DNA from: Cryobacterium sp. SO1
Lineage (GTDB): Bacteria > Actinomycetota > Actinomycetes > Actinomycetales > Microbacteriaceae
Length of the DNA: 64,000 nucleotides
Reading direction: 5' to 3'
Assembly (NCBI RefSeq): GCF_004210215.2
Contig: NZ_CP067394.1
Coordinates: 248,001 to 312,000, forward strand
Numbering within the stretch: position 1 is the stretch's first letter; each line of letters opens with the position of its first letter. Below are positions 1-64,000 of this stretch, piece by piece. The notes under the pieces are model-generated. The model saw nothing but the letters and a program-made list of their open reading frames with translations, was not told where the DNA came from and did not search any database. The translations under genes and the position numbers were made by a program.

Positions 1-783
1 GCGCGCCGCCAGGATGCTGCCGATGGCCATCTCGTCGGACGCGGCGAAGATCGCCGTTGGCCGGTCGTGCGGGCTGCCCAGCAGTTGTTTGGCGGCCTGG
101 TAGCCGCCGCGGATGGTGAAGTCGGCCGGCTGGAACAGTTCAGGGGCCACGCCGATGCCGGCTGCCTCCAGCGCGGCTTCGTAGCCGAAGCGCCGGTTGG
201 TGGGCAGGTGGAAGTCGAGGTCGAAGTCCTTGTTGCCGCCGATGTGGGCGATCCGGGTGTGGCCGAGGGCCAGCAGGTGCTCGGTCGCGAGCCTGGCCAC
301 GGCGCCGTCGTCGATGGTGAGGGTGCGCACGCCCGTGATCGGGCCGCCCACGCCGACCAGCGGTTTGCCCAGCGCGTGCAGCCTGGCCACCTCGCTCTCG
401 GTCAGCTCCAGGGAAATCGCGATCACGGCATCCACCCGCTGGCGCAGCAGGAAGTGCTCGAAGACGCTGCGACGCTCGCCGCCGCCGCCGGTGAGGTTGT
501 AGAGCGTGAGGTCGTACCCGTTGTGCAACAGCGCCTTCTGGGCGCCCTCGACGACGCTGGAGAAGAACCAGCGGTTGAGGAACGGCACCACGACACCGAT
601 GTTCTTCATCCGGCCCGACGCCAGGCTGGATGCGTTCGAGGAGACCACGTAGCCCAGCTCGAGCGCGGCGGCCTTGACCTTGAGCCGGGTGGTGGGTGAC
701 ACATGGCCATTTCCGCTCAGGGCGCGCGAAACCGTCGCGGTGGAGACGCCCGCACGGCGGGCGACCTCGTCGATGCCGACCAT
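1..783 (-). CDS. LacI-family transcriptional regulator (3' end cut by window)
   Basis: The first 261 codons are visible and the C-terminal end lies outside the window. Residues 3-21 form the LacI helix-turn-helix (IDEVARRAGVSTATVSRAL), followed by the hinge and a periplasmic-binding-protein-like sugar sensor domain. The start is the ATG at 783. The protein is clearly paralogous to the LacI regulator at 60409-61419: both share SRALSG, RWFFS, YDLTLYNL/YDMTLYNL and a TIDD/AIDD-AARLATEHL segment. It is likely a sugar-responsive repressor. Its target is not visible, because no transporter is divergent from it here: a tRNA gene lies upstream. Confidence 0.93.
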   Translation of the reverse strand, partial: MVGIDEVARRAGVSTATVSRALSGNGHVSPTTRLKVKAAALELGYVVSSNASSLASGRMKNIGVVVPFLNRWFFSSVVEGAQKALLHNGYDLTLYNLTGGGGERRSVFEHFLLRQRVDAVIAISLELTESEVARLHALGKPLVGVGGPITGVRTLTIDDGAVARLATEHLLALGHTRIAHIGGNKDFDLDFHLPTNRRFGYEAALEAAGIGVAPELFQPADFTIRGGYQAAKQLLGSPHDRPTAIFAASDEMAIGSILAAR

Positions 784-938
784 GGGGTTCCTTACCGGCG
801 TGCAAGAAGGGGTATGAAGTGATCATATCCACCGGTTTGCGGGCCGGCTGCCGCGGCTGATTTCGCACTTGGGCCCTTCGGCTTGTATTCTGTCTGAGCG
901 TCTCCGGTCACGTGGCTACATATGGCCGGGTATGCACT

Positions 939-1020
939 GGCGAGTTACCCAAGCGGCCAAAGGGATCTGACTGTAAATCAGACGGCGTAGCCTTCGTGAG
1001 TTCGAATCTCGCACTCGCCA
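939..1020 (+). tRNA. tRNA-Tyr (GTA)
   Basis: The gene folds as a class II tRNA of 82 nt. The acceptor GGCGAGT pairs with ACTCGCC, the anticodon loop CTGTAAA carries GTA, the variable arm is long as expected for Tyr, and the T loop is TTCGAAT. The discriminator is A and the CCA end is not encoded. It stands alone between a LacI gene and an inositol-monophosphatase gene. The 155 bases upstream (784-938) hold no other recognisable feature than a possible promoter around 875-900. Confidence 0.95.
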
Positions 1021-1157
1021 CAGCAAGGATGGGGCAAGACCAGCACAGCACCACCACCACCACCACAACGCGTCGGAGATCCGGCGCGTTTGTGCGTTAA
1101 CCGGCCGGTCACCCTCCGCTCCTGTCGTCGGGGCGCGCTCTGGCGTACCGTGGGCGG

Positions 1158-1991
1158 ATGACCCCCACCACCACGACCGAATTGCTCGCCCTCGCCCAGG
1201 AGACCGCCATGGTGGCCGGGGAGCTGGCCCGGCGCCGGCGAGCCGAAGGCGTTCAGATCGCGGCCTCGAAGTCGTCCCCCGAGGACGTGGTGACCCTCGC
1301 GGACCGGGAGACCGAGGCGCTGATCCGGGGCCTCTTGGCGGATGCGCGACCGAATGATGGCTTCCACGGCGAGGAGTCCACCGCCACCGCCGGCACCTCG
1401 GGCCTCACCTGGGTGGTCGACCCCATCGACGGCACCGTCAACTACCTGTACGGCATCCCCTTCTACGGCGTGAGCATCGCCGTGGTGGAGGGCGACCCCG
1501 ACCCGGCCAGCTGGACTGCCCTGGCCGGCGCCGTGCGCAACCCGGCCATCGACGAGCTCTTCTCGGCCAGTGCCGGCGGCGGGGCGCACCTGAACGGCCG
1601 GGCCCTGCAAGTTGCCGGCGGGGTGCCGCTGTCCCTGGCCCTGTTCGGCACCGGATTCTCCTACGACTCGGTGCGGCGCACCCGCCAGGCGAACGTGCTG
1701 CACGGCTTGATCCACCGCGTGCGCGACGTGCGGCGGATGGGCGCGGCCTCGCTCGACCTGTGCTCGGTCGCCGCCGGCCGGCTCGACCTCTATTACGAAC
1801 GCGGGCTGAACCCGTGGGACCACGCCGCCGGTGCCCTGGTCGCCGCCGAGGCCGGCGCCCGGGTGGGCGCATTCGGTGACGACCGTGAAGGCCTCAGCCT
1901 TCTCATCGCGGCCGCGCCCGATCTCTACGACGCGGCCGAGCCGCTGCTGGTGAATCTTTTCGAAGAATTTATGGCGGATGACGACATTTGA
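1158..1991 (+). CDS. Inositol monophosphatase family protein
   Basis: A 277-residue member of the Mg2+-dependent, Li+-sensitive sugar phosphatase family, which hydrolyses inositol phosphates, histidinol phosphate or related sugar phosphates. Metal-binding motifs are intact: GEES at 71-74, DPIDGT at 88-93 and WDHAAG at 220-225 with its aspartate. Length matches the family. ATG start. The substrate cannot be decided from sequence; histidinol-phosphate phosphatase and suhB-like roles are the main alternatives. The gene stands alone, with 137 bases separating it from the tRNA-Tyr gene. Confidence 0.9.
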   Translation: MTPTTTTELLALAQETAMVAGELARRRRAEGVQIAASKSSPEDVVTLADRETEALIRGLLADARPNDGFHGEESTATAGTSGLTWVVDPIDGTVNYLYGIPFYGVSIAVVEGDPDPASWTALAGAVRNPAIDELFSASAGGGAHLNGRALQVAGGVPLSLALFGTGFSYDSVRRTRQANVLHGLIHRVRDVRRMGAASLDLCSVAAGRLDLYYERGLNPWDHAAGALVAAEAGARVGAFGDDREGLSLLIAAAPDLYDAAEPLLVNLFEEFMADDDI

Positions 1992-2176
1992 GGCTCTGGG
2001 CGCCGACGCGGCCGCCCTCGCCGCAGGATGGCAGGGAAAAAGCCGGAATTGCTATCACGCCTGACCCCTCCCGCGCATCCTCCACAGGGTGGGGTCTACC
2101 CCGTTTTCGGGTGTGATTCGGCGACATCAAATGGTGATTTCGCGCCTCGCAAGCTAGCCTTTATTCATTCGTTACT

Positions 2177-3595
2177 TTGGCCCCGGCCAGATTACGAGCC
2201 TCTCGTTCACTCAATCGCGCCGAAAGTACCCGCCCTTTGTCACGTCACACGCCGTTGTCGGATGCCTCTGTAGCCGACCCCAGTGACCCCTCACAAAGCA
2301 ACGCCGGCCGGCACGGAACGCCCGGAGCTGACCGCGCGGCCGCCGCGCCCGAGCGCACGCTGACGCGTCGCGAACAGCGCGAACTCGAGCGCCGCGCCGC
2401 GGCCCGGACCGAACCGGCCTCGGCCGCCGACGCCGCAAGCGCGGAAAACACCGACTTTGTTGCCGTCGCCCACGTGGACGCCGATGTGATGGACGCCGAG
2501 CCCGCCGCCGGACTGTCACCCGAGGTCCACCGCCTGGTCGGCGCCGAGCTGGCCGAAACTCACCTCGAGGCAGTCGTCCTCAAGGAACGCGACCTGGCCC
2601 TGCCCGCCAAGCCGGCCTACGAGCAGATCCCGAGCGACGTTTCCCCGAACACGACCACCACGACCATCGTGCTGCCGTCGCGCGCGGCCCTGCGTGCCCA
2701 GCTGCGCGCCGCGTCGGCGAGCGACGACACCGCGCCAGCGACAGCGCCCGCCGCGGCGTCAGAGGCCCGCACGGAGCCGAGCGAGCCCGAGCGTACCCTT
2801 CCGGACTTCGTGCCGCGCGCCCGGGCGCTGCCGTCCGCGCCCAAGCGCGCCGACTCGACCCGCTCCGGCCACCACCGCATGCGCATGCTGGCCACCAAGG
2901 GTGGGTCGATCATCGCCATGTCCTTCGTAGCCTTGATGGCCGTAGCCACCTCGATCCCCGCGGACGCGCTACTGTCCTCGAGCGATGTGCAGGCCGCGGC
3001 CCTTGAAGCCAAGAAGCCCACCAGCGGCGCCGAGCCGACCCAGGTCATTAACTTGGCCAACGGCACCGACACCATCACGGTCGAGCAGGACAGCTACCAG
3101 TCGCAGTCCATCGCCGAGGTCGCCGCCGCGAGCGGCATCCGGATGGAAGACACCTTCAGCAACAATCCGAACGGAAGCATCCAGTGGCCGTTCGCGGTCG
3201 GCGTGCACGTTGGCGACCAGTTCGGCTACCGCAACTGCGCGGGCTGCTCGGTCAATCACGGCGGCCAGGACTTCAACCCCGGGATCGGAGCGCCCATCCA
3301 GGCGATCGCCGACGGTGTGGTCAGCTTCACCGAAGACGGCGAAGGCAGTCTCGGCGTGCACATGATCATCGAGCACATGATCGACGGTAAGAAGGTCTCC
3401 AGCGTGTACGCGCACATGGTGCACGGGTCGATGCTGCTGAAGACCGGTGACGTCGTCAAGGTGGGCCAGGTCATCGGCAAGGTGGGTTCAACGGGTATGT
3501 CGACCGGCCCGCACCTGCACTTCGAGATCCGCCTCGGCGGCATCAGCGGCACAAAGACCGACCCGTTGGTCTGGCTGTACGCCAACACCAACTAG
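2177..3595 (+). CDS. Membrane-anchored M23 family metallopeptidase (LytM-type)
   Basis: A protein of up to 472 residues. A long, charged, Ala/Pro-rich N-terminal part (about 1-240) is probably cytoplasmic, one transmembrane segment lies near 241-263, and an exported linker leads to a C-terminal LytM peptidase domain. Zinc ligands are complete: HGGQD at 361-365, YAHM at 411-414 and HLHF at 446-449. The likely role is cleavage of peptidoglycan cross-bridges during growth or division. The start is uncertain: TTG at 2177 and TTG at 2255 are both in frame and neither has a good ribosome-binding site. The 185-base leader (1992-2176) shows no riboswitch that I recognise. Confidence 0.85.
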   Translation: MAPARLRASRSLNRAESTRPLSRHTPLSDASVADPSDPSQSNAGRHGTPGADRAAAAPERTLTRREQRELERRAAARTEPASAADAASAENTDFVAVAHVDADVMDAEPAAGLSPEVHRLVGAELAETHLEAVVLKERDLALPAKPAYEQIPSDVSPNTTTTTIVLPSRAALRAQLRAASASDDTAPATAPAAASEARTEPSEPERTLPDFVPRARALPSAPKRADSTRSGHHRMRMLATKGGSIIAMSFVALMAVATSIPADALLSSSDVQAAALEAKKPTSGAEPTQVINLANGTDTITVEQDSYQSQSIAEVAAASGIRMEDTFSNNPNGSIQWPFAVGVHVGDQFGYRNCAGCSVNHGGQDFNPGIGAPIQAIADGVVSFTEDGEGSLGVHMIIEHMIDGKKVSSVYAHMVHGSMLLKTGDVVKVGQVIGKVGSTGMSTGPHLHFEIRLGGISGTKTDPLVWLYANTN

Positions 3596-3609
3596 CGCCG
3601 GTCAGGTCT

Positions 3610-3779
3610 TCTCACCAGGTCTCGACAAGCTCGACCAGCGTTGGCGTGAGGTCCTCTCACCAGGTCTCGACAAGCTCGACCAGCGATGGCGTGAGGTCCT
3701 CTCACTAGGTCTCGACAAGCTCGACCAGCGGTGGCGTCAGGTCGGATCGCGGGGTCTCGACGAGCTCGACCAGCGGGGC
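3610..3779. repeat. Tandem array of 45-bp units with GGTCTCGACAAGCTCGACCA core
   Basis: Four head-to-tail copies of a 45-bp unit follow the peptidase gene. Cores start at 3618, 3663, 3708 and 3753. The fourth copy has diverged (a substitution in the core and different flanks). The core is a partial palindrome (TCGACAAGCTCGA). The same core is found inside the aceB coding region near 39901. It belongs to the small interspersed repeats typical of Microbacteriaceae. The array sits between convergent genes. Confidence 0.85.
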
Positions 3780-3783
3780 TGGG

Positions 3784-4545
3784 TCAGACGGCCTTGTCCA
3801 GGAACGCCTCGAGCAGCGAGCGGGGGAGCGGGAACGGCGCCAGGCCGTCCGAGCCGTGCTGGGTGGGTTGCGCCCACCGGGTCGGTGCGTCCGCGGGCGT
3901 CGTCCCCAACGACACGACCTGGTCATGCAGGCGCTCCATGTCGACGTCGAGCTGGTTGGCCACGTCGGCGGCCTGCTTGAGCTCGCCCACGAGTGCGGTC
4001 GGCACGGCGCCGTCGTACTTGTAGAAGATCTTGTGCTCGAGGCTGGCCCAGAAGTCCATCGCCACTGTGCGGATCTGCACCTCGACCGTGACCGGCTGCA
4101 CCCGGTCGGACATGAACACGGGGATCGCGACGATCAGGTGCAGGCTCCTGTACCCGTTCGACTTGGGTTCTGTGATGTAGTCCTTGACCTGCAGAACGGT
4201 GATGTCGCGCTGGCCGGTGAGCATCTCGAGCACCCGGTAGGTGTCCGAGATGAAGCTGCAGGTGATGCGGATGCCCGCGATGTCCTGGATGTTGTCCCGG
4301 ATGCCCTCGAGGTCAAGCGGGTAACCCTTGCGGTTGGCCTTCTGGAGGATCCCCTCCGGCGACTTGAGCCGGTGGCTGACATGCTCGATCGGGCTGTAGT
4401 CGTGGATCGCGCTGAACTCCTCCTTGAGAATGTTGACCTTGGTCATCATCTCGTCGGTCGCGAACTTGTACGACATCATGAACCGGGTGAGTTCGGTCCG
4501 GATCTGTTGGAGGTCGCTGGGCCATTCGAGATCCTGGTCGGTCAC
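3784..4545 (-). CDS. Small alarmone synthetase, RelA/SpoT synthetase domain (RelQ/YjbM-like)
   Basis: A 253-residue single-domain GTP pyrophosphokinase that makes (p)ppGpp from ATP and GTP/GDP. It has no hydrolase, TGS or ACT domain, so it is not the long Rel. Synthetase motifs are present: HRLKSPEG (58-65), DIAGIRI (88-94), KSNGYRSLH (128-136) and EVQIRT (155-160). I chose the GTG at 4545 because AGGGGAG lies just upstream; an in-frame ATG at 4590 has no such site. It is convergent with the peptidase gene across the 45-bp repeat array. Confidence 0.9.
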   Translation of the reverse strand: MTDQDLEWPSDLQQIRTELTRFMMSYKFATDEMMTKVNILKEEFSAIHDYSPIEHVSHRLKSPEGILQKANRKGYPLDLEGIRDNIQDIAGIRITCSFISDTYRVLEMLTGQRDITVLQVKDYITEPKSNGYRSLHLIVAIPVFMSDRVQPVTVEVQIRTVAMDFWASLEHKIFYKYDGAVPTALVGELKQAADVANQLDVDMERLHDQVVSLGTTPADAPTRWAQPTQHGSDGLAPFPLPRSLLEAFLDKAV

Positions 4546-4673
4546 GAGCGCTCCCCTGTCAACGATGGCCCCACGAGTGCGCGTGGCCACCTCGAGTCTG
4601 CCACCCCCCGCATCGGCACTCGCTGGGAGCGCGCTGCGAGCGGGGGTGGCGACTGGATGGGTGCCTGCCGGGC

Positions 4674-6344
4674 TCAGCCCCGCAACCAGGCGGTGGTGTC
4701 ACCGGGCAGCGTGCGCCCGATCAGGGCAGCGCTGGACAGCAGCACATCGCCGGCCGGCAGCTCCACGGGCTGGTCGCCGGTGTTGGCGACCACAATCACA
4801 CCCTGGTTGCGGAAGACGAGAACGTCATCACTCGGCGAGGACAGCCACTGAACCGAGCCGAGGCCGAGGTTGTTCTGGCGGCGAAGCGCCAGGGCGTCCG
4901 TGTAGAGCTCGAGGGTCGATCCCGCAACACCGGCCTGCGCGTCACGGGCCAGCTCCGCCCACTCGGCGGGCTGGGGCAGCCAACTCTTCGCGCTCGGCCC
5001 GAAGCCGTACGACGGGGACGCGCCTTCCCACGGGATCGGCACGCGGCAGCCGTCGCGGCCGTAGCGCTCCCCGTTGGTGCGGAACCAGGTGGGGTCCTCC
5101 CGCGACGAGTCAGGCAGGTGGATGACCTCAGGCAGTCCGAGTTCCTCGCCCTGGTAGATGTAGCTGGAGCCGGGCAGGGAGAGCATCAGGGCGGATGCGG
5201 CGCGAGCTCGACGCAGCCCGACCACGGTGTCCGGCAGGCCGACGGTGTTCGGTCCGATGCCGTGGCCCTGCAGGTTGTCGGCGGTGAGCGCGAGCCTGGA
5301 CGCGTGCCGCACGACGTCGTGGTTGGAGAGCACCCAGGTGCTCGGCGCCCCCACGGCGCTGAACGCGGCCAGCGAGTCGTCGATCACGCGGTGCAGAGCC
5401 TCGGCCTGCCACGAGGTTTCCAGGTAGGCGAAGTTGAAGGCCTGGTGCATCTCGTCCGGCCGCACCCACTGCGCCACCCGGTAGAGCGGGTCGACCCAGG
5501 CTTCGGCGGCCAGGATGCGGTCACCCTTGTATTCGTCCAGCACGAGACGCCAGTCGCGGTAGATGTCGTGCACGCCGTCCTGGGCCCAGTACGGGGCGCC
5601 CGCGACGGGCTCGGCCACGACGCCGGGCTCGAGCGCGGTTGTCGCGCCGCCCATGCTGCCGCCGTCGGCGGGCGGGGTGTAGTCCGGCAGGCCCTTGGCC
5701 TTGATCATGCCGTGGGCCACATCCACCCGGAAGCCGTCGACGCCGCGGTCCAGCCAGAACCGGAGCACGTCACGGAACTCGGTGCGCACCCATTCGTTGT
5801 CCCAGTCGAAGTCGGGCTGGGTGGTGTCGAAGAGGTGTAGGTACCACTGGCCGGGCGCACCGTCGGGATCGGTCGTGCGGGTCCAGGCGTTGCCGCCGAA
5901 CACGGATTCCCAGTTGTTCGGGGGACGCTCGCCGTTCTCGCCGAGGCCGTCACGGAAGATGTAGTGAGCGCGTTCGTCGCTGCCGGGGCCGGCGGCCAGG
6001 GCGGCCTTGAACCACGGGTGGTCGCTGGAGGAGTGGTTGGGCACGATGTCGACGATCACGCGGATGCCCAGGGCGTGCGCGACGGCCTGCATCTCGTCGT
6101 AGTCGGACAGGGTGCCGAACAGCGGGTCGACGTCGCAGTAGTCGGACACGTCGTAGCCGGCGTCGCGCTGCGGCGAGGTGTAGAAGGGCGACAGCCAGAT
6201 GGCGTCCACCCCCAACTGGGCCAGCTGCGGCAGGCGCGACCGGATGCCGGCGAGGTCGCCCATGCCGTCGCCGTTGGCGTCAGCGAACGACCGCGGGTAG
6301 ATCTGATAAATAACGGCGGTACGCCACCACTCTGTGCCTGTCAT
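4674..6344 (-). CDS. aglA: Alpha-glucosidase, glycoside hydrolase family 13 (oligo-1,6-glucosidase type)
   Basis: A 556-residue cytoplasmic GH13 enzyme that releases glucose from short alpha-glucosides such as maltose, isomaltose or maltodextrins. The catalytic triad is visible: Asp208 in GFRVDVAH, Glu281 in AAEAWV and Asp343 in LSNHDVVRH. The N-terminus YQIYPRSFADANGDGMGDL is typical. The ATG at 6344 begins the family's normal N-terminus; the reading frame is open further upstream but without homology. It is divergent from the maltose transporter genes and shares the intergenic operator region, so it probably hydrolyses the sugars that this transporter brings in. Confidence 0.93.
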   Translation of the reverse strand: MTGTEWWRTAVIYQIYPRSFADANGDGMGDLAGIRSRLPQLAQLGVDAIWLSPFYTSPQRDAGYDVSDYCDVDPLFGTLSDYDEMQAVAHALGIRVIVDIVPNHSSSDHPWFKAALAAGPGSDERAHYIFRDGLGENGERPPNNWESVFGGNAWTRTTDPDGAPGQWYLHLFDTTQPDFDWDNEWVRTEFRDVLRFWLDRGVDGFRVDVAHGMIKAKGLPDYTPPADGGSMGGATTALEPGVVAEPVAGAPYWAQDGVHDIYRDWRLVLDEYKGDRILAAEAWVDPLYRVAQWVRPDEMHQAFNFAYLETSWQAEALHRVIDDSLAAFSAVGAPSTWVLSNHDVVRHASRLALTADNLQGHGIGPNTVGLPDTVVGLRRARAASALMLSLPGSSYIYQGEELGLPEVIHLPDSSREDPTWFRTNGERYGRDGCRVPIPWEGASPSYGFGPSAKSWLPQPAEWAELARDAQAGVAGSTLELYTDALALRRQNNLGLGSVQWLSSPSDDVLVFRNQGVIVVANTGDQPVELPAGDVLLSSAALIGRTLPGDTTAWLRG

Positions 6345-6375
6345 GTCGAAAAGACTACGGCATTCCACATTGCAT

Positions 6376-6387
6376 GCAAGCGTTTCC
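6376..6387. promoter_or_regulatory. Probable LacI-type operator, alpha-glucosidase side
   Basis: GCAAGCGTTTCC lies 32 bases upstream of the alpha-glucosidase start, next to the palindrome TGCATGCA (6371-6378). Its reverse complement GGAAACGCTTGC matches the site at 6471-6482 in 10 of 12 positions. It also matches 11 of 12 positions of a site at 61626-61637 in the other sugar locus. LacI-family operators commonly have such half sites around a central CG. Which regulator binds it is not known. Confidence 0.6.
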
Positions 6388-6470
6388 ACAAACCGAGCCC
6401 GTGCGGAACGCTCGTTAACTATTGATAACCACAGACCGGGTTGCCAATCGTTCAAATGGCAGGTATACCT

Positions 6471-6482
6471 GTAACCGCTTGC
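6471..6482. promoter_or_regulatory. Probable LacI-type operator, binding-protein side
   Basis: GTAACCGCTTGC lies 34 bases upstream of the binding-lipoprotein start and is oriented opposite to the site at 6376-6387. A weaker third copy may lie around 6443-6454. The pair of sites would allow joint control of the divergent alpha-glucosidase and transporter genes. Confidence 0.55.
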
Positions 6483-6516
6483 ACAATTGTCAATGTTGAT
6501 CATGAAAGGCACACCA

Positions 6517-7749
6517 ATGATGGTGAAGAAGAATGGCTTGCTCGCCGCCGGCGCAATAGCCGTCGCCGCGTCCCTGGCCCTGGCCGGCTGCGCGGCTGGT
6601 TCGAACTCGAGCGGCACCACATCGGATGCCGACTCCAGCACACTGACCGTGTGGGTGGATGCCGACCGCGCCGCCGTGTTGAAGGACGCTGCCGCGGCCT
6701 TCACCAAGGAGTCCGGTGTCAAGGTCAAGCTGGTCCAGAAGGACTTCGCAAAGATCCAGGAAGAGTTCATCGCTCAGGTGCCCACCGGCAAGGGCCCGGA
6801 CATCACGATCGCCGCGCACGACTGGCTCGGCAACTTCGTGAGCAACGGCGTGGTTCAGCCCGTCGAGCTCGGCGACACCGCGGCCGACTACCAGCAGGTC
6901 GCCGTTACCGCCATGAGCTACGAGGGCAAGACCTACGGCGTGCCGTACTCCATCGAGAACATCGCGCTGCTCCGTAACACCGCGCTGGCACCCACCGCGC
7001 CGGCCACCTTCGACGACATGACCGCCGCCGGCGTCGCCGCCGGAACCGAGTTCCCCTACCTCGTGCAGATCGGCCCCGAGGCCGACCCGTACCACCTGTA
7101 CCCGTTCCAGACCTCGTTCGGCGCTCCGGTCTTCGGCACCAACGCGGACGGCAGCTACAACCCCGACGACCTCACCGTGGGCAACGCCGGTGGCGAAGCC
7201 TTCGCAACCTGGCTGGCCTCCGAAGGCGCAGCAGGCCGGATGAGCGTCAACCTCACCGGTGACATCGCCAAGGAGAAGTTCTTCGCCGGCGCGTCGCCGT
7301 TCCTGCTCACCGGGCCGTGGAACGTGCCGGACGCGCAGGCCGCGGGCATCGACCTCTCCATCGACGCCGTACCGTCGGCCGGCGGCCAGGCCGCCCAGCC
7401 CTTCGTGGGTGTGCAGGGCTTCATGGTCAGCGCGAAGACCAAGAACGCCATCGCCGCCAACGAGTTCCTGGTGAACTACATCGGCAGTGAAGACGTGCAG
7501 ACCGCGCTCTACGACGTCGGTGGACGCCCGCCGGCACTGACCGCCGCGTTCGAGTCCGCCAGCTCCGACCCGATCACCGCCGGATTCGGTGCCGTCGGCG
7601 CCTCCGCCGTGCCGATGCCCAACATTCCGCAGATGGGCAAGGTCTGGCAGTTCTGGGGCGTCACCGAGGCTGCGATCATCAGCAACCAGGGTGACCCCGT
7701 GCAGCTGTGGCAGAAGATGACCGCGGACATCGCGGCCGCCATCCAGTAA
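6517..7749 (+). CDS. malE: Maltose/maltodextrin ABC transporter substrate-binding lipoprotein
   Basis: A 410-residue extracellular solute-binding protein (family 1). A lipoprotein signal peptide ends in LALAGC, with lipidated Cys25, followed by a Ser/Thr-rich linker and the two-lobed sugar-binding fold; DYQQVAVTAMSYEGKTYGVP is typical of MalE proteins. GAAAGG precedes the ATG at 6517 by 7 bases, which favours it over the ATG codons at 6493 and 6502. It is the first gene of an operon with malF- and malG-like permeases and a GH13 enzyme. No ATPase gene is present here; such systems usually share an MsiK/MalK encoded elsewhere. Confidence 0.93.
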   Translation: MMVKKNGLLAAGAIAVAASLALAGCAAGSNSSGTTSDADSSTLTVWVDADRAAVLKDAAAAFTKESGVKVKLVQKDFAKIQEEFIAQVPTGKGPDITIAAHDWLGNFVSNGVVQPVELGDTAADYQQVAVTAMSYEGKTYGVPYSIENIALLRNTALAPTAPATFDDMTAAGVAAGTEFPYLVQIGPEADPYHLYPFQTSFGAPVFGTNADGSYNPDDLTVGNAGGEAFATWLASEGAAGRMSVNLTGDIAKEKFFAGASPFLLTGPWNVPDAQAAGIDLSIDAVPSAGGQAAQPFVGVQGFMVSAKTKNAIAANEFLVNYIGSEDVQTALYDVGGRPPALTAAFESASSDPITAGFGAVGASAVPMPNIPQMGKVWQFWGVTEAAIISNQGDPVQLWQKMTADIAAAIQ

Positions 7750-7771
7750 CACGCACCACCTGGCACTACCG

Positions 7772-7803
7772 GGTGCGCCCGGCCCCTCAGGGCCGGGCGC
7801 ACC
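7772..7803 (+). terminator. Intercistronic hairpin between malE and malF
   Basis: A perfect 14-bp stem (GGTGCGCCCGGCCC with GGGCCGGGCGCACC) and a CTCA loop follow the binding-protein gene. There is no U-run. In sugar importer operons such hairpins usually protect the upstream mRNA, or terminate in part, so that binding protein is made in excess over permease. An analogous hairpin follows the binding-protein gene at 63107-63132. Confidence 0.7.
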
Positions 7804-7854
7804 ATCCGCAGCACCGCACGCAACTCCGCCGGCAGGCGCGCTAGAGAGCAGACA

Positions 7855-9480
7855 ATGATGACTACCCCCGGAACCGAGCGCGATCGGGCCCAAATCGTCG
7901 CCGCCAAGAAAGAGCGGCAGGCGAGCCGCATCGCGGAGGCCGCATCCGCCGGCATCAAGGTGCTGCTGGTCAAGGTGTTGCTGCTCGGCATCGTCGACGC
8001 GATCAGCGTTTACGCGCTTTTTGTGCTCTTCATCAAGCAGGACTGGCTGGTCTTCAGCCTGGTGCTGCTGGTCACGATCGTCGTGAACTGGGTCTACTTC
8101 CGCGTCAAGGGGCTGCCGGCCAAGTACCTCGCCCCCGGACTTATCTTCCTGCTCATCTTCCAGATCTTCGTCGTCGGATACTCCGGCTACATCGCCTTCA
8201 CCAACTACGGCACCGGCCACAACAGCAACAAAGAAGACGCTGTCAACTCGCTGATCCTCTCCTCGCAAGAGCGGGTGCCGGATTCGCCCAGCTACGCCCT
8301 CACCGTGCTCGAACAGGCCGGCGCTTACAGCTTCCTGGTCACCGACCCCGACGGCGAAATCAGTGTCGGCAACCCGGACTCGCCACTGACCGAGGTCAGC
8401 GACGCCGAAACGGCTGCCTCCGGCCAGGCCATCGGCCTGCCCGGCTACACCGCGCTGAACTTCGCCGAGATCGTGGACAACCAGGAGGCCATCGCCGCCC
8501 TGGCCGTGCCCGTCTCCGACGACCCCAATGACGGCAGCCTCCGCACCCCCGACGGTTCCGCCGCCTACCTCTATCTCTCCGACCTGGTCTACGACGAGGC
8601 CGCCGGCACCATGAGCGACGCCAGCACCGGTGTCGTCTACACCGAAGACCCCTCCCAGGGCTCGTTCGTCGCCGAGGACGGCGCCGACCTGCAGCCCGGC
8701 TGGAAGGTCGAGGTGGGCCTGGCCAACTTCGCCAAGGCCTTCGGCACCGACTCCATCCGCGGCCCGCTGATCAGCGTGACCCTGTGGACCTTCGCCTTCG
8801 CGTTCCTCTCGGTGGCCACGACGTTCGCCCTCGGCCTGTTCCTGGCGATCGTCTTCAACGACCTGCGGATGCGCGGCCGGAACGTCTACAGGGTCGTGAT
8901 GATCCTGCCCTACGCCTTCCCCGCCTTCCTCTCCGCCCTGGTCTGGGCCGGCATGCTCAACCCGCAGTTCGGTTTCATCAACCAGGTCCTGTTCGGTGGG
9001 GCAGAGATCCCCTGGCTGACCAACGAGTGGCTGGCCAAGTTCAGCATCATCTTCGTCAACCTCTGGTTGGGCTTCCCGTACATGTTCCTGGTCTGCACCG
9101 GGGCGCTGCAGTCCATCCCCGGCGAGCTGCAGGAAGCGGCCACTGTGGACGGCGCCCGGCCCTGGCAGGTGTTCAGGCTGATCAAGCTGCCGCTGCTGCT
9201 CGTCTCGGTCTCGCCGCTGCTGATCGCCTCGTTCGCGTTCAACTTCAACAACTTCAACCTCATCTACATGCTCACCAACGGCGGGCCGCGTGACGTGACG
9301 GCGGGGGTGAACGTCGGCGCCACCGACATCCTGATCTCGATGGTCTACAAGGTGGCCTTCGTCGGCGCCAACCGCGACTACGGGCTGGCGAGCGCGTTCT
9401 CGATCCTGATCTTCGTTCTGGTCGCGCTCGTGTCGATCATCAGCTTCAGACAGACCAAGGCACTAGAGGAGTTGAACTGA
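7855..9480 (+). CDS. malF: Maltose/maltodextrin ABC transporter permease (MalF type)
   Basis: A 541-residue inner-membrane permease. Three hydrophobic segments near the N-terminus (about 34-56, 61-79 and 87-115) are followed by a large soluble insertion (about 120-290), as in MalF proteins with an external P2-like loop, and then the conserved permease core. The EAA loop (ELQEAATVDGARPWQVF, around Glu427) is where the ATPase docks. The malG homologue follows after one base. Together they import maltose or maltodextrins delivered by the upstream lipoprotein. Confidence 0.92.
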   Translation: MMTTPGTERDRAQIVAAKKERQASRIAEAASAGIKVLLVKVLLLGIVDAISVYALFVLFIKQDWLVFSLVLLVTIVVNWVYFRVKGLPAKYLAPGLIFLLIFQIFVVGYSGYIAFTNYGTGHNSNKEDAVNSLILSSQERVPDSPSYALTVLEQAGAYSFLVTDPDGEISVGNPDSPLTEVSDAETAASGQAIGLPGYTALNFAEIVDNQEAIAALAVPVSDDPNDGSLRTPDGSAAYLYLSDLVYDEAAGTMSDASTGVVYTEDPSQGSFVAEDGADLQPGWKVEVGLANFAKAFGTDSIRGPLISVTLWTFAFAFLSVATTFALGLFLAIVFNDLRMRGRNVYRVVMILPYAFPAFLSALVWAGMLNPQFGFINQVLFGGAEIPWLTNEWLAKFSIIFVNLWLGFPYMFLVCTGALQSIPGELQEAATVDGARPWQVFRLIKLPLLLVSVSPLLIASFAFNFNNFNLIYMLTNGGPRDVTAGVNVGATDILISMVYKVAFVGANRDYGLASAFSILIFVLVALVSIISFRQTKALEELN

Positions 9481-9481
9481 G

Positions 9482-10396
9482 ATGGCGACAACGACTATCG
9501 CAGCCCCGAGCGGCACGGACTTCATTCCGGTGAGGCACCCGTTCAACTTCGGCAGCTGGTTCCGCGCCACCGGCTGGCGTCACCTGGTCGGTGCCGTCAT
9601 GGTGATCTTCTCCGCCTTTCCGCTGCTCTACGTGCTCTCGGCGTCGCTGCACCCCGGCGGAACCCTGATCACCGCGAACGGCCTGTTCAGCCAGATCGAC
9701 ATCGGCAGCTACGTCACCCTGTTCAACCTGCCGCAGCAGCCGTACGCGGCCTGGTACGGCAACACCCTGCTGATCGGCGGCATCACCTCCGCCGGCACCG
9801 TGTTCCTCGGCGCCCTGGCCGCGTACTCCTTCTCCCGGATGCGTTTCACCGGCCGTCGCGCCGGCCTGCTGATGCTCGTGCTGGTGCAGATGTTCCCGCA
9901 GCTGCTGGCCGTCGTGGCGATCTTCCTGCTGCTCAACGGCATCTCGGACATCTTCCCGGCGATCGGCCTAGACACCCAGATCGGCCTGATCATGGTGTAC
10001 CTCGGCGGCGCGCTCGGCGTGAACACCTATCTGATGTACGGCTTCTTCAACACGATCCCGGCCTCCATCGACGAGGCCGCCAAGCTCGACGGCGCCGGCC
10101 ACGCCCGGATCTTCTTCACCATCATCCTTCGGCTGGTCGCGCCCATCCTCGCGGTGGTCGGGCTGCTGTCATTCGTGGGCACCACCAACGAGTTCGTGAT
10201 CGCAAGCATCGTGCTGATCACCCCGGAGAAGCAGACCCTCGCGGTGGGCCTGTACCAGTTCGTGTCGCAGGAGTTCTCGAGCAACTACTCGGTCTTCGCG
10301 GCCGGTGCCGTGCTCGCGGCCCTGCCCGTGATGGCGCTGTTCCTCTGGCTGCAGAAGTACATCGTGGGCGGCCTGACGGCCGGATCGGTCAAGTAA
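9482..10396 (+). CDS. malG: Maltose/maltodextrin ABC transporter permease (MalG type)
   Basis: A 304-residue second permease of the heterodimeric importer, with six predicted transmembrane segments. The EAA motif DEAAKLDGAGHARIFF (around Glu198) is intact. The ATG starts one base after the malF stop, so translation is probably coupled. The C-terminus KYIVGGLTAGSVK is the usual MalG ending that contacts the ATPase. The GH13 gene follows after 8 bases. Confidence 0.93.
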   Translation: MATTTIAAPSGTDFIPVRHPFNFGSWFRATGWRHLVGAVMVIFSAFPLLYVLSASLHPGGTLITANGLFSQIDIGSYVTLFNLPQQPYAAWYGNTLLIGGITSAGTVFLGALAAYSFSRMRFTGRRAGLLMLVLVQMFPQLLAVVAIFLLLNGISDIFPAIGLDTQIGLIMVYLGGALGVNTYLMYGFFNTIPASIDEAAKLDGAGHARIFFTIILRLVAPILAVVGLLSFVGTTNEFVIASIVLITPEKQTLAVGLYQFVSQEFSSNYSVFAAGAVLAALPVMALFLWLQKYIVGGLTAGSVK

Positions 10397-10404
10397 CTTA
10401 CCCG

Positions 10405-12330
10405 ATGCTCCCGCACCACCCGCTCCCGTTCCACCTGCTTCCGCACCATGACGGCTCGCCGCTGTATGTCTCCACCCAGGCGCCGGTGCTCGGCGGCATC
10501 GTCACCGTGCGGTTGCGCATCCCGCTCGCGTTCGGTGACGTGGCGATGGTGCGCACCCGCTCCAATCCCGACCAGGAACCGCGCTTCGGCGACGCCCGGC
10601 CGCTCGGCAGCGCCGGGGAATTCGAGGCCGGCTACGCCTGGTGGGCCGCCGACCTGGTGGTGGGGAACCCGGTACACGGCTACAGGTTTTTGCTCAGCAT
10701 GGCCGACGGCGCGCACTGGTGGTTGAACGCGAGCGGGCTGCACGACATCGAAACCCTCGACTCGGAGGACTTCAAGCTCGTGGCCCATCCGGCCCCGCCG
10801 GACTGGGCGGCGACCAGCGTGATGTACCAGGTCTTCCCCGACCGGTTCGCCCGGTCTGCCGCCGCCGAGCACCGCAAGGCGCCGGACTGGGCGATGCCCG
10901 CCGAGTGGGACGACGCCGTCGACCAGCTCCAGCCGGGCCGGTCGCACCAGTTCTACGGCGGCGACCTCGACGGCATCACCGAGCACCTCGACCACCTCGA
11001 GCGTCTTGGCGTGACCCTGCTCTACCTCACCCCGGTGTTCCCCGGCGGCTCCAACCACCGCTACGACGCGGCCGGCTTCACCGAGGTCGACCCGTTGCTC
11101 GGCGGCGACACGGCGCTGATCCGGCTCGTCACGGCCGCCCACGCCCGCGGGCTCAAGGTGATCGGCGACCTGACCGCCAACCACTCCGGTGACGGCCACG
11201 AGTGGTTCCAGGCCGCTCACCTCACCCCGGCGGCTCCGGAGAGCGCCTTCTACTACTGGCTCGACCCCGAGCAGCGCGACTACATGTCCTGGCTGGGCGT
11301 GCCCGAGCTGCCCAAGTTCAACTGGAGCTCGGCCGAGCTCCGCCGCCGGTTCATCGACGGACCCGACTCGGTGGTCGCACGGTGGCTCGAGGCGCCGTAC
11401 AACCTGGACGGTTGGCGCATCGACGTGGCGAACATGACCGGCAGGCTCGGCGACGAAGATCTCAATGCCGACGTGCGTCAGACCATCCGCCGCACCATGA
11501 TCGAGGTGAACCCCGACACCATCCTGCTCGGCGAATTCACCAACGACGCCTCGGCCGACTTCCAGGGCGACGCTTGGCACGGCGCGATGACCTACGCCAA
11601 CTTCACCCGGCCGCTCTGGGCCTGGCTCTGCCGGCCCGACCCGGTTCCGTCCTTCTTCGGGCTGCCGCTCGGCAGTATCCCGGCGCACACCGGCGAGCAG
11701 TTCCACCGGGCGCACACCCGGTTCGCCGCCGGCTTCCCCTGGCGCACCCGGCTGGCCACCATGAACGCCCTGGACACCCACGACACGGCCCGGTTCCGCA
11801 CGCACGCCGACGCCGCGACTGTGCCGGTGGCCGTGGGCCTCTCGGTGACCCTGCCGGGCATCCCTGTGGTCTTCGCCGGCGACGAGTTCGGCCTCGTCGG
11901 CGTCGACGGCGAACACTCCCGCACGCCGATGCCGTGGGGGAGCGCGGCCGAGCCGGACGTCGCCGCGACCATCGACCTGTATTCGACGCTGATCGGCCTC
12001 CGCCGCGGCCATGAGGCCCTCAGCACGGGCGGGCTGCGCTGGCTGCACGTGGGAGAGGACGCGCTCGTCTACGTGCGCGAGACCGAGCAGGAGTCGGTGC
12101 TGCTGCTGGCGACCCGGGCCGCCGCCGAAGTGACCCTGCCGGGCTGGGTGCTGCCCGTCGGCGGGCTCACCGGCGAGCTGCGGCCCGAGACCGGAACGGC
12201 TGCCTGCACGGTGTCCGCCGCGGGCGTCCGGCTGGTCGCCCCCGGCGCATCCTTCACCGCCTGGGCGCTGCCCGGCGTCACAATCGGCCCGGATGCCCGC
12301 CCTGTGTCGCCGACGGGTCTCGCGAGGTGA
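10405..12330 (+). CDS. GH13 neopullulanase / cyclomaltodextrinase-like enzyme
   Basis: A 641-residue protein. An N-terminal beta-sandwich of the CBM34 type (about 1-125) precedes the GH13 barrel and a C-terminal sheet. The catalytic residues are Asp340 (GWRIDVANM), Glu377 (LLGEFTND) and Asp460 (ALDTHDTARF). No signal peptide is seen, so it should act in the cytoplasm on imported maltodextrins or cyclodextrins, giving maltose or glucose for the divergent alpha-glucosidase to finish. It is the last gene of the transporter operon. Alternatives within the subfamily (maltogenic amylase, alpha-amylase) cannot be excluded. Confidence 0.88.
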   Translation: MLPHHPLPFHLLPHHDGSPLYVSTQAPVLGGIVTVRLRIPLAFGDVAMVRTRSNPDQEPRFGDARPLGSAGEFEAGYAWWAADLVVGNPVHGYRFLLSMADGAHWWLNASGLHDIETLDSEDFKLVAHPAPPDWAATSVMYQVFPDRFARSAAAEHRKAPDWAMPAEWDDAVDQLQPGRSHQFYGGDLDGITEHLDHLERLGVTLLYLTPVFPGGSNHRYDAAGFTEVDPLLGGDTALIRLVTAAHARGLKVIGDLTANHSGDGHEWFQAAHLTPAAPESAFYYWLDPEQRDYMSWLGVPELPKFNWSSAELRRRFIDGPDSVVARWLEAPYNLDGWRIDVANMTGRLGDEDLNADVRQTIRRTMIEVNPDTILLGEFTNDASADFQGDAWHGAMTYANFTRPLWAWLCRPDPVPSFFGLPLGSIPAHTGEQFHRAHTRFAAGFPWRTRLATMNALDTHDTARFRTHADAATVPVAVGLSVTLPGIPVVFAGDEFGLVGVDGEHSRTPMPWGSAAEPDVAATIDLYSTLIGLRRGHEALSTGGLRWLHVGEDALVYVRETEQESVLLLATRAAAEVTLPGWVLPVGGLTGELRPETGTAACTVSAAGVRLVAPGASFTAWALPGVTIGPDARPVSPTGLAR

Positions 12331-12383
12331 TAATGTTTACCGGTTGCCAAAAGCACGGTTCAACTTCAGAAGTTTGAAGTTTT

Positions 12384-12455
<72 letters not shown>

Positions 12456-12486
12456 CAGGCTTGAGAGCTAGGCTCTGAAAGTCTAA

Positions 12487-12560
12487 GGCGGGGTAGCTCA
12501 GTTGGTTAGAGCACACGGCTCATAATCGTGGTGTCGCGGGTTCAATTCCCGCTCCCGCTA
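12487..12560 (+). tRNA. tRNA-Met (CAT), elongator type
   Basis: 74 nt. The acceptor starts GGCGGGG and pairs with TCCCGCT through G-U pairs at both ends. The anticodon loop is CTCATAA, and the T stem GCGGG/CCCGC is perfect. The stem lacks the three consecutive G-C pairs next to the anticodon that mark an initiator tRNA, so I call it an elongator. Confidence 0.93.
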
Positions 12561-12565
12561 CACAC

Positions 12566-12602
12566 GGCCCGAACTTCTCACGAAGATTCGGGCCTTTTCT
12601 TT
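12566..12602 (+). terminator. Rho-independent terminator of the tRNA-Thr/tRNA-Met unit
   Basis: GGCCCGAA and TTCGGGCC form an 8-bp stem followed by TTTTCTTT, six bases after the tRNA-Met gene. The 215 bases beyond it (12603-12817) hold nothing I recognise. Confidence 0.9.
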
Positions 12603-12817
12603 GCCCGTCCTGGCCCGTCAGCGGGTGGTTTCAGCGCATCGTATTGGGTGCACACCGCGATATGCACAGGGTTTCTGACTCTTTCCCCCGTGGGGAGCAG
12701 AAGGCCCTGATATAAGGAAATAGTGCGATTCAAAGGACGGAATCGGCCACAGGGTCCTTATATGCGACCGTTTTCCTAATTGGGCGCTCGGGTCCCGAAC
12801 CGCACCGCCACCAGGGG

Positions 12818-13903
12818 CTACCGGCGCCCGGCGCCGAGCCACTCCGCGCGGGGCGTCAACAGCACGGGATCGGGGCGGTCGGCATCCGTCGTCAGGTCGA
12901 CCCGGTGCCCCTCGGTCGCGGCGCGCTGCAGGGACTCCATGGCATCGAGCACGTGCAAGGCGAGCTCGCCGGTGGCGCGGGCGTTGTGCCGGGGCAGTGT
13001 GCGGATCAGGTCGAGGAGGCCGATGCCGCGGGCGCCGTCGACGTAGCCGGCCAGCAGGTCGAGCAGGTGGAAGCCGCCATCGTTCAGGCGCCGGTGGCTG
13101 GTGGGGCCGTCGAAGGTGTTCGGGTCGCCGACGCAGAGGGTGCCCTCTGTGCCGTGCACCTCGATCGGCGATGCCACGGTGGCTGTGCAGTCACAGCTCA
13201 TCGTGATCGTCGACAGAGCGCCGCTGACGTGTTCGAGCACCCCGGTGACGTGGGTGTCGACGAAGACCGGGATGCTTTCGCCGGCCCGCGGCCCTGCGCG
13301 GATGACCCGGTGATCCTGCGGCCTGCTGGACGCGCCGGTCACCGATCGGATCGGACCGAGCAGGTGGATCAGCGCAGCGATGTAGTACGGGCCCATGTCG
13401 AAGAGCGGGTCGCCGCCCTCGCGGTAGTAGAAGTCCGGGTTGGGGTGCCAGAGTTCGTGCCCGGCGGTGACCATGACCGCTGACGCCGCGACGGGGTGGC
13501 CGATCAGGCCGTTGTCGATCGCGGCCCTGGCGGTCTGGATACCGGTGCCGAGCACGGTGTCGGGCGCGGACCCGACCCGCACGCCCGCGTGCGCTGCGGC
13601 CTCGAGGATGCTGCGGCCCTTGGCCAGGGTCACCGCCAGCGGCTTCTCGCCGTAGACCTGCTTGCCCTGGTTGATGGCCCCGGCCGCGATCTCGGCGTGC
13701 GCGGCCGGGGTGGTGAGGTTGAGCACGGTGTCGACGTCGTCACTGGCAAGCAGATCGGCCACCGTCATCGCGCGGGCGGCCGGCAGTGCGGCCGCCACCG
13801 TTCGTGCGCGGCCTGGATCCAGATCGGCCACGGCCGTGATGACCACGGCGTCACTGGCCGCCAGCGTCTCGAGGTAGGCGGCGGAGATGACGCCGAGGCC
13901 CAC
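12818..13903 (-). CDS. Gfo/Idh/MocA family oxidoreductase, probably 5'-damaged
   Basis: A 361-residue NAD(P)-dependent sugar dehydrogenase-like protein. The Rossmann motif GLGVIS, GEKPLA (the conserved EKP) and a GPYYIAAL segment are visible. Family members normally start several residues earlier with a strand before the GxGxxG. In frame upstream, the sequence reads GTG ACA CCG CAT TGA CTG GGC ATC, then GTG at 13903. The first GTG (13927) overlaps the stop of the upstream thuA remnant, as in coupled genes. This suggests a CGA to TGA change at codon 5, leaving only a shorter GTG start that removes the first beta strand. The gene is probably inactive or weakly translated. Its substrate is unknown; the context is sugar metabolism. 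Confidence 0.75.
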   Translation of the reverse strand: MGLGVISAAYLETLAASDAVVITAVADLDPGRARTVAAALPAARAMTVADLLASDDVDTVLNLTTPAAHAEIAAGAINQGKQVYGEKPLAVTLAKGRSILEAAAHAGVRVGSAPDTVLGTGIQTARAAIDNGLIGHPVAASAVMVTAGHELWHPNPDFYYREGGDPLFDMGPYYIAALIHLLGPIRSVTGASSRPQDHRVIRAGPRAGESIPVFVDTHVTGVLEHVSGALSTITMSCDCTATVASPIEVHGTEGTLCVGDPNTFDGPTSHRRLNDGGFHLLDLLAGYVDGARGIGLLDLIRTLPRHNARATGELALHVLDAMESLQRAATEGHRVDLTTDADRPDPVLLTPRAEWLGAGRR

Positions 13904-13923
13904 GATGCCCAGTCAATGCGGTG

Positions 13924-14286
13924 TCACTTCTCGGCTGGTATGCGATTCGCGCACAGCATGCCCCTCTCGATGATGGTGCGAACGGACGGATCCTCGAGCA
14001 CATCCAGGCTGTGCCCCGGCGTCGTCACGACAATGCGGGCGCGGCCCCACTGCCGGGTCCAGACGGCCGGCGACGTCACCGGCCGGTGCCACGGCTGCCA
14101 TGCCTGCGCCGGATGCGTTGTGGTCGCGAGCACGTCGCAGAGATCATCGTGCAGCACCCAGTATGGCTCGGTCGTGAGGCTGAAGTCCGCCAGGCCCGCG
14201 GTGACCGGATGCTTACGGCCCGCTTTCGTTACGCTGACCAGGTACTCCAGGTAGTTCTCCTCGTCGCCGCCCACCCGCAGCTCCGG
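13924..14286 (-). pseudogene. ThuA-like protein, C-terminal remnant
   Basis: The last 120 or so codons of a ThuA-type (trehalose utilisation, glutamine-amidotransferase-like fold) protein are readable. They contain HPVTAGLADF, a YWVLHDD segment, PAVWTRQWGRARIV and TTPGHSLDVLEDPSVRTII. Homology stops near 14286, where the sequence passes into a GH3 fragment on the other strand, and no start codon remains for the family's N-terminal half. Its TGA overlaps the likely original start of the oxidoreductase gene downstream, so the two once formed an operon. The exact junction is uncertain by about 10 bases. Confidence 0.8.
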
Positions 14287-14841
14287 GGCAGTGGCTATTC
14301 TTTCGTGCACCCGATCCTGGGCGGTCCGTCGGAGGTGACCAGCGTCGACAGCACTCCGGTGCTTCCGTTCGGGCACGGGCTGAGCTACACCACCTTCGAC
14401 CGCACCGGATTGACGGCCGACACCGAGGTCGCGGCCGGCGGCACGTTCTCGGCGAGTGTGCGCATCCGCAACACCGGCGGGCGGGCCGGCACCGACCTCG
14501 TGCAGCTTTACGCGCGGGATGTGCACGCCAGCGTCACCCGGCCTGTCGCTCAGTTGCTCGGGTACCACCGCCTGACGCTCGAGCCCGGCGACGAGGCCGT
14601 GGTGCGCTTCGAGGTTCCGACGGCCCGGCTGGCGTTCACCGGCCTGCGGCACGAGCGCATCGTCGAACCCGGCCGGGTGGACCTGTGGGTCGGTGGTTCG
14701 TGCGCGGACAAGCAGACCGAGACCGGCATCACCATCACCGGGGCCGTGCACCGGGTGACCCTGGCGGATGGCCGCCTGGTGTTGAGCACGGCCGAGCGGA
14801 TGGCGGAGCCGTCGCGGGGGACCGAGCCGGTGCCGGTTTAG
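14287..14841 (+). pseudogene. Glycoside hydrolase family 3 beta-glucosidase, C-terminal remnant
   Basis: About 184 codons match the C-terminus of GH3 beta-glucosidases. The segment YSFVHPILGGPSEVTSVD leads into PVLPFGHGLSYTTF, followed by a fibronectin type III-like domain with VRIRNTGGRAGTDLVQLYARD. The whole catalytic N-terminal part is absent. It abuts the thuA remnant head to head, so one deletion probably removed the 5' halves of two divergent genes and the promoter region between them. Confidence 0.82.
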
Positions 14842-15414
14842 CGGCGACGGCCGCGTGGTTACGGTCTAGTGGCGATGGCCGGGTGGCTGCTGCGCCGCGC
14901 GTGGTTGCTGCGCCGCGCGTGGTTGGGTGCGCCGCGCGAGGTAGGCGGGGCAAGCGCCGGTAGGCGGGTGGCGCGCCACCCGCCTAGCGGCGCCTAGCCC
15001 GCCCGGCGCGAAATGGCCTCACGGACGGATGCCGCCGCGCTCAACGATGCCGCGCTCGGCGAGGAGCCCTCGGACGGCACCCGCGCGGGGGTGGCCGCGC
15101 AGTGCGCAGAAGACCCAGCGCGCAGAAGACCCTGTGCGCAGAGGAAGGGGCAGGCCGCCCCGATGACGGCCCGCCCCATGCGGAGATGCTTCTGGTGTGA
15201 CCTCGGTCGGGCCCTATCAACGGTGCCTCAGGGCCACACTTCGGGGAGCACCCCCGTATGGGGGGATAGTAACCTGGTTTTCCCGGCTTCGTAAGGAGTC
15301 GGGTGCGGATATCTGCGCCGCGGGGTGCGTTATTTGGCAGGATATTCAGAAACGCAGGCGCGGTGTGGCATCGGGGACCCCGGACAGCCGCCGCGCCGGA
15401 ACTTGGGGAGAGCT
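14842..15414. other. 573-bp gap without a convincing gene
   Basis: Very GC-rich sequence after the GH3 remnant. It holds a tandem repeat of GCTGCGCCGCGCGTGGTT around 14886-14922 and a short hairpin CCCCC-GTAT-GGGGG at 15251-15264. The small reading frames here have no recognisable family. The last 150 bases presumably contain the promoter of the acyl-CoA dehydrogenase cluster. Confidence 0.6.
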
Positions 15415-16641
15415 ATGACGACGCAGCCAGGCTCCGCGGCGGTCATCGTCGGGGGAGTGAGCGGGAGTCGCGGATCCCGGCGGCCGGAGGACCTCGGGCG
15501 GCTGGCGCACCTCGCCGAGGCGGCCTGGGCCGTGGACGGCAACGCCGAGCGGGCCATCCGGTTCGCCGTGGCAAAGGGTGTCGGACTGCCGCAGCCCGGC
15601 TCCGGCCACACCGTTGCCCTGTTCGACGCCCTCGCCACAGTGGCCGCGGCCGACCTCACTGCCGCCAGGGTTCTCGAGGCGCACAAGGATGCCCTCGCGA
15701 TTCTGCAGCAGGCCCCGGGGCCAGCCAGCACGGTTCTGACGCGCACTGTCCCCGCCAGCACTGTCCCCGCCAGCACTGTCCCCGCCAGGGCCGTCCCCGC
15801 CATCGCCGTCCCGGACAGCACGGTCCCGGCCAGCGCCGTCCGGACAAACCCAGCCTCGGCCAGCTGGGGTGTCTTCGCGGCGGAGGGTCGCGGCCAACGG
15901 GTCGACGCCATCAGCACCCCGGCCGGCTGGCGGCTGAGCGGCCGGAAGCCCTGGTGCTCGCTGGCCGGGTCGCTCAGCCACGCGCTGGTCACCGCACACA
16001 CCACGACGGCGGGCGCGGAGCCGGCCCGGCGGCGGCTGTTCGCCGTTGACCTGGTCGACCCGGGCATCACGGTGCGGCAGGACGCCTGGTTCGCGACGGG
16101 ACTCGTCGAGGTGACCAGCGGCCCGGTGGACTTCGCCGGGGTTGCCGCGCTGCCCGTCGGAGACGACGGGTGGTACCTCACCCGGCCCGGGTTCAGTTGG
16201 GGCGGTATCCAGGTGGCGGCGTGCTGGTTCGGCGGCGCCGTGGGCGTGGCGAGGCACCTGCGCACCGCCGCCGCACAGCGGTCGGCCACCGGCGGGCGGG
16301 AACCCGACCAGATCCTGCTGGCCCACCTGGGCGCGGTGGACCTGGCGCTCAGGGGCGCTGGCGCCGCCCTGTTCGACGCCGCCGGGGCAATCGACCGGGG
16401 CGAGGCCGTCGGTGATGCCGGCGCACTGTTGGCTGCCCGGGTGCGCGGGCTCGTCGCGCGCACCGTGGACGAGGTGCTCTCCAGGGTCGGGCACGCGCTC
16501 GGACCGGCCCCGCTCGCTCTGGACGCCCGGCACTCCCGCCGGGTGGCCGACCTCAGCCTGTATATCCGTCAGCACCACGCTGAGCGGGACGACGCCGCGC
16601 TCGGCAGTCGCCTGGTTGCGGAGGAGGCGCCGTCATGGTGA
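15415..16641 (+). CDS. Acyl-CoA dehydrogenase-like protein, first gene of an uncharacterised cluster
   Basis: A 408-residue flavin-dependent acyl-CoA dehydrogenase-family protein. The central region (WGVFAAEGRG, then GWRLSGRKPWCSLAG) resembles the beta-domain, and the C-terminal part (about 250-400) is alpha-helical. GGGGAG precedes the ATG at 15415. The usual catalytic glutamate is not obvious, so the reaction may differ from fatty-acid oxidation. Residues 111-140 are a 15-bp minisatellite giving TVPAS repeats, probably a flexible loop. Its stop overlaps the PIG-L/methyltransferase start by 7 bases, so the cluster is translationally coupled. Confidence 0.82.
   Translation: MTTQPGSAAVIVGGVSGSRGSRRPEDLGRLAHLAEAAWAVDGNAERAIRFAVAKGVGLPQPGSGHTVALFDALATVAAADLTAARVLEAHKDALAILQQAPGPASTVLTRTVPASTVPASTVPARAVPAIAVPDSTVPASAVRTNPASASWGVFAAEGRGQRVDAISTPAGWRLSGRKPWCSLAGSLSHALVTAHTTTAGAEPARRRLFAVDLVDPGITVRQDAWFATGLVEVTSGPVDFAGVAALPVGDDGWYLTRPGFSWGGIQVAACWFGGAVGVARHLRTAAAQRSATGGREPDQILLAHLGAVDLALRGAGAALFDAAGAIDRGEAVGDAGALLAARVRGLVARTVDEVLSRVGHALGPAPLALDARHSRRVADLSLYIRQHHAERDDAALGSRLVAEEAPSW
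15745..15834 (+). repeat. In-frame 15-bp minisatellite (six units)
   Basis: Units of ACTGTCCCCGCCAGC at 15745, 15760 and 15775, then three diverged units at 15790, 15805 and 15820. They code for TVPAS and variants inside the acyl-CoA dehydrogenase-like gene. Unit length is a multiple of three, so gain or loss of units keeps the frame. Confidence 0.85.
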
Positions 16642-18116
16642 CCTTCACGCATCGCAGCGGCGGCACGAGCGAGCGGGTGTGGAACGACGCCGACTGGTCT
16701 GCCCGCATCCGGCCGTTGGCGCTGGCGAGCTGCGGCCGTCTCATCGTGGTGGCCGCGCACCCCGACGACGAGTCGCTCGGCGCCGGCGGTCTGATCGCCA
16801 TCGCCGGGCAGCTCGGGCTGGGCATCACGGTGATCCTGGCCACGAACGGTGAGGCGTCGCACCCGCGCTCACCCACCCTCACCCCGGCGGACCTGGTCGC
16901 CGTGCGCCGGGTGGAGATGGTGAACGCGGTGAGCGCACTGGCGCCGGCGGCGATGGTGCGCCTGCTCGACCTGCCCGACGGCGACCTGACCCAGCACCGG
17001 AACAGCCTGGAGGAAGCGCTCGCGGCCGAGCTAGCGGCGGAGCTGCCGGGTGCCGGGACCGCCGACGCCACCTGGGTTGTCGCCCCCTGGCGCCTGGACG
17101 GGCATCCCGACCACGCGGCCGCGGGCGAGGTGGCGGCGCTCGTCGCGGCCCGCACCGGCGCCAGACTGCTCGAGTACCCGATCTGGGCGTGGCATTGGTC
17201 GTCGCCCGGGGATCCGGTGTGGGCCACCGGGCACGGCACCGGGCTGTGGAGCCTCGAGCTGGATGCGGCGGCGCGGCAACGCAAGAACACCGCGATGGCG
17301 GCCCACACGAGCCAGGTGCAACCGCTGTCCGATCGGCCCGGAGACGAGGCGATCGTGCAACCGGGTTTCGCCGCCCATTTCGAACGATCCCGGGAGCTCT
17401 TCATCGGCGCCGCCGACGAGCCGGCGCACGGTCCACACGACGACGACGCCGGCGCCACGCCGAGCAGCAGGCCGAGCAGGCCCGGCAGCACGACGGATGC
17501 CGCGGCGCCGCAGAGCCTCTCCGCCGGGTTCTTCGACGACTTCTACGCCGGCTCGAGGGATCCCTGGGGCTTTGAGACCCGGTGGTACGAGGCCCGCAAG
17601 CGCGCGCTCACCCTGGCGGCGTTGCCCCTGCCGCGGTACAGCGCCGCCCTCGAGCTGGGCTGTTCCATCGGTGTGCTCAGCCGGGACCTCGCCGACCGCT
17701 CCGACACCCTGCTCGCCACCGACATCAATGAGCAGGCGCTCGCCGTGGCCCGAGAGCGACTCACCGACTTGCCCGGCGTGCGGGTGGAGCGGTGGGCCTT
17801 GCCCGGGGAATGGCCGGCGGGCACCTTCGACCTGGTGGTGCTGTCCGAGATCGGCTACTACTGCTCGCCGGCAGACCTGGCCGTTCTCCTCCAGCGCTGC
17901 CGGCAGAGCCTCGGCCCCAACGGCACGCTGGTGGCCTGCCACTGGCGGCATCCGGTGGGCGAATACCCGCTCGGCGGCGACGACGTGCACGCGGCGCTCG
18001 CCGCCCTGCCCGGACTGGACCGCACCGTGCAGCACCTCGAACGTGACTTCGTGCTGGAGGTCTACGAGCCCAGCCCGGCCCCCTCCGTGGCCCAGCGGGA
18101 AGGGCTGGTCTCGTGA
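16635..18116 (+). CDS. PIG-L family deacetylase fused to class I SAM-dependent methyltransferase
   Basis: A 493-residue two-domain protein. The N-terminal PIG-L/LmbE zinc deacetylase (about 30-265) shows AHPDDE at 41-46 and DGHPDH at 155-160, the metal ligands used to deacetylate N-acetylglucosamine-containing substrates. A disordered linker leads to a NodS-like methyltransferase (about 295-485) with the SAM loop ELGCSIG at 340-346 and a TDIN motif. The ATG at 16635 lies inside the previous gene, and the stop overlaps the next gene's GTG (GTGA). The fusion implies that deacetylation and methylation act on one amino sugar or glycolipid made by this cluster. The true substrate is unknown. Confidence 0.88.
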   Translation: MVTFTHRSGGTSERVWNDADWSARIRPLALASCGRLIVVAAHPDDESLGAGGLIAIAGQLGLGITVILATNGEASHPRSPTLTPADLVAVRRVEMVNAVSALAPAAMVRLLDLPDGDLTQHRNSLEEALAAELAAELPGAGTADATWVVAPWRLDGHPDHAAAGEVAALVAARTGARLLEYPIWAWHWSSPGDPVWATGHGTGLWSLELDAAARQRKNTAMAAHTSQVQPLSDRPGDEAIVQPGFAAHFERSRELFIGAADEPAHGPHDDDAGATPSSRPSRPGSTTDAAAPQSLSAGFFDDFYAGSRDPWGFETRWYEARKRALTLAALPLPRYSAALELGCSIGVLSRDLADRSDTLLATDINEQALAVARERLTDLPGVRVERWALPGEWPAGTFDLVVLSEIGYYCSPADLAVLLQRCRQSLGPNGTLVACHWRHPVGEYPLGGDDVHAALAALPGLDRTVQHLERDFVLEVYEPSPAPSVAQREGLVS

Positions 18117-18817
18117 CGCACCGCATCGACCGGCTCATCGTGGTGGTGCCTGCCCGCAACGAGGAGAGCCGGCTGCCGCGGTGCCTGGCGGCTCTGGCCG
18201 ATGCCGTGCAGGCCGTGCGGGACGAGTTCGGCGCCGACACCCCGACCATCTCGGTCGTCGTGGTGCTCGACCGCTGCACCGACGGCTCGGCCGATGTCGT
18301 GGCGCGATGGCCGCAGTTCCGTGCGCTGGAAAGCGAGGCCGGGTCGGTGGGATCCGCCCGCCGGGAGGGGGTGGCCCACCTGCTGACCGCCGGAGCCGAC
18401 ACCAGCACCTGGGTGGCGACGACGGATGCCGACTCCGCGGTTCCCCGGCGATGGCTGGCGGTGCAACTGGCCCTGGCCCAGGCGGGCACCGAGCTAGTGC
18501 TCGGCACCGTGCTGCCCGACGAGGAGCTTGCGGTGCCGGAGCGGGCCCGCTGGCACGACTCGCACACCCTGGTCGACGGGCATCCGTACGTGCACGGCGC
18601 CAACCTGGGCGTGCGCGCCGACCGCTACCTGCAGGCGAACGGGTTCAGCGACGTGGACTCAGACGAGGACGTGCTGTTGGTGGCGGCGCTTCGCGGCCTC
18701 GGCGCTCGTGAGTGCCGTACCGCGCTCATCCCGGTGCTCACCTCCGGTCGGCTGCGCAGCCGGGTGCCGGGGGGATTCGGCGGCTACCTCGCCGGACAGG
18801 TCGCGGCAACACGCTGA
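18113..18817 (+). CDS. Family 2 glycosyltransferase
   Basis: A 234-residue GT-A fold glycosyltransferase. It has VVVPARNEES near the N-terminus, the nucleotide-sugar site VVLDRCTDGSA (50-60) and a DAD motif at 105-107. No membrane segments are evident. The GTG start overlaps the stop of the deacetylase/methyltransferase gene by 4 bases. It ends the three-gene cluster; the next gene is convergent. Donor and acceptor are unknown. The neighbours suggest that it transfers a sugar to, or from, an intermediate that is also deacetylated, methylated and carries or once carried an acyl group. Confidence 0.87.
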   Translation: MTHRIDRLIVVVPARNEESRLPRCLAALADAVQAVRDEFGADTPTISVVVVLDRCTDGSADVVARWPQFRALESEAGSVGSARREGVAHLLTAGADTSTWVATTDADSAVPRRWLAVQLALAQAGTELVLGTVLPDEELAVPERARWHDSHTLVDGHPYVHGANLGVRADRYLQANGFSDVDSDEDVLLVAALRGLGARECRTALIPVLTSGRLRSRVPGGFGGYLAGQVAATR

Positions 18818-18842
18818 GAGATCCGCCGTGCCGACGTGCGGA

Positions 18843-19589
18843 CTAGGGCGTCTCGACGACGGTGAGTTCGGGGCGCTTGGGCGGCCGTCCGTCGCCGGAC
18901 GACCGGCCGGTGAGCCGGCGGCCGATCCACGGCAACACGTAGGCGGCGTAGTAGGCGGCGGTGTCCTGGATGCGTTCCCTCGGCGGTGCTTCGCCCGCCT
19001 GGCCCTGTCCCCAGCCGTCCGGAATCGGCACATCGAGGGCTTTGAGCACGTTGATCGCCACTCGGGTGTGCCCGCAGGCGTTCAGGTGCAGCTTGTCCGC
19101 CGACCAGAACCGGCTGTTCATCAGCTCGGTGTCGATCCAGTTGTCCACCAGGGTCACGCCGGGCTTGCCGAAGGTGTCCCTGGCGGCCTCGGCGAGCCTG
19201 TCGCCGCGCTTCTGCATCAACGAACCCAACGGCAGGTGCCTGGACGGATTGCCGCCGCTGAGCACCACGACGTGGATACCGTCGGCCACCGCCTTGTCGA
19301 CGACCCTGTCGAGCAGATCGACGACGTAGGAGATCTCCACCCGGGGGCGCATCATGTCGTTACCGCCGCCGCAGACGGTGAGCAGGTCGGGCCCCAGCGC
19401 CAGCGCCGGTTCCAGCTGGTCGTTCACGATCGGGCCGAGCAGCTTGCCGCGGATGGCGAGGTTCGCGTACGAGACCGGCTCGGGGGTCGCCGCGGCGAGC
19501 CCGATCGCGACGAGGTCGGCCCAGCCACGCACCTGGCCGTCCGGCAGGTCGTCACCGACGCCCTCGGTGAAGCTGTCGCCGATCGCCAC
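18843..19589 (-). CDS. SGNH/GDSL hydrolase, start uncertain
   Basis: A 248-residue esterase/lipase-like protein of the SGNH fold. The nucleophile block is AIGDSFTEG, the second block GGGNDM, and a late DKLHLN segment fits the Asp/His block. The only ordinary start is GTG at 19589, two residues before the GDS block and without a ribosome-binding site. The frame is open 22 codons further up to ACG at 19655, which sits behind a good AAGGAG belonging to the end of the HEAT-repeat gene. Either ACG is used, or an ATG has mutated. It lies 69 bases after the HEAT gene and is probably co-transcribed with it. Confidence 0.85.
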   Translation of the reverse strand: MAIGDSFTEGVGDDLPDGQVRGWADLVAIGLAAATPEPVSYANLAIRGKLLGPIVNDQLEPALALGPDLLTVCGGGNDMMRPRVEISYVVDLLDRVVDKAVADGIHVVVLSGGNPSRHLPLGSLMQKRGDRLAEAARDTFGKPGVTLVDNWIDTELMNSRFWSADKLHLNACGHTRVAINVLKALDVPIPDGWGQGQAGEAPPRERIQDTAAYYAAYVLPWIGRRLTGRSSGDGRPPKRPELTVVETP

Positions 19590-19658
19590 AAAGCGGCGGT
19601 ACGGCTGAGTGTTCCGGCGCGGTGTGTCCTGGTGCGGAGCGGCGATGGCGTTCGTGGG

Positions 19659-20213
19659 TTACTCCTTGGGAAGGTTGAGCCGGGTCGTGATGGCGTCGCG
19701 GGCCTGCTGGGCGGCGCGGCGCACATCCTTGTCGGGGTCGCGCAGGCGAACCACGATGGTCGGGATGTCCTGTTCGCGACCCTGAAGGGCGAGGGCGTTG
19801 AGGGCGGCGACCCGCACGCGGGGCACCTCGTCGGTGGTGGCCTTCACGAGCTTGGGCGCAACATCGAGCTTCCGAAGCATGACGACCTTCGCGCACATCT
19901 CGCGGATGCGCCAGGCCTCGTTGTTCAAGCCGACGACCACGTATGGGGCGGCAGAGTCGTTCCAGACATGCAGCAGGGCGCGGGCGCCCCACAGCTCGGG
20001 CCAATACAGCGCGGGCGCACCCTCGAGGATGCCGAGCGCGTGCCGACCGCCCACATAGAGGAGGAAGTCCTTACCGGCGTTCTTGCCGCGCATCAGGGCA
20101 ACGGAGTGGTCGACGACGGTCGATTCGCCGTAGTGCTCGACGGCCTTGGCAAGACGTTCGGCCGTGGGCAGGTCGATCGGAAGATCGGGGTGTGGGGTCA
20201 ATTTGTTATGCAT
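19659..20213 (-). CDS. HEAT-repeat domain protein
   Basis: A 184-residue protein with helical HEAT-like repeats in the second half, for example VRVAALNALALQG followed by VVRLRDPDKDVRRAAQQA. No catalytic motif is seen. HEAT repeats usually serve as protein-binding scaffolds, so the function is unknown. ATG start at 20213 lies inside a perfect 12-bp palindrome (GTTATGCATAAC). The 180 bases upstream (20214-20393) hold nothing else recognisable. Confidence 0.8.
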   Translation of the reverse strand: MHNKLTPHPDLPIDLPTAERLAKAVEHYGESTVVDHSVALMRGKNAGKDFLLYVGGRHALGILEGAPALYWPELWGARALLHVWNDSAAPYVVVGLNNEAWRIREMCAKVVMLRKLDVAPKLVKATTDEVPRVRVAALNALALQGREQDIPTIVVRLRDPDKDVRRAAQQARDAITTRLNLPKE

Positions 20214-20393
20214 AACGAGTCAACGTTATCCCTCGTAGCGGATCGGTGTGGCTTCCGGGGGTCAGGTGACGCATTCCGTCTCAGTGATTTGGCGGACGGT
20301 GTCGCGATTGACCCACTCGGAAGCACCGCGGTCCAAGGCCGCTCGACACCGCCGCCGTCGTGCTCTGGAGATCCCTGCCGGCCCTCGCTGCCG

Positions 20394-20870
20394 TCAGTGG
20401 CGGGGCTTCGTCGTGACGAAGTCCAGGCTCAGCTCGAAGGCCGTGGCGTTCTCGTACGGGCCGTAGCTGTCGATCTGCACAAAACCCAGCCGCCGGTACA
20501 ACGCCAACGCCTCGGGCTGGGCGTAGCCGGTTTCGAGCCGCACCCGCTGATAGCCGAGCTGGCGGGCCAAGCCGGCGAGCTCGCGCAGCATCCGGCTGGC
20601 GTAACCCTGACGGCGGTAGTCGGGGTTGGTCCACATCCGCTTGATCTCCACGACGGTGTCGTCGATGCGACGGATGCCGCCACCGGCGACCGTGGTGCCC
20701 TCATCGAGCAGCACCACAAAAGCGCCGGTCGGCCCGTCGAACTCGCCCGCGTCGACATCCAGAACCGACTCGCCGGCGCCCGGCCCGTACCGGGCGTCGT
20801 ACTCCTGGCGCAGGCCGGTGAGCAAGGGGGCAACCTCAGGGGCGGTCAGTGCGACCTGTACGTAATCCAC
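20394..20870 (-). CDS. GNAT family N-acetyltransferase
   Basis: A 158-residue acetyl-CoA-dependent acetyltransferase. Motif A, the pyrophosphate loop, reads RRQGYASRMLRELAG. Motif B (YQRVRLETG, then EALALYRRLGF) is also clear. The GTG at 20870 gives the normal N-terminus. The acceptor substrate cannot be told. It diverges from the hadA-like gene, with 109 bases between them. Confidence 0.88.
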   Translation of the reverse strand: MDYVQVALTAPEVAPLLTGLRQEYDARYGPGAGESVLDVDAGEFDGPTGAFVVLLDEGTTVAGGGIRRIDDTVVEIKRMWTNPDYRRQGYASRMLRELAGLARQLGYQRVRLETGYAQPEALALYRRLGFVQIDSYGPYENATAFELSLDFVTTKPRH

Positions 20871-20979
20871 TGGGCTAAGTCTGCCTTAACCTCACCTTCT
20901 GGACAATTCTCTGCCGGCCGGTGCGTCCCGAGCGGGCACCGCCCAGCGCCCGCTTGCGTGGCGCAAGTACACTCGGTAC

Positions 20980-21426
20980 GTGTCCGTGAATCCAGCAATC
21001 CAGGGCCGGGTCTTTCCCGCCGTGCCGCCGTATCTCGTCGGCCGGGAGAAGGTGCGCGAATTCTCGCGTGCAGTCTTCGCGACCAACCCGATCAACTTCG
21101 ACCCTGACGCCGCCCGCGTCGCCGGGCACAGCGACATCGTTGCGCCGCCCACATTCGCCGTCGTGGTGCAGGAGGCGACGCTCGCCCAGCTCCTCGCCGA
21201 ACCAGACGCGGGCATCGACTTCACCCGGGTGGTGCACGGCGACCAGCGCTTCAGCTACAGCCGCCCGATCGTGGCCGGTGACGAACTCACCGCAACGCTT
21301 CGCGTCGCCAGCGTGAAGAGCCTCGGCGGCCACTCGATGGTCACCGCGGAGTCGACCGTCGTCGACGCCACCGGCGCCCACGTGGTCACTGCCACCTCCA
21401 CCCTCGTCGTCAGGGGAGACGAATGA
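20980..21426 (+). CDS. MaoC/FAS1-like dehydratase, HadA-type subunit
   Basis: A 148-residue hot-dog-fold protein matching the N-terminal MaoC-like dehydratase (HadA/HadC) family. It starts VNPAIQGRVFP and contains the APPTFAVVV and VVHGDQRFSY segments. In mycobacteria HadA or HadC pairs with HadB to dehydrate 3-hydroxyacyl-ACP in fatty-acid elongation. GTG start at 20980. It overlaps the hadB-like gene by 4 bases (ATGA). The order hadA, hadB, murB just upstream of the secE block is common in Microbacteriaceae. Confidence 0.87.
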   Translation: MSVNPAIQGRVFPAVPPYLVGREKVREFSRAVFATNPINFDPDAARVAGHSDIVAPPTFAVVVQEATLAQLLAEPDAGIDFTRVVHGDQRFSYSRPIVAGDELTATLRVASVKSLGGHSMVTAESTVVDATGAHVVTATSTLVVRGDE

Positions 21427-21863
21427 CCGTCAGCGCACCCGTCACGCCCGCCCTTGACACCCTCACGGTGGGTGACATCGTCGCGGAGAGCAGCTTTCCG
21501 CTGACCCGGGACTCCCTCGTTCGCTACGCAGGCGCCTCCGGCGACTTCAACCCGATCCATTACCGCGACGACGTGGCCCACGCGGTGGGACTGCCCGGTG
21601 TGCTCGCCCACGGCATGCTCACCATGGGCCTGGCCATCCAGCCGGTCGTGGACTGGGCCGGCGACCCGGCCCGGGTGCTCGACTACCAGGTGCGGTTCAC
21701 CCGGCCGGTGCCGGTCGACCCCGACCTCGGCGCCGTCGTGACGGTGGTCGCCAAGGTGGGAGCGCTGGACACCGATGCCGGGGTGGCCCGGATCGACCTC
21801 ACCGTGACCTTCAACTCGGTCACCGTTCTCGGCAAGGCGCAGGCGCGCGTCTCCCTGGCCTAG
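21423..21863 (+). CDS. MaoC family dehydratase, HadB-type catalytic subunit
   Basis: A 146-residue hot-dog-fold dehydratase. The hydratase-2 motif YAGASGDFNPIHYRD carries the catalytic Asp41 and His46, and LAHGMLTMG follows. It should form a heterodimer with the overlapping HadA-like protein and act on 3-hydroxyacyl-ACP or -CoA. It is followed after 7 bases by murB. Confidence 0.88.
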   Translation: MTVSAPVTPALDTLTVGDIVAESSFPLTRDSLVRYAGASGDFNPIHYRDDVAHAVGLPGVLAHGMLTMGLAIQPVVDWAGDPARVLDYQVRFTRPVPVDPDLGAVVTVVAKVGALDTDAGVARIDLTVTFNSVTVLGKAQARVSLA

Positions 21864-21870
21864 GACTGTC

Positions 21871-23094
21871 ATGACTGAGCCCGTGCCTGTTCCGGCGCCC
21901 GTGCCCCTGTCCGAGCTGACGACCCTGCGAGTGGGCGGCGCCCCGGCGCACCTCGTGGCGCCCGGCAACGAGGCCGGTCTGATCCAGGCCGCCCTCGATG
22001 CCTGGGCCTCCGACGAGCCGTGGATGCTGCTGGGCGGCGGCTCGAACACTGTCGCGGCCGACGCCGGCTTCGACGGTACCGTCATCCGGGTGTGCACCCG
22101 CGGGGTGCAGGTGCTCGATACGGCTCCAGGGCAGACGACCGCGCCCGTGAGCGAGCCCGTGACCGTGCCGGGTAGCGACGGGGATGTCGACGGGCGAGCC
22201 GTGCGCATCCGTGTGCAGGCCGGTGAACCGTGGGATGACCTCGTCGCGCTCACCGTGGCCAACGGCTGGGCCGGCATCGAAGCGCTCTCCGGCATCCCGG
22301 GCACCAGCGGCGCCGCCCCGGTACAGAACATCGGCGCCTACGGCCAGGAACTGGCCAGCAGCCTGGCCGCCATCGACTTCCTCGATTACGAATCCGGCGA
22401 GGTGGAGCACCTCAGCGCCGCCGAGCTCGGGCTGGGCTACCGCACCTCGGTGCTCAAGCAGGGCCGCCGGGGTGTGGTGCTCGCCATCGAACTGGACCTG
22501 CGCGACATGTCGCCGCAGGCCGCCGTGCTCGGCAGCGCCCTGAGCCAACCGGTGACCTACCCGCAGCTGGCCCACGCCCTCGGGGTGCAGGTGGGCGACC
22601 GGGTGCCGCTGGCCGACCTCCGCCGGAGCGTGCTCGAGCTGCGGGCGAGCAAGGGCATGGTGCTCAACGACGCCGACCCTGACACCTTCAGCGCCGGGTC
22701 GTTCTTCACCAACCCGATCGTGACCGAGAGCTTCGCCCGCTCCCTGCCCGCCGAGGCGCCGCGCTGGAAGCAGGCCGAGATCGAGCTGCCCGACCGGGTG
22801 ATCCCGCTCGACGAGTACGCCGGGGTGGGGCCGATGCCGGGCACGGAGGTCCTGCGCACCGTGAAGCTCAGCGCCGCCTGGCTGATCGAGCACTCCGGCA
22901 TCCAGCGGGGCTTCAGGTTGCCCGGCTCCGCCGCGGCGATCTCGAGCAAGCACACCCTGGCCATCACCAACACGGGTGGGGCCACCGCCGACGAGATCGG
23001 CCAGCTGGCCCGTTTCGTGCAGCAGCGGGTGCAGGCCGACTTCGGCGTCATCCTGCACCCCGAACCCGTCTTCGTGGGCTTCTCCCTGCTCTAG
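21871..23094 (+). CDS. murB: UDP-N-acetylmuramate dehydrogenase
   Basis: A 407-residue FAD enzyme that reduces UDP-GlcNAc-enolpyruvate to UDP-MurNAc with NADPH in peptidoglycan synthesis. FAD-binding TLRVGG and LLGGGSN, GIPGTSGAAPVQNIGAYGQE (142-161), the proton-donor Ser277 in SAGSFFTNP and Glu398 in HPEPVF are present. An acidic, Pro-rich insertion at about 88-108 is not seen in short homologues. ATG start, 7 bases after hadB, and probably the last gene of that operon. Confidence 0.95.
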   Translation: MTEPVPVPAPVPLSELTTLRVGGAPAHLVAPGNEAGLIQAALDAWASDEPWMLLGGGSNTVAADAGFDGTVIRVCTRGVQVLDTAPGQTTAPVSEPVTVPGSDGDVDGRAVRIRVQAGEPWDDLVALTVANGWAGIEALSGIPGTSGAAPVQNIGAYGQELASSLAAIDFLDYESGEVEHLSAAELGLGYRTSVLKQGRRGVVLAIELDLRDMSPQAAVLGSALSQPVTYPQLAHALGVQVGDRVPLADLRRSVLELRASKGMVLNDADPDTFSAGSFFTNPIVTESFARSLPAEAPRWKQAEIELPDRVIPLDEYAGVGPMPGTEVLRTVKLSAAWLIEHSGIQRGFRLPGSAAAISSKHTLAITNTGGATADEIGQLARFVQQRVQADFGVILHPEPVFVGFSLL

Positions 23095-23112
23095 CAGCCA
23101 GGCTGCCGCTGC

Positions 23113-23144
23113 TGCCCTCTCACGAGGCTGCCGCCGAGAGGGCA
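23113..23144 (+). terminator. Probable murB terminator hairpin
   Basis: TGCCCTCTC and GAGAGGGCA form a 9-bp stem with a 14-base loop, followed by TTTAA. It lies 18 bases after the murB stop and is the first unit of a degenerate tandem repeat. Confidence 0.6.
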
Positions 23145-23271
23145 TTTAAGGCCAGTTGTGGAGCCCCGGACTACCCCAAAGTGCCTTCTCGCAAGGGACG
23201 CCGCCGGCGAGAGGACAGTTGGGGCCAGTTGCAGAGCCCCCGAAGTGCCTTCTCGCGAGACCGTGTCCGGC
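23113..23271. repeat. Degenerate tandem repeat of hairpin-forming units
   Basis: Two units of 69 and 64 bases begin at 23113 and 23182, and a partial third begins at 23246. Shared segments include TGCCTTCTCGC near the unit start, GCCGCC, then GGCCAGTTG and GAGCCCC near the unit end. Each full unit can fold into a hairpin from its outer GC-rich arms. Its position between convergent murB and a gene remnant suggests duplicated terminators. Confidence 0.6.
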
Positions 23272-23304
23272 GCTCCCGGCGGGCAACGGGTGGGGATGAG
23301 TGGG

Positions 23305-23381
23305 CTAGAGCAGGCGCAGTTCTACGGCCAGGGTGACCGCGCGGGTGCGGTCGCTCACGCCGAGCTTGTCGAACACGCGCA
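23305..23381 (-). pseudogene. C-terminal remnant of a LuxR-type response regulator
   Basis: Only 25 codons remain, reading MRVFDKLGVSDRTRAVTLAV and ending ELRLL before TAG. This matches the last helix region of NarL/LuxR response regulators, where the segment KLGVSDRTRAV follows the recognition helix. It directly abuts the ABC permease stop (TGATG). ABC-2 exporters of this type are often encoded next to a DesK-like kinase and a LuxR regulator in actinobacteria, so a deletion probably removed the kinase and nearly all of the regulator. Confidence 0.75.
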
Positions 23382-24257
23382 TCAGGCGTCCTTGCGGATC
23401 CAGCGGAAGGTGAGCCGGCTGCCGACCAGCCCCACCACCAGCCAGATCAGCAGCGCCAGCGCCACCAGGCCGAGCTCCCAGGCGCCGTTCTGCTCCTGCG
23501 ACGCGAAGGAGTCGGGCAGGAAGACCGCACGCATGCCCTGCGCCATCCACTTGAGCGGGAACAGGCCGGCGACGTTCTGCATCCAGTCGGGGAGCAGGTT
23601 GAACTGCAGGTAGACGCCGGAGATGAACTGCAGCACCAACACGATCGGGATCACGACGGCCGAGGCGCTCCGGCCCGACCGGGGCAGGGCCGAGAGGGCG
23701 ATGCCCAGGAACGCACAGGTGATCACGCCGAGCAGGAACACCCAGACGAAGGTGAGCCACTTCTCCGGCTCGGTTGGCAGGGCGATGTCGAAGACGAACC
23801 GGGCCACGACGAGGAGCAGGATCGCTTGTACCGTACCCGTGACGAGCACCTGGCCGATCTTGCCGATGAAGTAGCTCAGTGGCGACAACGGTGTGCCGCC
23901 GAGCCGCTTGAGGGTGCCGTCACCCTTCTCGCCGGCGATGTCGATGGCGAGGTTCTGCAGCCCGGAGAGCAGCATGCCGGCGGCCAACATGCCGGGCAGG
24001 TAGTACGCGCCCACACTGATGCCGCCGGAGCCGTCCGGGTTGGTGCCGATGTTGCCCTGCGCGCTGAATGCGGCCGTGAAGATGCCCAGCATGATGAACG
24101 GGAACAGGAATGTGAAGAAGACCGTGTCGGTGGAGCGGAAGTACAGCTTGATCTCGAAGCCCACCCGGGCCAGGCCGAGAGCGAACATACCGTGCCGGGC
24201 GGTGCGGTGCGGTGCGGGCTGCGGCGCGGTCGGTGGCGGGGTCAGCGTCGCGCTCAT
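23382..24257 (-). CDS. ABC-2 type transporter permease
   Basis: A 291-residue membrane protein with about six transmembrane segments. The Pro-rich N-terminal tail is cytoplasmic. A GEKGDGTLKRLGGTPLSP segment after the second helix is the typical coupling region of drug or lipid ABC-2 exporters. The start overlaps the ATPase stop by 4 bases, so they form one exporter. The substrate is unknown; antibiotic, lipid or peptide export is usual for this type. The regulator that should follow is reduced to a remnant. Confidence 0.9.
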   Translation of the reverse strand: MSATLTPPPTAPQPAPHRTARHGMFALGLARVGFEIKLYFRSTDTVFFTFLFPFIMLGIFTAAFSAQGNIGTNPDGSGGISVGAYYLPGMLAAGMLLSGLQNLAIDIAGEKGDGTLKRLGGTPLSPLSYFIGKIGQVLVTGTVQAILLLVVARFVFDIALPTEPEKWLTFVWVFLLGVITCAFLGIALSALPRSGRSASAVVIPIVLVLQFISGVYLQFNLLPDWMQNVAGLFPLKWMAQGMRAVFLPDSFASQEQNGAWELGLVALALLIWLVVGLVGSRLTFRWIRKDA

Positions 24258-25150
24258 GCGAGCACCTCCGTGTTTTCGGTGTCGCTGGTGCTGCCGGCCG
24301 CGTGACCGCGCACCAAGCCCAGGTAGATGTCTTCGAGGCTGGGCCTGATGATTTGCAGCTCGGCGGGTTCGCCGCCGAGATCCCTGGCCAGTTGGGCGAC
24401 CAGCCGGGCCGGCGTCTCGGTGCGGAACTCCTGCGCCGCCCCGTCGGCGTCCTGCCAGCGCACCACCGGGATGCGCGCGGCCGGGCCGCCGAGCTCGCCG
24501 ATGGTGCCGATGTCGATGAGCTTGCCCCCGACGATGATGCCCGCACGGTCGCTCAGCTCCGCAGCCTCGTCGAGGTTGTGGGTGGTCAGCAGAATCGTGG
24601 TGCCCTCGGACTTGAGGGTGCGAATGAGGTCCCAGAACTGGTGCCGGGCCTCGGGGTCGAAGCCGGTGGTCGGCTCGTCCAGGAACAGCAGTTCCGGCCG
24701 GCCGATGATGCCCAGCGCCACATCCACCCGCCGTTGCTGCCCGCCCGAAAGCTTGTGGATGCGGGTTTTCGCCTTCTCCTCAAGCCCGACCGCGGCGAGG
24801 ACCTCGTCCACCGATCGCGGGTTGGGGTACAGGCCGGCGAAGTGCCGCAGTTGCTCGATGACCGTGGCGTTGCCGCTCTCGCCGCTGGACTGCAGGACGA
24901 TGCCGATGCGGGCCTTCCAGTCCAGACCGGCATGCTGAGGGTCTTCGCCCAGTACCGTGACGTCACCCTCCGAACGGTCGCGGTAGCCCTCGAGGATCTC
25001 GATGGTGCTGCTCTTGCCCGCGCCGTTCGGGCCGAGCAGTGCGAAGGTCTCACCGGGGCGGATGTCGAAGCTGATGTCGTTGACGGCATCGAACGGGCCG
25101 TACGACTTGCGCAGCCGCGCCACACGCACGGCCGGAGGTGGAGTTGTCAT
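24254..25150 (-). CDS. ABC-2 exporter ATP-binding protein
   Basis: A 298-residue ATPase of the DrrA/CcmA type. Walker A GPNGAGKS at 40-47, signature LSGGQQRRVDVAL, Walker B LLFLDEPTTGFD and the H-loop LLTTHN are complete. I chose the ATG at 25150, which begins MTTPPPAVRVARL. An upstream in-frame ATG at 25213 adds an unconserved tail. It is first in the operon with the permease. Confidence 0.93.
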   Translation of the reverse strand: MTTPPPAVRVARLRKSYGPFDAVNDISFDIRPGETFALLGPNGAGKSSTIEILEGYRDRSEGDVTVLGEDPQHAGLDWKARIGIVLQSSGESGNATVIEQLRHFAGLYPNPRSVDEVLAAVGLEEKAKTRIHKLSGGQQRRVDVALGIIGRPELLFLDEPTTGFDPEARHQFWDLIRTLKSEGTTILLTTHNLDEAAELSDRAGIIVGGKLIDIGTIGELGGPAARIPVVRWQDADGAAQEFRTETPARLVAQLARDLGGEPAELQIIRPSLEDIYLGLVRGHAAGSTSDTENTEVLA

Positions 25151-25226
25151 GTACCCACAATCGCCCCAGAGCCGCCCCGGGGCAACACCTTTCTGGTCGA
25201 TGTCCCCATCCACCGCCCGGTGGACA

Positions 25227-25287
25227 CGCGAACCGTGAGTTAAGCCCCGAAAACTCGCGCGTTTAGGTGCTTAGCTCACAGTTCGCG
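25227..25287. repeat. 61-bp palindromic repeat, copy 1
   Basis: The arm CGCGAACCGTGAGTTAAGC (25227-25245) pairs with GCTTAGCTCACAGTTCGCG (25269-25287), with two mismatches in 19 and a loop between. A second copy of exactly the same length lies at 44379-44439. Both lie between two minus-strand genes, upstream of one start and just after another stop. It could act as a terminator for aspC's neighbour, a REP-like element, or both. Confidence 0.8.
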
Positions 25288-25300
25288 GAGAGCTGATGGG

Positions 25301-26503
25301 CTAGGAGAACAGCTTCTGGAGGCGGCGGATGCCCTCCAGGAGCGCATCGTCGCCCAAAGCGTAGGACAAGCGGAGGAACCCGCTCGGGCCGAAGGCCTCC
25401 CCAGGAACCGCGGCGACCTCGGCCTGATCCAGGATCAGGTCGGCCAGCTCGAGCGACGTGGTGGGGGTGATCCCGCCCCAGGTTCGGCCCAGCAAACCGG
25501 TCACGTCGGGGTAGACGTAGAACGCGCCCTGCGGGGTGGGTGTGCGGATGCCGGGGATCTTGTTGAGCTCGGCGACAATTAGCTTGCGACGGCGGTCGAA
25601 CGCGACCCGCATGGACTCTGCGGCGTCCTGCGGGCCGTTCAACGCCGCGATGCCCGCGCGCTGGGAGATGTTCGACACATTGGAGCTGAGGTGCGACTGC
25701 AGGTTGGCCGCGGCCGTGATTGCGTCCTGCGGCCCCACCATCCAGCCCAGGCGCCAGCCGGTCATGGCGTAGGTCTTGGCGACCCCGTTGACCAGGATGG
25801 CGCGGTCGGCCAGGGCCGGGACGGCCTCGACGATCGAGACCGCGCGCACGCCGTCATACGTGAGGTTCTGGTAGATCTCGTCGCTGATCACCCAGAGCCC
25901 GTGCTCCTCGGCCCACTCGCCGATGGCCCGGGTCTCGTCCTCGGAGTAGACGGCGCCAGTGGGGTTGGAGGGGGAGACGAAAAGGAGCACCTTGGTCTTG
26001 TCGGTGCGGGCGGCTTCGAGCTGCTCGACCGTGACCAGGTAGCCCTGGTCGCTTCCGGCGAACACGTCGACCGGCACGCCGCCGGCGAGGCGGATCGCCT
26101 CCGGGTAGGTGGTCCAGTACGGCGTGGGCAGCAGCACCTCGTCACCCGGGTCGAGCAGGGTGGCGAAGGCCTGGTAGACGGCCTGCTTGCCACCGTTGGT
26201 GACGAGCACCCGGGATGCCGGAACGGCCAGGCCGCTGTCGCGCAGCGTCTTCGCGGCGATGGCTTCGCGCAACTCCGGCAGGCCGGCTGCCGGCGTGTAC
26301 CGGTGGTTGCGGGGATCCTTCACGGCGGCCAGTGCGGCCTCGACGATATGCGGCGGGGTCGGGAAGTCCGGCTCGCCCGCGGCGAAGCTGATCACCGGCC
26401 GGCCGGCGGCCTGCAGCGCCTTGGCCTTGCCGTCGACTTTGAGGGTTGCGGACTCCGCAATGGAGCCGATTCTGGTCGAGATCCGTTTGATGTCGTGTGC
26501 CAC
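25301..26503 (-). CDS. aspC: Pyridoxal-phosphate aminotransferase, aspartate aminotransferase type
   Basis: A 400-residue fold-type I aminotransferase. It shows [31 protein letters not shown], Asp208 in ISDEIYQ and the PLP-binding Lys243 in [16 protein letters not shown]. The enzyme should interconvert aspartate/2-oxoglutarate and oxaloacetate/glutamate. GTG start at 26503. It sits divergent from tRNA-Trp/secE, a conserved location in this family. Confidence 0.92.
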
Positions 26504-26673
26504 GTTACGAGCATACGGGGCCGTCGTGTGCGGGGAACAGGGGCGCTGGCTTTACAGGGCCTTCGCCGTGACCTAGACTTGTTCCGGTAGTTGAAATCTG
26601 CCAAGCTTTCTTGCGCCTATTTTGGTCGTTTGACCGGAAGAGGCGCTGAGGAAGGCGACAGGTTTCGCTCCAT

Positions 26674-26746
26674 AGGGTGGTGGCTCAATTGGTAGAGCAG
26701 CGGTCTCCAAAACCGCAGGTTGCAGGTTCGAGTCCTGTCCGCCCTG
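26674..26746 (+). tRNA. tRNA-Trp (CCA)
   Basis: 73 nt. The acceptor AGGGTGG pairs with CCGCCCT, the anticodon stem GCGGT/ACCGC holds CTCCAAA with anticodon CCA, and the T loop is TTCGAGT. It lies 42 bases upstream of secE, the usual arrangement in actinobacteria. Confidence 0.96.
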
Positions 26747-26788
26747 CAAGTCGGTGGTCTTTCCGCCGGCCCACGAAAGGTGTAACAG

Positions 26789-27061
26789 GTGGCCCGAAAA
26801 GTTATCGACGAACCCAGCGAGGAAATCGTCGCCAACGCCAGAGTGGCCCGCGAAACCAAACGCGGTCCGTTCGCTCGGGTGTCCCTGTTTATCAAGCAGG
26901 TCCTGGCCGAACTCCGCAAGGTCGTCACCCCGACCCGCAAGGAACTGCTCAGCTACACCGGTGTGGTTCTGGTTTTCGTCGTGATCATGATGGCGCTGGT
27001 ATCGGCACTCGACTGGGTGTTCGCGCTCGTCGTCACGTACGTGTTCGGCACTCCCAGTTGA
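26789..27061 (+). CDS. secE: Preprotein translocase subunit SecE
   Basis: A 90-residue small subunit of the SecYEG channel. A charged N-terminal part leads to the amphipathic helix FIKQVLAELRKVVTPTRKEL and one C-terminal transmembrane segment (about 54-80). The GTG at 26789 is preceded by GAAAGG. It is followed by nusG after 124 bases. Confidence 0.96.
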   Translation: MARKVIDEPSEEIVANARVARETKRGPFARVSLFIKQVLAELRKVVTPTRKELLSYTGVVLVFVVIMMALVSALDWVFALVVTYVFGTPS

Positions 27062-27185
27062 CCCGTGCCGCACTAGCGGCACCGATGACTGATCATGAAC
27101 AACGTGGATCGGTGAGCGAGCACCACAGCAGTGATCAGAACGCTGCAGCCTCACGCCCGCGCAATAGAAGAAGGATTGATATTTA

Positions 27186-28166
27186 GTGACTGAGACCAAT
27201 CGCGACGACGTCGACTGGGCCACCGCCGCCGAGCAGTCCTCCAACGACGATGAGGCGCAAGAGGGCAACACCCTCGCCGCCGACGAAACGTCGGTCGAAG
27301 CCGCCGAGCAGGTCGCCCTGCACGTTGAAGACGAAAACGCCGACGTCGAAGACGACCTCGACGCCGCGCTGGACGCCCTCGCCGAGTCCACGGACCCCGA
27401 GGCCGATGCCATCGTCGAAGACGCCCTCGACATCGACTCCGCCGACGAGGCCGAGGCCGCCGTCGAAGCCGTTGAAGACGAGGAAGAGGTCGACGGCGAC
27501 GCCGACGCTTCCGCCGAGACTGACGCTGACGCTGACGCTGAAGCCGAAGAGGAAGACCCGTACGAAGCCTTCCGCAAGGAACTGCGCTTCCAGCCCGGCA
27601 AGTGGTTCGTCATCCACTCCTACGCCGGCTTCGAACGCCGCGTGAAGTCGAACATCGAGAACCGCAAGCAGTCGATGGCCATGGAAGATTTCATCTACCA
27701 GGTCGAGGTTCCGATGGAAGACGTCGTCGAGATCAAGAACGGCCAGCGCAAGATGGTCACCCGTGTGCGCATCCCCGGCTACGTCCTGGTGCGCATGGAC
27801 CTCAACGAAGACAGCTGGTCTGTCGTGCGCCACACCCCCGGGGTCACCGGCTTCGTGGGCAACGCGCACAACCCCACCCCGCTGCGTTTCGAAGAAGCCT
27901 TCGGCATGCTCAAGGGCCTCGTTGAGATCAAGGATGTTCCGGTCACCAAGTCCGGCGCTCCCGGCAAGGCCGCCCAGCGCGTTCTGCCCGCCGAGATCGA
28001 CTACGAAATCGGCGAGACGATCACGATCAAGGAAGGCTCGTTCGCGGGCCTGCCCGGTTCGATCAGCGAGATCAAGCCCGAGAGCGGCAAGCTCATCGTG
28101 CTTGTGTCGCTCTTCGAGCGCGAGACCCCGGTCGAGCTCAGCTTCGACCAGGTCACCAAGCTTTAA
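27186..28166 (+). CDS. nusG: Transcription termination/antitermination protein NusG with long acidic extension
   Basis: A 326-residue NusG. The NGN domain, which contacts RNA polymerase, starts near residue 139 ([12 protein letters not shown]). The KOW domain at the C-terminus ([14 protein letters not shown]) contacts Rho, NusA or S10. The first 138 residues are an Ala/Asp/Glu-rich, probably disordered tail with DAD repeats at 27525-27545. Such extensions are known in actinobacterial NusG but this one is long and very acidic. GTG start. A short hairpin (28185-28201) follows before rplK. Confidence 0.95.
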
Positions 28167-28265
28167 CCTCCCCCAACCACCGCCCCCCGGAAATGCCGGG
28201 GACGCGGGAGAACCTGGATCTCGACTAGCTCGATCCCGGGTTCGATCACCGAAAAGGAAAAGAAC

Positions 28266-28697
28266 ATGGCACCGAAGAAGAAGGTTACTGGTCTGATCAA
28301 GCTTCAGATCAAGGCCGGCGCCGCCAACCCCGCACCGCCCATCGGGCCGGCGCTGGGTCAGCACGGCGTGAACATCATGGAATTCTGCAAGGCCTACAAC
28401 GCCCAGACCGAATCGCAGCGCGGCAACGTCATCCCGGTTGAGATCACCGTGTACGACGACCGTTCCTTCACCTTCATCCTGAAGACCCCGCCCGCGGCGG
28501 AGCTCATCAAGAAGGCCGCAGGAGTTGCCAAGGGCAGCGGAACCCCGCACACCGTCAAGGTTGCCAAGCTCACCAAGGCGCAGGTTCGCGAAATCGCCGA
28601 AGCCAAGATGGTTGACCTCAACGCCAATGACCTCGACGCCGCGTCGAAGATCATCGCCGGAACCGCTCGTTCGATGGGCATCACGGTCGAGGGCTAA
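28266..28697 (+). CDS. rplK: 50S ribosomal protein L11
   Basis: A 143-residue L11 of normal length that binds the 23S rRNA GTPase-associated region. It starts [18 protein letters not shown] and contains the conserved [17 protein letters not shown] loop. AAAGGAAAA precedes the ATG. Co-transcribed with rplA, and likely with nusG. Confidence 0.98.
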
Positions 28698-28832
28698 CAC
28701 CTTCTCGTTCGACTCGTCGAACACCCGCCGACAGGCATGGTCTTCGCGACCTGCCGACTGGCACCAAGTGGAAGAGCCAGCCAGGCTCACGAAAACCACG
28801 CTCTCAGCACATGCATCTACAGGAGATTCAAA

Positions 28833-29522
28833 ATGGCACCCAAGTCAAAGGCCTACCGCGCTGCGGTCGAGAAGATCGAAGCCGATAAGTTCTACACCCC
28901 CACCGAAGCCGTCACCCTCGCTCGCGAGACCGGCTCCGTCAAGTTCAACTCCACCGTCGAGGTCGCGCTTAAGCTCGGCGTCGACCCCCGCAAGGCCGAC
29001 CAGATGGTCCGCGGCACGGTGATTCTTCCGCACGGCACCGGCAAGACCGCCCGCGTCATCGTCTTCGCAACGGGCCCCGCGGCTGAGGCAGCCATCGCTG
29101 CGGGCGCCGACGAGGTCGGTGGCGACGAGCTCATCGAGAAGGTGGCCGCCGGCTATACCTCGTTCGACTCCGCCGTCTCGACCCCCGAGCTCATGGGTAA
29201 GGTCGGTCGTCTCGGTAAGGTCCTCGGCCCGCGCGGTCTCATGCCCAACCCGAAGACCGGAACCGTGACGCCTGACGTCGCCAAGGCCGTGTCCGACATC
29301 AAGGGCGGAAAGATCGAATTCCGCGTCGACAAGCACTCCAACGTGCACTTCGTCGTTGGCAAGGCTTCGTTCTCGGCCGACCAGCTGGGCGAAAACATCA
29401 GCGCAGCGCTCGAGGAGATCGTTCGCCTCAAGCCGAGCTCTTCCAAGGGCCGCTACATCACCAAGGGCGCTGTCTCGACCACCTTCGGTCCCGGCATCCC
29501 GCTTGATGTGAACAGCATCTAA
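28833..29522 (+). CDS. rplA: 50S ribosomal protein L1
   Basis: A 229-residue L1 that forms the L1 stalk. It contains [15 protein letters not shown], then [20 protein letters not shown], as expected. I chose the ATG at 28833, directly behind AGGAGA; the frame is open further upstream without homology. A strong terminator follows, so rplKA is separate from rplJL, which here is 25.6 kb downstream. Confidence 0.98.
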
Positions 29523-29565
29523 GCATTTCGCTGGAGCGCTTCGCAAGAAACGCACATTGCAACAG

Positions 29566-29591
29566 GGGCCCGTCGCCAGACGGGCCCTTTT
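29566..29591 (+). terminator. Rho-independent terminator after rplA
   Basis: A perfect 9-bp stem (GGGCCCGTC, loop GCCA, GACGGGCCC) followed by TTTTGTGT, 44 bases after the rplA stop. Confidence 0.92.
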
Positions 29592-29728
29592 GTGTGCCCG
29601 GGGTGGTGGCGCCGTCACCCCAGTACTGGGCAGTCTGCGAGGTTTGGCGAGGGTAGCCCCCGTTGACGGCGGTACTGTGTCAAGCTCGGTAGCACGGGCA
29701 GTAGTGCCCGTCGCGAAGGAGGGGAATC

Positions 29729-30367
29729 GTGGCGTCAACAGGCGGGGAAACGGTCTATCTTACCCTGCGCGCGCGCATCCTCTCCGGCGAGCTGGGCTCT
29801 GGCCTGATGCTGAGGGAACAGGCCCTGGCCGAGGAACTCGGGGTGAGTCGCACCCCGGTTCGGGAAGCGCTTCGTCGCCTCGACGAGGCCGGGCTGGTGA
29901 CAGTCGTGCCCAATCGCGGCGCCCAGGTCGTGCCGTGGACCGTCGAACAGGTTCGAGAAACCTACTTCGTTCGGGCCGGGCTCGAGAGCCGGGCCGCAGG
30001 CCTGGCCGCCAGCCGGATCACGCCAGACGAAATCGCCATGCTCAGCGTGCTCATCGACGCCATGGAACCCCTGGTGACGGCCGACGACGACCTCGGAGTC
30101 GCCGAGCTGGGCAGGCTTAACGCCGAGTTCCATCGCATCGTGGTCACCGCCTCCCGCAGCCCGCAACTGACGGCCCTCACCACCTCAGTTGCCCGGGTGC
30201 CGTTGATGGAGGCCGCCTTCCGCGCGCACGGTGCGCTGTACCGCTCGCGGAGCAACCACCAGCACCGCGATATCCTCACGGCCTTGCGCACGCGCGACAG
30301 CATTTGGGCCGAAGCGGCCATGCGATCGCACATCCTCGGCGCCCGCAACGCCGTCAGCGAAGCCTGA
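29729..30367 (+). CDS. GntR-family transcriptional regulator with FCD domain
   Basis: A 212-residue regulator. The N-terminal winged helix (about 8-70) contains LREQALAEELGVSRTPVREALRRL in overlapping parts. The C-terminal FCD ligand domain (about 80-205) carries the Asp/His metal ligands, including the NAEFHRIVV segment. GTG start behind GGAGGGG. It is convergent with the permease/ATPase-like gene, and no obvious metabolic partner is adjacent. Ligands of such regulators are usually small organic acids. Confidence 0.9.
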   Translation: MASTGGETVYLTLRARILSGELGSGLMLREQALAEELGVSRTPVREALRRLDEAGLVTVVPNRGAQVVPWTVEQVRETYFVRAGLESRAAGLAASRITPDEIAMLSVLIDAMEPLVTADDDLGVAELGRLNAEFHRIVVTASRSPQLTALTTSVARVPLMEAAFRAHGALYRSRSNHQHRDILTALRTRDSIWAEAAMRSHILGARNAVSEA

Positions 30368-30418
30368 CCGACGCGCGAATCGCGCGGTCTGGCTCGAACC
30401 GGGGTTCGACAGTGAGCG

Positions 30419-32146
30419 TCAGGGGCCGTTGGATCCCGGCGCGCCCCGCGCGACCAGCCGCTGGGTGTGCGGATGCTGAGGGGCGGTCAGCAGCTCCGGA
30501 ACCGAGGCATACTCGACGATCGCGCCGTCGCTCATGATCGCGACCCGGTCGCATCGTACGGCGATCTCCACCCTCGAAGACACAGCGATGAGGGTGAAGC
30601 CGCGCTCCTGTTGCAGCGAGCGCAGCAGGTCCAGGAATTCCGCCTCGTCACCGGCAGAGAAGCCCCTGGTGGGATCGTCAGCGACGACCAGTTGCGGCCC
30701 GCCGACCAGCGCGCCGGCGAGCAGCACTCGCTGGCAGGTCACCGCCGGCGTCTCACCGGGGTAGGCCGCGAACACCCTCTCCGCGTCGTCAACGCCGACC
30801 CGGACGAGCAGCGCCAGAACAACCGAGGCTGCTAGGGAACGGGGCGTTTCGGTCTGGCGGGTGACCAGCGTCACGAGGTGCCGACCGATGCGAACGTTCG
30901 GGTCGAGGCGGTCGGCGGCCGGCGCGGTCAGGAACCCGATGCGCCGCCCCCGCAGGTGCCGGAAGTCCCGCTCAGGCAGCCCAACGAGCTCGATACCGTC
31001 GAACAGGATCGACCCGGACATGGCTGCGTGCCTCAGCTGCTGCATCCCCGAGATGGACTGACAAAGCAACGAGGTGCCGTCAGGGTCGTCGCCGATGACC
31101 GCAAGGGTCTGCCCACGCGGCAGCGTGAGGCTGACGCCGCCCAGCGGCTCCCGCTGCGCCCCTTCCCCGGTCGAGTGCGTGCGCAGATCGCGGATGTCGA
31201 GGAAATCGGCGGCCCGGAAACCTATGGAGGCTAGGGCCGGCGTGGTGGGGCTGGGCTGGGTGGGGCTGGGCTGGGGAGCGCTGGGCTGGGGAGCGCTGGG
31301 CAGCGCTGAGGAGAGTCCAGGTGGGGCGAGCAGGGCGGCGAGCCCGCCGTCCTGGGCCGAAGTCCGCAGCCGCGTGTCGACCATGGGCGGAGGGGTGCTT
31401 GTTGCGAGGGCGAGGGCAGCCATCACGAAGCCGACGGTGCCGAGCAGGATGCTCCCGAGTACTATGGGCAGGCTTTCGGTGGGGAGCAGCCGGGGCAGGT
31501 CGGTGGCCGGGAGCGGTGCGGCGAATGCGCCCTGAACAGTCAGTGAGCCACCGTAGAACACAAGGAATTCGACGAGTTGGATGGCCACGACTGCGGGTAG
31601 TGTGCGGTGGAGCACCCGGCGAACGACCGGCCAGGTGGTGGGCAGCCCCCGGCTGCGGGAGGTTTGCACGTGTCCCTCGGCGGCCATGATCAGCGTCGCC
31701 GCCCGGACGTGAACGGCGACGGCGACAGCGCCGCCGAACATCGCGATGGTGGCCGGAATGAGCAGGGTGTTCAGGGTGTCCAGGCCGGCGCCGGCAGACG
31801 CCTCATCGGCCAGGAACGGCAGGATCTCACCCTGCACCGCAAACCAGAAGACACTCACGAGCGTCAACCAGAGCAGGCACACGGCGCCCCCGGCAAGAAT
31901 CAGGGCACGAAACCGCTGGTCGGCCCAGCCGTGGCGCCGCGGGACCAGGAGGCCTAAACCGACGCCCAGGAGACCGGACAGGATCGGTGCAACGACGGTG
32001 CCGGCGGCAAACGGCAGCCGCTCCGAAAGTGAGCGCAGCAACGCGGTGTCAGGTCCGGCCAGCGACCACGTGATAACCACTGGGGAGACCACCAGGGACA
32101 GCAGGACCAGCAGCCCCAACCATCGGGGCCATACAACAGCGCGCAT
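30419..32146 (-). CDS. Permease domain fused to catalytically degenerate ABC ATPase-like domain
   Basis: A 575-residue fusion resembling an oligopeptide (Dpp/Opp) importer. The N-terminal part (about 1-265) has about six membrane segments and an EAA-like loop (GHVQTSRSRGLPTTWPVV). A Pro/Ser/Gln linker follows, then an ABC-like domain (about 335-575). In that domain Walker A is GDDPDGTS (352-359, no Lys), the Q-loop Gln is missing, the signature is ETPAVT, Walker B is VVADDPT with Asp for the catalytic Glu, and the H-loop His is replaced (AVSSR). It should not hydrolyse ATP. The frame is intact over its whole length, which argues against simple decay. The ATG at 32146 is my choice, although no clear ribosome-binding site is present. 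Confidence 0.75.
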   Translation of the reverse strand: MRAVVWPRWLGLLVLLSLVVSPVVITWSLAGPDTALLRSLSERLPFAAGTVVAPILSGLLGVGLGLLVPRRHGWADQRFRALILAGGAVCLLWLTLVSVFWFAVQGEILPFLADEASAGAGLDTLNTLLIPATIAMFGGAVAVAVHVRAATLIMAAEGHVQTSRSRGLPTTWPVVRRVLHRTLPAVVAIQLVEFLVFYGGSLTVQGAFAAPLPATDLPRLLPTESLPIVLGSILLGTVGFVMAALALATSTPPPMVDTRLRTSAQDGGLAALLAPPGLSSALPSAPQPSAPQPSPTQPSPTTPALASIGFRAADFLDIRDLRTHSTGEGAQREPLGGVSLTLPRGQTLAVIGDDPDGTSLLCQSISGMQQLRHAAMSGSILFDGIELVGLPERDFRHLRGRRIGFLTAPAADRLDPNVRIGRHLVTLVTRQTETPRSLAASVVLALLVRVGVDDAERVFAAYPGETPAVTCQRVLLAGALVGGPQLVVADDPTRGFSAGDEAEFLDLLRSLQQERGFTLIAVSSRVEIAVRCDRVAIMSDGAIVEYASVPELLTAPQHPHTQRLVARGAPGSNGP

Positions 32147-32420
32147 GAGTGCTCGGATCTTGTTGGTGCGGCCGAACGTGAACTGACGTGTGCGGCAGAA
32201 TCGGACTTGTGCTAACTGTATGCAATAAAGCCGCAGTGTGTCACCGATTTTGGCAGATCTGCCGGGCGCGACGCAGTCAATTACCTGATCGTGCATGCAT
32301 ATTGCATGGTGGCGACGACAAATCGGTCGGTCCGGTGCTCGGTGGGGCACCCCGGACGACCGACCGGACGCGCCGCAAGCAGGAAACAAACCGGCAACAC
32401 CGGGCGACTAACATCCAGTC

Positions 32421-34112
32421 ATGGTTGACCTCTTCAGCGGCTATGGCGCTACCTCCGCACCGCCCCGCGAGCGAGGCGCAACGTCGGCCTGGGACGAGAT
32501 GTTCCCGGATCCGTCGTCGCTCTCGCCCACGGAAACCCGGGCGGCCTACAAGGATGTGTACAACGCGCTCGCCCGTATGACCCAGGAGGAACTGCGGGGG
32601 CGCACCGACGCCCTGGCCAGCTCCTACCTGGCCCAGGGGGTGACGTTCGACTTCGCCGGCGAGGAGCGGCCGTTTCCGCTCGACGCCGTGCCCCGGGTGA
32701 TCGAGCAGCCGGAATGGGTGAACGTAGAGGCCGGCATCAAGCAGCGGGTCCTCGCGCTGGAGGCCTTCCTCGCCGACATCTATGGCCCGCAGGCAGCGGT
32801 GCGGGACGGAGTCATTCCGGCCGGCCTGATCACGTCGTCCAAGCACTTCCACCGTCAGGCGGCTGGGATCACGTCGGCGAACAACGTGCGGATCCAGGTG
32901 TCCGGCATCGACCTGATCCGAGACGAGGTGGGCGCCTGGCGGGTGCTCGAAGACAACGTGCGCGTGCCCAGCGGGGTCAGCTACGTCATCTCCAATCGGC
33001 GCGTGATGGCGCAGACCCTGCCCGAACTGTTCGTCTCGATGCGGGTGCGCCCGGTGGGCGACTACCCCAACAAGCTGTTGCAGGCCCTGCGCGCCTCGGC
33101 CCCGGCCGGCGTCGACGACCCCAACATCGTGGTGCTCACCCCCGGCGTCTTCAACTCCGCCTACTTCGAGCACACCCTGCTGGCCCGGCTGATGGGGGTG
33201 GAGCTCGTCGAGGGCCGCGACCTGTTCTGCTCCGGCGGCCGGGTCTGGATGCGCACCACCGCCGGTCCCACAAGGGTCGACGTGATCTACCGCAGGGTCG
33301 ACGACGAGTTCCTGGACCCCCTGCAGTTCCGCGCCGATTCGCAGTTGGGCTCGCCGGGCATCCTGATGGCCGCACGCCTGGGCAACGTGACCATCGCCAA
33401 CGCTGTGGGCAACGGCGTCGCCGACGACAAGTTGGTCTACACCTACCTGCCCGAGCTGATCAAGTACTACCTCGGCGAGGATGCGATCATCCCCAACGTG
33501 GACACCTGGCGGCTCGAAGACCCGCTCGCGCTGGAGGAGGTGCTCGACAGGCTCGACGAACTCGTGGTCAAGCCCGTCGACGGCTCCGGCGGCAAGGGCC
33601 TCGTGGTGGGGCCGGCGGCGTCCAAGACGGAGCTGGAGACCCTGCGGCAACGGCTGCTCGCGGATCCGCGCGGCTGGATCGCCCAGCCGGTGGTGCAGCT
33701 GTCGACCATCCCCACCCTCGTCGACGACGGGATGCGTCCCCGGCACGCGGACCTCCGTCCGTTCGCCGTGAACGACGGGTCGGATGTCTGGGTGCTGCCC
33801 GGCGGGCTCACTCGGGTGGCCCTGCCTGAGGGTGAGCTCGTGGTGAACTCCAGCCAGGGCGGCGGCTCGAAGGACACCTGGGTGATCGGGCTCGAGCCCG
33901 ACTTCAACACCGGTGGCGGCTCGGCCCGCAACATCCAAGGTCTCGTCAACGACCAGGCCGCAAACACCCAGTCCATCTCGGTCATCCCGACCCGGGTCGT
34001 CGACCATTCCCCGCAGGACACCCCGCCGGGAGGCGACCAGGATCAAGAACAGCAACAGCAACAGCAACAGCAACACGCCATCACTCCAGCCGGAAGGATC
34101 CTCGAATGCTGA
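32421..34112 (+). CDS. Circularly permuted type 2 ATP-grasp protein
   Basis: A 563-residue protein of the DUF404/DUF407 ATP-grasp family, predicted to form amide bonds. It contains EDNVRVPSGVSYVI, VVLTPGVFNSAYFEH, GVADDKLVYTYLPELIKYYL and VVKPVDGSGGKGLVVGP, the phosphate-binding loop. It overlaps the alpha-E gene by 7 bases, and a transglutaminase-like gene follows, which is the conserved operon of this family. The C-terminus carries a poly-Gln run encoded by a CAGCAA microsatellite, absent from typical homologues. The product of this system is unproven; a peptide-like tag or metabolite has been proposed from comparative genomics. Confidence 0.9.
   Translation: MVDLFSGYGATSAPPRERGATSAWDEMFPDPSSLSPTETRAAYKDVYNALARMTQEELRGRTDALASSYLAQGVTFDFAGEERPFPLDAVPRVIEQPEWVNVEAGIKQRVLALEAFLADIYGPQAAVRDGVIPAGLITSSKHFHRQAAGITSANNVRIQVSGIDLIRDEVGAWRVLEDNVRVPSGVSYVISNRRVMAQTLPELFVSMRVRPVGDYPNKLLQALRASAPAGVDDPNIVVLTPGVFNSAYFEHTLLARLMGVELVEGRDLFCSGGRVWMRTTAGPTRVDVIYRRVDDEFLDPLQFRADSQLGSPGILMAARLGNVTIANAVGNGVADDKLVYTYLPELIKYYLGEDAIIPNVDTWRLEDPLALEEVLDRLDELVVKPVDGSGGKGLVVGPAASKTELETLRQRLLADPRGWIAQPVVQLSTIPTLVDDGMRPRHADLRPFAVNDGSDVWVLPGGLTRVALPEGELVVNSSQGGGSKDTWVIGLEPDFNTGGGSARNIQGLVNDQAANTQSISVIPTRVVDHSPQDTPPGGDQDQEQQQQQQQQHAITPAGRILEC
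34048..34074 (+). repeat. AACAGC hexamer microsatellite
   Basis: Four and a half perfect AACAGC units near the 3' end of the ATP-grasp gene, read as alternating CAG and CAA codons (eight Gln). Hexamer slippage would keep the frame. Confidence 0.9.
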
Positions 34113-35035
34113 GCCGCATCGCCGAGAGCCTGTTCTGGATCGGCCGTTACATCGAACGCAGCGACGGCACGGCCCGCATCCTGGACGTGCACCTGCAGCT
34201 GCTGTTGGAGGACCCGTGGATCGAAGAAAACCTGGCCTGCCGGTCCCTGCTGCACCTGATGGGCAGCTCGGTACCGCCCGACCGTGAGCTGACCCGCAAG
34301 GACGTGCTCGCGACCCTGGCGGCGGACCGCACGCATCCGGCCTCGATCGCGTACTCGCTCGGCGCCGCCAGGGAGAACGCCCGGCGGGCCAGGGAGATCG
34401 TGTCGACCGAACTGTGGGAGTGCCTGAACACCACGTACACGAAGATGCCTAAGAACATCGCCAGCGCCAAGACGCACGACTTCTTCGGCTGGGTGCGCGA
34501 ACGCGCGGCCCTGGCCGTGGGCATCGTCGAGTCCAGCGCCAGCCGGGACGACGCCTGGCACTTCTTCACTCTGGGCCGCAGCCTCGAACAGGCCGACATG
34601 ACCGCGCGGCTGCTGGCCACCCGGTCGCTGACCGAGAACAGCGGGCCGTCCTGGACGACCATCCTGCGCTCTTGCGGGGCGTACGAGTCGTATCTGCGCA
34701 CCTACCGTGGGGTGCCCTCGGCCCGGAACGCTGCCGAATTCCTGCTGCTTGACCGGCTGTTCCCGCGGTCGATCGTCTTCTCGATCTCGCGGGCGGAGCA
34801 GTGCCTGCAGGAGTTGGAACCGCGCACCGACCGGTTAGGCGTCTCCGAGTCGTCCCAGCGGGTGCTCGGCCAGATCCGCAGCCAGTTGGAATACCGGCCG
34901 ATCATGGAGATCCTGAACGACCTGCCTGGGCACATGGACATGGTGCAGGACGCCACCAGCACCGCGTCGGAGTCGATCGGGCAACGGTACTTCCCGACCA
35001 GCGCTGTGCCCACCTGGACGGGAGAGGCATCGTGA
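34106..35035 (+). CDS. Alpha-E domain protein (DUF403)
   Basis: A 309-residue, nearly all-helical protein of the alpha-E family, which always accompanies the circularly permuted ATP-grasp enzyme. It begins MLSRIAESLFWIGRYIERSD, the family's signature start, and contains HFFTLGRSLEQADMTARLL. No catalytic residues are established for it. It overlaps both neighbours (7 and 4 bases), so all three proteins should be made together and may form a complex. Confidence 0.92.
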   Translation: MLSRIAESLFWIGRYIERSDGTARILDVHLQLLLEDPWIEENLACRSLLHLMGSSVPPDRELTRKDVLATLAADRTHPASIAYSLGAARENARRAREIVSTELWECLNTTYTKMPKNIASAKTHDFFGWVRERAALAVGIVESSASRDDAWHFFTLGRSLEQADMTARLLATRSLTENSGPSWTTILRSCGAYESYLRTYRGVPSARNAAEFLLLDRLFPRSIVFSISRAEQCLQELEPRTDRLGVSESSQRVLGQIRSQLEYRPIMEILNDLPGHMDMVQDATSTASESIGQRYFPTSAVPTWTGEAS

Positions 35036-35874
35036 AGCGCCTGCGCATCCGGCACACCACCGGTTACCGGTACAACGGTGAGGTCGCGACGTCGTACAAC
35101 GAGGCGCGGATGCTGCCTGGCACGTCGCCGGACCAATTCGTGTTGTACTCCAACCTGGACATCAGCCCGGTGTCGAGCAACCACAACTACGTGGACTACT
35201 GGGGCACCCGGGTGTCGTCGTTCGAGGTGCTCACCCCGCATGCCGAGCTCACCCTCACCGCCAACAGCCTGGTGGAGGTGTCGCCACGGGAGCACCCGCT
35301 GCATCCGATGCCTTGGGGCGACCTGGCGGCGCTGGTGGCCAGGTCGACCTCGTCGGTCGAACAGTCCTGGCAGACGCCTCTCACCGAGCCGCCGGAGGAT
35401 GTGGTGGCCAGCGCCGCCGAAATCGCCGGCCGGCTGGACCCGTGTGACGCGGCGCTGGCGATCTGCCGGTTCGTGGGCGAGAACATTGCCTACGTGCAGG
35501 GGGTCACCGGTGTGAAGACCAATGCCCGCGAGGCCTGGTCCGACAAGCGCGGAGTCTGTCAGGACATCACCCACGTGGCCCTCGGGGCGCTTCGCTCGGT
35601 CGGTATCCCGGCCCGCTACGTGTCCGGCTACCTGCACCCCAAGCCCCAGGCTGCGATCGGGGAGACCGTCACCGGGGAGTCGCATGCCTGGGTGGAGTGG
35701 TTCTGCGGAGATTGGCGCGGCTACGATCCCACAAACCTGATCGACATCGGCGACCGGCACGTGGGAGTGGGTCGCGGCCGGGACTACAACGACATCGCCC
35801 CGCTGCGCGGTGTCTACGCCGGGTCGGGCGGGTCACAGCTGTTCGTGAAGGTGGAGATCACCCGGGAGTCGTGA
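35032..35874 (+). CDS. Transglutaminase-like cysteine protease/amidase
   Basis: A 280-residue protein. An N-terminal beta-sandwich (about 1-100, RLRIRHTTGYRYNGEV) precedes a transglutaminase core with Cys in RGVCQDITH, His in GESHAWVEWF and Asp in GYDPTN, a complete triad. Its GTG start overlaps the alpha-E stop (GTGA). Within this operon it is thought to cleave or transfer the peptide bond made by the ATP-grasp enzyme. Its direction and substrate are not known. Confidence 0.92.
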   Translation: MKRLRIRHTTGYRYNGEVATSYNEARMLPGTSPDQFVLYSNLDISPVSSNHNYVDYWGTRVSSFEVLTPHAELTLTANSLVEVSPREHPLHPMPWGDLAALVARSTSSVEQSWQTPLTEPPEDVVASAAEIAGRLDPCDAALAICRFVGENIAYVQGVTGVKTNAREAWSDKRGVCQDITHVALGALRSVGIPARYVSGYLHPKPQAAIGETVTGESHAWVEWFCGDWRGYDPTNLIDIGDRHVGVGRGRDYNDIAPLRGVYAGSGGSQLFVKVEITRES

Positions 35875-35973
35875 GAGTCGGCTGGGCTGCGGCGGCCGGG
35901 CTGCCTAGACTGGTAGTTGCAAGCGCGTTGTACTTGCGTTTGTAGCTGGAGTCAGGTCGAGGGAGCAGCACGG

Positions 35974-36435
35974 ATGAGCATCGAAGACGACGCCGTCGAG
36001 GTCCGGGCGCAGGGCTGGCGCACGCTCGCCGCCCTGCACGGCCGCATCGAGACCGTGCTGGAGCGCGCCCTGCAGGCCGGCTTCGACCTCTCGGTGGTGG
36101 AGTTCACTGTTCTGGATGCCCTCAGCCGCCAGCACGGCTGGCACATGCGGATGCAGCAGCTCGCGCGTGCCGCGGCGCTGTCGAGCAGTGCGACGACCCG
36201 CCTGGTGAACCGGTTGGAGGACCGGGCGCTGCTCACCCGCATCCTCTGCGCCGACGACCGTCGGGGCATCTATACCGAGCTCACCGAGACCGGCAAGGCC
36301 CTGCTGGCCCGGGCCCGCCCGGTCTACGACGACGCGCTCGCCGGCGCTCTGTCCGCCGCCGAGGAGGAGCCGGAGCTCGGCCCGCTCGTCGACGCCCTGC
36401 ACCGCCTGCCCGACCTGGCCCGAGCCTCCGCCTGA
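35974..36435 (+). CDS. MarR-family transcriptional regulator
   Basis: A 153-residue winged-helix regulator. It contains LARAAALSSSATTRLVNRLEDRALLTR as recognition region (in parts) and DDRRGIYTELTETGKALL as wing. GAGGGAG precedes the ATG at 35974. The upstream region holds an inverted TGCAAG/CTTGCG pair (35918-35938) that may be its operator. No drug or metabolic gene is adjacent in the same direction, so the target is unclear. Confidence 0.88.
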   Translation: MSIEDDAVEVRAQGWRTLAALHGRIETVLERALQAGFDLSVVEFTVLDALSRQHGWHMRMQQLARAAALSSSATTRLVNRLEDRALLTRILCADDRRGIYTELTETGKALLARARPVYDDALAGALSAAEEEPELGPLVDALHRLPDLARASA

Positions 36436-36586
36436 CCCGAGCTCCGGCCTGACCCCGCCTGAGCCTCGGTCTGACCCCGCCCGAGCCTCCGCCGCCCGCC
36501 CGCCCGCCCGCGCGGCGCGCCCGCCCGAGCCGCCCGCCCGCGCGGCGCGCCCGCCGTCCCGAGCCGCCCGCCCTGCGAGTCCTGAT

Positions 36587-36710
36587 TCGCCCGATTCTGC
36601 TAATACGCGCGCCGCCCAACTAGCAAAACCGGGCGAGTCTCGCGGCACGCTTGGGCGACTTGCCCGGAATCGCTAGTGCGACAGTGGCAACGACTAGCCG
36701 AAATGGGCGA
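36587..36710. repeat. 50-bp palindromic repeat doublet, locus 1
   Basis: Two imperfect palindromes at 36587-36636 and 36660-36710, separated by 23 bases. Each starts near TCGCCC(G/A)..TGCTA and ends with a CTAGC..GGGCGA arm, with a variable GC-rich centre. The same element forms doublets at 56223-56345 and 57362-57495. It lies between the convergent MarR and ramB genes. The 150 bases before it (36436-36586) are a low-complexity run of CCCGCCCG-like sequence without a gene. Confidence 0.85.
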
Positions 36711-36732
36711 GCCACGGCGGGAGGCGTGGCAG

Positions 36733-38259
36733 TCAGGCGGGGGAGTGCGCCTCGAGGAACTCGTAGACCTCGGTGGGGTCGACGCCGGGAAAGGTGCCCG
36801 TTGGCAGGGCGGCGAGCAGGCTCGTGGGGGTGCGGGCAACCGGCCAGGATTGGCCTTCCCACCGGCCGGAGAGGGTATCGGGTGCCCGCCGGCAGCAGGA
36901 TTCATCCGGGCAGCTGGACACCGCACGGTTGGTGGTCTCCCGGCCGCGGAACCAGTTGACGTGGGTGAACGGCACGCCGACGCTCACCGAGTAGTCGCCT
37001 TCCTTGGCCTTCTCGATGCGTGAGGTGCACCAGAAGGTGCCGGACGGCGTGTCGGTGTACTGGTACCAGGGGCTGAACCGGTCGGGCACATCGAAGACCG
37101 TGCGGGCGGTCCAGCTGCGACAGACCGTGGAGCCCTCCACGGCGCCGAGGGCGTCGCTGGGGAACTGCACGTCGTCGTTCTCGTAGGCCTTGATGATGGT
37201 GCCGGACTCGTGCACTTTCATGAAGTGCACCGGGATGCCCAGCCTGGCCGTGGCCAGGTTGGTGAAGCGGTGCGCGGCGGTCTCGTAAGACACCGAGAAG
37301 GCATCCCTCAGGTCTTCGAGCGAGATCCGGCGGGCGGCTTTGGCGTCGTTCAAGAGGCGCAGGGTGTCGGTTTCGGGCAACAGGATGGCGGCGGTCAGGT
37401 AGTTGGTCTCCACCCGCTGTCGCAGAAAGTCGGCGTAACTTTCCGGCTCCGAGTGCCCGCAGAGGTGGCTGGCGAAGGCCTGGAGGATCGGGGAGCGACT
37501 GTCGCGGGACGCTGACTGCTCGGTGGGCAAGTAAATTCGTCCGTTGCGCTTGTCGGTCACCGACCGAGTGGAGTGCGGCAGGTCACCCACGTAGTGCAGG
37601 GAGAAGCCGAGGTGGGCGGCCATGTCGGCGACCACCTGGTGCGAGACCGGGCCGCCGGAATGACCGACGGCCGTGAGCAGCTCAAGCGCCTGCGCCTCGA
37701 GGTCGGGGAAGTAGTTGTCCCGCTCGCGCATCTCGGCGCGCAGCTGGGCGTTGGCGCGCCGGGCCTCCTCCGGGGTGGCCGCGCGTTCCCGGTGCAGCCG
37801 TTCGATCTCGTTGTGCAGGGTGAGGATGGTCTGCAGGGTCTCGTCGGGTTGGCCGGGGCCGACCCGGAACCGGGGCAGCCCGAGGGCCGTGAAGACCGGC
37901 CCGCGTTGAGCCCGTTCGACGGCGATCTCCAGCGCCGCCCGGGGGCTGGGCGCATCGGTGCGCAGTAGCTCGTCGACTGAGGTGTCCAGCGCCGCGGCGA
38001 TCAGTCGCAGCATCGACAGGCGCGGTTCGCGTTTGCCGTTTTCGATCATCGAAATCTGCGAGGGTGCCCGGTCGACGGCCGCGGCGAGGGTGTCGAGGGT
38101 GAGTCCGAGCCGATGCCGCCGGTCCCGGATGCGACGACCCAGGGTGAGGGCGTCGAGGCCGGTTTCGCCCGGGTCGGCGGCGCCGGAGGGCCTGATCGGG
38201 GCAGGCGCCGGTCGGGTGGGTGCGGCGGGGGACGAAAAGCTGGGATCGACGGTGACCAT
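36733..38259 (-). CDS. ramB: XRE-family regulator with short-chain fatty-acid domain (RamB-like)
   Basis: A 508-residue regulator. After a disordered N-terminus, an XRE helix-turn-helix (about 36-92, [20 protein letters not shown]) is followed by an ImmA/IrrE-like metallopeptidase-fold region and a C-terminal domain of the RamB/COG3800 type with Cys-rich segment CPDESCC. RamB in Corynebacterium represses or tunes acetate and glyoxylate-cycle genes. The position divergent from aceA and upstream of aceB strongly supports that role. ATG start at 38259. A palindrome at 38295-38320 is a candidate operator. Confidence 0.9.
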
Positions 38260-38294
38260 GTGCTCATGGTCACATGCGGCGATTGTTCACACAA

Positions 38295-38320
38295 CCGGAA
38301 GAACAGGAATTCTTCTTCGG
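38295..38320. promoter_or_regulatory. Imperfect palindrome between ramB and aceA
   Basis: Arms CCGGAAGAA and TTCTTCTTCGG flank CAGGAA, giving a GAAGAA-N6-TTCTTC inverted repeat. It lies 36 bases from the ramB start and about 100 bases from the aceA start, a fitting place for an operator shared by both. It does not match the published corynebacterial RamB box as I know it. Confidence 0.45.
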
Positions 38321-38418
38321 AACGAGCCGGGGATGCGGGCGATGGCGCGCCGCAGAGTGGGTGCACGCACCAGATCCGCCCCGCACGATCCGCAATGACG
38401 CAGACCGAGGAGAACACC

Positions 38419-39795
38419 ATGACGCACCCCACCGCATCCGGCCCCAACGCATCAGGCACCCCCGCATCCGGAGCCCGGCCCGGCGACCAGACTCAGACGG
38501 CCGCAGAACTCGCCCTGGAGTGGGCCGCCGACCCGCGCTGGGAGGGCGTGCGTCGCGACTACACCGCCGAGGACGTCATCGCGCTGCGCGGTGCGGTTCG
38601 GGAAGAGCGCACCCTGGCTCGACGCGGCGCCGAGAAGCTCTGGGAGCTCATCCACCAGAACGGCACCCCGGAGAACCCGGAGTGGGTCGCCGCGCTCGGC
38701 GCCCTCACCGGCAACCAGGCCGTGCAGCAGGTTCGCGCCGGGCTCAAGGCCATTTACCTTTCGGGTTGGCAGGTCGCGGCCGACGCCAACCTGTCCGGCC
38801 AGACCTACCCCGACCAGTCGCTGTACCCGGCGAACTCAGTGCCCGCCGTCGTTCGGCGCATCAACAACGCGCTGCTGCGGGCCGGCCAGATCGAAGGATC
38901 GGAAGCGGCAGCATCCGACGCCACTGACAACGGCACCGGCATCGACTGGATGGCGCCCATCGTCGCCGACGCCGAGGCCGGCTTCGGCGGACCGCTGAAC
39001 GCCTACGAGCTGATGGCGTCGATGATCGAGGCCGGGGCGGCCGGCGTGCACTGGGAGGACCAGCTGGCCAGCGAGAAGAAGTGCGGCCACATGGGCGGCA
39101 AGGTGCTCGTGCCCACCGGTCAGCACATCCGCACCCTCAACGCGGCCCGGCTGGCGGCGGATGTCGCGGGTGTGCCCACCATCATCATCGCGCGCACCGA
39201 TTCGCTCGCCGCCACCCTCATCACGAGCGACATCGACGAGCGTGACCAGGAATTCCTCACCGGTTCCCGAACCGCCGAGGGGTTCTACGACACCGCGAAC
39301 GGACCCGATGTGGTCATCGCCCGCGGCTTGGCCTACGCGCCCTACGCCGACCTGCTCTGGGTGGAGAGCAGCGAGCCCGACCTCGCACTCGCCCAGCGCT
39401 TCGCCACGGAGATCCATGCCCAGTTCCCCGGCAAAAAACTCGCCTACAACTGCTCTCCGTCGTTCAACTGGAAATCCCACCTCAACGACGAGCAGATCGC
39501 GGTGTTCCAGAAAGAGCTCGCCGCCTGCGGTTACGCCTTCCAGTTCATCACGCTGGCCGGCTTCCACGCCCTCAACCACTCCATGTTCACCCTGGCCAAG
39601 GACTACTCCGAGCGTCAGATGAGCGCATACGTCGACCTGCAGGAGGCCGAATTCGCCTCGGAGGTCGACGGCTACACCGCCACCCGCCACCAGCGGGAGG
39701 TGGGCACCGGCTACTTCGATCGGATCGCCACCGCGCTCAACCCCACCAGCGCCACCCTCGCGCTGGCCGGATCCACCGAGGCCGAGCAGTTCTAA
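38419..39795 (+). CDS. aceA: Isocitrate lyase
   Basis: A 458-residue enzyme that splits isocitrate into glyoxylate and succinate, the first step of the glyoxylate shunt for growth on acetate or fatty acids. The catalytic loop KKCGH is at 220-224; [19 protein letters not shown] and [12 protein letters not shown] are conserved. The ATG at 38419 stands behind GAGGAG; an ATG 24 bases upstream is less likely. The first 25 residues are a poorly conserved Ala/Pro/Gly tail. It is followed after 58 bases by malate synthase. Confidence 0.96.
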
Positions 39796-39853
39796 CCGGC
39801 CTCGCCCTGTCACCAGCACAGACATTCGTATCGCTTCCAAGGAGAACACGATC

Positions 39854-41695
<1,842 letters not shown>

Positions 41696-41714
41696 GCGTT
41701 CGGCACAGACAATC

Positions 41715-41740
41715 GGCCCCGTCGGCACCCCGACGGGGCC
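41715..41740 (+). terminator. Terminator after aceB
   Basis: An 11-bp perfect stem (GGCCCCGTCGG, loop CACC, CCGACGGGGCC) followed by GTTTG, 19 bases after the aceB stop. Confidence 0.85.
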
Positions 41741-41777
41741 GTTTGCGCGCCCGACGCGGGAATGTGAAGCTGGGATA

Positions 41778-42431
41778 GTGACCGAGACGACGCCGACAGA
41801 CTCTAGGCCGATAGACCCCGCACCGACCGGCTCCGCACCGACCGGCTCCGCACCGACCGGCTCCGCGCCGACCCGGCCCGCCGCCGGGCTGCGCATACGC
41901 CTGGCCCGACCCGATGAGGCCGCGGCGCTCGCCGAGCTTGCGGCCGCCACCTTCGCGCTCGCCTGCCCTCCGCATACCAGCGCCGACGCCATCGCCGCGT
42001 TCCTTACCCGTGTGCTCGCGCCGGCCAACTTCGAGACCTTCCTCGCCGACCCCGACCGACTGCTACTCGTTGCCGAGGCCGTCGGCGGAGAGGAACCACG
42101 CGGACTCCTGCTGGGCTACACGATGCTGGTCTTCGGCGAACCCCACGACGCGGATGCCGCGGCCACGATTCGTATTCGCCCGACCGCCGAACTCAGCAAG
42201 TGCTACGTACGCGCCGAGTCGCACGGAAGTGGCACGGCCGCCGCCCTGATGGCGGCCACGCTCGATGCCGCGCGGGAGCGTGGGGTGGCGGGCTCCTGGC
42301 TTGGGGTGAACCAGGAGAACGTGCGAGCGCTCCGCTTCTATGGCAAGCACGGCTTCGAACAGGTGGGCATCAAACGCTTCCTGGTGGGCGAGCGTTACGA
42401 AGACGACTACGTGCTGGAGCGCGCCCTCTAG
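41778..42431 (+). CDS. GNAT family N-acetyltransferase with repetitive N-terminus
   Basis: A 217-residue acetyltransferase. The acetyl-CoA loop reads SHGSGTAAALMAATLD and the later WLGVNQENVRALRFYGKHGF is typical. Residues 16-30 are PTGSA repeats encoded by a 15-bp unit (CCGACCGGCTCCGCA at 41823, 41838 and 41853). The GTG at 41778 gives this start, although the ribosome-binding site is weak. The acceptor is unknown. Confidence 0.87.
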   Translation: MTETTPTDSRPIDPAPTGSAPTGSAPTGSAPTRPAAGLRIRLARPDEAAALAELAAATFALACPPHTSADAIAAFLTRVLAPANFETFLADPDRLLLVAEAVGGEEPRGLLLGYTMLVFGEPHDADAAATIRIRPTAELSKCYVRAESHGSGTAAALMAATLDAARERGVAGSWLGVNQENVRALRFYGKHGFEQVGIKRFLVGERYEDDYVLERAL

Positions 42432-42554
42432 CGATTCGAAAGCTGCGTGTCGCACCTTTTCGTCGCTCAACCCTCTCGACTGTGCTGAGGGTGTCGACGT
42501 GGACCGCGTCAGTTGTCTACCTGTGTGCCCCTCTCGTTGGTCGAGCCTGTCGAC

Positions 42555-42670
42555 GTGCTTGTGCTGAGCCTGTCGAAGTGCTTGTGCTGAGCTTGTCGAA
42601 GTGCTTGTGCTGAGCTTGTCGAAGTGCTTGTGCTGAGCCTGTCGAAGTGCTTGTGCTGAGCCTGTACGAA
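42555..42670. repeat. 23-bp tandem repeat, five units
   Basis: Units begin GTGCTTGTGCTGAGC at 42555, 42578, 42601, 42624 and 42647 and end CTGTCGAA or TTGTCGAA; the last has one inserted base. The unit contains CTTCGACAGGCTCAGC on the other strand, an interspersed repeat often seen in Microbacteriaceae. It lies between the convergent acetyltransferase and HNH endonuclease genes; 42432-42554 upstream holds a diverged relative only. Confidence 0.92.
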
Positions 42671-42698
42671 GTAGATCTCGTGACCTGCCTGCGTGTGG

Positions 42699-44312
42699 CT
42701 AGAACGGCGGGTTGTCGGGGACCGGTGGTGTGGGTGTCCGGGTTGGCCGGTGCCGGGGAGGCATCAGGTAGCTATCCTCCGGGGGTCGTTTCCGGGTTTT
42801 CGGCCCCACCACCGGGGCGTGTGGCTGGGGTGGTCCCATGGGGTTGGCGGGGTCGGTGCGGTAGCTGCGTTTGCCTGGGGAGGTCCAGAGCAGGATCCCG
42901 CCGGGTTGTTGAGTGACTCGCCAGTGGGTGAGGTGTTTGAGTCGGTGGTGGGGTTCGCAGAGATGGGCGAGGTTGTCGCAGTCGGTGTTGCCGCCGTCGG
43001 CCCAGTCGTGGGTGTGGTCGATGTCGCTGGTGACCGCGGGCCGGGAGCAGCCGGGGAATCGGCAGGTTTCGTCGCGCACCCTCAGCCATTTCTTCATGGC
43101 TGTGGTGTTCTTGTGTTGGGTTTTGCCCAGGGAGAGTACGACTCCGGTTTCGGGGTGGGTGAGTAGTCGGGTGAAGCTGGGGGCGTGTCCGGCGATCTGT
43201 CGGGCCATCTCGGGGGAGATCGGGCCGTAGCCTTCGAGGGTGGCGGGTTCCTCGTCCAGGCCGAGCAGGGTGAGCACGGGCACGGTGATCATGACCGTGC
43301 CGCGGATCCCGGCGCCCATCCCGTCGGGGGTGATGCCGTCCAGCAGGAGGGCCCGGGTGATGTCGGCGCGGAGTTGGTCCAGGGTGCGCTTGTGCTGCTC
43401 CTCGTCCTCAGCCAGGCGCGAGTTGGAGCCCGCACCGGCTGCCGCGTCGTCCTCGGTGCCTGTCCCCGCGCTCGCGTCCGCGCCTGCCCGCCCGCCGGCT
43501 TCCCCGGCCGCGTCGCCGGCCCGGGTGGGGTCGCCGAGTTTTTTCAGTTTCACGGCCATGGTGTTGATCCGGGTGTAGGCGGCTTTGGTGTCGTGGGCGG
43601 TGCCGTACCAGTGCAACCAGCCCATCCCATCCGGGGCTGCCTCCCACCGGGTGTGCCTCTCGGCCAGGGCGTTGGTGGTGCGGGTCACGATGGACTCCGG
43701 GTGCAGCCGCTCCCGGAGCCGGCGGGCTTTGTCGCGGAACCGGCCCACCGGGAGTCGCTTGGCCTCCGGGAGTATCCGTTCTTCAAACCCGGCTTGGTGG
43801 TCCGTGGGGAGTGAGCGCAGTTGGTCGAGCAGGGTGGTGGCGTGCCGGTAGCTGATCTGTCCGGCCGCGAAGGCCTCGAACGTGGCCGGGGCGAAGCCGC
43901 AGAGGTTCCGGGCCTCGTCGAGTTGCCGGTCGATGGTGCGTTCGGCCACCCGGGTCAGGCACGCGGTTTCGCTCACGATGGTCCGCCGGGCGACGTCGTG
44001 GTCGTCCCACCGGTTGTGCGCGGCCGCGCGGGCCTGGTCCGCCGTCATCGTGGCCGCGTTGTGGTCGGCGAGGCGGATGTTCTCCGGGTTGCCGTGCAGC
44101 CGGGACGCGACCTGGGGCTGTTCGCTCCAGTCCTGCATGTCCACGAGATGTTCGATGCGGCGGGCCTGGGCCCTGGCGATCAGGCGGTCCTGGGCCGCGA
44201 TGAGTTCGGTGTAGCGGATCAGATCGGCCTGGACCTGTTCGTCCAGGCTGGGCGTCGGAGAGTGGTCGTCATCGTCCGGAGCCGGCGTTGGTGCCTCAAC
44301 AGTGATGCTCAT
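42699..44312 (-). CDS. HNH endonuclease with DUF222 (13E12 repeat family)
   Basis: A 537-residue protein. The DUF222 domain (about 40-380) is followed by a C-terminal HNH nuclease with CRFPGCSRPAVTSDIDHTHD, a zinc-binding Cys pair and the catalytic His. A Gly/Ala-rich low-complexity insert lies near 250-285. The ATG at 44312 begins MSITVEAP; an upstream start at 44399 is open but unconserved. Families of such genes occur in many copies in actinobacteria, and a role in DNA mobility or defence is suspected but not shown. Repeats lie on both sides (42555-42670 and 44379-44439). Confidence 0.9.
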   Translation of the reverse strand: MSITVEAPTPAPDDDDHSPTPSLDEQVQADLIRYTELIAAQDRLIARAQARRIEHLVDMQDWSEQPQVASRLHGNPENIRLADHNAATMTADQARAAAHNRWDDHDVARRTIVSETACLTRVAERTIDRQLDEARNLCGFAPATFEAFAAGQISYRHATTLLDQLRSLPTDHQAGFEERILPEAKRLPVGRFRDKARRLRERLHPESIVTRTTNALAERHTRWEAAPDGMGWLHWYGTAHDTKAAYTRINTMAVKLKKLGDPTRAGDAAGEAGGRAGADASAGTGTEDDAAAGAGSNSRLAEDEEQHKRTLDQLRADITRALLLDGITPDGMGAGIRGTVMITVPVLTLLGLDEEPATLEGYGPISPEMARQIAGHAPSFTRLLTHPETGVVLSLGKTQHKNTTAMKKWLRVRDETCRFPGCSRPAVTSDIDHTHDWADGGNTDCDNLAHLCEPHHRLKHLTHWRVTQQPGGILLWTSPGKRSYRTDPANPMGPPQPHAPVVGPKTRKRPPEDSYLMPPRHRPTRTPTPPVPDNPPF

Positions 44313-44378
44313 ACCTGAGATCGTCTCACCTACCACCGACACCGCCCCTGCCCGCGCACCCCCCCGTCTCACCCCATC

Positions 44379-44439
44379 CGCGAACCGTGAGAAAAGCACC
44401 CAAAATCACGAAAACACGGTGCTTAACTCACAGTTCGCG
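44379..44439. repeat. 61-bp palindromic repeat, copy 2
   Basis: The arm CGCGAACCGTGAGAAAAGC pairs with GCTTAACTCACAGTTCGCG at the other end; the arms continue with CACC/GGTG. It has the same length and sequence pattern as the copy at 25227-25287. It ends 12 bases before the photolyase stop (minus strand). Confidence 0.85.
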
Positions 44440-44450
44440 GGCTAGGCGGG

Positions 44451-45923
44451 CTAGGAGGACGGGCGGGTGGCCTTTACGTGCTCGTAGGCGGCGAGGGCGG
44501 CCCGGCGGGTCTCGCCGAGGTCGACGAGGGGCTGCGGGTACGACGGGGTGCCCCACTCTGGCACGTTCTGGCGCACGTACTCGTTGGTGGGATCGAACTT
44601 GGCCGCCTGCAGCTCGGGGTTGAACACCCGGAAGTACGGTGCCGCATCCGCCCCGGAACCGGCCACCCACTGCCAGCCGAACGGGTTGCTGGCCGGGTCG
44701 GCGTCGACGAGGGTGTCCCAGAACCATTGCTCGCCCTCCCGCCAGTCGATGAGCAGGTTCTTGATCAGGAACGACGCCGTGACCATGCGCACCCGGTTGT
44801 GCATGCTGCCGGTGCGCCACAACTCGCGCATGCCCGCGTCCACCAGGCGGAAGCCGGTGCGTCCCCGCTGCCAGGCCGAGAGCGCGGCCTCATCGAGCGG
44901 CGGCCAGGGGAACGCGTCGAAGCCGGGGCGCAGGTTGGCGGTGGCCAGATCGGGCGCGTGGAAGAGCACGTGGTAGGCGAACTCGCGCCAGCCCACCTCA
45001 GTGAGGAACCGGGTGGCGCTAGTGGCGGCCGCGCCGCTGAGGCCGCGGCGAGCGATATCGGTGGCGTGCCAGATCTGGTGCGGACTGATCTCGCCCCAGC
45101 GGAGGTAGGGCGAGAGCCTCGAGGTGGCCTGCTGCGCGGGCAGGTCGCGCTCGGTGCCGTACTTCGGCAGGGACTCGTCGAGGAAGGCCGCCAGCAGTTG
45201 ATGGGCGGCGGCCTCACCGGGCGTCCACGCCTCGCGCAGGCCGCCGGCCCAGTCCGGGTGGCTGGGCTGCAGCTCCCACGACGCGAGGTCGTCACCGGGC
45301 AGAGCGGGTGCGGCGTCGGTGAGCTCCGACGGCGCCGGGTAGGGTGCCCGCGGCGGCGGTCCGGCGGTGCACGCCCGCCAGAACGGGGTGAACACCGTGT
45401 ACGGCGTGCCGCCTCCGGTGCGGATGGTCCACGGTTCGAATAAGAGCGAACCGGCGAAACTGTGCGCCACGACGCCGGCCTCGGTCAGGCTGGTCTTGAT
45501 GCGGGTGTCCACCTCACGCTCTGCAGCCCCATACCGGCGGTTCCAGAACGCGGCACCGGCGCCGAGCTCCTCGACGAGTTCGCCGATCACGGACTCGGCC
45601 GCGCCCCGGCGCAACACCAGACGGCCGCCTAGCGCCGCGGTGTCGGCGGCGAGCGAGACCAGGCTCTGGTGAAGCCACCAGCGGGCGGCACCACCGAGCG
45701 GGCGGATGCCGGGGGAGACCTCGTCGAGCAGGTAGACCAGGGCGATCGGCCGGCCGCGTTCGAGCGCCGCGGTGAGGGCGGGGTTGTCGCCCAGTCGTAG
45801 GTCGTCACGCAACCAGACCAGCGAGGGCCCGTCAGGATGGGCCGGGGCCGGGGCGGTCGAGGGAGTGCCGGTCGAGGCCGTGCTGGGAGAGGCCGGGCCG
45901 GAGGCAGCGGAACCGCCGGTCAT
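44451..45923 (-). CDS. phrB: Deoxyribodipyrimidine photolyase (class I CPD photolyase)
   Basis: A 490-residue light-driven DNA repair enzyme. The N-terminal antenna-binding domain begins SLVWLRDDLRLGDNPAL. The FAD-binding part shows RLSPYLRWGEISPHQIW, WREFAYHVLFH, GMRELWRTGSMHNRVRMVTA and the FNPELQAAKFDP segment. A Ser/Pro/Ala-rich tail of about 30 residues precedes it. The stop of the oxidoreductase gene upstream is only 2 bases from its start, so the two are co-transcribed. Confidence 0.94.
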   Translation of the reverse strand: MTGGSAASGPASPSTASTGTPSTAPAPAHPDGPSLVWLRDDLRLGDNPALTAALERGRPIALVYLLDEVSPGIRPLGGAARWWLHQSLVSLAADTAALGGRLVLRRGAAESVIGELVEELGAGAAFWNRRYGAAEREVDTRIKTSLTEAGVVAHSFAGSLLFEPWTIRTGGGTPYTVFTPFWRACTAGPPPRAPYPAPSELTDAAPALPGDDLASWELQPSHPDWAGGLREAWTPGEAAAHQLLAAFLDESLPKYGTERDLPAQQATSRLSPYLRWGEISPHQIWHATDIARRGLSGAAATSATRFLTEVGWREFAYHVLFHAPDLATANLRPGFDAFPWPPLDEAALSAWQRGRTGFRLVDAGMRELWRTGSMHNRVRMVTASFLIKNLLIDWREGEQWFWDTLVDADPASNPFGWQWVAGSGADAAPYFRVFNPELQAAKFDPTNEYVRQNVPEWGTPSYPQPLVDLGETRRAALAAYEHVKATRPSS

Positions 45924-45925
45924 GT

Positions 45926-46924
45926 TCAGGCCGCGCTTTCGTCGGCGTCGGAGACCCGCAGCACGATCTTGCCGCGGGTGTGTCCACCCTCGAGGGCCCG
46001 GTGAGCGGCGGCGCCCTCGTCGAGGTCGAAGACCGAGTCGATGTTCACCCGCACGCTGCCGTTGTTGATCAGCGCCGTGATGGTGTCGAGCACCCGAGCG
46101 TCAGCGGCGACCTTGTAGCCGGTCGCGCGCACCCCGACGGCGGCAGCGTCGGCCTGCATGGTGGGCCAGCTGCCGGTGGGGGCGTTCACGAGCAGGCCAT
46201 CGGGCCGGAGCGTCGCGAGCGACCGGGTTCCGGTGGCGTCGTGCACGTTGCCGATCAGGTCGATCACGCTGTCGAGATCCGAGAGGGTCTCCTCGAACCG
46301 GGTGGTGCTGTAGTCGATCACCTCGTGCACGCCGAGGCGGTGCAGAAACTCCACCGAGGCGGTGGAGCCGGTCGCGGTGACGTGGGCGCCCAGGTGCCGG
46401 GCGAACTGCACGGCGAAGTGACCGACGCCGCCGCTGCCGGCGTGGATGAGCATCCGCTGGCCGGGTGCCGCGCCGGCGAGGGTCACCATGCCCCAGGCGG
46501 TCATGGCCGCCAGAGGGATGCCGGCGGCCTCGATGTGGCTCACGGCGACGGGCTTGCGGGCCACAGACAGGCTCGACACCACCAGGTACTCGGCGTAGCT
46601 GCCCGCGATGCGCGGCGGCCGGGCCATGCCGTACACGGCGTCGCCGGGCTGCAACGGGAAGGTCTCGTAGGGGGCGCGCACCACCACGCCGCTGAAGTCG
46701 TTGCCGAGCACGGTGGGGTAGCCGCCGATCGCGGCGGCGGCGCCGGAGCCGGCCCTGGTCTTGGAGTCGATGGGGTTGATGCCGGCGGCCACCACGCGCA
46801 CGAGGAGTTCGTCGCTCACCGGGACGGGCAGCGGCAGCTCGGCCAGGTGCAATTCGTCGGGACCGCCGGTGCGGTCGATGACGAGGGCGCGCATGGACGT
46901 GGGCAGATCCGAAGAAGTGGGCAT
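45926..46924 (-). CDS. NADP-dependent quinone-oxidoreductase-like protein (MDR superfamily)
   Basis: A 332-residue medium-chain dehydrogenase without zinc ligands. The catalytic-domain start MRALVIDRTGGPDEL, NPIDSKTRAG, the YPTVLGNDFSGVV segment and the NADP loop HAGSGGVGHFAVQ are clear. It probably reduces quinones or enones. ATG at 46924 chosen; 46894 is also possible, as neither has a clear ribosome-binding site. It precedes the photolyase gene by 2 bases. Confidence 0.88.
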   Translation of the reverse strand: MPTSSDLPTSMRALVIDRTGGPDELHLAELPLPVPVSDELLVRVVAAGINPIDSKTRAGSGAAAAIGGYPTVLGNDFSGVVVRAPYETFPLQPGDAVYGMARPPRIAGSYAEYLVVSSLSVARKPVAVSHIEAAGIPLAAMTAWGMVTLAGAAPGQRMLIHAGSGGVGHFAVQFARHLGAHVTATGSTASVEFLHRLGVHEVIDYSTTRFEETLSDLDSVIDLIGNVHDATGTRSLATLRPDGLLVNAPTGSWPTMQADAAAVGVRATGYKVAADARVLDTITALINNGSVRVNIDSVFDLDEGAAAHRALEGGHTRGKIVLRVSDADESAA

Positions 46925-46982
46925 GTGTCTATTCTGTGCCACCGAACCGCGAGTAGAAGAGGTAGAGCGCTGGTCGTGCGGT

Positions 46983-47690
46983 TCAGCGACCGTAGTCGTA
47001 GGATGGCGGCCCGGCGGCGCGCTCACGTTCGCGCTGGTGGTTGAGCAGGTCGATCAGCTGGTCGGCGAACCCCACCAGGATGCTGATCTGGTCATCATCC
47101 CGATCGATCCACCGGCACTCGGGGACGGCGGAGCGCGGCACGAAGTTGTCGTGTTCCTCCCACACCAGCAGGGTGCGGTCGGCGCCGAGCACGTACTGCT
47201 GCCACCAGATCTGACGCAGGTATGAGCGGGGGATGCTGCGCCAGGGCTTGCTGGTGGTCTTGATCTCGGCGAGTTCGAATACCCCGTTGCCCGCACTGCC
47301 CAAGCCGTCGGGAGTGGCCAGGTGGCGACGCTGCTCGGCCGCGTGGAACAGGTTGGTGCTCGGTTCGATGCCGTAGTTCGCCAGCACCCAAGCCGCGATC
47401 TCCGGCTCCCTGGCGCGGCCGTGATCGGTGTACGGGTTGCCGCCGAAACCGCTGCCGTTGATCTTCTCCCTGGCCGCGGTGTGCACCGATTTCTCGGTGG
47501 CGAGCTTGGCAACATCCGTGGCGGTGATGCCCTGGCTGCGAGCCCGCAGCCAGGCGACCCGGTCGGTGGAATCGGCCACGATGCGCGACAAGTGGGAATG
47601 CGCGGACGGCACCGGGAGCGGGGGCTGCTGCACGAGTAATTCGGCAGACTCCTCGCCCATGTCGAACAGGGCGAGCAAGTTGTGGGGCAC
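46983..47690 (-). CDS. YqaJ-type viral recombinase/exonuclease domain protein
   Basis: A 235-residue protein of the lambda-exonuclease (YqaJ, PD-(D/E)xK) fold. GITATDVAKLA, NPYTDHGRAREPEIAAWV, the metal-binding ATPDGL and ELAEIKTT (ExK) and a WWQQYVLGADRTLLV helix are visible. Relatives degrade one strand of double-stranded DNA in phage recombination. No recombinase, SSB or other phage gene is nearby, so it is a stand-alone copy. GTG at 47690 chosen; ATG at 47660 is the alternative. Confidence 0.85.
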   Translation of the reverse strand: MPHNLLALFDMGEESAELLVQQPPLPVPSAHSHLSRIVADSTDRVAWLRARSQGITATDVAKLATEKSVHTAAREKINGSGFGGNPYTDHGRAREPEIAAWVLANYGIEPSTNLFHAAEQRRHLATPDGLGSAGNGVFELAEIKTTSKPWRSIPRSYLRQIWWQQYVLGADRTLLVWEEHDNFVPRSAVPECRWIDRDDDQISILVGFADQLIDLLNHQRERERAAGPPSYDYGR

Positions 47691-47772
47691 CCGCCTATTC
47701 TGCCGCACCGCGGCGCCGCCGCCGTCGGGGCAGGCCGGAGACCCAGGGACCGGGCGGCGGCCCCACACGGAA

Positions 47773-47800
47773 CACCCCGGACGAGAACTCGTCCGGGGTG
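47773..47800 (-). terminator. Palindromic hairpin, possible terminator
   Basis: A perfect 13-bp stem (CACCCCGGACGAG with CTCGTCCGGGGTG, loop AA). No U-run follows on either strand, so termination is not certain. On the minus strand it lies downstream of the ABC ATPase stop. A directly repeated ATGCAGTGCCCGT lies next to it (47808-47835). Confidence 0.55.
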
Positions 47801-47854
47801 CCCTCTACATGCAGTGCCCGTCAATGCAGTGCCCGTACAGACAAAGCAGGGCGA

Positions 47855-48526
47855 TCAGGCGACCTCGCGCAGGACGCCGTTCCTGATGACCAGACGTCGC
47901 TGGGCGCGCTTGGCCACGGCACTGTCGTGGGTGACCACGATCAAGGTGAGGCCGCGGTCGCGCCAGAGCCCCTCGAGCAGATCCATGATCTCGTCGCGGG
48001 TCTGCTCGTCCAGGTTGCCGGTCGGTTCATCGGCCAAGAGCACGGCCGGCTCCTTGACCAGGGCACGGGCGATCGCCACGCGTTGCTGCTGGCCGCCGGA
48101 GAGCTCGGCCGGCAGGTGGCTGCCGCGTTCGCCGAGCCCGACGGACTCGAGCGCTGCCGCGGCCCTGGCGGTGCGTTCGGCCGAGGGCACCCCCAACGGA
48201 GCGAGCGCGGTCTCCACGTTCTCCTGCGCGGTGAGGGTGGGGATCAGGTTGAAGCCCTGGAACACGAAGCCGATCTCACGCGCCCGGATCTCGCCCAACG
48301 GCCCCTGGCCGAGCTGGGACAGATTGGATGTGCCCAGCTCCACGGTGCCGTCGGTGGGCCGGTCGAGGGCGCCGAGCATCTGCAGCAGCGTGGACTTGCC
48401 GCCACCCGTCGGACCCTGGATGGCGACCATCTGGCCATCCGGAATGGACAGGGTGACCTTGTTCAGTGCCGTGACCGAGCGCTTGCCCTGGTCGTATTTC
48501 TTGGTGACATCGGTCAGTTCATACAT
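47855..48526 (-). CDS. ABC transporter ATP-binding protein (MacB/LolD type)
   Basis: A 223-residue ATPase. Walker A GPTGGGKST, Q-loop VFQGFNLIPTLTA, signature LSGGQQQRVAIARAL, Walker B VLLADEPTGNLD and the H-loop VVTHD are all present. This type powers mechanotransmission by FtsX/MacB permeases for antimicrobial peptide or toxin export or sensing. It lies 36 bases after the permease gene, and the pair is divergent from a two-component system. Confidence 0.94.
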   Translation of the reverse strand: MYELTDVTKKYDQGKRSVTALNKVTLSIPDGQMVAIQGPTGGGKSTLLQMLGALDRPTDGTVELGTSNLSQLGQGPLGEIRAREIGFVFQGFNLIPTLTAQENVETALAPLGVPSAERTARAAAALESVGLGERGSHLPAELSGGQQQRVAIARALVKEPAVLLADEPTGNLDEQTRDEIMDLLEGLWRDRGLTLIVVTHDSAVAKRAQRRLVIRNGVLREVA

Positions 48527-48562
48527 GGGAGCTCACTTCTGGGAGGTCGTCGACGGAGGGGA

Positions 48563-50044
48563 TCACGCGATGCTGCGCAGCGCTTCTGAGGGGCTCAGGC
48601 GCGAGGCACGCCAGCCGCCGATGGCACCGGCGAGCAGACCGCCGAGCACGGCGAGACCGACGGCGATGAGGATGACCGACAGGGTCACCGGCACCTGCAG
48701 CACGATGTCGGAGGTGGTGGCTTCCACCGCAGCCTGACCGAATCCGCGGCCGCCGCCGGGACCGCCCATGGCGGCTGCCGCGTCGGTGGTGGCGGCGCCC
48801 GCGGTGAGGGTGGGGGCGACGAGGTTGATCACCAGGATGCCGACCAGGCCGACCGCGATGCCGACGACCCCGCCGATCAGGCCCTGCACCAGGGATTCGC
48901 CCGCCACCTGGCGCACGATCCGGCCGTTCGACCAGCCAATCGCCTTGAGGGTGCCGAATTCGCGGGTGCGCCGGGTGACACCGGAGATCGTGAACAGGAT
49001 GGCGATCAGGAACGCGGCGGCCAGCACGATGAGCGACAACCAGAGACCGAGGTTCTTGACCAGGTCGGAGGCGCTGGAGAGCGACCCTGACACGCTCGAC
49101 GCGAGGTCGGACTGGGTCTGCACCGTCGCATCCGGCAGGGCGGTTTCGATGTCGGCCTGGATCTGTTCGATGTCGGTGGACGAGGCCGCCTGCACGTAGA
49201 TGTCGGTGACCTGGTCGGTCAGGCCGGACAGGGTCTGGGCCACGTCGAGCGGGATGTAGACGTTGGACGCGGTGGCGGCATCCGCCGACGAGGCGGTGAC
49301 CAGACCGACGACTGTGAAGTCGGTGCCCGCGATGGCGACGGTGTCGCCCACGACGAGCTCAGCGGTGGTGGCGTAGCCGGCGTCGAGCACGGCGACGTTG
49401 CTGCCGGCGTCGGCGCTTTCCAGGCTGCGACCGTCGGTCAGGCTCACGGCCGAGAGCGGTCCGACCGCATCATCGGCCGGGTCGAGGCCCAGCACGGTGA
49501 AGGAATCGACGCTGAACGAGCTGCCGCCGGCGCCGTCGGGGCCGCCGCTGGGCGCTGTGCCCCCGGCTTCGGCGTCGTCCCCGCTCGGCGCGGTGCCGGT
49601 GTCGGAGCGTTGCGGCAGGGCGCCGTCGAAGGTGGTGTTGCTCAGCGACAGGGTCGCGGCTGCGACGGAGACCGTGTCGATGCCGCTGACGGTGTCCAGC
49701 GCCGTGGCGTCGAAGGCGGTGGTGCCGCGGTCCACGGAAAGCCTGGACTGGCTGACGGTGGTGGTCCCGTCGGTAGTGGCACCGTCATCCGCGCCGAAGT
49801 CGAAATTCTGCGGGCGGCCGGCACCCGCTTCGCCCTCGGTGGGCGCCGTCGGCGTCTCGCTGACGGTGATGTCGGTGCCGACGACGTACACCGAGGCCAG
49901 CACGGTGGACTGGGCCAACTGCACCCCGCTCGAGACGGCGTTGACGATAATGACCAGGGCGATGGCGAGCGCCATGCCGATGGCGACGATGGCGGTCTGC
50001 TTACGGCGACCCGCCAGCTCTCGTCGCAGATAGGTGACAAACAT
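48563..50044 (-). CDS. ABC transporter permease (FtsX/MacB type)
   Basis: A 493-residue permease. One N-terminal membrane segment (about 15-38) is followed by a large extracytoplasmic MacB-like domain rich in Ser/Thr/Gly (about 40-325), then three C-terminal segments. The FtsX core includes TRRTREFGTLKAIGWSNGRI. The external domain includes a low-complexity stretch with GTAPSG repeats. It works with the next gene's ATPase. The divergent response regulator probably controls it. Confidence 0.9.
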   Translation of the reverse strand: MFVTYLRRELAGRRKQTAIVAIGMALAIALVIIVNAVSSGVQLAQSTVLASVYVVGTDITVSETPTAPTEGEAGAGRPQNFDFGADDGATTDGTTTVSQSRLSVDRGTTAFDATALDTVSGIDTVSVAAATLSLSNTTFDGALPQRSDTGTAPSGDDAEAGGTAPSGGPDGAGGSSFSVDSFTVLGLDPADDAVGPLSAVSLTDGRSLESADAGSNVAVLDAGYATTAELVVGDTVAIAGTDFTVVGLVTASSADAATASNVYIPLDVAQTLSGLTDQVTDIYVQAASSTDIEQIQADIETALPDATVQTQSDLASSVSGSLSSASDLVKNLGLWLSLIVLAAAFLIAILFTISGVTRRTREFGTLKAIGWSNGRIVRQVAGESLVQGLIGGVVGIAVGLVGILVINLVAPTLTAGAATTDAAAAMGGPGGGRGFGQAAVEATTSDIVLQVPVTLSVILIAVGLAVLGGLLAGAIGGWRASRLSPSEALRSIA

Positions 50045-50128
50045 CGATTCTCCACTCCGGTGGCAGGGAGGTTCCCGCCTTTCGTTTCTGAAGCTAAGGA
50101 CCCCGGTTATGGCCGCACCATGGCCTGC

Positions 50129-50203
50129 CTATGAATCTGCCCAGCATGCGACCGGGGAGGGTTTTCTCAGGGCGGCACTGGCTGACACATAGCCCGTTCA
50201 TAG
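50129..50203. promoter_or_regulatory. Inverted CTATGAA / TTCATAG pair in the divergent promoter
   Basis: CTATGAA at 50129-50135 and TTCATAG at 50197-50203 face each other between the ABC permease and the response regulator genes. Sites of this size are plausible for an OmpR-type regulator controlling both directions. The spacing is wide (61 bases), so this is tentative. Confidence 0.35.
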
Positions 50204-50226
50204 AAAAGGCATGGATACTTCGATCC

Positions 50227-50973
50227 ATGAGCACACGAACCACCGAGCAGCCGGCCCACGGACCCCGCCTTCGCAAGGCCGACGGCTCCCCGATCCGGGT
50301 CCTCGTCGTCGACGACGAGCCCACCCTCACCGATCTGCTCTCGATGGCCCTCCGCTACGAGGGCTGGGAGGTGCGCACCGCCGGCGAAGGCCGGGCGGCC
50401 ATCACCCTGGCGCGCGAGTTCCGGCCGGACGCCATCGTGCTCGACATCATGCTGCCCGACATCGACGGCCTGCAGGTTCTCCAGCGGGTGCGGGCGGATG
50501 GCTATGAGACGCCGGTGCTCTTCCTCACCGCCAAGGACTCCCTCGACGACCGCATCGCGGGCCTCACCGCCGGCGGCGACGACTACGTCACCAAACCGTT
50601 CAGCCTGGAGGAGGTCGTCGCGAGACTGCGTGGACTCATCCGCCGCTCAACCATGGCCGTCTCGGACTCCAACGACCCCCGCATCACCGTGGGCGACCTC
50701 ACCCTCGACGAGGACAGCTACGAGGTGTTCCGCGCCGGCGAACAGATCGAACTGACCGCCACCGAGTTCGAACTGCTGCGCTTCCTGATGCGCAACCCGC
50801 GCCGGGTCCTCAGCAAGGCCCAGATCCTGGACCGGGTGTGGAGCTACGACTTCGGCGGCAAGTCCTCGGTCGTGGAGATCTACATCTCCTACCTGCGCAA
50901 GAAGGTGGATGCCGGGCGCGAGCCGATGATCCACACCGTGCGCGGTGCCGGTTACATGCTGAAGATCGCCTGA
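50227..50973 (+). CDS. OmpR-family response regulator
   Basis: A 248-residue two-domain regulator. The receiver (about 23-135) has the acidic pair DDE at 29-31, the phosphorylation site Asp73 in VLDIMLPD and YVTKPF. The C-terminal winged helix (about 155-247) has ELTATEFELLRFLMRNPRRV. ATG at 50227. The stop overlaps the kinase start (TGATG). It most likely regulates the divergent MacB-like ABC genes. Confidence 0.94.
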   Translation: MSTRTTEQPAHGPRLRKADGSPIRVLVVDDEPTLTDLLSMALRYEGWEVRTAGEGRAAITLAREFRPDAIVLDIMLPDIDGLQVLQRVRADGYETPVLFLTAKDSLDDRIAGLTAGGDDYVTKPFSLEEVVARLRGLIRRSTMAVSDSNDPRITVGDLTLDEDSYEVFRAGEQIELTATEFELLRFLMRNPRRVLSKAQILDRVWSYDFGGKSSVVEIYISYLRKKVDAGREPMIHTVRGAGYMLKIA

Positions 50974-52493
50974 TGGCCCGAAGGCCAGCCGCGGTGAACG
51001 TCCCGATCATCGCGACCCGCACCGGTCGCGCGCCGTGGACGCTTCGCCGCCGGCTGGTCGTTGCGGTGGTGGGGCTCCTCGCCCTGGTCAGCCTGGTCAT
51101 TGGTGTGGTGAGCGTGGCCATCCTCAGCGCCAGCCTGATGGACGGCCTCGACCAGCAGGTCACGAGCGCCGCCGAACGCTCCAGGGTGTTCTTCGACCGC
51201 CGGCCGAGCGGTGATTTCACCCTCCCCGCGGCAACGGCCAACGATGTGCTGAACGGGCCCTCCCAACCGCCCGGCACCCTGGCGCTGGTCTACGACGGCG
51301 CCACGGTCACGGCCGGCTACACCGATGACACCGGTGCGGTCGTGGCGTTGAGTAACGACCAGGTCACTCAGCTCGTCACCGAACTCGACACCGCCGTGCA
51401 GGAAGGCGGCACGGCCGTTCCGTTCAGCGTGAACCTCGGCGGCGACGTCGGCGAATACCGGGTCCTGGCCGAAACGGCGCGCTCCGGCGCCCTGTATTTG
51501 GTGGGACTGCCGGTCGCCGGCGTGACCGGAACGGCCACCCAGCTCGCTCTCATCATCGCGATCGTGTCGCTGGTCGGCATCGTGCTGGTGGCCTTCCTCG
51601 CCACCGCCATAGTGCGCCTGGCCCTGCGGCCGCTGCAGCGGGTCACCGCCACCGCCACCCGGGTCTCCGAATTGCCGCTGGACCGAGGCGAAGTGTTGCT
51701 GGTCGACCGGGTGCCGGCGGCGGACACCGACCCCCGCACCGAGGTCGGCCGGGTGGGCTCCGCGCTCAACCGCATGCTCGACCACGTCGACGTCGCCCTG
51801 GAGACCCGGCAGGCCAGCGAGAACAAGGTGCGCCAGTTCGTGGCGGATGCCAGCCACGAGCTACGCACCCCGCTCGCGTCGATCCGCGGCTACTCCGAGC
51901 TCACCCGCCGAAGCGGCCAGGAACTGCCGCCAGACGCCATCCACGCCCTCGGCCGCATCGAGTCGGAGTCTGTGCGAATGACCGGGCTTGTCGAGGACCT
52001 GCTGCTGCTCGCCAGACTGGACGAGGGCCGCGAACTCGAGCGGGAGCCTGTGGACCTGACCACGCTGCTCGTCGACGTGGTCAGCGACGCCCATGCGGCC
52101 GGCCGTGACCACACCTGGGACCTCGACCTGCCCGAAGAACCCGTGCTGGCCGCCGGCGACGGCCCGCGCCTGCACCAGGTCTTCGCGAACCTGCTCGCCA
52201 ACGCCAGGGTGCACACCGACCCCGGCACCCGGGTGGAAGTGGTGCTGGGCGTCGAGGGGGAGCACGCCGTGGTGACGGTGACCGACAACGGCCCCGGCAT
52301 CCCGGAGAACCTGCGGGCGACCCTGTTCGAGAGGTTCGCCCGCGGCGACAGCTCCAGGTTCCGCGGCACCGGGGGCAGCACCGGCCTGGGCCTGGCGATC
52401 GTGCAGGCCGTTGTGCTGGCGCACCGCGGCGAGGTCACCGTGGACAGCAGGCCGGGTCGCACCAGCTTCAGGGTGGTCCTGCCCCTGGCCTGA
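50973..52493 (+). CDS. Sensor histidine kinase
   Basis: A 506-residue membrane kinase. Two transmembrane segments (about 28-52 and 185-212) flank an extracytoplasmic sensor. HAMP follows, then HisKA with the phosphorylated His295 in DASHELRTPLASIRGY, and HATPase with NLLANARVHT, TDNGPGIP and GTGGSTGLGLAIV. It pairs with the overlapping response regulator. The signal is unknown, but the adjacent exporter suggests an envelope-active compound. Confidence 0.94.
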   Translation: MARRPAAVNVPIIATRTGRAPWTLRRRLVVAVVGLLALVSLVIGVVSVAILSASLMDGLDQQVTSAAERSRVFFDRRPSGDFTLPAATANDVLNGPSQPPGTLALVYDGATVTAGYTDDTGAVVALSNDQVTQLVTELDTAVQEGGTAVPFSVNLGGDVGEYRVLAETARSGALYLVGLPVAGVTGTATQLALIIAIVSLVGIVLVAFLATAIVRLALRPLQRVTATATRVSELPLDRGEVLLVDRVPAADTDPRTEVGRVGSALNRMLDHVDVALETRQASENKVRQFVADASHELRTPLASIRGYSELTRRSGQELPPDAIHALGRIESESVRMTGLVEDLLLLARLDEGRELEREPVDLTTLLVDVVSDAHAAGRDHTWDLDLPEEPVLAAGDGPRLHQVFANLLANARVHTDPGTRVEVVLGVEGEHAVVTVTDNGPGIPENLRATLFERFARGDSSRFRGTGGSTGLGLAIVQAVVLAHRGEVTVDSRPGRTSFRVVLPLA

Positions 52494-52523
52494 GAGGCGC
52501 GGCCGTCTGGTCGCCTGAACGGG

Positions 52524-53033
52524 TTACGCGGCGCCGTCCGGCGAGTTCAGCCGTTTCAGCATCAGGGCGAAGTTGTGCAGGTCGGCTTCGGGCCAGCCGG
52601 CCAGCCGGCCGTGCAGGAGACTTTTGTTGCCGCCGGGCACGGCCGCCATCTTCTCGACCGCCAGCGGGGTCGCCGCGAGGTACTTGGCGCGCCCGTCGGC
52701 CGGGTCCGCGGCGAGTTCGAGCAGACCGAGGTCCTCGAGCAACCGGGCCTGGCGGCTGATCACGCTGCGGTCCACATCGAGCGCCTCGGCCACCGCGCTG
52801 GCGTGGGTCGGGCCACAGCGGCGCAGCATCCACAGGATCTTGAGGCCGAACGGCTGGAGTGCCGGATCGACGCGCAGGGCCGTATGGCGCATCGCGCCTC
52901 GCACATAGGCCGCGAGTTGCATCATCTGCTCCTCGACCTGGGCCAGCGCGTCGGCGATGTCGGGCTCGCTGCCGTGGGGAAGGGCCGGCTCGCCGGGCTC
53001 GGCGGCCGGGGGGAGCTCACCGTTCTCGGTCAT
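52524..53033 (-). CDS. MarR-family regulator of the efflux gene
   Basis: A 169-residue winged-helix protein. It shows ASAVAEALDVDRSVISRQARLL as recognition region (in parts) and the wing DPADGRAKYLAATPLAVEKM. ATG at 53033 sits six bases behind AGGGTG; another in-frame ATG at 53039 is possible. It follows the MFS gene by 10 bases, so they are one unit. The TTGACA-type palindromes in the MFS promoter are its likely operators. Confidence 0.88.
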   Translation of the reverse strand: MTENGELPPAAEPGEPALPHGSEPDIADALAQVEEQMMQLAAYVRGAMRHTALRVDPALQPFGLKILWMLRRCGPTHASAVAEALDVDRSVISRQARLLEDLGLLELAADPADGRAKYLAATPLAVEKMAAVPGGNKSLLHGRLAGWPEADLHNFALMLKRLNSPDGAA

Positions 53034-53043
53034 GAGCATCACC

Positions 53044-54825
53044 CTAGCGACCCGTTCCCGGGTTTCCCGACCGGCCGTCGGCATCCGGCTGCACGCGGAT
53101 CGAGCCGGTCGGGTGGGCCAGGCCCACCGGGGCGAGGCCGGCGGTGGCCGCACCGACTTCGATCAGGATGTCTTCGGCGCCCTCGAGTTCGCGCAGGTCC
53201 TCATCCTCGAGGTTCTCGGGGGAGTTCTTCGTGTTCGTCGCCGCCTCGGCCTTGGTCAGGGCGATCGCGGTCTGGGTGCCCAGCGACGCGTTGGGCATCA
53301 GCGCCACCATCACCAGGGTGATCACGGCCAGGGGCACACCGAGCAGGAACACCGTGCCGACGCCGGAGCCGTAGGCCGACTCGACGACCACGCGGATGGC
53401 GGCCGGCAGGTCGCTGACGTGGGGGATGACACCGGAACCGAGGGTTTGCGCGGCGACGGCCTGGTCGGCCGGGGCGAGCGTGGTGATGCCGTCCTTGATG
53501 TGCTGGGCGACGACGGTGCCGAGCACGGAGCCGAGTACCGAGACGCCCACGGTTCCGCCGAGGCTGCGGAAGAACGTGACGGCGCTGGTGGCCACACCGA
53601 GGTTCTTCACCTCGATGGAGTTCTGCACCACCAGGACCAGGTTCTGCATGACCATGCCCAGGCCCGCGCCCAGGACGAACATGAAGATGCCCACCAGGAT
53701 CAGGTTGGTGTCGTACTGCAGGGTGCCAAGCAGCAGCAGGCCGGCGACCACGAGGACCGAGCCGGAGACCATGATCGACTTCCACTTGCCTGTGCGGCTG
53801 ATCAGGGTGCCGAACAGGGTGGACGAGATGAGCAGGCCGCCCATCATCGGGATGGTCAGCAGCCCGGACTGGGTGGGTGTGGCGCCGCGGGCCAGCTGCA
53901 TGTACTGGCTGAGGAAGACCGAGGTGCCGAACATGGACACGCCGACCGAGATGCTGGCGACGGTGGCGAGGGTGAAGGTGCGGTTCTTGAACAGGGTGAG
54001 CGGGATGATCGGCTCGGCGACCTTGAACTCGACGATCACGGCGGCGATGAGCAGCAGCGCTGCGGCGGCGACCATGATGAACGAGGTGACGGATGCCCAC
54101 TCGAAGTCGTTGCCGGCCAGGGTGACCCAGATCATCAGCAGCGAGACGCCGCCGGCGATGAGTGCGGCGCCGAGGTAGTCGATCTTCACAGCACGCTTCA
54201 CCCGCGGCGGCAGGTGCAGGGTGCGCTGCAAAAGCACGATGGCGACGATGGCGATGGGCAGGGCGATGAAGAAGTTCCAGCGCCAGCCGAACGCATCCGT
54301 CACGACGCCGCCGAGGAGTGGGCCGCCGACCGTGCCGAGGGCCATGACGCCGCCGAACAGGCCGGCGTAGCGGCCCCGGTCGCGGGGGCTGATGATGTCG
54401 GCCATGATGATCTGGCTGAGCGCGGCGAGGCCGCCGGCGCCGAGGCCCTGCAGTACGCGGAAGCCGATGAGGGTGCCGGTGTCCTGAGAGAAGCCGGCCA
54501 GGGCCGAGCCGATCACGAAGGTGGCCAGGGCCAGCTGGATGAGCAGCTTGCGGTTGAACAGGTCCGCGAACTTGCCCCAGATGGGCGTGGACACCGTGGT
54601 CGCCAGCAGGGTCGCGGTGATCACCCAGGTGTAGGCGGACTGATCACCCTTGAGGTCGGAGATGATGATCGGCAGCGAGGTGCTCACCACGGTGCCGGCC
54701 AGGATCGAGACGAACATGCCCAGCAGCAGACCGGACAGGGCTTCGAGCACCTGGCGCTTGGACATGGAACCGTCGGCCGATATGGTCCGGTTCGGGGATG
54801 TGGTGGTGCGGGAACGGCGTGACAT
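53044..54825 (-). CDS. MFS drug efflux transporter, DHA2 family (14 TMS)
   Basis: A 593-residue proton antiporter of the EmrB/QacA type. Motif A-like GKFADLFNRK, motif C-like GGPLLGGVVTDAFGWRWNFF and 14 hydrophobic segments are visible. A hydrophilic C-terminal tail of about 90 residues is unusual in length. GGAG stands four bases before the ATG at 54825. It heads a unit with the MarR gene. Substrates are likely hydrophobic cations or antibiotics. Confidence 0.93.
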   Translation of the reverse strand: MSRRSRTTTSPNRTISADGSMSKRQVLEALSGLLLGMFVSILAGTVVSTSLPIIISDLKGDQSAYTWVITATLLATTVSTPIWGKFADLFNRKLLIQLALATFVIGSALAGFSQDTGTLIGFRVLQGLGAGGLAALSQIIMADIISPRDRGRYAGLFGGVMALGTVGGPLLGGVVTDAFGWRWNFFIALPIAIVAIVLLQRTLHLPPRVKRAVKIDYLGAALIAGGVSLLMIWVTLAGNDFEWASVTSFIMVAAAALLLIAAVIVEFKVAEPIIPLTLFKNRTFTLATVASISVGVSMFGTSVFLSQYMQLARGATPTQSGLLTIPMMGGLLISSTLFGTLISRTGKWKSIMVSGSVLVVAGLLLLGTLQYDTNLILVGIFMFVLGAGLGMVMQNLVLVVQNSIEVKNLGVATSAVTFFRSLGGTVGVSVLGSVLGTVVAQHIKDGITTLAPADQAVAAQTLGSGVIPHVSDLPAAIRVVVESAYGSGVGTVFLLGVPLAVITLVMVALMPNASLGTQTAIALTKAEAATNTKNSPENLEDEDLRELEGAEDILIEVGAATAGLAPVGLAHPTGSIRVQPDADGRSGNPGTGR

Positions 54826-54843
54826 GAATCTCCAGCTGAATAA

Positions 54844-54885
54844 TTGACAGATGTCAACTATAAATAGATAGTGGACTTCTGTCAA
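54844..54885. promoter_or_regulatory. Two MarR-type operators upstream of the efflux gene
   Basis: A perfect palindrome TTGACAGATGTCAA (54844-54857) starts 19 bases upstream of the MFS start codon, and a diverged copy TGGACTTCTGTCAA occupies 54872-54885. The AT-rich stretch between them (TATAAATAGATAG) probably holds the promoter. Spacing between centres is 28 bases, about 2.7 helical turns. Confidence 0.7.
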
Positions 54886-55040
54886 CTACTTTCACGGATC
54901 CGTCTGGCGGATGCTCGATTTGCGCTCAGCCGGGGGAGTCCCGTAGTGTGGGCAACAGCCAAAGACCGCCGGTTGTCGCTGCCCAGAAATGGAAAAGCGA
55001 TCGAAGGTTCATTCACGTGAACGGCCCGCGCAGGTGTTCG

Positions 55041-55096
55041 AAGTTAGCCAGTCCAACTGGCCTCAGCTCCGGCGCTTGCGCTGGGGCTTTTTTCAT
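55041..55096 (+). promoter_or_regulatory. Ribosomal L10 leader with attenuator-like terminator
   Basis: In the rplJ leader, a GCCAGT/ACTGGC hairpin (55047-55061) is followed by a 10-bp terminator-type hairpin (55065-55088) and TTTTTT, 46 bases before the rplJ start. L10(L12)4 binds such leaders in bacteria to repress its own operon. Here the U-run suggests control by premature termination. I identify this from position and structure, not from a covariance search. Confidence 0.65.
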
Positions 55097-55141
55097 GTCT
55101 GCGCCCCGGGCTACCGGCACATGAATATTTAGAGGAGCGCC

Positions 55142-55657
55142 ATGGCGAACAAGGAAGCAACGGTCGCCGAGCTGCAGGAGAAATTCCAGAGCTCGACCGC
55201 CGTTCTGCTCACCGAGTACCGCGGACTCACTGTTGCGAAGCTCAAGGAGCTGCGCACGTCCATCAGTGAGGACGCCACGTACGCCGTGGTAAAGAACACG
55301 CTCACCAAGATCGCGGCCAACAACGCCGGCATCACGTCTTTCGACGAGGAGCTCGTTGGTCCGTCCGCTATCGCTTTCGTACACGGTGACCCTGTCGCCG
55401 TCGCGAAGACCCTGCGTGCCTTTACCAAGGCAAACCCTCTCCTGGTTGTCAAGGGTGGTTACTTCGACGGTAACCCCCTGACCGCCGCAGAGGTAGGCAA
55501 GCTCGCCGACCTCGAGTCCCGTGAAGTTCTGCTCGGCAAGCTTGCCGGCGCCTTCAAGGCCTCGCTGTTCGGAGCCGCATATCTGTTCAACGCACCGCTG
55601 TCGAAGGCTGTTCGCACCATCGACGCGCTGCGTGAAAAGCAGGAGTCCGCGAACTAG
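55142..55657 (+). CDS. rplJ: 50S ribosomal protein L10
   Basis: A 171-residue L10, the base of the L7/L12 stalk. It contains [19 protein letters not shown] and a C-terminal helix that binds L7/L12 dimers. AGGAG precedes the ATG. It is followed by rplL after 52 bases. It lies 25.6 kb from rplKA. Confidence 0.97.
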
Positions 55658-55709
55658 GCATCTGCCTGTACCGCGGTGAGTAACTTTAGAAACTAATAGG
55701 AGAAAAATC

Positions 55710-56093
55710 ATGGCAAAGCTTTCCACTGAAGAGCTGCTCGAGCAGTTCAAGGGCCTCACCCTCATCGAGCTCTCCGAGTTCGTCAAGGCATTCGAGGAGA
55801 CCTTCGAGGTCACCGCCGCTGCCCCCGTCGCCGTCGCCGGAGCCGCTGGCCCCGCCGCCGCTGCCGAAGAGGTCGAAGAGCAGAGCGCGTTCGACGTCAT
55901 CCTCGACGCCGTTGGCGACAAGAAGATCCAGGTCATCAAGGTTGTGCGCGAGCTCACCAGCCTGGGCCTCGGCGAGGCCAAGGCCGTTGTCGATGGCGCG
56001 CCGAAGGCCGTCCTCGAGGGCGTTGCGAAGGAAGCTGCCGAGAAGGCAAAGGCTTCCCTCGAGGCCGCTGGCGCCACCGTCACCCTCAAGTAA
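55710..56093 (+). CDS. rplL: 50S ribosomal protein L7/L12
   Basis: A 127-residue L7/L12. The N-terminal dimerisation domain (about 1-30) is joined by an Ala/Pro hinge to the C-terminal factor-binding domain with [26 protein letters not shown] precedes the ATG. It ends the rplJL operon. Confidence 0.98.
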
Positions 56094-56151
56094 TCTCGCC
56101 CCGCAAGGGGTTGTTGCTTGAGGTGTAACGGCTTAGCCGCACACTCGCGAA

Positions 56152-56187
56152 ACGGGCGTCGCATCCACACGGATGCGGCGCCCGTTT
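56152..56187 (+). terminator. Terminator after rplL
   Basis: A long hairpin (56152-56166 with 56171-56185, one mismatch, loop ACAC) whose 3' arm ends CGCCCGT and runs into TTT. A weaker CCCC-GCAA-GGGG hairpin with a U-rich tail lies before it, about 56099-56118. Confidence 0.8.
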
Positions 56188-56222
56188 CCGTACCCCTCCC
56201 TCCCCTCGCTTCCCCTCCCGGC

Positions 56223-56345
56223 TCGCCCATTTTTGCTAGTCGCGACACTTCCGCACTGGCAGAACCGGGCGACTCAACGACGCGCTTCCCCGGGGTCGCC
56301 CGTTCTTGCTAGTCGCGGAGACGGCGCACCAGCAGATTGCGGCGA
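56223..56345. repeat. 50-bp palindromic repeat doublet, locus 2
   Basis: Palindromes at 56223-56272 and 56296-56345, each exactly 50 bases, separated by 23 bases as at locus 1. The arms are TCGCCCATTTTTGCTAGT and ACTGGCAGAACCGGGCGA in the first, and a close variant in the second. The second ends one base before the stop of the nuclease-like gene. Confidence 0.88.
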
Positions 56346-56346
56346 G

Positions 56347-57291
56347 TCAGGATTCTGCGCCGAGGCCCAGGCCCGGGAGTGGGCGCTCGAGGCTCGGCAG
56401 CTGAGCGAGCCTATGGATGCGGCTGACGAGCTCTGCCGGATCCTTGAGGTCATCGGCATTCAATTCCATCACCCGCCACCCCTGCGCTTCAAGTTTGCTC
56501 CGCCGCGACATGTCCGCGCGCCACTGGCCCGGCGTCGTGCGGTGATAGTCGCCCTGGTACTCCAGGATGATCCGGTAGCGGTCGATAATGAGGTCGGTCC
56601 TGGCCACGAATTCTCCGAATTGATCGGTCACCACGTGGTTCGCCGCCGACACCGGGATGCCGGCGAGGATCAGCAGGGCTCGGAGTATGGACTCCGGCGG
56701 GGACTCTGACCTGTCGTTCAGGAGTTCGCCGGCATGGCGCAGTCTGCGACGGATGCGCCGGTTGAACGGTTGGCCCAGGGCCTCCGCGAGATCGAGGGCC
56801 GAAACCATCGGCTGCCGCCAGTGGATCAACGCATCGCCTGCGGCCACGAGATCGAGCAGTCCTAGGGAGTGGGCCAGGTCGAACCAGGTGCGCAATGGCG
56901 TGGTCACGCGCAACCCGTCGGGCAGCGTCATCAGCTCGTGGGGTTGTACCTGCAGGGCGTGACCGGCAAGGCCGGCGGCGTGCGGAGCGCGGTGCGGAGC
57001 CGGGACCGAGATGTGCACGAGGGGGCTGTGCGCCACCCGGTACGGCACCGGGATCGCGTGCAGCAGGGCGGCCGTGCTGTGGCTGAAGAAGCTCGATGTT
57101 GTCAGGCGTAACTGGAAGAGGGCGCACCGCTGTGCAAGCGAGAGGTCGTGCTGCAGGGACCGCACCCCGGCCACCTCCGTATTGAGATCGGCCGCCCGCA
57201 GTCGGTGGGCCGGCACTCCCGCGCGCTCGGCCTGCCGCACGCTGAAGGCCGGAGTCGGCAGGTCGGGCGGGAGAGGCGCTCGAGCGTTCAT
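56347..57291 (-). CDS. Uncharacterised protein with VSR/DUF559-like nuclease domain
   Basis: A 314-residue protein of a kind common in actinobacteria. The N-terminal part resembles AbiEi-type antitoxin winged-helix regions (SVRQAERAGVPAHRLRAADL). The middle contains RTWFDLAHSLG. The C-terminal part (about 215-300) fits a restriction-endonuclease-like fold: RTDLIIDRYRIILEYQGDYH, the following TPGQWRADMSRRSKLEAQGW, and VMELNADDL. The Asp, Glu and the Gln in EYQGD could form a metal site. Function unknown; defence or DNA repair are possible. Start unclear (57291, 57306 or 57309). Repeat doublets flank it on both sides. Confidence 0.75.
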   Translation of the reverse strand: MNARAPLPPDLPTPAFSVRQAERAGVPAHRLRAADLNTEVAGVRSLQHDLSLAQRCALFQLRLTTSSFFSHSTAALLHAIPVPYRVAHSPLVHISVPAPHRAPHAAGLAGHALQVQPHELMTLPDGLRVTTPLRTWFDLAHSLGLLDLVAAGDALIHWRQPMVSALDLAEALGQPFNRRIRRRLRHAGELLNDRSESPPESILRALLILAGIPVSAANHVVTDQFGEFVARTDLIIDRYRIILEYQGDYHRTTPGQWRADMSRRSKLEAQGWRVMELNADDLKDPAELVSRIHRLAQLPSLERPLPGLGLGAES

Positions 57292-57361
57292 GAAGTGACT
57301 GTGCATCATTCGCGCTCGCGCCGCCGAAGTTGTGCACAGCCCTCCGCTCACCTTCCCAGGC

Positions 57362-57495
57362 TCGCCCACTCTTGCTAGTGCGACCCGGGTGCCCACTGGC
57401 GGAATCGGGCGACCCTCGGGGTGGGCCTCGGCGATCGCTGCGAGGTCGCCCATTTTCGCTAGTAGAGCAGCGCCGCGACTCGCGTATTTGGGCGA
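57362..57495. repeat. 50-bp palindromic repeat doublet, locus 3
   Basis: Palindromes at 57362-57412 and 57446-57495, separated by 33 bases. They start TCGCCCACTCTTGCTAGT and TCGCCCATTTTCGCTAGT and end in GGGCGA. The second lies directly against the promoter of the MarR gene. Confidence 0.85.
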
Positions 57496-57501
57496 GTCAT
57501 A

Positions 57502-57527
57502 TATGTATATAGCTTGGCTATGTATAT
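57502..57527. promoter_or_regulatory. AT-rich operator/promoter of the marR-MFS pair
   Basis: The perfect palindrome ATAGC-TTG-GCTAT (57509-57521) is embedded in two direct copies of TATGTATAT (57502-57510 and 57519-57527). The region is strikingly AT-rich for this genome and ends 9 bases before the MarR start codon, so it probably contains the promoter and an autoregulatory site. Confidence 0.6.
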
Positions 57528-57536
57528 GATCAGGGG

Positions 57537-58016
57537 ATGGCTTCTGATTTGCACAACATCCTCGGGGACTTGGTCTCCGTCAACCACCGGCTGACCCGCG
57601 TGGCCGCCCGCGCCGCGCGCGGCACCGAGTCGCCCGCCCTGTGGCGCACCCTCAGCGTGCTGCTCTCCGCCGGGCCGATCCGCCTGGGCGAACTGGCCGA
57701 CCTCAGCCGCGTCTCGCAGCCCACCGCCACCAAGCTCGTCGGCAGCCTCGTCGCCCGCGGCTGGATCGAGCGCACCAGCGACGCCGCCGACGCCCGCGTC
57801 AGCCTCATCGCCAGCACCCCGGCGGGGGAGGCCGCCCTCGTGGCCTGGCGCACCGAGCTGGCCGCCGCGCTGCTGCCCTACTTCACCGACCTGCCTGCCG
57901 CCGACGTCGAGACCCTCGAACGCGCGGTCGCCATCCTGCGCGAGCGAGTCGAGGCCACCGAACGGATGGCTGCGCCGCACCGTCCGACCGCGACGACCAC
58001 GGAGACCGCCCGATGA
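57537..58016 (+). CDS. MarR-family transcriptional regulator
   Basis: A 159-residue regulator. The helix-turn-helix is ADLSRVSQPTATKLVGSL and the wing RTSDAADARVSLIASTPAGE. ATG at 57537 lies directly after CAGGGG, too close for a normal ribosome-binding site, so the message may be leaderless. The stop overlaps the MFS start by 4 bases. It likely represses itself and the transporter. Confidence 0.9.
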   Translation: MASDLHNILGDLVSVNHRLTRVAARAARGTESPALWRTLSVLLSAGPIRLGELADLSRVSQPTATKLVGSLVARGWIERTSDAADARVSLIASTPAGEAALVAWRTELAAALLPYFTDLPAADVETLERAVAILRERVEATERMAAPHRPTATTTETAR

Positions 58017-59314
58017 GCGGCCGCTCCTGGTCGGCCTTGTCTTCCTCCGCCTCGTCCTCCGCGCCCGCTGGGCCCCCCGCCACCACCGCGGCGGCGGCCA
58101 GCATCCTGCACCAGCCCAAGGCCGTCTGGGCGGTGGCCTTCGCCTGTGTCATCGCGTTCATGGGCATCGGGCTCGTCGACCCGATCCTGCCGGCCATCGC
58201 GGCCGACCTCGCCGCGACGCCCACCGAGACCGAGATGCTCTTCACGAGCTATCTGCTCATCACCGGCATCGCCATGTTCTTCACCAGCTGGCTGTCCAGC
58301 CGCATCGGCGCGAAACGCACCCTGCTGATCGGGCTGGCCCTGATCGTGCTGTTCGCCCTCGCGGCCGGGCTGTCGCAGGACGTCGAGTCGATCATCGGTT
58401 TCCGCGCGGGCTGGGGCCTGGGTAATGCCCTGTTCATCTCCACCGCGCTGGCCACTATCGTGGGCGCCGCGGCCGGTGGGACCTCCTCGGCGATCATCCT
58501 CTACGAGGCCGCACTGGGCCTCGGCATCGCGATCGGACCGCTGCTGGGCGGGCTTCTGGGCAGCATCAGCTGGCGCGGACCGTTCTTCGGCAGCGCCACC
58601 CTCATGGCCGTGGGCTTCATCGCCATCGTCGTGCTCCTCAAGACCGAGGGCCCGCGCCCCGTGCCCACCCGCCTGTCCGCCCCGTTCCGGGCGCTCGCCC
58701 GGCCGGGCCTGGGCATCCTCGCCGGCGCCGCCCTGTTCTACAACATCGGTTTCTTCGTGCTGCTGGCCTACACGCCGTTCGCGCTGGTGCCGCTGGGCCT
58801 GGGCAGCGCCGTCAGCCTCGGTCTGGTCTTCTTCGGGTGGGGGCTCTCGCTCGCGATCACCTCGGTCTGGGTCGCCCCCGTGCTCACCCGGCGGATGCGC
58901 CGCAGCCGGGTGCTCTGGCTTGTGCTGCCCCTGCTCGCCCTGGACCTGGCCGCGGCCGGCCTGCTGATCGGTTCGGCGGCCGGGCTGGTCGGCTGCGTCA
59001 TCGTGGGCGGGCTGCTGCTCGGCGTGCTGAACACCGTGCTCACCGAGAGCGTGATGGAGGCCACCGACCTGCCCCGTAGCGTCGCCTCGTCGGCCTATTC
59101 CGGGGTGCGGTTCCTCGGTGGGGCCGTCGCTCCGCCGGCGGCGACCCTGCTCGCCGCCCAGTTCAGTTCGGCGACACCGTTCTACGCCGCCGGCGCATCC
59201 GTTTTGGTGGCTTTGCTGGTGATCGTGGTCGGCCATCGGCACCTCGGCCGCGCCGACGGTGCCATCGAAGACGCGATCGACGAGGCCCAGGCGATCGGGG
59301 CCGGCGACAGCTGA
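58013..59314 (+). CDS. MFS transporter (DHA1-like, 12 TMS)
   Basis: A 433-residue transporter. A Ser/Ala-rich N-terminal tail is followed by 12 hydrophobic segments. GIGLVDPILPAIAADL in the first helix, SRIGAKRTLLIG (motif A) and LYEAALGLGIAIGPLLGG (motif C of antiporters) indicate drug/proton antiport. Its start overlaps the marR stop (ATGA). Confidence 0.91.
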   Translation: MSGRSWSALSSSASSSAPAGPPATTAAAASILHQPKAVWAVAFACVIAFMGIGLVDPILPAIAADLAATPTETEMLFTSYLLITGIAMFFTSWLSSRIGAKRTLLIGLALIVLFALAAGLSQDVESIIGFRAGWGLGNALFISTALATIVGAAAGGTSSAIILYEAALGLGIAIGPLLGGLLGSISWRGPFFGSATLMAVGFIAIVVLLKTEGPRPVPTRLSAPFRALARPGLGILAGAALFYNIGFFVLLAYTPFALVPLGLGSAVSLGLVFFGWGLSLAITSVWVAPVLTRRMRRSRVLWLVLPLLALDLAAAGLLIGSAAGLVGCVIVGGLLLGVLNTVLTESVMEATDLPRSVASSAYSGVRFLGGAVAPPAATLLAAQFSSATPFYAAGASVLVALLVIVVGHRHLGRADGAIEDAIDEAQAIGAGDS

Positions 59315-59351
59315 GCCGCCTGTCGCGGTCCGTCCCGCCGTCTGAGTAAAG

Positions 59352-60281
59352 CTAGTGTGCGCGGTGATCCTGGATGGTCATCCGCGGGCCGCGCCGAGGC
59401 GCCCGGTAACCGCTGCCCAGGATGAGCCGCACCACGCGTTGGCGGTGCCCCGCGAAGGGATCGAGCAGTTCGAGCATGCCGTCGTCGTCGACCGGGGCGC
59501 CGGTCAGCGCCCAGCCCACCTGGGCGGCGAGGTGGTAGTCGCCCACGCTCACCGAGTCGGGGTCACCGTGCGAGCGCTGGGTCACCTCGGCGGCGGTCCA
59601 GCGGCCGACGCCAGGCAGCGACTGCAGCCGGCGCGCAGCGGTCACGGCGTCGACGGGCCGGTCCAGCGAGGCCGCCACGGCCGCGACCGTCACCGCGGTG
59701 CGCGAACGCCGCGGATCCACACCCGCCCGGTGCCAATCCCAGGACGGCACCAAGCGCCAGCGGTCGGGACCCGGCGAAACCATCATGCCCGCCGGAGCAG
59801 GGCCGGGTGCCGCCTCACCGTGCTGGCGGATGAGCCGGTACCAGGCCCGGTGCGCCTCGAAGGTGGTGACCTTCTGTTCGATGATCGCCGGGATCAGCGA
59901 CTCGAAGACCAGCCCGGAGCTGCCCAGCCAGACACCGGGATTGCGCCGGCGCACCTCGGCGAGGGCGGCGTGAGCGCCCAGGTCGAGGCCGGACCAATCG
60001 TCGCCGGCGCCCAGCAAAGCGGGCACCTGGGCGATGCACCACTCGGCGCCGTGCCCCCAGGCGCGGGCGTCGATCACGCCGTCCGATCCCTGCCGCAGCC
60101 GCAGGGTCGCCGGACCGAGCGGGGTGCGCTGGGTGCGCCAGAGGCCGTCGGCGTCGGCGCGCGCGGTGGGGTCGCCCGTGCCGCGACGGTGCGGGGCCAT
60201 GGTGGCCGCCAGATCGACCGGGCGCCGGGGCGCATACAGCGTGGCGACCGCCGGAGTCGCGGCGGCTGGATCGGAGTTCAT
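59352..60281 (-). CDS. DNA-3-methyladenine glycosylase II-like (AlkA) protein
   Basis: A 309-residue HhH-GPD base-excision glycosylase. The helix-hairpin-helix reads LQSLPGVGRWTAAEVTQRS, and the catalytic Asp248 is in SVGDYH. It removes alkylated purines from DNA. ATG start. It is convergent with the MFS gene, with a gap of only 37 bases. Confidence 0.9.
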   Translation of the reverse strand: MNSDPAAATPAVATLYAPRRPVDLAATMAPHRRGTGDPTARADADGLWRTQRTPLGPATLRLRQGSDGVIDARAWGHGAEWCIAQVPALLGAGDDWSGLDLGAHAALAEVRRRNPGVWLGSSGLVFESLIPAIIEQKVTTFEAHRAWYRLIRQHGEAAPGPAPAGMMVSPGPDRWRLVPSWDWHRAGVDPRRSRTAVTVAAVAASLDRPVDAVTAARRLQSLPGVGRWTAAEVTQRSHGDPDSVSVGDYHLAAQVGWALTGAPVDDDGMLELLDPFAGHRQRVVRLILGSGYRAPRRGPRMTIQDHRAH

Positions 60282-60408
60282 CCCTTCGAGGCTAACCCGG
60301 GCCGCCTACGGTCTCGGGCGACCTGACCCCAACTGTTACCGCTGCGGACAAGTGCACCCGGTGCGCCGGGCGCTGTTGTCCGAACGGGCAACAGTCGGCC
60401 CACGCCCG

Positions 60409-61419
60409 TCACCGCGGTGCGCTGGTGCTGGAGCGCATCACCAGGTTGGTCGGCGCCCTGGTCAGCCCCGGGCTCACCGTGGTCGACTGCTGCTCGAGCG
60501 CGCCCAGCAGCGCCTCCACAGCCATCCGGGCCTGGTTGCGCGGGTGCTGTTCGATGGTGGTGAGCCGGAACATCTCGGCGTAGGGATGCCCGTCGATCCC
60601 GATCACCGAGAGCTCGGAGGGGACCAGTATGCCGAGTTCCCTCGCCGCGACGATGAGGCCGATCGCGATCTCGTCGCTTGCCGCGAACACCGCTGTCGGC
60701 CGCCGGTGCGGATCGCCGAACAGGGCGAGACCGGCTTCGTAGCCGCCGGGCACCGTGAAGGCGCAGGGGGCGAAGCAGCCATCCGTGGCCAGGCCGGCGG
60801 CCCGCATGGCCGTGTTGAAGCCGGTGAGCCGCTTGGTGTGCACCGCGAAATCCATCTGGTCCACCTGGTCGCCGCCGATGTGACGGATGTCGGTGTGGCC
60901 GAGACTGATCAGGTGTTCGGTGGCCAGCCGCGCGGCGGCGGTGTCGTCGATGGCGATGGTGTGCACGCCGGGGATCTCTCCGCCGATGCCCACCAGCGGG
61001 CGGCCCAGCCGGTGCAGCAGTTGGACCTCGATGTCGCTGAGCTCGACGCCGACCGAGATGACGCCGTCGAACCGTTTGCGGGCGAGGAAGAAGTCGAAGA
61101 CCCGCTCCCGCTCGACCGAATGCGCGGGGAGGTTGTACAGCGTCATGTCATAGCCCTTGGCGAGCAGGGACCGCTCGAGGCTCTCGAGGACCTCGGAGAA
61201 GAACCACCGGCTGATGAACGGAATGATCACCCCGACGCTCTGGGTTCGCCCGGTCACCAGGCTCGCCGCGTTGGGGGAGGCGACGTAGCCGATCAGGGCC
61301 GCCGCAGCGACCACCTTGCTGCGCGTTTCGTCCGACACGTAGCCGCGGCCACTGAGGGCACGCGAGGCCGTCGCTTTAGCGACACCGGCGAGGCGTGCGA
61401 CATCCGCGATCGCGCTCAT
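60409..61419 (-). CDS. LacI-family regulator of the divergent sugar importer
   Basis: A 336-residue regulator. The helix-turn-helix SAIADVARLAGVAKATASRA is at 2-21, and a sugar-binding sensor domain follows. GGGAGG precedes the ATG at 61419. The frame is open to 61470 but unconserved. Together with the fragment at 1-783 it forms a paralogous pair. The divergent substrate-binding protein gene and the palindromes between them indicate local repression released by an alpha- or beta-glucoside. Confidence 0.94.
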   Translation of the reverse strand: MSAIADVARLAGVAKATASRALSGRGYVSDETRSKVVAAAALIGYVASPNAASLVTGRTQSVGVIIPFISRWFFSEVLESLERSLLAKGYDMTLYNLPAHSVERERVFDFFLARKRFDGVISVGVELSDIEVQLLHRLGRPLVGIGGEIPGVHTIAIDDTAAARLATEHLISLGHTDIRHIGGDQVDQMDFAVHTKRLTGFNTAMRAAGLATDGCFAPCAFTVPGGYEAGLALFGDPHRRPTAVFAASDEIAIGLIVAARELGILVPSELSVIGIDGHPYAEMFRLTTIEQHPRNQARMAVEALLGALEQQSTTVSPGLTRAPTNLVMRSSTSAPR

Positions 61420-61474
61420 ACCAGCCTCCCGTCGTTGGATCCGCTGTGCACACCCTAGCCCTTCGGCCACCGGG

Positions 61475-61490
61475 CTGGAATCGGTTCCAG
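61475..61490. promoter_or_regulatory. LacI-type operator, regulator side
   Basis: CTGGAATCGGTTCCAG is a palindrome with a single mismatched central pair, 56 bases upstream of the LacI start. It fits autoregulation. Confidence 0.65.
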
Positions 61491-61609
61491 AAATTCGACG
61501 CCGAAGTGTGACCGGTTCGACACCCTCGCCGCAGTGAGAGCCCGATATTTGTCAATCTGTGACCTACGCGGGCTTGTGGCGAACCGTTCCGTGCCGTACT
61601 TTGAGGTGT

Positions 61610-61637
61610 GGAACCGGTTCCTTATGCAATCGTTTCC
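61610..61637. promoter_or_regulatory. LacI-type operators, transporter side
   Basis: The perfect palindrome GGAACCGGTTCC (61610-61621) is followed by GCAATCGTTTCC (61626-61637), which matches the maltose-locus site at 6376-6387 in 11 of 12 positions. They lie about 95-120 bases upstream of the binding-protein start. Confidence 0.65.
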
Positions 61638-61729
61638 AGATCCGTCTGTACCCAGAGCACCCGCACCACATTTTCGGCCCGACCGCACGGTGGAACGGCC
61701 ACAAGCATCACTCAACGAGGAGGATTTGC

Positions 61730-63091
61730 ATGAGCGTGAAACAGCATCGCCGGCTCATTGTCCCGGTCGCTGCAGCCGCAGTGATGGGACTCGCCCTGAC
61801 CGGCTGTACCGGCGACATCGCCGCCCAGACCGCAGAAGACACCGACTGCGCCGCCTACGCCGACTACGGCACCTTCGAGGGCAACCCCGAAGTGAGCATC
61901 GGCGGAACCATCCAGGACGTCGAAGCCGACCGGCTCGTGGAGTCCTGGGCCGACTTCCAGGCCTGCACCGGCATCACGGTGAACTATACGGGCACCAAGG
62001 AGTTCGAGGCTCAGATCGCCGTTCTCGCCGAGGGCGGCTCCGCCCCGGACATCGGCATCATCCCGCAGCCGGGTCTGTTCAACAAGCTTGCCGACGCCGG
62101 GTTCCTCAAGCCCGCCCCCGAAGCCGTTGAGGCCAACGTGGACAAGTGGTGGTCCGCGGACTGGAAGGGCTACGGCACCGCGACCGACGGTACCTTCTAC
62201 GCCGCACCGCTGATGGCCAGCGTCAAGGGTTACGTCTGGTACTCGCCGTCGATGTTCGAGGACAAGGGCTACGAGATCCCCGCCTCGCTCGACGAGATGA
62301 TGGACCTCACCGCCCAGATCGCCGCCGACGGCACCGTGCCGTGGTGCGCGGGCGTCGGATCCGGTGACGCCACCGGTTGGCCGGGAACCGACTGGGTCGA
62401 GGACTACGTCCTCCGCCAGGCCGGCGCCGAGACCTACGACAAGTGGGTCAAGCACGAGATCCCGTTCAACGACCCCGCCATCGTCACCGCGTTCAACTCG
62501 GTCGGCGACATCCTGAAGAACCCGGAGTACGTCAACGCAGGACTCGGCGACGTCTCGTCGATCATCTCAACGGAGTTCGGCGACGCCGGCCTCCCGGTCC
62601 TCGATGACACCTGCGCGATGCACCACCAGGCCTCGTTCTACGAGGGCTTCTGGAAGAACGCCGATGGCTCTGAGGTCACCGTCGCCCCCGACGGCGACGT
62701 CTACGCGTTCCTCCTGCCGCCGGCTGAGGCCGGCGGAGAGCAGGCCGTCACCGGTGGTGGCGAGCTGGTCAGCGCGTTCAACGAGGGCGACGAGATCACC
62801 GCCGTGCTCAGCTACCTCTCCAGCGACACCTGGGCGAACAACCGCGTTGAGCTGGGCGGCGTCATCAGCGCCAACACCGGTCTGGATGCCTCGCTCGCAT
62901 CCAGTGACATCCTGAAGCAGAGCGTCGAGATCCTGCAGGACGAGAACACCGTCTTCCGTTTCGACGGTTCTGACCTGATGCCGGGCGCCGTGGGCACCGA
63001 CTCCTTCTGGAAGGGCATCGTGAACTGGCTCAGTGGCGATGACACCCAGAAGGTCGTCGACACCATCGAGTCGAGCTGGCCGACGAGCTAG
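61730..63091 (+). CDS. Sugar ABC transporter substrate-binding lipoprotein (alpha-glucoside type)
   Basis: A 453-residue family-1 solute-binding protein. The signal peptide ends LALTGC (Cys26). The mature part shows ADFQACTGITVNYTGTKEFE and KGYVWYSPSMFEDKGYEIP, as in AglE-like binding proteins for alpha-glucosides. GAGGAGG precedes the ATG at 61730. A permease gene follows after a hairpin. It is divergent from a LacI gene that probably controls it. Confidence 0.92.
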   Translation: MSVKQHRRLIVPVAAAAVMGLALTGCTGDIAAQTAEDTDCAAYADYGTFEGNPEVSIGGTIQDVEADRLVESWADFQACTGITVNYTGTKEFEAQIAVLAEGGSAPDIGIIPQPGLFNKLADAGFLKPAPEAVEANVDKWWSADWKGYGTATDGTFYAAPLMASVKGYVWYSPSMFEDKGYEIPASLDEMMDLTAQIAADGTVPWCAGVGSGDATGWPGTDWVEDYVLRQAGAETYDKWVKHEIPFNDPAIVTAFNSVGDILKNPEYVNAGLGDVSSIISTEFGDAGLPVLDDTCAMHHQASFYEGFWKNADGSEVTVAPDGDVYAFLLPPAEAGGEQAVTGGGELVSAFNEGDEITAVLSYLSSDTWANNRVELGGVISANTGLDASLASSDILKQSVEILQDENTVFRFDGSDLMPGAVGTDSFWKGIVNWLSGDDTQKVVDTIESSWPTS

Positions 63092-63106
63092 CTTTCGCTC
63101 CACGGG

Positions 63107-63132
63107 GTGGGCCCGCCGGACGGCGGGCCCAC
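63107..63132 (+). terminator. Intercistronic hairpin after the binding-protein gene
   Basis: A perfect 11-bp stem (GTGGGCCCGCC, loop GGAC, GGCGGGCCCAC) without a U-run, 15 bases after the stop. Like the hairpin at 7772-7803 it probably stabilises the binding-protein message. Confidence 0.7.
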
Positions 63133-63196
63133 CCCCGTATGTACCCCCCCAAGCTTTCGAACCACCCCCTCTCGACACCATAGAAGGGTCCGGCCA

Positions 63197-64000
63197 ATGA
63201 CGACCGCAGATCTGCTCGGCAAGATAATTCAGGTGGTAGCGGCCCTCGCCGCCTTCTCGCTCGTTATCGGGCTCGTGCTATTCCTTATCGACAAAGCGCC
63301 TAAACGCGGGCGCGACTACTGGCAACTCGCCTTCTTCCTGCTTCCCGCCCTGATCCTGCTCGCCGTCGGGCTCATCTATCCGGCCTTCCGCACCTCCCTG
63401 CTGGCCTTCAGCAACAGCTCCGGCGAATGGGTGGGTGCCGAGAACTTCATCTGGATGTTCACCCAGCCGGCCGCGCTGATCACCCTGGGCAACACCGTGA
63501 TCTGGGTCGTGGTGGTGCCGATCCTCTCCACCACCATCGGCCTGGCCTACGCGATGTTCATCGACAAATCTCGTGGGGAGAAGTACTTCAAGGCGCTGGT
63601 GTTCATGCCCATGGCGATCTCCTTCGTGGGCGCCGGCATCATCTGGCGCTTCGTCTACGACTACAAGTCCGGCGACAACGCGCAGATCGGTCTGCTCAAC
63701 CAGATCCTGGTCTGGTTCGGCGCGGAACCCGTGCAGTGGCTGCAGACCTCGCCGATCAACACCTTCCTACTGATCGTCGTGATGATCTGGATCCAGACCG
63801 GATTCGCCATGGTCATCTGCTCCGCCGCCATCAAGGGCGTCCCGACCGAGCAGATCGAGGCCGCGCAGCTCGATGGCACCAACCCGTGGCAGCGGTTCAC
63901 CAATGTGACCCTGCCGGGCATCCGCGGTTCGCTGGTCGTGGTCATCACCACCATCTCGATCGCCACCCTCAAGGTGTTCGACATCGTGCGCACCATGACC
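63197..64000 (+). CDS. Sugar ABC transporter permease (AglF/MalF type), 3' end cut by window
   Basis: 268 codons are visible, starting with the ATG at 63197. Membrane segments lie near 8-30, 43-65 and further on. The EAA loop reads EQIEAAQLDGTNPWQRF near residues 215-231. It belongs with the preceding binding protein; the second permease is presumably just outside the window. Confidence 0.92.
   Translation, partial: MTTADLLGKIIQVVAALAAFSLVIGLVLFLIDKAPKRGRDYWQLAFFLLPALILLAVGLIYPAFRTSLLAFSNSSGEWVGAENFIWMFTQPAALITLGNTVIWVVVVPILSTTIGLAYAMFIDKSRGEKYFKALVFMPMAISFVGAGIIWRFVYDYKSGDNAQIGLLNQILVWFGAEPVQWLQTSPINTFLLIVVMIWIQTGFAMVICSAAIKGVPTEQIEAAQLDGTNPWQRFTNVTLPGIRGSLVVVITTISIATLKVFDIVRTMT

Follow-up and report, generated by a model that had tools for sequence, protein, structure and literature searches.

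A co-translated three-gene module in Cryobacterium sp. SO1 with a putative role in amino-sugar tailoring

Related pathways and organization of the locus

In the biosynthesis of mycothiol and bacillithiol (MshA/MshB and BshA/BshB) a PIG-L deacetylase, which we take to be equivalent to family CE14, acts after a glycosyltransferase. Nod factors are signals of rhizobia to plants. Their core pathway, as described in PMC6415152, relies on the glycosyltransferase NodC, the N-deacetylase NodB and the N-methyltransferase NodS; in the same source characterised chitooligosaccharide deacetylases are mostly CE4 enzymes, whereas the archaeal and Bacillus cereus ones belong to CE14.

In the window, that is the whole 64,000-nt stretch of Cryobacterium sp. 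SO1 DNA analyzed here, ORF calling places three genes in a row on the forward strand, encoding an acyl-CoA dehydrogenase (ACAD)-like protein, a fusion of PIG-L and NodS-like halves and a GT2 glycosyltransferase. The first gene, assigned to an ACAD-fold flavoprotein by ORF, Pfam and PDB searches and by its predicted fold, extends from 15415 to 16641; its frame ends with the stop at 16641 and has two candidate starts, ATG 15415 and GTG 15325, with the plausible ribosome-binding site GGGGAGAGCT upstream of the former. The fusion ORF (16635-18116) begins within the end of the first gene, both sharing 7 nt (16635..16641), and itself overlaps the small GT2 glycosyltransferase gene (18113..18817) by 4 nt (18113..18116). 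The 7- and 4-base overlaps of the original prediction are thereby borne out, and the overlapping frames support the co-translation that it proposed.

The N-terminal half of the fusion (16635..17420) corresponds to a PIG-L N-deacetylase with intact AHPDDE and HxDH motifs. It is followed by a linker (residues 266-289, 17430..17501), predicted to be disordered with pLDDT values below 50, and by a NodS-like SAM-dependent methyltransferase half (17517..18104), which shares 49% identity with 4isc, NodS 3ofk being the next match. Pfam scores for the fusion are 77.2 bits for PIG-L, 45.9 for Methyltransf_12 and 31.9 for NodS (cut-off 24), in agreement with the earlier view that deacetylase and methyltransferase reside in one chain, and its nearest solved relatives are 4isc, NodS 3ofk, LnmX, diacetylchitobiose deacetylase and MshB. 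The zinc-site motifs HPDDE and HxDH are present in all 24 aligned fusions (of 80 retrieved) and in 9/9 separate PIG-L proteins checked. The third gene is confirmed as GT2 by its Glycos_transf_2 match (51.0 bits, cut-off 23.3) and by T104, D105, A106, D107 (TDAD) and E185, D186 (ED), which are invariant in 20/20 aligned sequences. All PIG-L, SAM and GT2 motifs inspected are intact.

Like the Nod factor pathway (PMC6415152), the module combines a glycosyltransferase, an N-deacetylase and a NodS-type N-methyltransferase. It differs in that its deacetylase is of the PIG-L type while NodB is a CE4 enzyme, in its small GT2, which has no membrane span and is not a chitin synthase, in its score with the NCBIfam NodS equivalog model (40.8 bits, not reaching the cut-off of 300) and in its fourth member, the ACAD-fold flavoprotein. 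With mycothiol and bacillithiol biosynthesis it shares the pairing of a PIG-L deacetylase with a glycosyltransferase; the partners, however, are a GT2, a methyltransferase and a flavoprotein instead of the known ones. A mycothiol or bacillithiol deacetylase was ruled out by scores far under the equivalog cut-offs (MshB 21.5 of 224.35, BshB1 38.7 of 182.5 and BshB2 30.6 of 195.25 bits). The literature search, which covered open-licence papers, returned no characterised counterpart of the module, consistent with the earlier statement that no characterised pathway with this gene set was known.

Conservation and genomic neighbourhoods

By tblastn, the ACAD-like, fusion and GT2 genes are detected in identical order in 80/80 loci, these being the best 80 of 242 matches and retrieved with the fusion as query, which introduces a bias towards complete loci. 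Because the same order recurs in every one of them, the gene association exceeds chance. Full-length frames are found for 78/80 ACAD-like proteins, 80/80 fusions and 78/80 GT2s; in L015 and L024 the fusion is kept while the ACAD-like and GT2 genes are reduced to fragments, and in L070 the GT2 runs past the contig end. The ACAD stop lies 7 nt beyond the aligned fusion start in 61/80 loci, where four loci with other coordinates and two without an ACAD ORF were left unscored. Within the genus, 45/57 genomes have a match at E 1e-60 or better, and Cryobacterium sp. Y82 and Y11 appear to be natural cases of partial module loss. Searched for in other genomes, as the original prediction had suggested, the gene set is conserved in the fusion-retrieved loci and occurs as separate genes in plasmid records of other groups, which counters the objection that the three genes might not be conserved together in relatives. 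In a clustering of the flanking ORFs of 49/80 loci, without functional annotation, no gene spanned more than six groups of genera; a larger conserved operon was rejected on account of these small clusters, several of which are probably overlapping-frame artefacts.

As separate genes, all four functions occur together in 14 of the 21 plasmid regions inspected (Deinococcus, Proteobacteria, Kitasatospora, Nostoc and others). PIG-L and methyltransferase are separate in all 17 opened plasmid records having both, in contrast to the single chain in the 80 loci. The ACAD-like and NodS-like genes of Rubrobacter (L116) have a CE4 polysaccharide deacetylase beside them, no PIG-L being found, and in Gloeothece (L125) a single chain is annotated with glycosyltransferase, methyltransferase and polysaccharide deacetylase. 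One plasmid region (L105) carries a single 3-oxoacyl-ACP synthase III-like gene.

Genes for OtsA/OtsB, catalase, LigD, Dps or ferritin-like proteins are annotated within about 7 kb of the module in 11/20 annotated plasmid regions. With 19/21 records searched, catalase lies less than 10 kb from the module in 5/12 plasmid records with catalase (1.08 expected) and OtsB in 4/6 records with OtsB (0.67 expected). Of the 20 Actinomycetota genomes that matched at E 1e-20 or better, 19 were used (G184 was left out); catalase is present in 9/19 and lies less than 10 kb from the module in two of them, L131 and L132 (0.08 expected, P 0.003), one of these catalases being 9.1 kb away. The catalase family was fixed before this search, the 10-kb limit was not stated earlier, and 15 further genomes reached through individual loci were searched but left unscored, their contigs not being tied to these loci; L040 was left out as well. 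By profiles both modules are partial, with only ACAD and PIG-L in L131 and without PIG-L in L132. A stress island at the Cryobacterium sp. SO1 locus was rejected, catalase and OtsB lying far from the module in this genome. Passages of two desiccation papers, one on Curtobacterium (PMC12029717) and one on Acinetobacter Tol 5 (PMC13130816), mention acyl-CoA dehydrogenases or glycosyltransferases, which could not be linked to the module. An ACAD homologue is listed for Acinetobacter baylyi.

The ACAD-fold protein and competing readings

In deposited records the first gene is annotated as acyl-CoA dehydrogenase, a label which directs readers to fatty-acid metabolism and is probably misleading. The Pfam matches of the protein are sub-threshold (Acyl-CoA_dh_M 28.6 bits, cut-off 33.3; Acyl-CoA_dh_1 19.7, cut-off 22.4), Acyl-CoA_dh_1 reaching 22.9 bits in the six-frame search. 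The predicted structure exhibits the ACAD fold and is matched by dehydrogenases at least as well as by monooxygenases, the fold alone not being decisive; according to PMC6165268, class D flavin monooxygenases are defined by this very fold. In a profile search against solved structures the nine best of 47 matches are flavin-monooxygenase types, ranked as DszC, TdsC, 5gj7/5z8t, methanesulfinate monooxygenase 6u76 and KijD3 (3m9v and 4kcf, in eighth and ninth place), before the first ordinary dehydrogenase appears at 1.3e-11. The best single-sequence PDB match is the nitrososynthase DnmZ (E 5.8e-4). The ACAD fold is shared with the sugar N-oxygenases KijD3, DnmZ and nitrososynthase 3mxl (presumably ORF36), but identity to KijD3 and DnmZ is about 17-20% and no deoxysugar genes are found among the immediate module neighbours scanned. 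Likewise, the Trp of the DszC segment DDWAAIGM is kept in 33/35 module members and the Nostoc and Deinococcus relatives fit the DszC and SfnB models best, whereas these model scores are below cut-off, the residues at His92 and Tyr96 of DszC, which we assume to be important positions, differ in the alignment and no sulfur genes occur among the module neighbours scanned. None of the 35 aligned members has Glu at the position facing YEGT of a dehydrogenase from the same genome, as set by an 8-residue ungapped extension, and 6/35 have it at the helix G position, which we take to be the alternative base site. Since the base-position Glu is absent and the best profile matches are monooxygenases, acyl-CoA dehydrogenase is not the leading reading and the acyl or CoA-linked group of the original prediction is disfavoured; the first protein is probably flavin monooxygenase-like. 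E390, three residues beyond the expected base site and present in 24/35 members, leaves the rejection of the dehydrogenase reading in some doubt.

A true acyl-CoA or acyl-carrier dehydrogenase would provide an unsaturated acyl group for the amine and thereby yield an amino sugar joined to a lipid, as is the case for Nod factors. Such a role agrees with the fold, with the mostly dehydrogenase matches further down the profile list, with the Acyl-CoA_dh_1 score just above cut-off in six frames and with E390 near the expected site, yet it conflicts with the Glu counts, the nine leading monooxygenase types and the DszC- and SfnB-like relatives, and is considered quite improbable. The absent Glu also weighs against a module that modifies glycans or glycolipids of the membrane or cell envelope, in which the GT2 would glycosylate a lipid or wall carrier, deacetylation and methylation would follow and the first protein would adjust the lipid tail. 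GT2 enzymes often make envelope glycans, and extra glycosyltransferases are located near the module in Sphingobium/Novosphingobium, in Deinococcus (with glf) and in L132. However, the hydropathy scan revealed no clear membrane span in the ACAD-like protein, the GT2 or the fusion (best 19-residue values 1.47 and 1.37 for the former two); the fusion peak of 1.93 at residues 51-69 falls on one helix and one strand within the globular core of the model, and the flanking ORFs of 49/80 loci offer no gene that spans more than six groups of genera. An envelope glycan or glycolipid, as originally guessed, appears rather unlikely; no segment of the GT2 is hydrophobic enough to cross a membrane.

Alternatively, the three genes could make or tailor the sugar of an antibiotic-like compound whose other genes lie elsewhere in the genome. 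Antibiotic pathways do include PIG-L and sugar N-methyltransferase relatives (LnmX, Dbv21, gentamicin methyltransferase), and DnmZ and KijD3 are presumably antibiotic-sugar enzymes. The wide distribution, in most genomes of the genus and in several phyla, and the 20 annotated plasmid regions, whose annotations list neither polyketide nor peptide megasynthases, render this origin very doubtful.

Proposed pathway and implications

The enzyme classes of the module, as predicted from sequence and structural models, would fit a pathway, co-translated and for the most part located in the cytosol, in which GT2, PIG-L, NodS-like half and flavin monooxygenase tailor an amino sugar, a tentative proposal to which we assign a chance somewhat short of even. 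Regarding substrate, step order, oxidation site and product, we infer the following course. The GT2 would move an N-acetylated hexosamine onto an acceptor, the PIG-L half would strip the acetyl group and the fused NodS-like half would methylate the freed amine, the intermediate being kept close. The ACAD-fold protein, acting as a flavin monooxygenase, would then introduce oxygen into the product, for which the amine would be the simplest site. Because plasmid modules tend to be found close to trehalose and catalase genes, the product may help some lineages to survive stress. A more doubtful extension of the tailoring proposal is that the product is an undescribed small molecule protecting against stress, namely an amino-sugar glycoside with an N-methyl group and possibly also oxygenated at nitrogen (hydroxylamine or nitrone). 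Its synthesis would follow the glycosylate-deacetylate-modify logic of mycothiol, bacillithiol and Nod factors, and it would be common to Actinomycetota, Deinococcota, Proteobacteria and Cyanobacteria, whether encoded on plasmids or on chromosomes.

The four enzyme activities recur jointly in several phyla, and the fusion allows the coupling of deacetylation and methylation to be tested directly in one protein. Should the product prove to be a general-stress metabolite, the module would represent a conserved amino-sugar branch with a reach comparable to that of bacillithiol.

Gene arrangement and conservation

The three genes of the module lie on the plus strand of the window, which spans positions 248001–312000 of a single-contig genome of 4.07 Mb. 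The gene of the acyl-CoA-dehydrogenase-fold (ACAD-like) protein (15415–16641) overlaps that of the PIG-L deacetylase/NodS-like methyltransferase fusion (16635–18116), which in turn overlaps the GT2 glycosyltransferase gene (18113–18817). The ATG start at 15415 proposed in the original prediction is preceded by a plausible ribosome-binding site. Upstream of the cluster, a C-terminal remnant of a GH3 beta-xylosidase/arabinosidase (14296–14841, about 165 of 750 profile positions) adjoins a GFO/IDH/MocA gene on the opposite strand; the same two matches are found side by side in L008, one of the loci fetched with the fusion.

The fusion protein's nearest named relative, at 91% identity, belongs to Cryobacterium lactosi. 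Using the fusion as query, one scan of the genome collection yielded 242 relatives. In the best 80 of these 242, all three genes were matched by tblastn in identical order (80/80), with full open reading frames called for all 80 fusions, 78 ACAD-like genes and 78 GT2 genes, and the exact 7-nt spacing is present in 61 of the 80 (6 unscored). Selection by the fusion query and ranking on similarity bias this sample; beyond Micrococcales it takes in Nakamurella and one record labelled Sphaerisporangium. In L015 (5813–7721, Cryobacterium sp. Y82) and L024 (5804–7727, Y11) the fusion is intact and its two neighbours, ACAD-like and GT2, are present only in pieces, which reflects either natural partial losses or assembly effects. 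Among 120 relatives searched without the fusion-fetch filter, 45 of the 57 same-genus genomes, the own genome counted, match at E 1e-60 or better. An evenly drawn phylum sample gave some match at E 0.001 in 132/198 genomes, the majority weak and PIG-L-like or methyltransferase-like, and 20/198 reach E 1e-20 or better.

The model of the fusion (mean pLDDT 88.1, pTM 0.60) contains a disordered linker at residues 266–289. Its PIG-L residues H42, D44, D45, D159 and H160 are invariant in 24/24 aligned fusions, and HPDDE is found in all nine separate PIG-L proteins checked. For the methyltransferase half the nearest solved structure, at 49% identity, is the Pseudomonas syringae entry 4isc, titled 'putative methyltransferase', with NodS coming next. 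GT2 retains TDAD and ED in 20/20 aligned sequences; no membrane-like segment was seen in it.

The ACAD-like protein

The enzyme list of the original prediction holds except for the role of its first entry, an acyl-CoA dehydrogenase-like enzyme for an acyl or CoA-linked group, which appears monooxygenase-like instead. Pfam gives only weak, sub-threshold matches, and a single-sequence PDB search yielded DnmZ as top match (E 5.8e-4). A 35-member profile retrieved 47 PDB matches, headed by DszC (8.6e-16), TdsC (1.6e-14) and 5gj7/5z8t (1e-13), followed by methanesulfinate monooxygenase (3.3e-13) and KijD3 (6.4e-12). The first ordinary dehydrogenase, 2dvl (1.3e-11), ranks below KijD3; dehydrogenases constitute most of the remainder, and nitrososynthase 3mxl (1.2e-8) and DnmZ (1.7e-7) rank amid them. 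For some relatives the best NCBIfam models, under their cut-offs, are DszC (2e-22, Nostoc) and SfnB (7e-23, Deinococcus).

Alignment with a canonical dehydrogenase of the same genome stops 8 residues short of the YEGT glutamate; after ungapped extension over these residues, glutamate occupies this position in 0/35 members and histidine in 23/35. The presumed helix-G position, the alternative site of the dehydrogenase glutamate, carries Glu in 6/35. The AlphaFold model (mean pLDDT 86.5, pTM 0.87) adopts the ACAD fold, with fold scores that do not separate dehydrogenases from monooxygenases. Taken together, the profile and NCBIfam matches and the residues at the YEGT position argue that the protein is probably monooxygenase-like, a reading held slightly less firmly because of E390, three residues past the YEGT-equivalent position and present in 24/35 members.

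Residues 112–142 (window 15748–15840) form a low-complexity TVPAS/AVPA-type repeat insertion, mostly with pLDDT <50, which none of the 34 further sequences in the alignment shows; that alignment does not include L004 and L005, the nearest relatives.

Plasmid-borne modules and their neighbourhood

Plasmid tblastn searches returned 76 records with the fusion, 30 with the ACAD-like protein and 115, annotated NodS among them, with an Acinetobacter methyltransferase. In 14 of the 21 regions opened and scored with profiles (L105–L109, L111, L112, L114, L118, L120–L124) all four functions fall within about 7 kb. L110 and L119 are without GT2 by profile; L113 has no PIG-L by profile, one being annotated 3 kb off on the opposite strand; L115, L117 and L125 show methyltransferase and glycosyltransferase only. 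L116 has a CE4 deacetylase in place of PIG-L. Deacetylase and methyltransferase are separate, mostly overlapping or adjacent genes in 17/17 plasmid records having both.

Deinococcus ACAD-like proteins (L105 4584–6947, L119 1193–3532) carry about 410 extra N-terminal residues with no Pfam match. Two large records named 'Acinetobacter phage MD-2021a' (CAKLQH020000004.1 106064–106774, CAKLQF020000002.1 125317–126027) encode a relative with about 29% identity to the ACAD-like protein, and 19 Acinetobacter plasmid-collection records match too.

The module is flanked by otsA and otsB in Comamonas (L114, L124), adjoins otsA/otsB with a catalase near in Acinetobacter (L107), and adjoins otsB and a GH65 gene in Legionella lytica (L118); other regions have catalase, LigD, Dps or ferritin-like genes nearby. 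At least one gene of this set, otsA/otsB included, occurs in 11 of the 20 annotated regions and none in 9 (L112, without annotation, excluded). In 19 records searched whole, in descriptive tests run after inspection, OtsB lies within 10 kb in 4/6 records having it (two of them Comamonas close kin; 0.67 expected, P 0.001) and catalase in 5/12 (1.08 expected, P 0.002). In Actinomycetota, catalase is within 10 kb in 2/9 genomes having it (0.08 expected, P 0.003), both of these modules being partial and the 10-kb limit not on record ahead of the search; one of these loci, L132, has a DNA ligase close by as well. None of 19 Actinomycetota genomes has OtsB on the module's contig at a distance of 10 kb or less, and neither catalase nor OtsB is near the module in the window. 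As the plasmid tests are descriptive, the Actinomycetota modules partial and the own locus without either gene nearby, the stress link is a lead, strongest on Proteobacteria plasmids.

A proposed pathway

In Nod factor synthesis, as outlined in an excerpt of PMC6415152, NodC forms the sugar chain and NodB deacetylates its end residue, with acylation by NodA and N-methylation by NodS. By enzyme class, glycosyl transfer, deacetylation and N-methylation recur in the module, and its deacetylase and methyltransferase form one fused chain. In L116 (4954–9605, Rubrobacter indicoceani plasmid) the CE4 polysaccharide deacetylase accompanies ACAD-like, NodS-like and GT2 genes and a pyridine-nucleotide-disulphide-type oxidoreductase, and a Gloeothece protein (L125 3955–7431) is annotated as trifunctional glycosyltransferase/methyltransferase/polysaccharide deacetylase. 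The Rubrobacter gene and this annotated Gloeothece chain suggest that the conserved element is hexosamine de-N-acetylation and not one deacetylase family. The simplest fourth step would be oxygenation by the ACAD-like flavoprotein, for which KijD3, ORF36 and DnmZ are the nearest precedents on amino sugars. The module is real and conserved, without a known product in a module-directed search of the open-licence literature, and is a new form of the glycosylate, deacetylate, modify logic.
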